From positions 1 to 21,037 of the IMG/VR virus record IMGVR_UViG_3300040962_000146: DNA of 21,037 nucleotides; one strand, given 5' to 3'. The notes below the pieces were generated by a model. It was not told where the DNA came from. It saw nothing but the letters and a program-made list of their open reading frames with translations, and searched no databases. Position 1 is the stretch's first letter; each line of letters starts with the position of its first letter. The position numbers were made by a program, and so were the translations under genes. Below are positions 1 to 21,037 of the stretch, one piece after another. This stretch comes from a virus.

Positions 1-747
1 CATCTTACTAATTTTATCCCACTCGCTCATATTGTCTTGCATATGTGGATTAGTGAACCAAGAGTTTTCTCCTCTTGCGTGTTCTAAGTGATAGACAACA
101 TCATCGATTCTACCCACCTTATATCCTAGTGTTGTGAATCTAAAATATCTCTCTTTGTCTTCAGGAGCATACGCTCGGAAGTTTTCATTCTCCATACCAC
201 CCTCAATATAGACGCTACGTCTAAAGAACTGAGCCCAACCAAAGTCAGAGGTGTGTTTATCTGATGCTCTGTCAAGGAATTTGTAATCATTACTATCAAG
301 AAAAGCAGATACAACTCCGTCTTCAGCGTTTACTCTTCTTTGATACATTCCACTACCATATGGGTAAACCACATCATAGATTCTCTCCATAATTCCAGTA
401 TAGGCAGTGACATAAGACTCCAAAGGAAGAATGACATCACAATCATAGTTGACAACAATGTCAGTGTCTGCCTCCATGATCATTTCATTTAGAACTCTTT
501 GTCTATGAAACAAAGGTTCGTCACTCTCTTCAAAGATATGCTTTACTTTCACTTCTCCGAAGAAACTTTCCAGTTGAGGAAGTGCTCTTTTTTTGAATAC
601 AGATGTTTTATCAACTTCTTTAATAATAATATTAGTTTTAAAGTTGTTCAGAAGAAATGCAACCGAAGTAATTACATTTCTCAGTCTGTCTTCAGACTCA
701 ATGCGGATTGGAATAATAAAAGTTGCGTCAGTTAAATCAGTTTTCAT
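1..747 (-). CDS. Glycosyltransferase, galactosyltransferase/GT7C-like, partial (3' end beyond window)
   Basis: The frame is open from an ATG at 747 to the window edge, 249 codons without a stop, so the C-terminus is missing. The start shares 11 nt with the end of the GT2 gene upstream. The N-terminus (TFIIPIRIESEDRLRNV) is the opening beta-strand and helix of a GT-A nucleotide-sugar binding fold. A DCDV motif around residue 116 fits the metal-binding DXD. GWAQFFRR and, after it, YAPEDKERYFR resemble the acceptor-side GW...ED..R segment of the C-terminal galactosyltransferase (GT7C) domain. It probably transfers one hexose to a growing glycan in the cytoplasm. Donor and acceptor are not predictable. 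It is the last visible gene of the glycan operon. A family-2 chondroitin-polymerase-like protein is an alternative. Confidence 0.75.
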   Translation of the reverse strand, partial: MKTDLTDATFIIPIRIESEDRLRNVITSVAFLLNNFKTNIIIKEVDKTSVFKKRALPQLESFFGEVKVKHIFEESDEPLFHRQRVLNEMIMEADTDIVVNYDCDVILPLESYVTAYTGIMERIYDVVYPYGSGMYQRRVNAEDGVVSAFLDSNDYKFLDRASDKHTSDFGWAQFFRRSVYIEGGMENENFRAYAPEDKERYFRFTTLGYKVGRIDDVVYHLEHARGENSWFTNPHMQDNMSEWDKISKM

Positions 748-1495
748 CGGGATACTTTCTTGTCACAAAATAATCTGAGTGTTTTTTATAGATGTGTTCA
801 ATCTCTGCCTTATTTACTAACCAAGTTCTAGATGAATCTGAGATAGTAGCATCATAATCAACGTGAGCAGAACTCATTCTATTATCATGCTCTCGATTAG
901 CAATGAGAACATCATCCAACATTGAAGGCATACCATGTTCCATTCTCATACGATGATACAATTCCGTATCAATAAGAAGTTTCATCTCATCGTCCATACC
1001 CAAATATGTTCCATTCAAGTATGCAGTACATGATGGACTTCCAAGAAGATTATCACCCTCAAGCATTCTTGGACTCCACTTTGGAGCACAGTCTCGGTGA
1101 GTTTCAACACCATCTGTGGTGTGAGTAAACCCATGAATCAACCACTTAGCACCACTTTCAAAAGAGTCGTAGATTTTTTGCAGCGCATTATCATCTACAA
1201 AAATATCATCCTGATAGATCAGTTTAATAATTCTACCCTCAGCGTTTTCAATAGCACAGTCTGTATTAGGTGCCTGAAAACCACGTCCATTTGAATTTCT
1301 GATGTATGTAATTTCAAAGTCGTAGTGACAATGACGACACCACTCCTGAATCACATCATCTTTACTGTGATCAGAAATCACAATATCAAAATCTCTGAAT
1401 GTTTGACGCTCAATAGAGTCAAACAACTCTCCCAGAAACTCAACTCCTCTACCTTTATATTCGTAGGTAGGAATGCAGATACTAATTTGCGACAT
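737..1495 (-). CDS. Family 2 glycosyltransferase
   Basis: This is a 252-aa GT-A enzyme. ATG 1495 is chosen because the product then begins directly with the family-2 opening SQISICIPTYEYKG; an upstream in-frame extension to 1570 would add about 25 residues unlike the family and lie deep in the previous gene. The N-terminal half shows the expected order: the PTY strand, a helix ending in SIERQTFRDFDIVISDHSK, and IYQDDIF as the DXD-like metal and nucleotide-sugar site near residue 120. A later MDDEMKLLIDTELYHRM segment fits the acceptor-binding region with its acidic base. No membrane segments are seen, so it is a soluble or peripheral transferase. It overlaps the fucosyltransferase gene upstream by 14 nt and the next gene by 11 nt, which suggests translational coupling. 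Sugar specificity is unknown. Confidence 0.85.
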   Translation of the reverse strand: MSQISICIPTYEYKGRGVEFLGELFDSIERQTFRDFDIVISDHSKDDVIQEWCRHCHYDFEITYIRNSNGRGFQAPNTDCAIENAEGRIIKLIYQDDIFVDDNALQKIYDSFESGAKWLIHGFTHTTDGVETHRDCAPKWSPRMLEGDNLLGSPSCTAYLNGTYLGMDDEMKLLIDTELYHRMRMEHGMPSMLDDVLIANREHDNRMSSAHVDYDATISDSSRTWLVNKAEIEHIYKKHSDYFVTRKYPDEN

Positions 1496-2297
1496 CAAGA
1501 TACTCCCAGCGATCAATGTAAATATCGGTTGGATCCTCACCATCAGGGCCAAACCAGAGTTTAGGGCCAATCACATTATCATGTCCTGCGAGCCATGCTC
1601 CCCACCAAGAGAAGGTTGAGTTTGCGATGATGTTGTAGTTGCACATTGACATGAGGCACATATCATGTACGTTGTCACTCTCAGAGATAAAGAAACGATC
1701 AGATTCAAAGAATTTGTGTCCGAACGCCCACGGTGGATCATCCGTGAATACAAAGACAGGGATGTCTTGAGGCAGTCGTCCAAGTGCCTCTTCATAGTAG
1801 GAAATGGGGAGGACTGGATGGAAAGTTGGTTTGATGAGGTGATCAGTGCGTCGTACATGGAGGGCGATTGCTTCAGTGTGTCCTTCATCAGTAACAATCT
1901 CTTTCCAAATTTCTTTACACAGTTTTTGAACTTCTGGTTTAAATGTGAAATCTTCACGAATTTCATCTTCAATGTGAGCAAAATACTGCTCTGATTGAAA
2001 GTAACCATAAAGGTTTAGATTATCATCACAGTTTTCAAACAAGTCACCATCAAATCGAAAAGTTGCTTCTTTACGATAGGGTGCTTCCAACAATCCAATG
2101 TTCTTAGCACCAGTCATGTTGAATGCCATGAAGAGTTTATGTTGCTGTTCTTCGTCAGTAAACTCATCATCCGACTTAGGCCCATCAGGAATCATAAAGT
2201 CAACTTTTTGATTATATGCAATGCCTCTGGTTGCTGCATACTGGAACATTTGATTACCAAACCTTCCATTCTTACCAATGTGATTGTGTCCGATCAT
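1482..2297 (-). CDS. Alpha-1,2-fucosyltransferase-like glycosyltransferase (GT11), copy 1
   Basis: This 271-aa protein has the GT11 hallmarks: NGRFGNQMFQYAATRGIA at the N-terminus, the central ALHVRRTDH (the HxRRxD GDP-binding motif) and NYNIIANSTFSWWGAWL near the C-terminus. These families move L-fucose or a related sugar from a GDP donor. ATG 2297 overlaps the TGA of the dehydrogenase gene as ATGA; a TTG at 2309 is in frame but would be the weaker start. It is distantly similar to the second GT11 in this operon (start 4682), sharing the FQSEQYF/FQSEDYF segment, so the two look like diverged paralogues. The GDP-mannose 3,5-epimerase in the same operon could supply GDP-L-galactose as donor, which is inference. 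It overlaps the next gene by 14 nt. Confidence 0.88.
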   Translation of the reverse strand: MIGHNHIGKNGRFGNQMFQYAATRGIAYNQKVDFMIPDGPKSDDEFTDEEQQHKLFMAFNMTGAKNIGLLEAPYRKEATFRFDGDLFENCDDNLNLYGYFQSEQYFAHIEDEIREDFTFKPEVQKLCKEIWKEIVTDEGHTEAIALHVRRTDHLIKPTFHPVLPISYYEEALGRLPQDIPVFVFTDDPPWAFGHKFFESDRFFISESDNVHDMCLMSMCNYNIIANSTFSWWGAWLAGHDNVIGPKLWFGPDGEDPTDIYIDRWEYLDVAN

Positions 2298-3088
2298 GTT
2301 ACTATCCAATCAATACAAGTTCTAATTTGTTCATTATACTTCCATACTTCTTTGAGCATGTCAGCGTTTACTCCAGCACTCTCCATCTGAACAATTAAAG
2401 AGTTAAGATCTTTTGGAAAACAAGTCCCACCAAATCCACGATCATTATCTATACCAGGAACTTTTGTGTGAGATGTTCCAATACGATGATCCGCAGCGAC
2501 ACCCCTTGCTACTTTATCATAATCAAGTCCAAGAGTCTGGCAGAAGTCATACATTTTATTAAAGTATGCCACTTTGTAAGCAAGAAAAGTATTAGAGAAA
2601 TATTTTATTGCCTCACTCTCATCCGAAGAAACAATCATGCTTGGTATATTGCGAAAGTTTAGAAAAAACATTTCTGCAAATTTTTCAGCAAGTTCTCTCT
2701 CGCCACCAATAATATTTCTATCAGCGTTAGCAAAATCACTAACTGCATTCCTTGCGGTAAGAAACTCTGGATTATGAATTACTCTAAACCTTCTTGCAAG
2801 TCTCTTAGTTGTACCTACAGGAACAGTTGATTTAATAATAAAAATAGTTTCTTCATTCTCAAGAAAATAAAGTGTATCAAAAAAGTTATTGAGAATTGAC
2901 AAATCACAACTACCATCAGATGTCATAGGAGTTGGAAGACATACAAAAACAAAGTCCTGTTCTAGAACTTCTTTTAAGGTATTAGGACTTCTATTTTTAT
3001 CTACATCATATACCTTTGTAGATACTTTGTCTCTGAAGTTTTGGTAAACTGCATTACCAACAAAACCGTTTCCAATAATACCAATCAT
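2294..3088 (-). CDS. Short UDP-glucose/GDP-mannose 6-dehydrogenase-like protein
   Basis: Family members oxidise a nucleotide sugar (UDP-glucose, UDP-GlcNAc or GDP-mannose) to the uronic acid with two NAD+. Here IGIIGNGFVGNAV (2-14) is the NAD-binding Rossmann motif, VCLPTPM and STVPVGTT (88-94) are typical, HNPEFL (105-110) and EAIKYFSNTFLA (159-170) form the active-site region, and GFGGTCFPKDL contains the catalytic cysteine C223. At 264 residues it ends just after the central domain. The C-terminal nucleotide-binding domain of about 150 residues, present in the usual 400-450 aa enzyme, is absent, with a normal stop overlapping the next start. It starts at ATG 3088, sharing ATGA with the upstream gene. 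It may act on a different substrate or with a partner; activity is uncertain. Confidence 0.85.
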   Translation of the reverse strand: MIGIIGNGFVGNAVYQNFRDKVSTKVYDVDKNRSPNTLKEVLEQDFVFVCLPTPMTSDGSCDLSILNNFFDTLYFLENEETIFIIKSTVPVGTTKRLARRFRVIHNPEFLTARNAVSDFANADRNIIGGERELAEKFAEMFFLNFRNIPSMIVSSDESEAIKYFSNTFLAYKVAYFNKMYDFCQTLGLDYDKVARGVAADHRIGTSHTKVPGIDNDRGFGGTCFPKDLNSLIVQMESAGVNADMLKEVWKYNEQIRTCIDWIVT

Positions 3089-3795
3089 CCTAATTCAACT
3101 CCGGGGGGCAGTCTATAGTGGAAACCAAATGGGGTGATACCCTCTGCTTCAGGAACTCTGGTTTCTTGTGAGAACCTGACTGCAACGTCAACGGGAGCAT
3201 ATTTCATCCCCTCTTTTTGATAGATGTGACGATTGTGAACACAAACATTACCGTCCTCATGATAGTTCACCACGCCTTCGGGCATCCAGTAGAAGTCACT
3301 ATTATTTGTTTCCCAAGGAACTTCAACTTTAGTGGGAACTTCCAGGAATCGCTTACTACGCATTGAGAATCCTCCATTACCAACACGCCAGTGTCTACCG
3401 AAAGGATCAATATATGCGTCTTCTACATATGCCCAGGGTGCTCCAATGTAATCATATTCAAGCCATGCATCGTCCCACTTATCAGGGAACAATACAAATC
3501 CATCTGGTTGAACCAGGAGACAGTGTGAAGTATCTACATGTTCGTGTAGATGATAGATTACATAATAATTGTAATCATTGTAGTTTTTGATATCACGAGC
3601 CGGAGTTTCCATCGTGATACCTTCCTCCACAAGATGAGGATTCTTATCAATCTGCTCTTGTGTGGTGATCAGTTTGACAGCACCATAGTTGATGCCAGAC
3701 ATACTAGTATAGACACCCCTAAGAGTGCCTGATAGATCATCAGTGGTGTCTACAGATATTAATGTGACATCTTCTAGATCAATTTTAGGCATCAT
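3085..3795 (-). CDS. DUF5672-like protein, probable glycosyltransferase
   Basis: This 236-aa protein resembles the DUF5672 family, which is found in phage and bacterial glycan clusters and is thought to be GT-A-like. Recognisable segments are LLVQPDGFVLFPDKWDD, then EYDYIGAPWAY, then RVGNGGFSMRSKRFLEV, which is the conserved core order of that family. The C-terminal FSQETRVPEAEGITPFGFH also fits. ATG 3795 is chosen because it overlaps the stop of the GT11 gene upstream (ATGA); a second ATG follows immediately at 3792. The stop overlaps the start of the dehydrogenase gene in the same way. No signal peptide or membrane segment is visible. The reaction is not known. Placement among transferases supports a sugar-transfer role by association only. 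Confidence 0.78.
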   Translation of the reverse strand: MMPKIDLEDVTLISVDTTDDLSGTLRGVYTSMSGINYGAVKLITTQEQIDKNPHLVEEGITMETPARDIKNYNDYNYYVIYHLHEHVDTSHCLLVQPDGFVLFPDKWDDAWLEYDYIGAPWAYVEDAYIDPFGRHWRVGNGGFSMRSKRFLEVPTKVEVPWETNNSDFYWMPEGVVNYHEDGNVCVHNRHIYQKEGMKYAPVDVAVRFSQETRVPEAEGITPFGFHYRLPPGVELG

Positions 3796-4682
3796 AAGTC
3801 TCCATCATAAATGTTTGAAGTCTTCTTATACTCCTCCCATTCTACCCTACATTCGTCAGGAGTAAAGAGTTTACCCTCTCTATCCATATAATATGTTGGG
3901 TAACTATAGATACTGCACCCAAGACTCCACCAGCCTTGTGACAAGTTGTGATGGAACCAATACTTAGGTGCGATACACATTTCTAAGTTGTTGGATGTCC
4001 AGAGGGGGAAGCAGGAGAAAGTAGAGGTGGTGCAAATAACGTTTCTGGCATTCTTAACTGCAACATAGTCCCATGCCACATCAACGTGATAAGCAGGGAT
4101 GTCAGGAAGCATCCGATTAGCAGTTTTGACATCATCAGTTACAATACAATACTCCATGTTTGGATTATACTCTGACATACGCTCCATTGCATTATGCCAA
4201 TATGATGCTGGAACAAACGCTCCAGCATTTCCAACCATATCTCCACCACGAAAATTAAGAACACAGATGTTCTTTCCGTTTGTGTCATCATGTTCGTAAA
4301 TAATACGAACCTTCAACCATTCCTTTACATATTCAATCTCATCATAGAAGTAATCTTCTGATTGAAAATTACCATAGATTATACGATTATCAGGAATAGA
4401 TAACAGATCTTTATCAGTCAAACGAATATCAGTGTGCAACCACTTGTCAGTGTGGAGTGCATGTCGATACTCGTCATACCTTTCAAGATCGTCGGGAACT
4501 TCTTTACCATAATCAAGGTTCATGAAATAGAACCCCTTTTTGTTGACTCTAGAGTCTCCCGCACTCTGAAGTCCTTTGATACCAAAGTCATAACCCAGTC
4601 TACGGGCTAAGACTCTGGTTGTTACATATGCAAATAATTGATTTCCAAGTCCTTGTCCATGCAAAAATTCAGTCGCTAACAT
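3792..4682 (-). CDS. GT11 fucosyltransferase-like glycosyltransferase, copy 2
   Basis: This is a 296-aa protein with a GT11 N-terminus (GQGLGNQLFAYVTTRVLARR), the segment YGNFQSEDYF that it shares with copy 1, CVLNFRGGDM in the place of the HxRRxD donor-binding motif, and CTTSTFSCFPLWTSN in the place of the STFSWW motif. The two signature motifs are therefore more altered than in copy 1: RGGD replaces RRTD, and FSCFPLW replaces FSWWGAW. This suggests a different donor or acceptor, or reduced activity. ATG 4682 is preferred over an in-frame TTG at 4712; it overlaps the dehydratase gene upstream by 14 nt. The stop shares ATGA with the DUF5672 gene. It is soluble, with no membrane segment. It is GT-B fold by family, and the sugar moved is unknown. 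Confidence 0.82.
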   Translation of the reverse strand: MLATEFLHGQGLGNQLFAYVTTRVLARRLGYDFGIKGLQSAGDSRVNKKGFYFMNLDYGKEVPDDLERYDEYRHALHTDKWLHTDIRLTDKDLLSIPDNRIIYGNFQSEDYFYDEIEYVKEWLKVRIIYEHDDTNGKNICVLNFRGGDMVGNAGAFVPASYWHNAMERMSEYNPNMEYCIVTDDVKTANRMLPDIPAYHVDVAWDYVAVKNARNVICTTSTFSCFPLWTSNNLEMCIAPKYWFHHNLSQGWWSLGCSIYSYPTYYMDREGKLFTPDECRVEWEEYKKTSNIYDGDL

Positions 4683-5964
4683 ATTCAGATGACACTTTGC
4701 TGATATAGTCAATCATCTTATCGGTGATTGTAGGCGAACATCCAAGGAAGAATACCAGATCCAACACTTGGTTCGCGTTTGGATATTTATTAGCGTCATC
4801 AAGGTGCGAATATCCAGGATGCAGCAAAATATTACCTGCAAAATAGTTTCTTGTCTGAATTTTATTTGCCTCAAAATGACGAACAAGAGAGTGCTTCAGT
4901 TTCTTATTATCACATAGAATAGGGACACCAAACCAACTTGTTTCAGCGTTAGGCAATTCATCCATGACTCTAATACCAGGGATGCGTTCAAGAATCTGAT
5001 GAATTTGCCACTTATTTCGACGACGTTTTCCATGAATCTCCTCAAACTTAAGCAGTTGAACTGAGCCTACAGCTCCTTGAAGATCCAAAGGTTTAAGGTT
5101 GTAACCCATATTAGAAAAGACGTACTTATGATCCACAATGTCATCATAGTTTTCCAACCACCTGTCGAATCGCTTTCCACATACACCGTTTGAAAGAAGG
5201 TTCTGCTGTCCCACACAATAGCAACCTCGTCCCCACCATGCAAAACTTCGTGCGAGATCGATAACTTCTTTAATATTAGAAGAAACCATACCACCTTCAA
5301 TCGTGCAAAGATGATGGGCAGGATAGAACGAACATGATGCTGCAACAGCACGCTTGGTAAGGTACTCTCCATCATACTTACTACCCAAACTGTCGCAATT
5401 GTCAGCAATAAATTCAAGTTGATGCCTATCAAGGATGTCATATAGATCATCCATCACATAAGCGTTACCCAAAACAGGAGAAGAGAAGACTGCTCTAGTC
5501 TTATCAGTAATCTTTTCTTCGATAGTAGAGATATCCCAGTTGAGATCACCCCAACTAATATCAACAAATACGGGTTTCAATCCTGCTTGAACAATGGGTG
5601 CAACTGTCGTGGCAAAACCACATGCACACACAATAATTTCATCACCATCTTGCCAGTTGAAGTATTTTTTCAACGCAGCGATCATCACAAGGTTGGCAGA
5701 ACTACCAGAGTTCACCATCACAGAGTGTTTGAATCCAAACTTTGATGAGAACTCATGCTCAAACTTGTTTACTTTTTCACCGGAAGACAACCATTTACCC
5801 TTCATAATTGAGTAAATTAATTCTCTTGCTTCATTATCATCCCAATAAGGGCCAGAATAATATACTGGTTTACCTTCTTCCCAATCCTTATTTGCCATAA
5901 AGGGAAAGATGTCATCATCCATCTCCTTTGCGGATTCAATGAAGGTATCAATCAGTTGGTACAT
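4669..5964 (-). CDS. E1/RfbH-type PLP- and [2Fe-2S]-dependent sugar 3-dehydratase
   Basis: This 431-aa protein has the DegT/DnrJ/EryC1 fold: SGSSANLVM (86-94) and GDEIIVCACGFATTVAPI (107-124) as in RfbH, and D188 in IADNCDSLG contacting the PLP ring nitrogen. In SFYPAHHLCTIEGG the usual Schiff-base lysine is histidine (H217), the defining change of 3-deoxysugar dehydratases. Cysteines C190, C248, C250 and C262 (C-X57-C-X-C-X11-C) match the iron-sulfur pattern of CDP-4-keto-6-deoxyglucose 3-dehydratase (E1), except that the last spacing is 11 instead of 7. Known E1 removes the C3 hydroxyl with electrons from a partner reductase (E3), on the way to 3,6-dideoxyhexoses. No E3-like gene is in the window; phage or host ferredoxin could serve (inference). 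ATG 5964 overlaps the SDR gene upstream by 13 nt. Confidence 0.9.
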   Translation of the reverse strand: MYQLIDTFIESAKEMDDDIFPFMANKDWEEGKPVYYSGPYWDDNEARELIYSIMKGKWLSSGEKVNKFEHEFSSKFGFKHSVMVNSGSSANLVMIAALKKYFNWQDGDEIIVCACGFATTVAPIVQAGLKPVFVDISWGDLNWDISTIEEKITDKTRAVFSSPVLGNAYVMDDLYDILDRHQLEFIADNCDSLGSKYDGEYLTKRAVAASCSFYPAHHLCTIEGGMVSSNIKEVIDLARSFAWWGRGCYCVGQQNLLSNGVCGKRFDRWLENYDDIVDHKYVFSNMGYNLKPLDLQGAVGSVQLLKFEEIHGKRRRNKWQIHQILERIPGIRVMDELPNAETSWFGVPILCDNKKLKHSLVRHFEANKIQTRNYFAGNILLHPGYSHLDDANKYPNANQVLDLVFFLGCSPTITDKMIDYISKVSSEYVSD

Positions 5965-6746
5965 AATTCTCTGATAATGTCAAAATGAGATTTTTGTGGT
6001 TTGAAACCAAGTTCAAACAATTTAGTTGAATCAAGAAACATATCTTGAGTATATGCTTCCTTACTAAAAATTTGTGATTCCGAACCGATGTATTTCTTTG
6101 CCCTCCTGATTATATCACCCAAAGTAATTTGTTGTCCACTACCAATATTGTAGATAGTGTCAAACTCTCCTCTGTTTACTACTCTATTAATTGCTCTGCA
6201 AACATCATCAACGTGCATTATGTCTTTGATAATGTTTCCATCATTGTAGAGAGTGATGTCATTACCCTCTTTAAGTTCATTAATAAGGTAATGAATCGCG
6301 TTCTTCTTTATAGAAGCCTTTGGATCATATCCACCGACTACATTAGGCATTCTCAAAATTCTATACTTAACTTTGTAAGTTCTACAAAAATCTATGAGCA
6401 AATCTTCTGCACACTTTTTTGTAATAGAGTAGAATCCTCTTGGATTACAAGGCATATCTTCTTTAGCAGGTAGTTCACAATCTCCATACACGAACCAAGA
6501 AGAAATAAAATTGAAAACGATACTAGAATCCCTGCAATAATCCAAAGTTTGACAAAGAACACCGAGATTTGTTTCAACATCTAACTTGATATCTGTGTGT
6601 ATATTGCCATTATCAATAGTAGAAATAAAGTATAAAATCTCCTGAGATTCGGGATTTCTTTGATACCTTTTAACTGGTATTGTGTCACCAGGAAACATCT
6701 CACAATACCTTCCCCCAATGTAACCAGGGCCAAAAACAGTCAACAT
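5952..6746 (-). CDS. NAD(P)-dependent sugar epimerase/reductase (extended SDR)
   Basis: This is a 264-aa SDR. ATG 6746 is chosen over an in-frame GTG at 6767 because a strong Shine-Dalgarno GGAGGA lies 8 nt upstream and the protein then begins with the cofactor loop TVFGPGYIGGRY (3-14). The catalytic residues are present: SSW at 82-84 and YSITK with Y106 and K110. A conserved DIMHVDDV segment and IYNIGSGQQITLGDI fit NDP-sugar SDRs. It is translated directly before the E1-type 3-dehydratase (13-nt overlap), and its size fits 4-ketoreductases that finish 3,6-dideoxyhexose synthesis (the Abe/Prt type). A role as the 4-keto reductase is therefore attractive but inferred from position. It could equally be a 4-epimerase or a dTDP-rhamnose-type reductase. 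Confidence 0.83.
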   Translation of the reverse strand: MLTVFGPGYIGGRYCEMFPGDTIPVKRYQRNPESQEILYFISTIDNGNIHTDIKLDVETNLGVLCQTLDYCRDSSIVFNFISSWFVYGDCELPAKEDMPCNPRGFYSITKKCAEDLLIDFCRTYKVKYRILRMPNVVGGYDPKASIKKNAIHYLINELKEGNDITLYNDGNIIKDIMHVDDVCRAINRVVNRGEFDTIYNIGSGQQITLGDIIRRAKKYIGSESQIFSKEAYTQDMFLDSTKLFELGFKPQKSHFDIIRELCTN

Positions 6747-7435
6747 TCTTGCAAATCCTCCGTCCACATCATATAAAGTAGCCTTTCAATTAGATATGAT
6801 TCACCAGACGTGCTTTGAAACTCCTCAGGTGGTTCATAAGAAACATAGAATTGAAGTTTTTCGTAGAATTCTTTACTAAATTTAAGAATATTTGCCCTTG
6901 GAACAACGTAATTTCCACCAGGTGCAAACCTATTGAATGGAAAATTGGGAGGATTAACAAACAGTTTTTCTAACATCTGAGGGAATGTGGCAAAATGTCT
7001 AGTGTAAACTGTTTGATTAGTCACGGCTTCCCAAGTAGGTTGAATGAAACCACCACCATTACATACAAACGCTGTAGAGTCATGAAAGCGTTCAATTGGA
7101 AGAAAATACTCAGCAGTCAGGGCACGATAAAACCTTTCGCGAGTGGTGTAATACTCTGCACCACCCCTTTCTTCAGGACGCTGAAACATATTACCCTTGA
7201 TAAAGACACAAATATCAGGGAGATTATCATAGTGTTCTACGATGTAACGCATAATATCGTAGATGTTCTCACCAACATTAGGGGATCGAATACTTTCACC
7301 CAGGTGACTCCAGTCTTTTACCTCATCACTTCTATCATAAATGATTGTATTCTCAGGAGAGAAACCATAATCGTGTGTGGTGCTTAACCATTCAAGATCA
7401 GAGTTGTGATTTGATACTACTAAGGTTTTTTCCAT
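6740..7435 (-). CDS. DUF3431-like protein, possible glycosyltransferase
   Basis: This is a 231-aa protein. PNVGENIYDIMRYIVEHY, followed by LPDICVFIKGNMFQRP, matches the core of DUF3431, where the form is roughly N-x-G-x-E...YI..HYD.LPD..vF.qG. The N-terminus (TLVVSNHNSDLEWL) and the C-terminal region with GGNYVVPRANILKFSKEFYEKL are also typical: the family has a V-x-R-x-x-I step followed by a helical end. DUF3431 occurs in fungal and bacterial glycan loci and has no established reaction. ATG 7435 overlaps the exostosin-like gene upstream by 16 nt, and the end overlaps the SDR by 7 nt. No signal peptide or membrane helix is seen. The glycan role comes from neighbourhood only. Confidence 0.75.
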   Translation of the reverse strand: MEKTLVVSNHNSDLEWLSTTHDYGFSPENTIIYDRSDEVKDWSHLGESIRSPNVGENIYDIMRYIVEHYDNLPDICVFIKGNMFQRPEERGGAEYYTTRERFYRALTAEYFLPIERFHDSTAFVCNGGGFIQPTWEAVTNQTVYTRHFATFPQMLEKLFVNPPNFPFNRFAPGGNYVVPRANILKFSKEFYEKLQFYVSYEPPEEFQSTSGESYLIERLLYMMWTEDLQEC

Positions 7436-8343
7436 GTTTCAAAAAAGTTGTTAAGATCAAGTTTGGATAAATCTTGCGTTTGAGCATCCAAGAACATCTG
7501 ATTATTATCCAAAAGCAGTTGTTCAGTCACCTCAGAATAGTCATCAACAAAGAGAACTTGATAATCTTTATACAATTCCTCTAAAAAGGGTGTGCGTTTC
7601 ATCACTGGAACTCGTCGCATGTAGATTGTCTCCCAGTTTCTATGACAATCAATCGCGTTTCCTCTTGGACATAGAACAAACTTACACCTTCTCATATGAT
7701 CTATGTAAGTTTCAAAGTCAACTCTACCCGTCTCTACCGTAGCCCAAGTTTCATCAATGAACTTAGTTGATAAACCTCTACGCTCTTCATGTGAGTTTTC
7801 ATTTATACCAACATAGAGAAGTCTGAATGATCTAGGATCTCTTTCACTCATGTAATGTTTGAGGATTTCGATGCGATCATCATTAGGATTCATCCTTCTC
7901 TGTACTCCATAAGGTGCAGGAATTACTTTATTACCTACAACTACAGAATTAACAGCAACAACACGAATCACATTACTAGGTAAGCAAGTCAAAATATGCT
8001 TATCTAATGGCGTGTCCTCTAAATTTGTGAAGATAATAAACTTCATGTCAGTGAAGTTACTGCACAAACTAAGAAGATTACTCTTCTGCATCATCGCCCT
8101 TACAACAGGCCAATCATCTGGTTTTACCTCCTTAATCTCTCTATTATATAAGCGAATATTATCAATAAACAGAGTCATATAGTCTCTGCTTTTCTTAATT
8201 TCAAATACTTTGTTGACAAACTCAGTGTTCGTCAAGTTAGCATCTTTCATAAAATGTGTGTAGATACCACTCCACTGTCCCGCTTGATCACCAAACGAAT
8301 AATCACAGAGTTCTGATAGTGCTACACCTTCTATTAATTCCAT
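7420..8343 (-). CDS. Exostosin-like glycosyltransferase
   Basis: This 307-aa protein has a C-terminal motif FVLCPRGNAIDCHRNWETIY followed by MRRVPVM, which corresponds to the exostosin-type SPRG...D..R.wEal..G.iPV donor-binding region of GT-B enzymes (GT47-like). The preceding segment, LLYVGINENSHEERRGLSTK, fits the start of the C-terminal Rossmann-like domain, and VIPAPYGVQRRMN resembles the inter-domain IP.G region. The N-terminal third (about 1-100) is not recognisable. It starts at ATG 8343, overlapping the GT17 gene by 10 nt, and ends 16 nt inside the DUF3431 gene. It is soluble by sequence. The transferred sugar is unknown. Confidence 0.75.
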   Translation of the reverse strand: MELIEGVALSELCDYSFGDQAGQWSGIYTHFMKDANLTNTEFVNKVFEIKKSRDYMTLFIDNIRLYNREIKEVKPDDWPVVRAMMQKSNLLSLCSNFTDMKFIIFTNLEDTPLDKHILTCLPSNVIRVVAVNSVVVGNKVIPAPYGVQRRMNPNDDRIEILKHYMSERDPRSFRLLYVGINENSHEERRGLSTKFIDETWATVETGRVDFETYIDHMRRCKFVLCPRGNAIDCHRNWETIYMRRVPVMKRTPFLEELYKDYQVLFVDDYSEVTEQLLLDNNQMFLDAQTQDLSKLDLNNFFETWKKP

Positions 8344-9191
8344 GGTTTAATGAATTCTGCGTACTTCTCCTGGTTGTTTTGAATATATTCTGGATAACTC
8401 TCATCGATGGGAACTGCTCTGTAAGTCATACCACGATTCAAAGGATCCAGTCCTTTCTCAACTTTTTCTTCTGCATTAGCAATGTTAGCAGCAGTGTTGT
8501 TTTCTGTATGTTCATAGGAAGCAAGTTTCAGTTTGAAATTCTCAGCGTTACCTAAGAAACTGAAGTGCCAAGATGCGTTTTCAATCTTATGTGCATTGGC
8601 ATGATCCTGACGATGTTGATCAATTGTGGTGCCTTTAAGGTGTTTCCAAGTGCAAAGACGTGTTCCCATCCAGTCATCTTGATACAGGAAGTTCAATTTA
8701 TAGTAATAAGCATTACCAACAGCGACATAATGATTGTCAGGATTGAACCAAGAGGTATCTTCTAGGACATAAGGATTGATAATTTCATCAGCATCGCTAG
8801 TCATCACGATGTCACCATCTTCTGCACCAGCCTTTTCAATACCAAAGCAACTTGCGTTGCGATTGTATACAGCACGTTGAAATCTGATAGGTAGATCAAT
8901 GAAACGCTGTCCATATGGATCAAGTTCGCCATATCCAATATGAAATTTACTCTTCTCCATCATGTGCGAGAAGTCATTAGGAATCTCTTCAGTGATATTA
9001 TGCACGATTTTGTCGTGCCACTTAGCAAATTTATCCTTATTTTCCTCATAATACAGTGGTTTTTCGTTACCACTGACAGTAAATGGAGATTCTGTAAGAA
9101 CAAACTTGTCTACAACATCACCCAAAATGTTGAGTCGCATCTCAAGCAGCTCAAGTTCATTGAAGAAAATAAATGAATCAAAAATTCTCAT
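8334..9191 (-). CDS. Family 17 glycosyltransferase (GnT-III-like)
   Basis: This 285-aa protein resembles GT17, whose known member is the beta-1,4-mannosyl-glycoprotein beta-1,4-GlcNAc transferase. It opens with RIFDSFIFFNELELLEMRL, the hallmark start of the family, then FVLTESPFTVSGNEKPLYY. In the middle are FQRAVYNRNA and DGDIVMTSDADEI, where DAD is the metal-binding DXD, and then ENASWHFSFLGNAENFKLKL, also conserved. Bacterial and phage copies usually act on surface glycans, and GlcNAc transfer is only a guess from the family. ATG 9191 overlaps the FkbM gene stop as ATGA. The stop falls 10 nt inside the exostosin-like gene. The length agrees with bacterial GT17 proteins. Confidence 0.88.
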   Translation of the reverse strand: MRIFDSFIFFNELELLEMRLNILGDVVDKFVLTESPFTVSGNEKPLYYEENKDKFAKWHDKIVHNITEEIPNDFSHMMEKSKFHIGYGELDPYGQRFIDLPIRFQRAVYNRNASCFGIEKAGAEDGDIVMTSDADEIINPYVLEDTSWFNPDNHYVAVGNAYYYKLNFLYQDDWMGTRLCTWKHLKGTTIDQHRQDHANAHKIENASWHFSFLGNAENFKLKLASYEHTENNTAANIANAEEKVEKGLDPLNRGMTYRAVPIDESYPEYIQNNQEKYAEFIKPWN

Positions 9192-9808
9192 ACTAATCCT
9201 TTTCTAATGTAAAGAGCATCTCCCCAAGTTTGAGATCCATGCCATCCTGTGGCAACACGATCAAAGTCTACCAGATATTCATCCAAATCGCTAATCATAG
9301 CGTTGTTTTCATATACTTCTGCTTGATTAACTTCAGTATAGATGTAATCAATACCCTCCAGAGTCTTTGTTCCGCCCTTTAGAACCTCAAGTTCATAACC
9401 TTGAGTATCCATATTCAAGAAATTAAAGGTGTGATCTTCAGGAATTTCATCATCAAGCGTAGAAATTTCTACATCAAGAGTTTCGGAGAAGATAACATCA
9501 GGAGAGAGTTCCAAATGAATTTTTGGTTTCAGAATTGAACCACAAAGTCCCGTAGGATCAGAAGTCATCTCTGCTCTGCCCACCCTATTACCAAGAGCTT
9601 TGTTTACAAGTTTTGCAGGAAGTTCTACTTGCTTTGCTCTTGCAGTGAGTTTTTCAAAACAGTGTTGCTGTGGTTCAAAGATGATGAATTGATCAACATC
9701 CATCATTTTATAGTCCATCAATTCATCACCAATATGTCCACCAACATGAATTATACCGCTGATATTGATGCTATATTGCTTGATAAGAGAGTTAAGTGAG
9801 AGTAACAT
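9188..9808 (-). CDS. FkbM family SAM-dependent methyltransferase
   Basis: This is a 206-aa methyltransferase. IIHVGGHIGDE (19-29) is SAM-binding motif I, FIIFEPQQHCFEKL carries the acidic residue at the end of the second strand, and NFLNMDTQGYELEVLKG is the FkbM (Methyltransf_21) signature D.QG.E..VL.G. The C-terminus, DALYIRKG, resembles the family's closing strand. FkbM-type enzymes O-methylate sugars or secondary metabolites, and in this operon a sugar hydroxyl on the nascent glycan or nucleotide sugar is the likely target (inference). ATG 9808 shares its first base with the TAA of the epimerase gene (TAATG). The stop overlaps the GT17 start as ATGA. Confidence 0.9.
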   Translation of the reverse strand: MLLSLNSLIKQYSINISGIIHVGGHIGDELMDYKMMDVDQFIIFEPQQHCFEKLTARAKQVELPAKLVNKALGNRVGRAEMTSDPTGLCGSILKPKIHLELSPDVIFSETLDVEISTLDDEIPEDHTFNFLNMDTQGYELEVLKGGTKTLEGIDYIYTEVNQAEVYENNAMISDLDEYLVDFDRVATGWHGSQTWGDALYIRKGLV

Positions 9809-10797
9809 TATTTCCAGTAATCGTAGATGTCTTTGGTAACTTCATATTCCATATCCTTTACCTTTCTATTTGGTTGTTTCATTGCCCAAACAAACATACT
9901 TTCAATAAGTTCAGTAAGATTTGTATTGTCCTCAAAGTTCAACAGCGTCTTTGCTTTGGTGTGATCACAATAGGCATGTTTTACTTCGTGACGGGGTTCT
10001 CCATGCTCAATAGGAACTTCATATCCATACTTCTTAGCAATAGTCTGAACAGTCGTCGCAACTTCATTCAGAGTGAAGTGTTTATCAGCACCAATATTGA
10101 ACGTTTCACCATCATGTCCCGTAAGAAGTTTATCAAACGGTTCCATATAGTATTTGATATCAGAGAAAGCACGAGTTTGTTCTCCATCACCATATACAAG
10201 AATGGGCTGTCCGTTAAGTGCCTTACGAATGAAGATACCAATTACATTACGATACCTATCCCAAATGTTTTGATAAATGCCAAGAACATTGTGAGGACGA
10301 ACAATATTATATCGAAGTCCAAACTGATCATGAGCAAGTTTCAGATCACACTCAACGGCATACTTTGCGATACCATATGGATCAATAGGTTGTGGACGTT
10401 TATCTTCAGTAAACGGAGGAGTTTGATCTCCATAAACTGCCATACTAGAAGTAAAGATAATCTTCGTTCCGTAAGTAATACATTCGTTAATTAGATTAGC
10501 GGAAACGATAAGATTATTACGATAATTAAAATTACGAATAAAAGGAGAAAGTCCTTCAGCCGCATACGCAGCGAAATGAATGAGAACATCAGGCTGATGC
10601 TCCTTAAAAAGTTCAGCAACTTTCTTCCTCTTTTCTAGGTTTAATTTCACAAACGTAAATTTCTCCCCTTTAGGTACAAACGCTTTGTACCCTCCAGAGA
10701 GATCATCAATACCTATGACTTCATGCCCGGAAGCAAGAAGATGTCGTGTGTAGTTTGCACCGAGCAAACCAGCACAACCTGTAACGAAGATTTTCAT
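9808..10797 (-). CDS. UDP-glucose 4-epimerase-like SDR
   Basis: This is a 329-aa extended SDR. FVTGCAGLLGANYTRHL has the GxxGxxG cofactor loop (7-13), DVLIHFAAYAA is the second-strand motif, and TSSMAVYGDQTPPFTEDKRP then YGIAK give the catalytic Ser117/118, Tyr141 and Lys145. HNVLGIYQNIWDRY and GDGEQTRAFSDI are typical of GalE-type NDP-hexose 4-epimerases and related UDP-sugar epimerases. It probably interconverts UDP-glucose/UDP-galactose or the GlcNAc/GalNAc pair, giving the galacto-configured donors the transferases need. NDP-sugar 4,6-dehydratase activity is less likely, because the usual catalytic aspartate and glutamate after the TSS.xVYG segment are not evident. ATG 10797 shares ATGA with the gene upstream, and the stop TAA shares one base with the next start. 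Confidence 0.87.
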   Translation of the reverse strand: MKIFVTGCAGLLGANYTRHLLASGHEVIGIDDLSGGYKAFVPKGEKFTFVKLNLEKRKKVAELFKEHQPDVLIHFAAYAAEGLSPFIRNFNYRNNLIVSANLINECITYGTKIIFTSSMAVYGDQTPPFTEDKRPQPIDPYGIAKYAVECDLKLAHDQFGLRYNIVRPHNVLGIYQNIWDRYRNVIGIFIRKALNGQPILVYGDGEQTRAFSDIKYYMEPFDKLLTGHDGETFNIGADKHFTLNEVATTVQTIAKKYGYEVPIEHGEPRHEVKHAYCDHTKAKTLLNFEDNTNLTELIESMFVWAMKQPNRKVKDMEYEVTKDIYDYWK

Positions 10798-11624
10798 CTA
10801 TAATCTAGAATAAACTGTCTTTGCTCTTCAGTGTTAGCCCAACTGCAAGGAATGACTGGAATATAATCATCTCCCAATTCCATCACATGAACTTCAACAT
10901 CAGTGTTGAATAGCATAGTATAATTTAGGTGCTCAGTCAACAGCAGATCTGTGGTATAAAGATTTTCAATCTTACTTGAACAGAGTGCTGCTGCCATTGC
11001 AAATGTACCAACACCAGAGAGTGCAACATTCTTAGCACTCATCAAAGTTGCAAAGTCTTCTGCAACCGTAGAAGATTGAATCTGAACCTTATCAATCTTC
11101 TTCAACTCATGAACAATGGGATTCTTATCATCAGGTTCAGTGATAAGAATACACTTCTCAAAACTCTCAATCAGATTGAGGTAAAAGATGAGAGGATTAG
11201 GAACATAGTTTGTTGGCGGATTGAAGATGCGATGATAGTTATCACCACTCCTCAAATGCATCACAATTGTTTCGTCACCGATTGTTTTCTTTTCAGGGAG
11301 TTTTAAAAACGGTGCAACATACTCTTTACAAATACGACGCATATTAGTGTAGATATGATCTCTATCTACACCAGTCTCATTTCCTCCCTCATGAATACCT
11401 TTCTCACAGTGAATAAGAGGTTCCCAGCAGTAATATCTACCTTTACCACTCCACTGGGAGATACCAGTCATGGTATTAAAGTCTACAGTGTAGTTAGAAA
11501 TAATATCATGATCTAACTTTTGCATAAAGGTAGACTGATATTTTTCTGCAGCCATGATGCAGTTAGCAACTTGCTGCACATTATTACCAAGTCTACCGCT
11601 CCAGTGCGATACTTCAAACGTCAT
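10794..11624 (-). CDS. Fucosyltransferase-like GT-B protein
   Basis: This is a 276-aa protein. SHWSGRLGNNVQQVANCI at the N-terminus is a variant of the GxGNQ loop of fucosyltransferases, and IVMHLRSGDNYH (about residue 118) occupies the place of the HxRRxD GDP-binding motif. NVALSGVGTFAMAAALC matches the position of the STF motif with the side chains changed. Similarity is closer to a family of small LPS/nodulation-type fucosyltransferase-like proteins than to the two GT11 genes of this window. The donor is therefore likely a GDP-sugar, but that is inferred. ATG 11624 shares ATGA with the methyltransferase upstream. No membrane segment is seen. Confidence 0.75.
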   Translation of the reverse strand: MTFEVSHWSGRLGNNVQQVANCIMAAEKYQSTFMQKLDHDIISNYTVDFNTMTGISQWSGKGRYYCWEPLIHCEKGIHEGGNETGVDRDHIYTNMRRICKEYVAPFLKLPEKKTIGDETIVMHLRSGDNYHRIFNPPTNYVPNPLIFYLNLIESFEKCILITEPDDKNPIVHELKKIDKVQIQSSTVAEDFATLMSAKNVALSGVGTFAMAAALCSSKIENLYTTDLLLTEHLNYTMLFNTDVEVHVMELGDDYIPVIPCSWANTEEQRQFILDYR

Positions 11625-12418
11625 GGGGCAATAACCAGTTCATTCTGAATGTTTGCAATATCTTGCTGCCAATCAACAAAGTTAGGGTTCCGAGGATTGA
11701 AATGAAGATCATTCAACCAATTACGGATCTCAAAAACCTCTTCCCAATCAACATTTTTCTTGTACTCTTCAAGTGCTTTCAAGTTTTTAACTTGAACAAA
11801 AGTCATACCGTGACTTGGTTTATAATGTTCGATCTTAATATCATCATCTTCATAATCATCAAGTTCACGAACACTCTGAGAAAGTCCAAAGAAGTCCGTG
11901 ATTGCAACATCAGGACGCTTCCACTTCTTACCACCGATGGTATCACCATAAGTATCCTCTTCAACAGGATTATCTTCACCATCAGCACCAACCCAGTGAG
12001 AGTCATGGAAGATAAGGTAACCACCTTCTTTCAGATGATCAACCCAGAAATACATTTCAGCGAGAACTTGTTCACGGGTGTGAATAGTATCAATGAAAAT
12101 AATATCAAAAGGATCTTCATCCCAATCTTTTCCAAGAGTGACACTATCTGCTTGATAGCACATATAGTTTTCATTTACAAAACGAGCACCGTTCTGTTGA
12201 AAACCACCAAACATCAAGTCACAACCACAAACTTGATTATTATTTTCTTCGGCATCAATAGACATGATTGCAGAAGATGCGCCAAGACGAACACCAAGAT
12301 CAATAAATCTTCCGTTCTTAAATGTCTTTACCAAGTCTGCAAGAACCCAAGCATTAACACCAAGATCACAGTGAGGTTCGTTAATAAAGTTACGAATTTC
12401 AGTAAGATTAGTAGCCAT
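11621..12418 (-). CDS. Class I SAM-dependent methyltransferase
   Basis: This 265-aa protein has a recognisable class I methyltransferase core. GRFIDLGVRLGASSAIMS (36-53) is motif I, VCGCDLMFGGF follows as the strand carrying the acidic residue, DIIFIDTIHTREQVLAEM is the post-II strand, and LKEGGYLIFHDSHW is the motif III strand and turn. This DxxHTxxxV...LkxGGxxxxHD pattern is that of the Methyltransf_24/cephalosporin-hydroxylase-like group common in surface-glycan loci. A long acidic insert (about 145-190) separates it from the C-terminal region, which is not recognised. The acceptor is presumably a sugar or glycan. ATG 12418 overlaps the SDR gene upstream by 11 nt; the stop overlaps the next start as ATGA. 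Confidence 0.83.
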   Translation of the reverse strand: MATNLTEIRNFINEPHCDLGVNAWVLADLVKTFKNGRFIDLGVRLGASSAIMSIDAEENNNQVCGCDLMFGGFQQNGARFVNENYMCYQADSVTLGKDWDEDPFDIIFIDTIHTREQVLAEMYFWVDHLKEGGYLIFHDSHWVGADGEDNPVEEDTYGDTIGGKKWKRPDVAITDFFGLSQSVRELDDYEDDDIKIEHYKPSHGMTFVQVKNLKALEEYKKNVDWEEVFEIRNWLNDLHFNPRNPNFVDWQQDIANIQNELVIAP

Positions 12419-13262
12419 AGTTCTTTTTCATTTCATCGAATACTTTTCTGATACCCACATCAATTGTGGTTTTAGGAATCCACCAGTCAAGAATGTAAGT
12501 ATCTGGTGCGTTTCTTTTGTCCAACTGAACGCTATCCTTAGCAAGTCCAGATTTAATCTCAATATCATGCTCCCCAATCAATCCAAAACATCCCTGGATG
12601 ATATTAGCAACCTCTCTAATCGTGTTAGAACGGAATGAGGTGATGTGGAGAGGATCTTCTGGTTTGAAGTCCGTATAACTCTCCATCACTGTCTCCAGTG
12701 CCTCACAACAGTCTTCAGCATAGAGGAACTGACGCTCTTCAGTACCATCTGTCAGCATCTCAAACTCCTTCTCTTCAAATCCTTTACGGATGAAGTCGGT
12801 GATGACATGCGCTTTATCCATGTCTTTTTCGATACCGTAGACATTCCAGAACTTGACAGTGAGTCCTTTCAGAGTGCTAGTGTAAAGTTCACCAACACGC
12901 TTCAACACACCGTAAGGAGAGTAACTCATGTTACTCATCTGAGATGATGCAAAGACAAAACGCTTCTTATACTTACCAAGTAAGTCAAAAACGTTTGCCA
13001 TCATACGAGTGTTGTTATTAACAAAGTCAAACGTATGCTGATACTTCTTTAGATAACGTGAACCACCTACATCGAAAGCAAGAACAAATACAAAGTCCGA
13101 ATTCTTGATAGCACGATCAAGATTATGATTCGGAATCTGAGTCATATCTTCACCATGATGTCGAGCAATATCAAATGGCGTAACATCATGTCCTTTGGCA
13201 GAAAGGTGCTCTACAAGATAAGCACCGATCTGTCCACTTGATCCCAATACTGTAACTTTCAT
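12408..13262 (-). CDS. NAD(P)-dependent sugar epimerase/reductase (extended SDR)
   Basis: This is a 284-aa SDR. TVLGSSGQIGAYLVEHL has the cofactor loop (7-13), VFVLAFDVGG replaces the usual xxxAAxxG, and FVFASSQMSN with YGVLK supplies the catalytic serines (106-107), Tyr117 and Lys121. FWNVYGIEKDM and the later ERQFLYAEDCCEAL are standard extended-SDR segments. It overlaps the stop of the GDP-mannose 3,5-epimerase gene (ATGA), so the two are translationally coupled and may act in sequence, which is inference. Possible roles are a 4-keto reductase or a 4-epimerase. Residue patterns do not single out a specific NDP-sugar. The end overlaps the methyltransferase gene by 11 nt. Confidence 0.83.
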   Translation of the reverse strand: MKVTVLGSSGQIGAYLVEHLSAKGHDVTPFDIARHHGEDMTQIPNHNLDRAIKNSDFVFVLAFDVGGSRYLKKYQHTFDFVNNNTRMMANVFDLLGKYKKRFVFASSQMSNMSYSPYGVLKRVGELYTSTLKGLTVKFWNVYGIEKDMDKAHVITDFIRKGFEEKEFEMLTDGTEERQFLYAEDCCEALETVMESYTDFKPEDPLHITSFRSNTIREVANIIQGCFGLIGEHDIEIKSGLAKDSVQLDKRNAPDTYILDWWIPKTTIDVGIRKVFDEMKKNYGY

Positions 13263-14305
13263 CGTGCAGCAACCTGCTTAGCAATCCAAGCATAAGTCTT
13301 CCTAATACCCTCTTCAAGAGTCTGAGAGTAATCCCAACCCAGTTTTTCGCGGATCAAATCATTGTTAGAGTTACGTCCACGAACTCCAGTAGGCCCATCA
13401 ATATGATTCTTCTCTACAGTCTTTCCTGAAACACTAGCAGCAGTCTCTACTAGTTGATTGATAGTCACCATCTCTTCAGAACCAATGTTAACAGGGCCCT
13501 CAAATTCAGAGTCCATCAACCGTCGAGTTGCTTCAATGCATTCATCAATGAACAGGAAGGAACGAGTCTGTAAGCCATCTCCCCACACCTCGATGGTTCC
13601 ACCCATTGGCGGGAGTTCAGCAACTTTACGGCAGATTGCAGCTGGTGCCTTCTCTTTTCCTCCTTCCCAGGTTCCCTCTGGCCCAAAGATATTGTGATAT
13701 CTAGCAACCCTAACAGGAATACCATGGTTACGACTAAACGAAAGGTATAGTCGCTCAGAAAAGAGTTTTTCCCATCCGTATTCTGAGTCTGGGTTTGCTG
13801 GGTATGCTGATTCTTCACGGCAGTCAGGGTTATCAGGATCCAGTTGATTGTGCTCTGGATACATGCAAGCGGAACTAGAGTAAAAGATCTTAGTTTTGTT
13901 TACTTCAGTCTTCTCATTCAACTTACGTTGCTCTTCCAGCAGGTTCAGATTGATCGTTGCAGAATTGTGCATGATGTCAGCATCATGTTCACCTGTAAAG
14001 ATATAACCAGCACCGCCCATATCTGCAGCGAACTGATAAATCTCATCAAACGATTCAATATATCGATCTGGAACAGAATTGTAAAAGTTTCCACGATATC
14101 CTTTGAATTCAATGACTCGCCGAACAAAAGTTGGATCACGCAAATCTCCCAGGACAAACTCATTTGCCCTGGTAGAAGAAAATTCTGGTTGCTTAAGATC
14201 GACTCCACGAACCCAATAACCTTCGTCGCGGAGTCTTTTTACCATATGACTTCCAATAAAGCCACCTGCACCAAGAACCAGTGCAGTTTTTGTGTATTCA
14301 GACAT
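13259..14305 (-). CDS. GDP-mannose 3,5-epimerase-like enzyme
   Basis: This is a 348-aa SDR. ALVLGAGGFIGSHMVKRL is the NAD loop; AADMGGAGYIFT, SSSACMYPEHNQL, EYGWEKLFSERL, RYHNIFGPEGTWEGGKEKAP and GDGLQTRSFLFIDECIEA follow in the same order as in plant GDP-mannose 3,5-epimerase. The plant active-site residues Cys145, Tyr174, Lys178 and Lys217 correspond to C147, Y176, K180 and K219, a constant offset of +2. The plant enzyme converts GDP-D-mannose to GDP-L-galactose (and GDP-L-gulose). This suggests an L-galactose-type donor for the fucosyltransferase-like proteins encoded in the same operon. It is the first gene of the overlapping glycan operon, after a 28-nt gap with a promoter-like -10 element. 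ATG 14305 has no clear Shine-Dalgarno. Confidence 0.93.
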   Translation of the reverse strand: MSEYTKTALVLGAGGFIGSHMVKRLRDEGYWVRGVDLKQPEFSSTRANEFVLGDLRDPTFVRRVIEFKGYRGNFYNSVPDRYIESFDEIYQFAADMGGAGYIFTGEHDADIMHNSATINLNLLEEQRKLNEKTEVNKTKIFYSSSACMYPEHNQLDPDNPDCREESAYPANPDSEYGWEKLFSERLYLSFSRNHGIPVRVARYHNIFGPEGTWEGGKEKAPAAICRKVAELPPMGGTIEVWGDGLQTRSFLFIDECIEATRRLMDSEFEGPVNIGSEEMVTINQLVETAASVSGKTVEKNHIDGPTGVRGRNSNNDLIREKLGWDYSQTLEEGIRKTYAWIAKQVAAR

Positions 14306-14327
14306 GATAAGTGAGTTTTACTTAAGT

Positions 14328-14336
14328 ATTATATCA
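14328..14336 (-). promoter_or_regulatory. Extended -10 promoter element before the glycan operon
   Basis: The minus-strand string TGATATAAT matches the extended -10 consensus TGN-TATAAT exactly. Its TGA is also the stop codon of the coiled-coil gene. A start of transcription about 7 nt downstream would leave a leader of about 15 nt before ATG 14305. No convincing -35 hexamer stands 17 nt upstream, as allowed for extended -10 promoters. Such short AT-rich matches occur by chance, so confidence is modest, but this is the only gap in front of the 17-gene cluster. Confidence 0.45.
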
Positions 14337-14543
14337 GATGCCAAGTTTATATGCGATTTTCTCTGCAAGTTCTTCAACTCGCTTTTCTAATGCAGCGATT
14401 CTATCTGCATCTGCTCCCCCGCCACCATCACACTTGCTGTGTGCTTTTGCCTCAAGTGCTTGAAGTCTTCCTTCAACTTCAACATCGTACTTGGACATTG
14501 ATGCACCAGAGGCAGATTTTGCTGCTGTTCCTTTTGTTGCCAT
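14334..14543 (-). CDS. Small coiled-coil protein, function unknown
   Basis: This is a 69-aa product. The N-terminal 20 residues are low-complexity and rich in A, K, S and T; KYDVEVEGRLQALEAKAH begins a heptad-like helix; a short break with four glycines follows (CDGGGGADAD); then RIAALEKRVEELAEKIAYK forms a second heptad run. This is a hairpin-type coiled coil. It lacks recognised homology here. ATG 14543 is preferred over an upstream TTG at 14552. A CTAAATA late-promoter-like motif ends 25 nt upstream, suggesting late expression and possibly a virion-associated or assembly role, which is inference. Its stop codon overlaps the -10 element before the glycan operon. Confidence 0.75.
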   Translation of the reverse strand: MATKGTAAKSASGASMSKYDVEVEGRLQALEAKAHSKCDGGGGADADRIAALEKRVEELAEKIAYKLGI

Positions 14544-14566
14544 AGTAATCAAACAATTCTATGTGA

Positions 14567-14800
14567 CTATTTAGATACAACGTCTTTGATATAACAGGGA
14601 ACATCTTCGGGATCCAACCACTTGGTATATTCAAAGTCGTCAATCGCAGTGAGAAGTTGCATCTGATTGTCCAGCAAATACATGTCGCTGTATCGCTTAG
14701 TATAGTGATGAGCTTTTTGAATACGATAGTCAGGGTGTCCGTTCTCTAGGACACCAGACTCAACGTAACGATAGGGAAAGCGTTCGAGAAGGACTTTCAT
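14567..14800 (-). CDS. Hypothetical protein, 77 aa
   Basis: This is an unrecognised 77-aa protein. The composition is rich in Tyr, Asp, Glu and His (RFPYRYVESGVLENG, HHYTKRYSDMYLLDN), with no signal peptide or membrane segment, so it is probably a small soluble early protein. It starts at ATG 14800, overlapping the stop of the 71-aa gene upstream as ATGA, so the two form a translationally coupled pair behind the sigma-70-like promoter at 15035-15063. The stop overlaps the late-promoter-like motif. Function cannot be assigned from sequence. Confidence 0.8.
   Translation of the reverse strand: MKVLLERFPYRYVESGVLENGHPDYRIQKAHHYTKRYSDMYLLDNQMQLLTAIDDFEYTKWLDPEDVPCYIKDVVSK
14568..14574 (-). promoter_or_regulatory. 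T4-type late promoter-like motif
   Basis: Minus-strand CTAAATA, a one-base variant of the T4 late promoter TATAAATA core, lies 25 nt upstream of ATG 14543 and overlaps the stop codon of the preceding gene. Related cyanophages use similar NATAAATA-like late motifs. Only this one motif is seen near a start in the window; chance occurrence is possible in AT-rich DNA. Confidence 0.4.
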
Positions 14801-15012
14801 TGAACTTCGATGGTTTCAAGATCATTATACACGTATTCCATCAGAATGTCATAGTCATCCATGGGATCTCCGGAAAAAACCACACCGCTGTTCTCATAAA
14901 ACTTGCGTACTTTCTTGAAAAGTTTTGGGTTCTTTACATCGAGAAAGAATTCTCCATTTGCTGCACTTCGGAGAGTCTGTACGTCCTTCTTGAATTTGCT
15001 AGTCAGTGTCAT
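14797..15012 (-). CDS. Hypothetical protein, 71 aa
   Basis: This small protein starts MTLTSKFKKDVQTLRSAANG and is of a type seen repeatedly as a conserved hypothetical in cyanophages (recalled, not searched). Residues 1-20 form a basic amphipathic stretch; the rest is mixed (KLFKKVRKFYENSG) and ends acidic (DDYDILMEYVYND). ATG 15012 is chosen over an in-frame TTG at 15063, which would fall inside the promoter region. The start lies about 16-23 nt downstream of a TATACT -10 box, so it is probably the first gene of an early transcript. The stop overlaps the next start. Function is unknown. Confidence 0.8.
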   Translation of the reverse strand: MTLTSKFKKDVQTLRSAANGEFFLDVKNPKLFKKVRKFYENSGVVFSGDPMDDYDILMEYVYNDLETIEVQ

Positions 15013-15034
15013 TGTCTTGTGTGTTGACGAGTCA

Positions 15035-15063
15035 AGTATAACTGACTTATGTATCCTTGTCAA
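15035..15063 (-). promoter_or_regulatory. Sigma-70-type early promoter
   Basis: On the minus strand TTGACA (15063-15058), a 17-nt spacer and TATACT (15040-15035) form a near-perfect sigma-70 promoter: 6/6 at -35, 5/6 at -10 and optimal spacing. It begins immediately after the 3' end of tRNA-Met and would give a very short leader before ATG 15012. It would be read by host RNA polymerase in early infection, driving the two small genes and perhaps the genes further left. Confidence 0.8.
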
Positions 15064-15064
15064 T

Positions 15065-15136
15065 AGGGGTTGCGAGGATCGAACTCGCCTTAGGCAAATT
15101 ATGAGTTTGCTGCATTCACCAGATTGCTAAACCCCT
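15065..15136 (-). tRNA. tRNA-Met (CAT)
   Basis: It folds as a 72-nt cloverleaf: acceptor AGGGGTT/AACCCCT, D arm with GCA/TGC, anticodon stem GCAAA/TTTGC around loop CTCATAA (anticodon CAT), and T arm GCGAG/CTCGC around TTCGATC. The anticodon stem lacks the three G-C pairs of initiators, so it is probably an elongator. A lysidine-modified Ile (AUA) tRNA is less likely because a TAT-anticodon tRNA sits next to it. CCA is not encoded. Its 5' end abuts the CCA of tRNA-Ile with no spacer. Confidence 0.9.
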
Positions 15137-15211
15137 TGGTAGGACTGCTGGGAATTGAACCCAGTTCACACCGTTATAAGCAGTGGGCCTTAACCAATAG
15201 GCGACAGTCCC
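15137..15211 (-). tRNA. tRNA-Ile (TAT) with encoded CCA
   Basis: It folds with acceptor GGGACTG/CAGTCCT (a terminal G-U pair), D arm GCC/GGC, anticodon stem CACTG/CGGTG around loop CTTATAA (anticodon TAT, reading AUA) and T arm CTGGG/CCCAG. Discriminator A is followed by CCA at 15139-15137, and the next base begins tRNA-Met. The D loop also holds the stop codon of the Phd-like gene, a 22-nt overlap with that gene. Confidence 0.9.
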
Positions 15212-15342
15212 TCAAAGTCCTCTGCAGGTATCATAACTGCAGTATGTTTTCCATTAGTAATTGCAATGTGTTCACCATTTTCTACACGGGTAATCATTTC
15301 ATCCCAGCGTTCTTGAAACTCTTCAACCGTGTAAGTTTCCAT
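15190..15342 (-). CDS. Phd/YefM-like antitoxin-type protein, 50 aa
   Basis: This short gene encodes METYTVEEFQERWDEMI then ITRVENGEHIAITNGKHTAVMIPAEDFEG. It matches the Phd/YefM fold: an N-terminal strand and helix (YTVEEFQ...), then ENGE.IaITn.GK..AVMiPa.D, the dimer and DNA-binding core. Length is 50 aa, versus about 80 for typical YefM, so the C-terminal toxin-binding tail is short or missing. No RelE/YoeB/Doc-like toxin gene is adjacent. ATG 15342 shares a base with the TAA of the upstream gene (TAATG). The TAA at 15190-15192 lies inside tRNA-Ile. Possible role: antitoxin to a host toxin, or a phage regulator (inference). Confidence 0.78.
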   Translation of the reverse strand: METYTVEEFQERWDEMITRVENGEHIAITNGKHTAVMIPAEDFEGLSPIG

Positions 15343-15509
15343 TACTTACCTACCAAGGCAAATAAACCATGCGAATAGAATCCCAATATAATAGATCCTA
15401 AGATCGCACTTATAATTGTAGCAGTTTTATTGTGTTTGTCAATTGCTTTGTCAATCATTTCCTGACACTGTTTTTCTGTAATATAGTGCTCAGGTTTGAT
15501 TTCATCCAT
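15342..15509 (-). CDS. Small single-pass membrane protein, 55 aa
   Basis: This product begins MDEIKPEHYITEKQCQEMI and contains an N-terminal polar helix of about 32 residues followed by one hydrophobic segment, TATIISAILGSIILGFYSHG, a predicted membrane helix ending near the C-terminus. ATG 15509 is chosen because it overlaps the stop of the 51-aa gene (15502-15504) by 8 nt; an upstream in-frame ATG at 15521 gives a 59-aa alternative lying deeper inside that gene. Stop TAA overlaps the start of the Phd-like gene. Function is not known; an inner-membrane or holin-like role is only a guess. Confidence 0.72.
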   Translation of the reverse strand: MDEIKPEHYITEKQCQEMIDKAIDKHNKTATIISAILGSIILGFYSHGLFALVGK

Positions 15510-15657
15510 CCTGTGTGACATTAGGTAGGTTACTCATAGGATCCGGTAACCCACTTACTATAGCACAAGCTCGCTTATAAAAGAAGTTATCTGTTGTTCC
15601 GTTTTCCTCAAATACTTCTTTAATTCTCACCCAGTTAGCGTATTCGTCGGGGTGCAT
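15502..15657 (-). CDS. Hypothetical protein, 51 aa
   Basis: This product starts MHPDEYANWVRIKEVFEENG and continues TTDNFFYKRACAIVSGLPD. The pattern K..FEE.G.TDNFFYKRAC resembles a family of very short conserved cyanophage proteins (recalled, not searched). The body is soluble and helical, with a disordered tail. The start is ATG 15657; no clear Shine-Dalgarno is seen in the 37-nt gap to the upstream gene. The C-terminus overlaps the start of the membrane-protein gene. Function is unknown. Confidence 0.7.
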   Translation of the reverse strand: MHPDEYANWVRIKEVFEENGTTDNFFYKRACAIVSGLPDPMSNLPNVTQDG

Positions 15658-15694
15658 TGTTGTAATGTGTAACAGTATGATACTAGTTAGACAT

Positions 15695-15901
15695 TTAAGT
15701 ATCTCTTAAGAGTTTGATACTAACACAATTAGAGGAATTATCATTCCAGTGCCTTACGGCATTTGCAACGATTGCAATATTGGTAACCATGTAAGACACA
15801 AGAATAAGGGTGCGTATGCAAGCAATAATATCTGCTTCTCTGTCATCTCGTCCATCTTTACGTCCTAATGCTTTTGCCCAAATACGCCAAAGGTTCTTCA
15901 T
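15695..15901 (-). CDS. Small membrane protein, 68 aa
   Basis: MKNLWRIWAKALGRKDGRDD is followed by EADIIACIRTLILVSYMVTN and IAIVANAVRHW. The hydrophobic run from about residue 25 to 47 is one membrane segment (ACIRTLILVSYMVTNIAIVA); the region before it is basic and aromatic. This is recalled as a conserved cyanophage hypothetical. ATG 15901 overlaps the stop of the zinc-ribbon gene as ATGA, so both are coupled. A 10-bp palindrome CTCTTAAGAG spans the end of the gene. No function can be assigned. Confidence 0.78.
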   Translation of the reverse strand: MKNLWRIWAKALGRKDGRDDREADIIACIRTLILVSYMVTNIAIVANAVRHWNDNSSNCVSIKLLRDT

Positions 15902-16146
15902 CTAACATCAAAATCTAACTTACGAACCTTTCTCTTTCTTCTCTGCTCTTGATATGCAAGATCTTGATTAGAAAGAACTTTATCTGATAACTTTTTCTTA
16001 TCAGAATTAATCATAACAACCTTGCTAAGATCCTGTGCAGAAACTTTGTCGCCACGCACAGACATCATGTTAGGACAACCACAGACTTGAGTTTTATTAT
16101 TACTACAAAGCTCTGTGTTGCATTCTTTGCATCTGACGGTAATCAT
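15898..16146 (-). CDS. Zinc-ribbon-like small protein, 82 aa
   Basis: This is an 82-aa basic protein. RCKECN and QVCGCPN place four cysteines in a CxxC...CxC arrangement, a likely zinc site in residues 6-24. The C-terminal half is charged and helical, ending RRKRKVRKLDFDVR. It is recalled as a conserved cyanophage hypothetical. ATG 16146 has a strong AGGAGGA Shine-Dalgarno, 9 nt upstream, directly behind tRNA-Val. It could be a nucleic-acid-binding or host-takeover protein, which is inference from the basic tail and zinc site. Confidence 0.8.
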   Translation of the reverse strand: MITVRCKECNTELCSNNKTQVCGCPNMMSVRGDKVSAQDLSKVVMINSDKKKLSDKVLSNQDLAYQEQRRKRKVRKLDFDVR

Positions 16147-16169
16147 TTTTCATAGTCCTCCTGGGGAAT

Positions 16170-16240
16170 GCAAGATGACGGGATCGAACCGCCGGCCAAT
16201 TCGGTGTAAACGAATTGCTCTACCGCTGAGCTAATCTTGC
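16170..16240 (-). tRNA. tRNA-Val (TAC)
   Basis: It folds as a 71-nt cloverleaf: acceptor GCAAGAT/ATCTTGC, D arm GCTC/GAGC, anticodon stem ATTCG/CGAAT with loop TTTACAC (anticodon TAC) and T arm GGCGG/CCGTC around TTCGATC. Discriminator A is at 16169, with no encoded CCA. It reads GTA, a codon type favoured by the low-GC phage genes here. Confidence 0.93.
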
Positions 16241-16244
16241 GTGT

Positions 16245-16256
16245 GCCCTTAAGGGC
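16245..16256 (-). repeat. Perfect palindrome between tRNA-Val and tRNA-Gly
   Basis: GCCCTTAAGGGC is a perfect 12-bp palindrome in the 17-nt gap between the two tRNA genes. In the transcript it can form a 4-bp GC-rich stem with a TTAA loop. It may mark RNA processing or be a chance sequence; no U-tract follows, so it is not a normal terminator. Confidence 0.6.
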
Positions 16257-16258
16257 AA

Positions 16259-16329
16259 GCGGGATATCGGACTCGAACCGACGACATTCAGCTTGGAAGG
16301 CTGACGTTCTACCACTGAACTAATCCCGC
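16259..16329 (-). tRNA. tRNA-Gly (TCC)
   Basis: It folds as a 71-nt cloverleaf: acceptor GCGGGAT/ATCCCGC, D arm GTTC/GAAC, anticodon stem TCAGC/GCTGA with loop CTTCCAA (anticodon TCC) and T arm GTCGG/CCGAT around TTCGAGT. It reads GGA/GGG. CCA is not encoded. Confidence 0.93.
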
Positions 16330-16334
16330 GAGGC

Positions 16335-16406
16335 AGGTACGGTAGGACTCGAACCTACAATCTACCGCTTAGAAGGCGGGGGCATTATCCATTATGCTAC
16401 GTACCC
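16335..16406 (-). tRNA. tRNA-Arg (TCT)
   Basis: It folds as a 72-nt cloverleaf: acceptor GGGTACG/CGTACCT with a terminal G-U pair, D arm GCAT/ATGC, anticodon stem CCCGC/GCGGT (outer pair mismatched) with loop CTTCTAA (anticodon TCT), and T arm GTAGG/CCTAC. It reads AGA/AGG, the Arg codon most used by low-GC phage genes. The 3' end lies 5 nt before the tRNA-Gly acceptor. Confidence 0.9.
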
Positions 16407-16417
16407 AGAAAGAAGAC

Positions 16418-16621
16418 TCAGATCTCTGATTCAGAATTCTGAGTTGTGTCTTCGAGTACAATATAGTCCATTCCATCCATTTTGTCAAGATCGAACCATT
16501 CGTACCATTCATCCATCAATGCAAGTCTGTCATAGATGTGTTCAACAGATTCGGTTTCACTCATTTTTTCAATTCTGTTGATTGCCCAATCACGAGCTTG
16601 CATCACTACGTCCGTTTTCAT
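16418..16621 (-). CDS. Hypothetical protein, 67 aa
   Basis: This product begins MKTDVVMQARDWAINRIEKM and is acidic (WFDLDKMDGMDYIVLED), predicted to be soluble and helical. ATG 16621 would overlap the GIY-YIG gene by 32 nt; a second in-frame ATG at 16603 cuts the overlap to 14 nt and has GGA a few bases before it, so the start could be either. A longer upstream extension to 16837 lies wholly inside the GIY-YIG gene and is not credible. The last gene before the tRNA cluster, it ends 11 nt before tRNA-Arg. No function is recognised. Confidence 0.68.
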   Translation of the reverse strand: MKTDVVMQARDWAINRIEKMSETESVEHIYDRLALMDEWYEWFDLDKMDGMDYIVLEDTTQNSESEI

Positions 16622-17048
16622 AGTAGTCTTTTCGGAAGTATCTGCTGAGGATGTTGCTATTGTAGTACTTGGGTTCTCCTGTGTCAAGTGATTCTGTAAG
16701 GACTCCGTTGATAAAGAGTTGTCTGGTTTCTTCAAAATTAGTTTTGCCCTTCGTCTTATGAACACTGATAATAGTTCTGCTAAAATTTTGTTTGCCGAAT
16801 TTGATAATGTCTTCCTTAAGCTCTGGACAAGAACCATAATACTTTTTCCAATCAGATTCTGATTTTACTTTTCGTTTTTTACCTCTAGGAGTTCTGAACT
16901 GCCAGAAGTATTTTCTACCGATGTATTGGCGATTATTTTTGAGATTTGTAATGAGGTAGACAAAACCGTACAGATCGTCAATATCCTCAGATACAAAAGG
17001 TGATCCTTTAAAATACCATGGATTTTCATAATCACATTCGATACTCAT
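16590..17048 (-). CDS. SegE-like GIY-YIG endonuclease
   Basis: This 152-aa protein fits the phage SegE-type GIY-YIG domain. YGFVYLITNLKNNRQYIGRK (residues about 27-46) stands for GIY...YIG with the conserved Arg following. KKRKVKSESDWKKYYGSCPE, FGKQNFSRTIIS and the Glu-containing FEETRQLFING are in the same order as other T4-like phage members. These free-standing nucleases nick or cut phage DNA and can drive their own spread next to conserved genes. Here it sits between nrdB and the tRNA cluster. ATG 17048 overlaps the preceding small gene by 17 nt. Nicking activity is inferred. Confidence 0.83.
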   Translation of the reverse strand: MSIECDYENPWYFKGSPFVSEDIDDLYGFVYLITNLKNNRQYIGRKYFWQFRTPRGKKRKVKSESDWKKYYGSCPELKEDIIKFGKQNFSRTIISVHKTKGKTNFEETRQLFINGVLTESLDTGEPKYYNSNILSRYFRKDYYENGRSDASS

Positions 17049-17193
17049 CGATAGCGTCTAGCACCATATTGACGTATTTATGTGCTAAACCTCTGGCTTC
17101 TTCACCGTACTTATTTTCTTCCCAGTAGAGTTCATTTTTAATTTTCTCTACTCTTGTTCTAATCTCCGCAACTGTAATTTGATTACGTGGCAT
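17032..17193 (-). CDS. Hypothetical protein, 53 aa
   Basis: This product begins MPRNQITVAEIRTRVEKIKN, is charged and mostly helical (ELYWEENKYGEEARGLAHKYV), and is too short to recognise. ATG 17193 is preferred over an in-frame TTG at 17229, which lies at the nrdB stop. The start codon is abutted by a 9-bp hairpin whose 5' arm contains the only purine-rich Shine-Dalgarno candidate (AAGGGGAG), so initiation may depend on hairpin opening or distance shortening. The end overlaps the GIY-YIG gene by 17 nt. Function is unknown. Confidence 0.68.
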   Translation of the reverse strand: MPRNQITVAEIRTRVEKIKNELYWEENKYGEEARGLAHKYVNMVLDAIDEYRM

Positions 17194-17217
17194 ATAAGGG
17201 GATATTACTCCCCTTAT
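17194..17217 (-). promoter_or_regulatory. Hairpin abutting the start codon of the 53-aa gene
   Basis: A 9-bp inverted repeat (ATAAGGGGA and TCCCCTTAT) separated by 6 nt ends exactly before ATG 17193. The purine-rich arm AAGGGGA is the best Shine-Dalgarno candidate. Possible roles: control of translation, or stabilisation of the nrdB 3' end. It is not a typical terminator because no T-run follows. Confidence 0.6.
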
Positions 17218-17229
17218 GTATAGCAACAA

Positions 17230-18360
17230 TCAGAGTTGGAAACCACTGAATGTGTCCTTTTTCACATCTTGCTTGATACCACCAACCACATAGGACTCTA
17301 CTTCAGTCTCCTGAGGGGCAACCTGAAGTCCCTTAGAGGAGATCCAATGCTGCGTCCAGGGCAGAGGGTTAGCAGATGCGGGAATATCATACTGTGGTTT
17401 CAGTCCGATTGATTTCAAACGACGATTTGCAATCCATTCAACATACTGCTGTAGAAGTTTATCGTTCAGTCCGATCATTGAACCATCCTTGAACAGATAG
17501 TCTGCCCAACGCTTCTCTTCGTTGACAGCACGATCAAACATCTTATACGTCCACTCCTCCTCTTCCTTCATGATCTGCTTCATTTCAGGATCATCACCCG
17601 CTCTCCACTTATTCAAAATGTTCTGAGTGATTGCTAAGTGTTGGTTTTCGTCTCTTGCGATAAGAGAGATGATTTTAGCTGATCCTTCCATAAGCTTAAG
17701 TTCACCAAAGGCGAAACTACAAGCAAAGCTAACGTAGAACCGAATACCTTCAAGAATGTTAACGTTTGCGACTGCTCTGTAGAGTCTACGTTTGACATCT
17801 TTGATCTCCCATTGTGCGGTAGGTGAATCTCTGAAATCTTCCTTCCACATCTGTCCGTTGCCCCAGTTCTGAGCACCGTTGATAAAGTCATCATATGCCT
17901 CTGTAACGCTGCTAGCACGCTCCAGAATACGCTTGTCGGTGACGATCTTATCGAATACCTCTGAGGGATCCGCATAGACGTTCTTGATGATGTAAGTGTA
18001 GGAGCGACTGTGGATCATTTCCATGAATCCCCAGACTTCCATACACGCTTCCAATTCAGGAAGAGAGCAATAAGGAATGAATGCCATTCCAGGCCCTCTA
18101 CCCTGAATTGAGTCAAGCATGATCTGATACTTCAGATTAGAAGTGTAGATATGCTTCTGCTCCGGACGAAGAGTTTGATAGTCCCCACGATCTTTCTGTA
18201 GAGACACCTCTTCGGGACGCCAAAAATATCCAAGTTGTTGGGTAGTCAGTTTATCAAAAACTGGATACTTATAGGAATCATACCTCTGAACTCCCAGAGG
18301 TTTTCCAAAAAACATCGGTTGCTTTTTGGTATCTACTTTTTCTGTATTGAAGACAGTCAT
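17230..18360 (-). CDS. nrdB: Class Ia ribonucleotide reductase, small (beta) subunit
   Basis: Together with NrdA it reduces ribonucleoside diphosphates to deoxyribonucleotides; NrdB holds the di-iron centre and tyrosyl radical. This 376-aa product starts MTVFNTEKVD, aligning with the T4 NrdB start. An in-frame GTG at 18420 would add 20 residues and overlap nrdA, so the start is not certain. Metal and radical residues are present: D83, E114, H117 and radical Y121 in EMIHSRSY, E204 in ILEG, then E238 and H241 in DENQH. GYFWRPEEVSLQKDR and NLKYQIMLDSIQGRG are family core motifs. It lies just after nrdA. It supplies dNTPs for phage replication from recycled host nucleotides. Confidence 0.95.
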   Translation of the reverse strand: MTVFNTEKVDTKKQPMFFGKPLGVQRYDSYKYPVFDKLTTQQLGYFWRPEEVSLQKDRGDYQTLRPEQKHIYTSNLKYQIMLDSIQGRGPGMAFIPYCSLPELEACMEVWGFMEMIHSRSYTYIIKNVYADPSEVFDKIVTDKRILERASSVTEAYDDFINGAQNWGNGQMWKEDFRDSPTAQWEIKDVKRRLYRAVANVNILEGIRFYVSFACSFAFGELKLMEGSAKIISLIARDENQHLAITQNILNKWRAGDDPEMKQIMKEEEEWTYKMFDRAVNEEKRWADYLFKDGSMIGLNDKLLQQYVEWIANRRLKSIGLKPQYDIPASANPLPWTQHWISSKGLQVAPQETEVESYVVGGIKQDVKKDTFSGFQL

Positions 18361-18400
18361 CCCTTTGACTTCTGTCTTCTTATCGTCTACGGATGAAACC

Positions 18401-20698
18401 TTAAACTGCACAGGATTCACACTCTCCCTCCTCGGCTTGTTCTAATTCTTGCAAGATACTATTCAGTTTTTCTTTGTCGTCCTCTACTTCATCAGACTTT
18501 AGATCGTTTGTATTCTGGTAATAAGAGGTTTTCCAACCGTACTTATATGTAGTCAAAAAGTCTTGTGCCATGACGGACACTGGGACTTCATTGTCAGGAT
18601 AATGCTCTGGATTGTAACTCCAGTTACCAGAAATTGCTTGATCAAAGAATTTCTGCATCACAGCAACAACATTAATATAGCCCCTATTGTTAGGCATATC
18701 CCACAAAAGGGTGTAATTATTTTTAAGAGTCGCGTAAGACGGGACGATCTGTTTAAGCGGGCCCTTCTTGCTCTTCTTAACGGACAAATAGTCTCTAGGT
18801 GGCTCGATTCCATTTGTTGCGTTTGACACAACGGAACTGCTCTCCGATGGCATCTGAGCAGACAATGTTGAGTGCCGTAATCCGTGGGTGGAGATAGACT
18901 CTCTAAGACTTTCCCAATCATGTGCTAATTCTTGACTAGAAATTTCATCTACATCTTTCTTGTAAGTATCGATAGGAAGAATACCATCTGCATACTTAGT
19001 ACGCCCAAAGTATTCACAGTGTCCCTTTTCCTTGGCAAGTTGATTAGACGCCTTCAGAAGGTAATACTGGAAGGACTCAGCAAGTCCATGGACTGCATCC
19101 CATGCTTCTTGAGATCCATAATTATAACCCAGTTTCGCCAAATAATGCGCTAAACCAATGAATCCAATACCAAGCGATCTACGCGCCCTTGTAGCGATTT
19201 CTGCTGCCTTTACAGGGTACTTCTGATAGTCAATCAGTTCTTCCAGTCCACGAACAGAAAGATCACAAAGGTTCTCAAGTTCTTCATCCGACTTGACTTT
19301 ACCAACGTTGATGGCAGACAAGATGCAAAGTGCAATCTCACCAAACTCATCATCAATATGGTTCAGAGGATAAGTTGGAAGAGTAATCTCTTGACAGAGG
19401 TTAGACATCTCAACCTTATCTTTGAAGGAGGAGTGAGAGTTGCAGTGATCAATGTTCATGATATAAACACGTCCAGTCTCTGCACGTTCCTTCAGGAGAT
19501 CGAGAATCAGTTTCTGTGCCCCAATAGTCTTTCTTGGAATAAACTCATTTCGTTCAAAGCTAACATATAGATCATCGAACCTATCAGTACCAAAAGCGTC
19601 ATATAAACCTGGTACGTCATGCGGTGAGAAGAGGCTAATCTCTCCATCAGCGATGAAACGTTCGTAGAAAAGTTTTGAAATCTGGATGGAATAATCAAGT
19701 TTCCTTACGCGATTGTCCTCTGTGCCCTTATTGTTCTTCAGGACGATGATGTCTTCGATCTCTTGGTGCCAGATTGGGAAGTGGACAGTCGCTGATCCAC
19801 CTCTAATGCCATTTTGTGTGCAGCATCGGACAGTTGCTTCAAACTTTTTGAGAAATGGGACAACGCCTGTGTGTTGAACTTCTCCACCTCGGATTTTACT
19901 GTTGATGCCACGGATTCTGCCTGCGTTGATACCGATTCCCGCCCTTTGTGCAACGTACCGGCCAATTGCCATATCAGAAGTAAAGATAGAATCGAGGGTG
20001 TCATCAACATCAACAAGCACACAGCTAGCAAATTGTCGAAGTGGAGTTCGCACTCCTGCCATGATAGGTGTGGGAATATTGATTTTGTGCTTTGAGATTG
20101 CGTCATAATACCTCTTGACGTAAGACATCCTAGTGTCTTTGGGATACTCTGCAAAAATAGTCAGAGCAATCATCATATACATGAACTGAGGAGTTTCATA
20201 CACTCCACCAGTGCTACGATCCTGAACCAAATACTTATCTGCTACCTGGCGCAGTCCAGCATAGGTAAAAAGAAAATCACGGGTATGATCAATGTAAGAA
20301 TTTGCTCTCGCAATTTCTTCCTTAGAGTATTTAATAAAAATATCTTTATCATACACTTCTTTTGCAGTGCAATCCATGATATGTGCCTCAAGATGAGGTA
20401 GTTCTCTCATCTTTCCATAGAGTTGCTTCCTAAGCGAGAACAAAAGCAGTCTGGCAGCGACAAACTGATAGTTGGGGTGATCCAAATCAATCAGATCAGA
20501 AGCAGCACGAATCAGAATTTCCTGAATTTCTTCCGTGGTGATGCCATCATAGAACTGAATACCAGACTTCATCTCAACTTGACTGGCTGACACACCTGCA
20601 AGTCCTTTGGTTGCTTCATCAACCATCAGATGCATTTTATCCAAATCAAGAGACTCAATTCTACCGTCTCGCTTTTTAACCTTAATGCCGTTACTCAT
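18401..20698 (-). CDS. nrdA: Class Ia ribonucleotide reductase, large (alpha) subunit
   Basis: This 765-aa protein aligns along its length with E. coli NrdA. The N-terminal ATP-cone (KKRDGRIESLDLDKM) is kept, suggesting dATP control. Catalytic residues: C226 in RQFASC, N433, C435 and E437 in SNLCQE, C458 in IALC, and the QYYLLKASN and GIEPP segments that shape the active site. The C-terminal tail is CESCAV, a CxxC redox pair for reactivation by thioredoxin or phage glutaredoxin. It starts at ATG 20698, overlapping the primase stop as ATGA, with GGAAGA 6 nt upstream. The gene order primase, nrdA, nrdB is typical of T4-like cyanophages and is expressed early in infection. Confidence 0.97.
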   Translation of the reverse strand: MSNGIKVKKRDGRIESLDLDKMHLMVDEATKGLAGVSASQVEMKSGIQFYDGITTEEIQEILIRAASDLIDLDHPNYQFVAARLLLFSLRKQLYGKMRELPHLEAHIMDCTAKEVYDKDIFIKYSKEEIARANSYIDHTRDFLFTYAGLRQVADKYLVQDRSTGGVYETPQFMYMMIALTIFAEYPKDTRMSYVKRYYDAISKHKINIPTPIMAGVRTPLRQFASCVLVDVDDTLDSIFTSDMAIGRYVAQRAGIGINAGRIRGINSKIRGGEVQHTGVVPFLKKFEATVRCCTQNGIRGGSATVHFPIWHQEIEDIIVLKNNKGTEDNRVRKLDYSIQISKLFYERFIADGEISLFSPHDVPGLYDAFGTDRFDDLYVSFERNEFIPRKTIGAQKLILDLLKERAETGRVYIMNIDHCNSHSSFKDKVEMSNLCQEITLPTYPLNHIDDEFGEIALCILSAINVGKVKSDEELENLCDLSVRGLEELIDYQKYPVKAAEIATRARRSLGIGFIGLAHYLAKLGYNYGSQEAWDAVHGLAESFQYYLLKASNQLAKEKGHCEYFGRTKYADGILPIDTYKKDVDEISSQELAHDWESLRESISTHGLRHSTLSAQMPSESSSVVSNATNGIEPPRDYLSVKKSKKGPLKQIVPSYATLKNNYTLLWDMPNNRGYINVVAVMQKFFDQAISGNWSYNPEHYPDNEVPVSVMAQDFLTTYKYGWKTSYYQNTNDLKSDEVEDDKEKLNSILQELEQAEEGECESCAV

Positions 20699-21037
20699 AT
20701 TTTCTTCCAGGTGTTGAATTTAAGTTTTGCTTCCAAGCCACTGTACGTGTTACATTCTACAATCTTCTGAACGTCATGTCCAGCGATCACCATATCGTTG
20801 ATATCTTTCTCATCCATAGATGATGGAAAAATAACTACGGAGTCTCCACTATCGATTGTTTTGCTGATTCGATTGACAATCTCTCTGTTGCGTGGTTCGT
20901 TATCATAAATCCACACAGGATTGCTAATCCCCCACTTACTAACATCAGCGTCAGCACCGCACATTGCAATCGCGTTGCGAATGAACGTGCTGTCAAAAGG
21001 TCCTTCTGTAACATAGACTGGAGCATCTGTTCTGATG
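20695..21037 (-). CDS. T4 gp61-type DNA primase, partial (C-terminal part)
   Basis: The frame is open to the window edge; the visible 113 residues are the C-terminal part (the 5' end is outside). VYVTEGPFDSTFIRNAI is the EGxxD motif of a TOPRIM domain and VWIYDNEPRN gives the DxE/DxD metal-binding acidic pair. SMDEKDINDMVIAGHD follows as in T4 gp61-like primases. It synthesises RNA primers for lagging-strand replication, with the gp41 helicase. The start is not visible. It ends at a TGA overlapping the nrdA start. Confidence is high for TOPRIM, slightly lower for gp61 identity. Confidence 0.85.
   Translation of the reverse strand, partial: IRTDAPVYVTEGPFDSTFIRNAIAMCGADADVSKWGISNPVWIYDNEPRNREIVNRISKTIDSGDSVVIFPSSMDEKDINDMVIAGHDVQKIVECNTYSGLEAKLKFNTWKKI

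Follow-up and report, generated by a model that had tools for sequence, protein, structure and literature searches.

The phd reading frame and its tRNA neighbours

The window, the whole stretch of 21,037 nucleotides analysed here (IMG/VR record IMGVR_UViG_3300040962_000146), carries on its minus strand a 50-amino-acid ORF that runs from an ATG at 15342 to a TAA at 15190 and encodes METYTVEEFQERWDEMITRVENGEHIAITNGKHTAVMIPAEDFEGLSPIG. On the same strand, ARAGORN places a tRNA-Ile gene (TAT, that is, a UAU anticodon) at 15137-15211, an intact and normal cloverleaf with its CCA encoded, which a tRNA-Met(CAU) gene (15064-15136, minus strand) abuts directly. The ORF and the tRNA-Ile gene have 22 nt in common (15190-15211): nucleotides 132-153 of the ORF are nucleotides 1-22 of the tRNA. 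The third base of codon 44 is tRNA base 1, residues 45-50 (GLSPIG) are translated tRNA sequence, and the TAA stop (15190-15192) corresponds to tRNA bases 20-22. An earlier note on this DNA, made from the letters alone, had put the stop codon inside the D loop. This holds for T20 and A21, but A22, which pairs with U13, already opens the 3' strand of the D stem. On the 5' side lies a 59-amino-acid ORF that matches phrog_1096 (15342-15521, minus strand). Its TAA stop gives its last A to the ATG of phd (TAATG), and translational coupling of the two genes through this shared base is likely.

Membership of the 50-residue protein in the Phd/YefM fold family is secure, although it carries no implication of function. 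The match to PF02604 covers residues 1-46 and scores 31.4 bits (cut-off 29.8). Residues 1-43 alone obtain 27.7 bits, below the same cut-off, which is thus reached only through a fortuitous likeness of tRNA-encoded residues to the family consensus. Assignment to phrog_375, 'Phd-like antitoxin', follows from both a PHROGs profile match (E=2.1e-8) and synteny with phages S-SM2 and Bellamy; the NCBIfam model phd_fam (TIGR01552) scores 19.5, just under its cut-off of 20.8. The earlier note had recognized a Phd/YefM N-terminal core and proposed a structure prediction and a comparison with Phd, and these bear it out. The AlphaFold2 model (pLDDT 85) has a strand-helix-helix-strand-strand-helix topology and is disordered from residue 47 on, and its closest PDB structure in a Foldseek search is 4zlx, the N-terminal DNA-binding domain of P1 Phd, with a TM score of 0.83 (matches to 4zlx and 3hs2: TMq 0.83, E 7e-4). 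Since a sequence search of the PDB with the window protein returned weak matches (VapB46, E 0.013; Phd, E 1.1), the identity of the fold rests on the Pfam and PHROGs profiles and on the model. A pattern scan of GTDB genomes confirmed no cellular homologue of, or donor for, the phage family.

Elsewhere in the window, a minus-strand gene at 16590-17048 bears the phrog_447 label 'NAD synthetase'. Its protein also matches homing-endonuclease profiles (PHROGs, PADLOC), and the label looks wrong.

Relatives in cyanophages and the three forms of the family

A tblastn search located family members in 49 phage records, each bearing the name of a Synechococcus phage, a Prochlorococcus phage or a cyanophage; the family is also present in 46 IMG/VR contigs. 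Every relative locus was translated and then positioned relative to its tRNAs, and three forms can be distinguished. Form (a) has 67-70 amino acids and lies beside or near talC in the isolates examined (S-RSM4, Syn1, S-CAM4). Form (b) has 53-58 amino acids, mostly 56-57, and is mostly found within a tRNA cluster; where tRNA-Ile or tRNA-Met is directly next, the tRNA starts between 1 nt inside and about 16 nt beyond the stop codon. Form (c), with 50 amino acids and an identical 22-nt overlap, is that of the window and of 10 IMG/VR contigs (L013-L022), with no exception. The earlier note had asked whether the overlap recurs in other cyanophages, and these contigs answer that it does. Form (c) corresponds to a single clade in the core-DNA tree, a clade documented by metagenomic contigs throughout, and the overlap is seen in that clade alone. 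The junction is the same in 10 contigs with 10 different metagenome accessions, which rules out an assembly artefact. We regard the overlap as genuine and fixed in its lineage; it defines a variant, modestly new, within an established cyanophage family.

A C-terminal motif is common to forms (a) and (b). It reads roughly hydrophobic-x-x-hydrophobic-aromatic-x-x-His/Asn, continues with acidic residues and ends in Ala/Gly-Ser/Cys/Pro; for the 56- and 67-amino-acid relatives it may also be written L/W-x-x-I/M-Y/F-x-x-H..A-S. Its histidine is invariant in 24 of 24 distinct sequences of the 67-amino-acid type. At the loci of the overlap clade the motif is absent (11 of 11). A general cyanophage C-terminal tag was considered and ruled out: when all ORFs of S-SM2 and S-RSM4 were scanned, the pattern matched the phrog_375 gene only. 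Examples of motif-bearing C termini lie at 1501-1704 of L012 and 3001-3171 of L028.

Two further loci, in S-BM3 (L003, 1672-1720) and in L023, show an internally deleted, tRNA-Met-like remnant directly 3' of the phd stop, a sign of tRNA turnover on that side of the gene.

Compaction of the locus and selection on core and tRNA

In S-SM2 and Bellamy the gene order is phrog_1096, tRNA-Pro and phd, followed by tRNA-Ile and tRNA-Met or by tRNA-Met, and phrog_1096 and phd are 155 nt apart, versus about 2 nt or less in the overlap clade. There, neither tRNA-Pro nor any other tRNA separates the two genes, which generally overlap by one base, the last of the phrog_1096 stop and the first of the phd start (TAATG); in two contigs of the clade, phrog_1096 instead extends a few codons out of frame past the phd start. 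A TATAAATA-like element (at most one mismatch), present in 3.2% of random windows, occurs in the 35 nt before phd at 20 of 37 non-overlap loci and, over the same distance, at none of 10 overlap loci. The locus has been compacted at both ends in the window lineage relative to its relatives, since tRNA-Pro and the TATAAATA-like element are missing upstream, and the conserved tail and the gene's own stop codon downstream.

The TATAAATA-like element of the non-overlap loci (L025-L054 and others), which falls 0-35 nt upstream of phd, resembles a T4 late promoter. It lies in the interval from tRNA-Pro to phd, in most cases with 8-11 nt left to the phd ATG, and would, should it act as a promoter, yield a nearly leaderless phd message.

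The absence of the tail is probably the derived state: almost every other divergent branch carries the tail, S-TIM5 being the exception, so that it would have been lost in the overlap clade rather than gained elsewhere. The tRNA shows no adaptation to the protein, because the first 22 nt of tRNA-Ile are the same in L049, where those bases are noncoding. Across the clade, the codons of residues 45-50 vary twice: by a synonymous ATT/ATC difference in L017 and by a replacement, Pro48His, which stands alongside a change of the D-stem pair C12-G23 to A12-U23. Judged by this covariation, Pro48His is a D-stem compensatory change and the protein tail a passenger of the tRNA. We saw no protein-level selection on the tRNA-encoded tail, in which changes are few and one of them is this compensatory one. 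The claim of the earlier note that the shared DNA ties coding sequence to tRNA structure therefore stands in one direction, the tRNA dictating the tail, and fails in the other.

Both genes are maintained. Computed on codons 1-43 (15214-15342, minus strand) of 10 distinct coding sequences, the Phd-like core of the overlap clade has a pS of 0.43, a pN of 0.04 and a pN/pS of 0.10 (bootstrap 95% 0.04-0.18); tail-bearing groups that have diverged to a similar extent give pN/pS values of 0.19 and 0.31. The core is under strong purifying selection and at least as constrained as in the groups that keep the tail. None of the 11 overlap loci contains a frameshift or an internal stop; the start codon is kept in all of them, and the stop-start coupling in most. 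The tRNA-Ile keeps 100% of its pairs, with two-sided changes at eight pairs (34 cells; 0/500 shuffles). A chance ORF is ruled out by the 22-nt overlap in 10 other contigs, the pN/pS of the core and the conservation of the tRNA pairs.

An apparent second case, an overlap of the antitoxin gene with tRNA-Pro in S-SM2 (L001, NC_015279.1, 1406-1875), was discarded as a coordinate error: the deposited positions of tRNA-Pro, tRNA-Ile and tRNA-Met lie about 55 nt away from those given by ARAGORN. In S-RSM4 (L012, 472-753), the annotated CDS SRSM4_047 ends 44 nt into a tRNA-Ser and is possibly another CDS/tRNA overlap.

Antitoxin function and alternative explanations

Many cyanophage records annotate this family as 'Phd-like antitoxin', a label that readily suggests a role in counter-defence; the earlier note had likewise suggested that the window protein could neutralize a host toxin. 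In Phd, residues 52-73 neutralize Doc, and peptides holding either single helix of this segment lose nearly all affinity, their binding being not measurable (PMC9207808). The window protein ends at residue 50 and has none of this segment. Residues R10 and R31 of YefM are essential for DNA binding (PMC4803016). In our alignment their positions are occupied by Gln10 and Asn30, residue 10 being Q in 44 of 46 members of the phage family and E in the other two. The net charge of residues 1-43 is -7 in the window protein, within a family range of -4 to -10. The loss of the YefM-type arginines and the acidic charge argue, at the level of sequence, against ordinary operator binding and would leave altered DNA recognition or protein pairing to the core. 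This argument is weaker for the 67-amino-acid form because it retains an Arg in the second of these regions.

As the earlier note had observed, no toxin gene is adjacent: Pfam and PHROGs profiles gave no toxin match among the window neighbours of the phd ORF. A hidden partner was ruled out for four toxin families, since ParE/RelE, YoeB, Fic/Doc and PIN are all absent from 11 complete relatives, with positive controls. With the neutralizing segment absent, the two arginines not conserved and the four toxin families missing, a role of the window protein as a solitary toxin neutralizer is unlikely and not supported. The tailed forms deserve separate consideration. The motif of the 56- and 67-amino-acid relatives is spaced like the Doc-binding hot spots F56, I59, M60 and H63 of Salmonella Phd; phmmer searches with 67-amino-acid relatives found no Phd in the PDB, so that the resemblance is to be taken as a lead without database support. 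We accordingly did not retain the family tail as a Phd-type Doc-binding helix, half of the segment being missing as well. Counter-defence by forms (a) and (b) may still be pursued as a lead, given the likeness of their motif to half of the neutralizing segment of Phd.

The explanation that we prefer, to which we would give about an even chance, is that of a tail-less Phd-fold regulator or partner protein that acts by its core alone, its mRNA competing with tRNA maturation at a compacted locus. The gene is one of a small accessory family (phrog_375) that T4-like cyanophages carry in the tRNA cluster and that has the N-terminal fold of Phd/YefM. With tRNA-Pro and the TATAAATA-like element missing, phd begins on the phrog_1096 stop codon; with the tail and its stop missing, translation enters an unchanged tRNA-Ile and ends at the TAA of the D arm. 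The product may be a minimal Phd-fold dimer working through its core, whether in regulation or in partnership with further Phd-type proteins, rather than as a canonical toxin neutralizer, and its translation is presumably coupled to that of the phrog_1096 gene. If phd and tRNA-Ile share a transcript, RNase P cleavage before the tRNA would leave 43 codons plus 2 nt with no stop codon. Protein synthesis and tRNA-Ile maturation from the same molecule would thus be mutually exclusive, a competition that would limit the protein; it may do no harm and need not be a regulatory switch. A bolder version, in which the protein, devoid of tail and basic patch, has acquired a different function, such as pairing with the Phd/YefM antitoxins of the host, and has its output set by competition with RNase P, appears to us quite improbable.

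We weighed three other explanations. A solitary antitoxin, neutralizing a host toxin (of the Doc, YoeB or RelE type) that infection sets free, would account for the Phd/YefM fold and for the lack of an own toxin of the four families in 11 relatives; marine Synechococcus possess such pairs, strain CB0101 among them with yefM/yoeB and two phd/doc pairs (PMC5498466), and the hot-spot spacing of the tailed relatives points the same way. We nevertheless consider it unlikely, since the conserved C-terminal motif is wholly missing from the window protein and even the relatives could hold at most the first Phd helix, which has no measurable Doc binding by itself. Neither the phmmer search nor the GTDB pattern scan helps it. 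Unlikely, too, is a decoy or poison subunit, an acidic core that pairs with host Phd/YefM and alters the repression or stability of toxin-antitoxin operons while leaving the toxin untouched. Such a role would fit a strongly acidic core whose fold is kept without neutralizing tail or YefM basic patch, as well as the presence of Phd/YefM antitoxins in host strains; however, the GTDB pattern scan showed no sequence closeness to cellular antitoxins, and hetero-pairing is hypothetical.

It may also be argued that tail loss disabled the protein and that the ORF persists merely as a lead-in to tRNA-Ile, for the protein lacks the conserved motif that most sets the family apart, and what replaces it is pure tRNA sequence. 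This explanation is disfavoured, and we hold it to be very unlikely: a decaying remnant is at odds with the low pN/pS obtained from 10 distinct sequences at a pS of 0.43, and with start codons and reading frames kept at all 11 loci and stop-start coupling at most. The current annotation calls for caution and should not be taken for a function, because this lineage has retained the core after the one region able to act on a toxin by the known mechanism had gone. The tailed and tail-less forms together provide a natural experiment on the roles of solitary phage antitoxins, and the overlap shows clearly how a tRNA can set the C-terminal sequence of a conserved protein.

Comparison with known systems

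Known 'Phd-like antitoxin' members of phrog_375 occur in S-SM2, S-BM3, RB11-B, Bellamy, S-RSM4 and Syn1, and S-TIM5 has a 'Phd-AT'. These share with the window form the domain and its solitary occurrence, and many also lie in a tRNA cluster beside tRNA-Ile or tRNA-Met; unlike it, they mostly have 56-67 amino acids with the motif, and their reading frames do not extend 22 nt into a tRNA. The N-terminal domain of P1 Phd (4zlx, 3hs2) is similar in fold (TM about 0.83), and truncated Phd is similar in length, but the window protein has neither residues 52-73 nor a Doc partner, does not conserve the positions of YefM R10/R31 and has a net charge of -7. The T4-like cyanophage S-CREM1 also carries toxin-less antitoxin-like genes, YefM and MazE, which have been proposed to act in counter-defence; in contrast to the window, no tRNA overlap appears in the available part of that account (PMC9964418). 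The closest parallel for the overlap itself is that of selB with selC (tRNA-Sec) in Alphaproteobacteria, where a protein ORF and a tRNA also share DNA on the same strand and tRNA processing has been proposed to compete with the full-length protein. In that case the tRNA lies entirely within the overlap and the encoded protein is the partner of that very tRNA (PMC8124441), whereas in the window the overlap spans 22 nt and the protein is unrelated to the tRNA.
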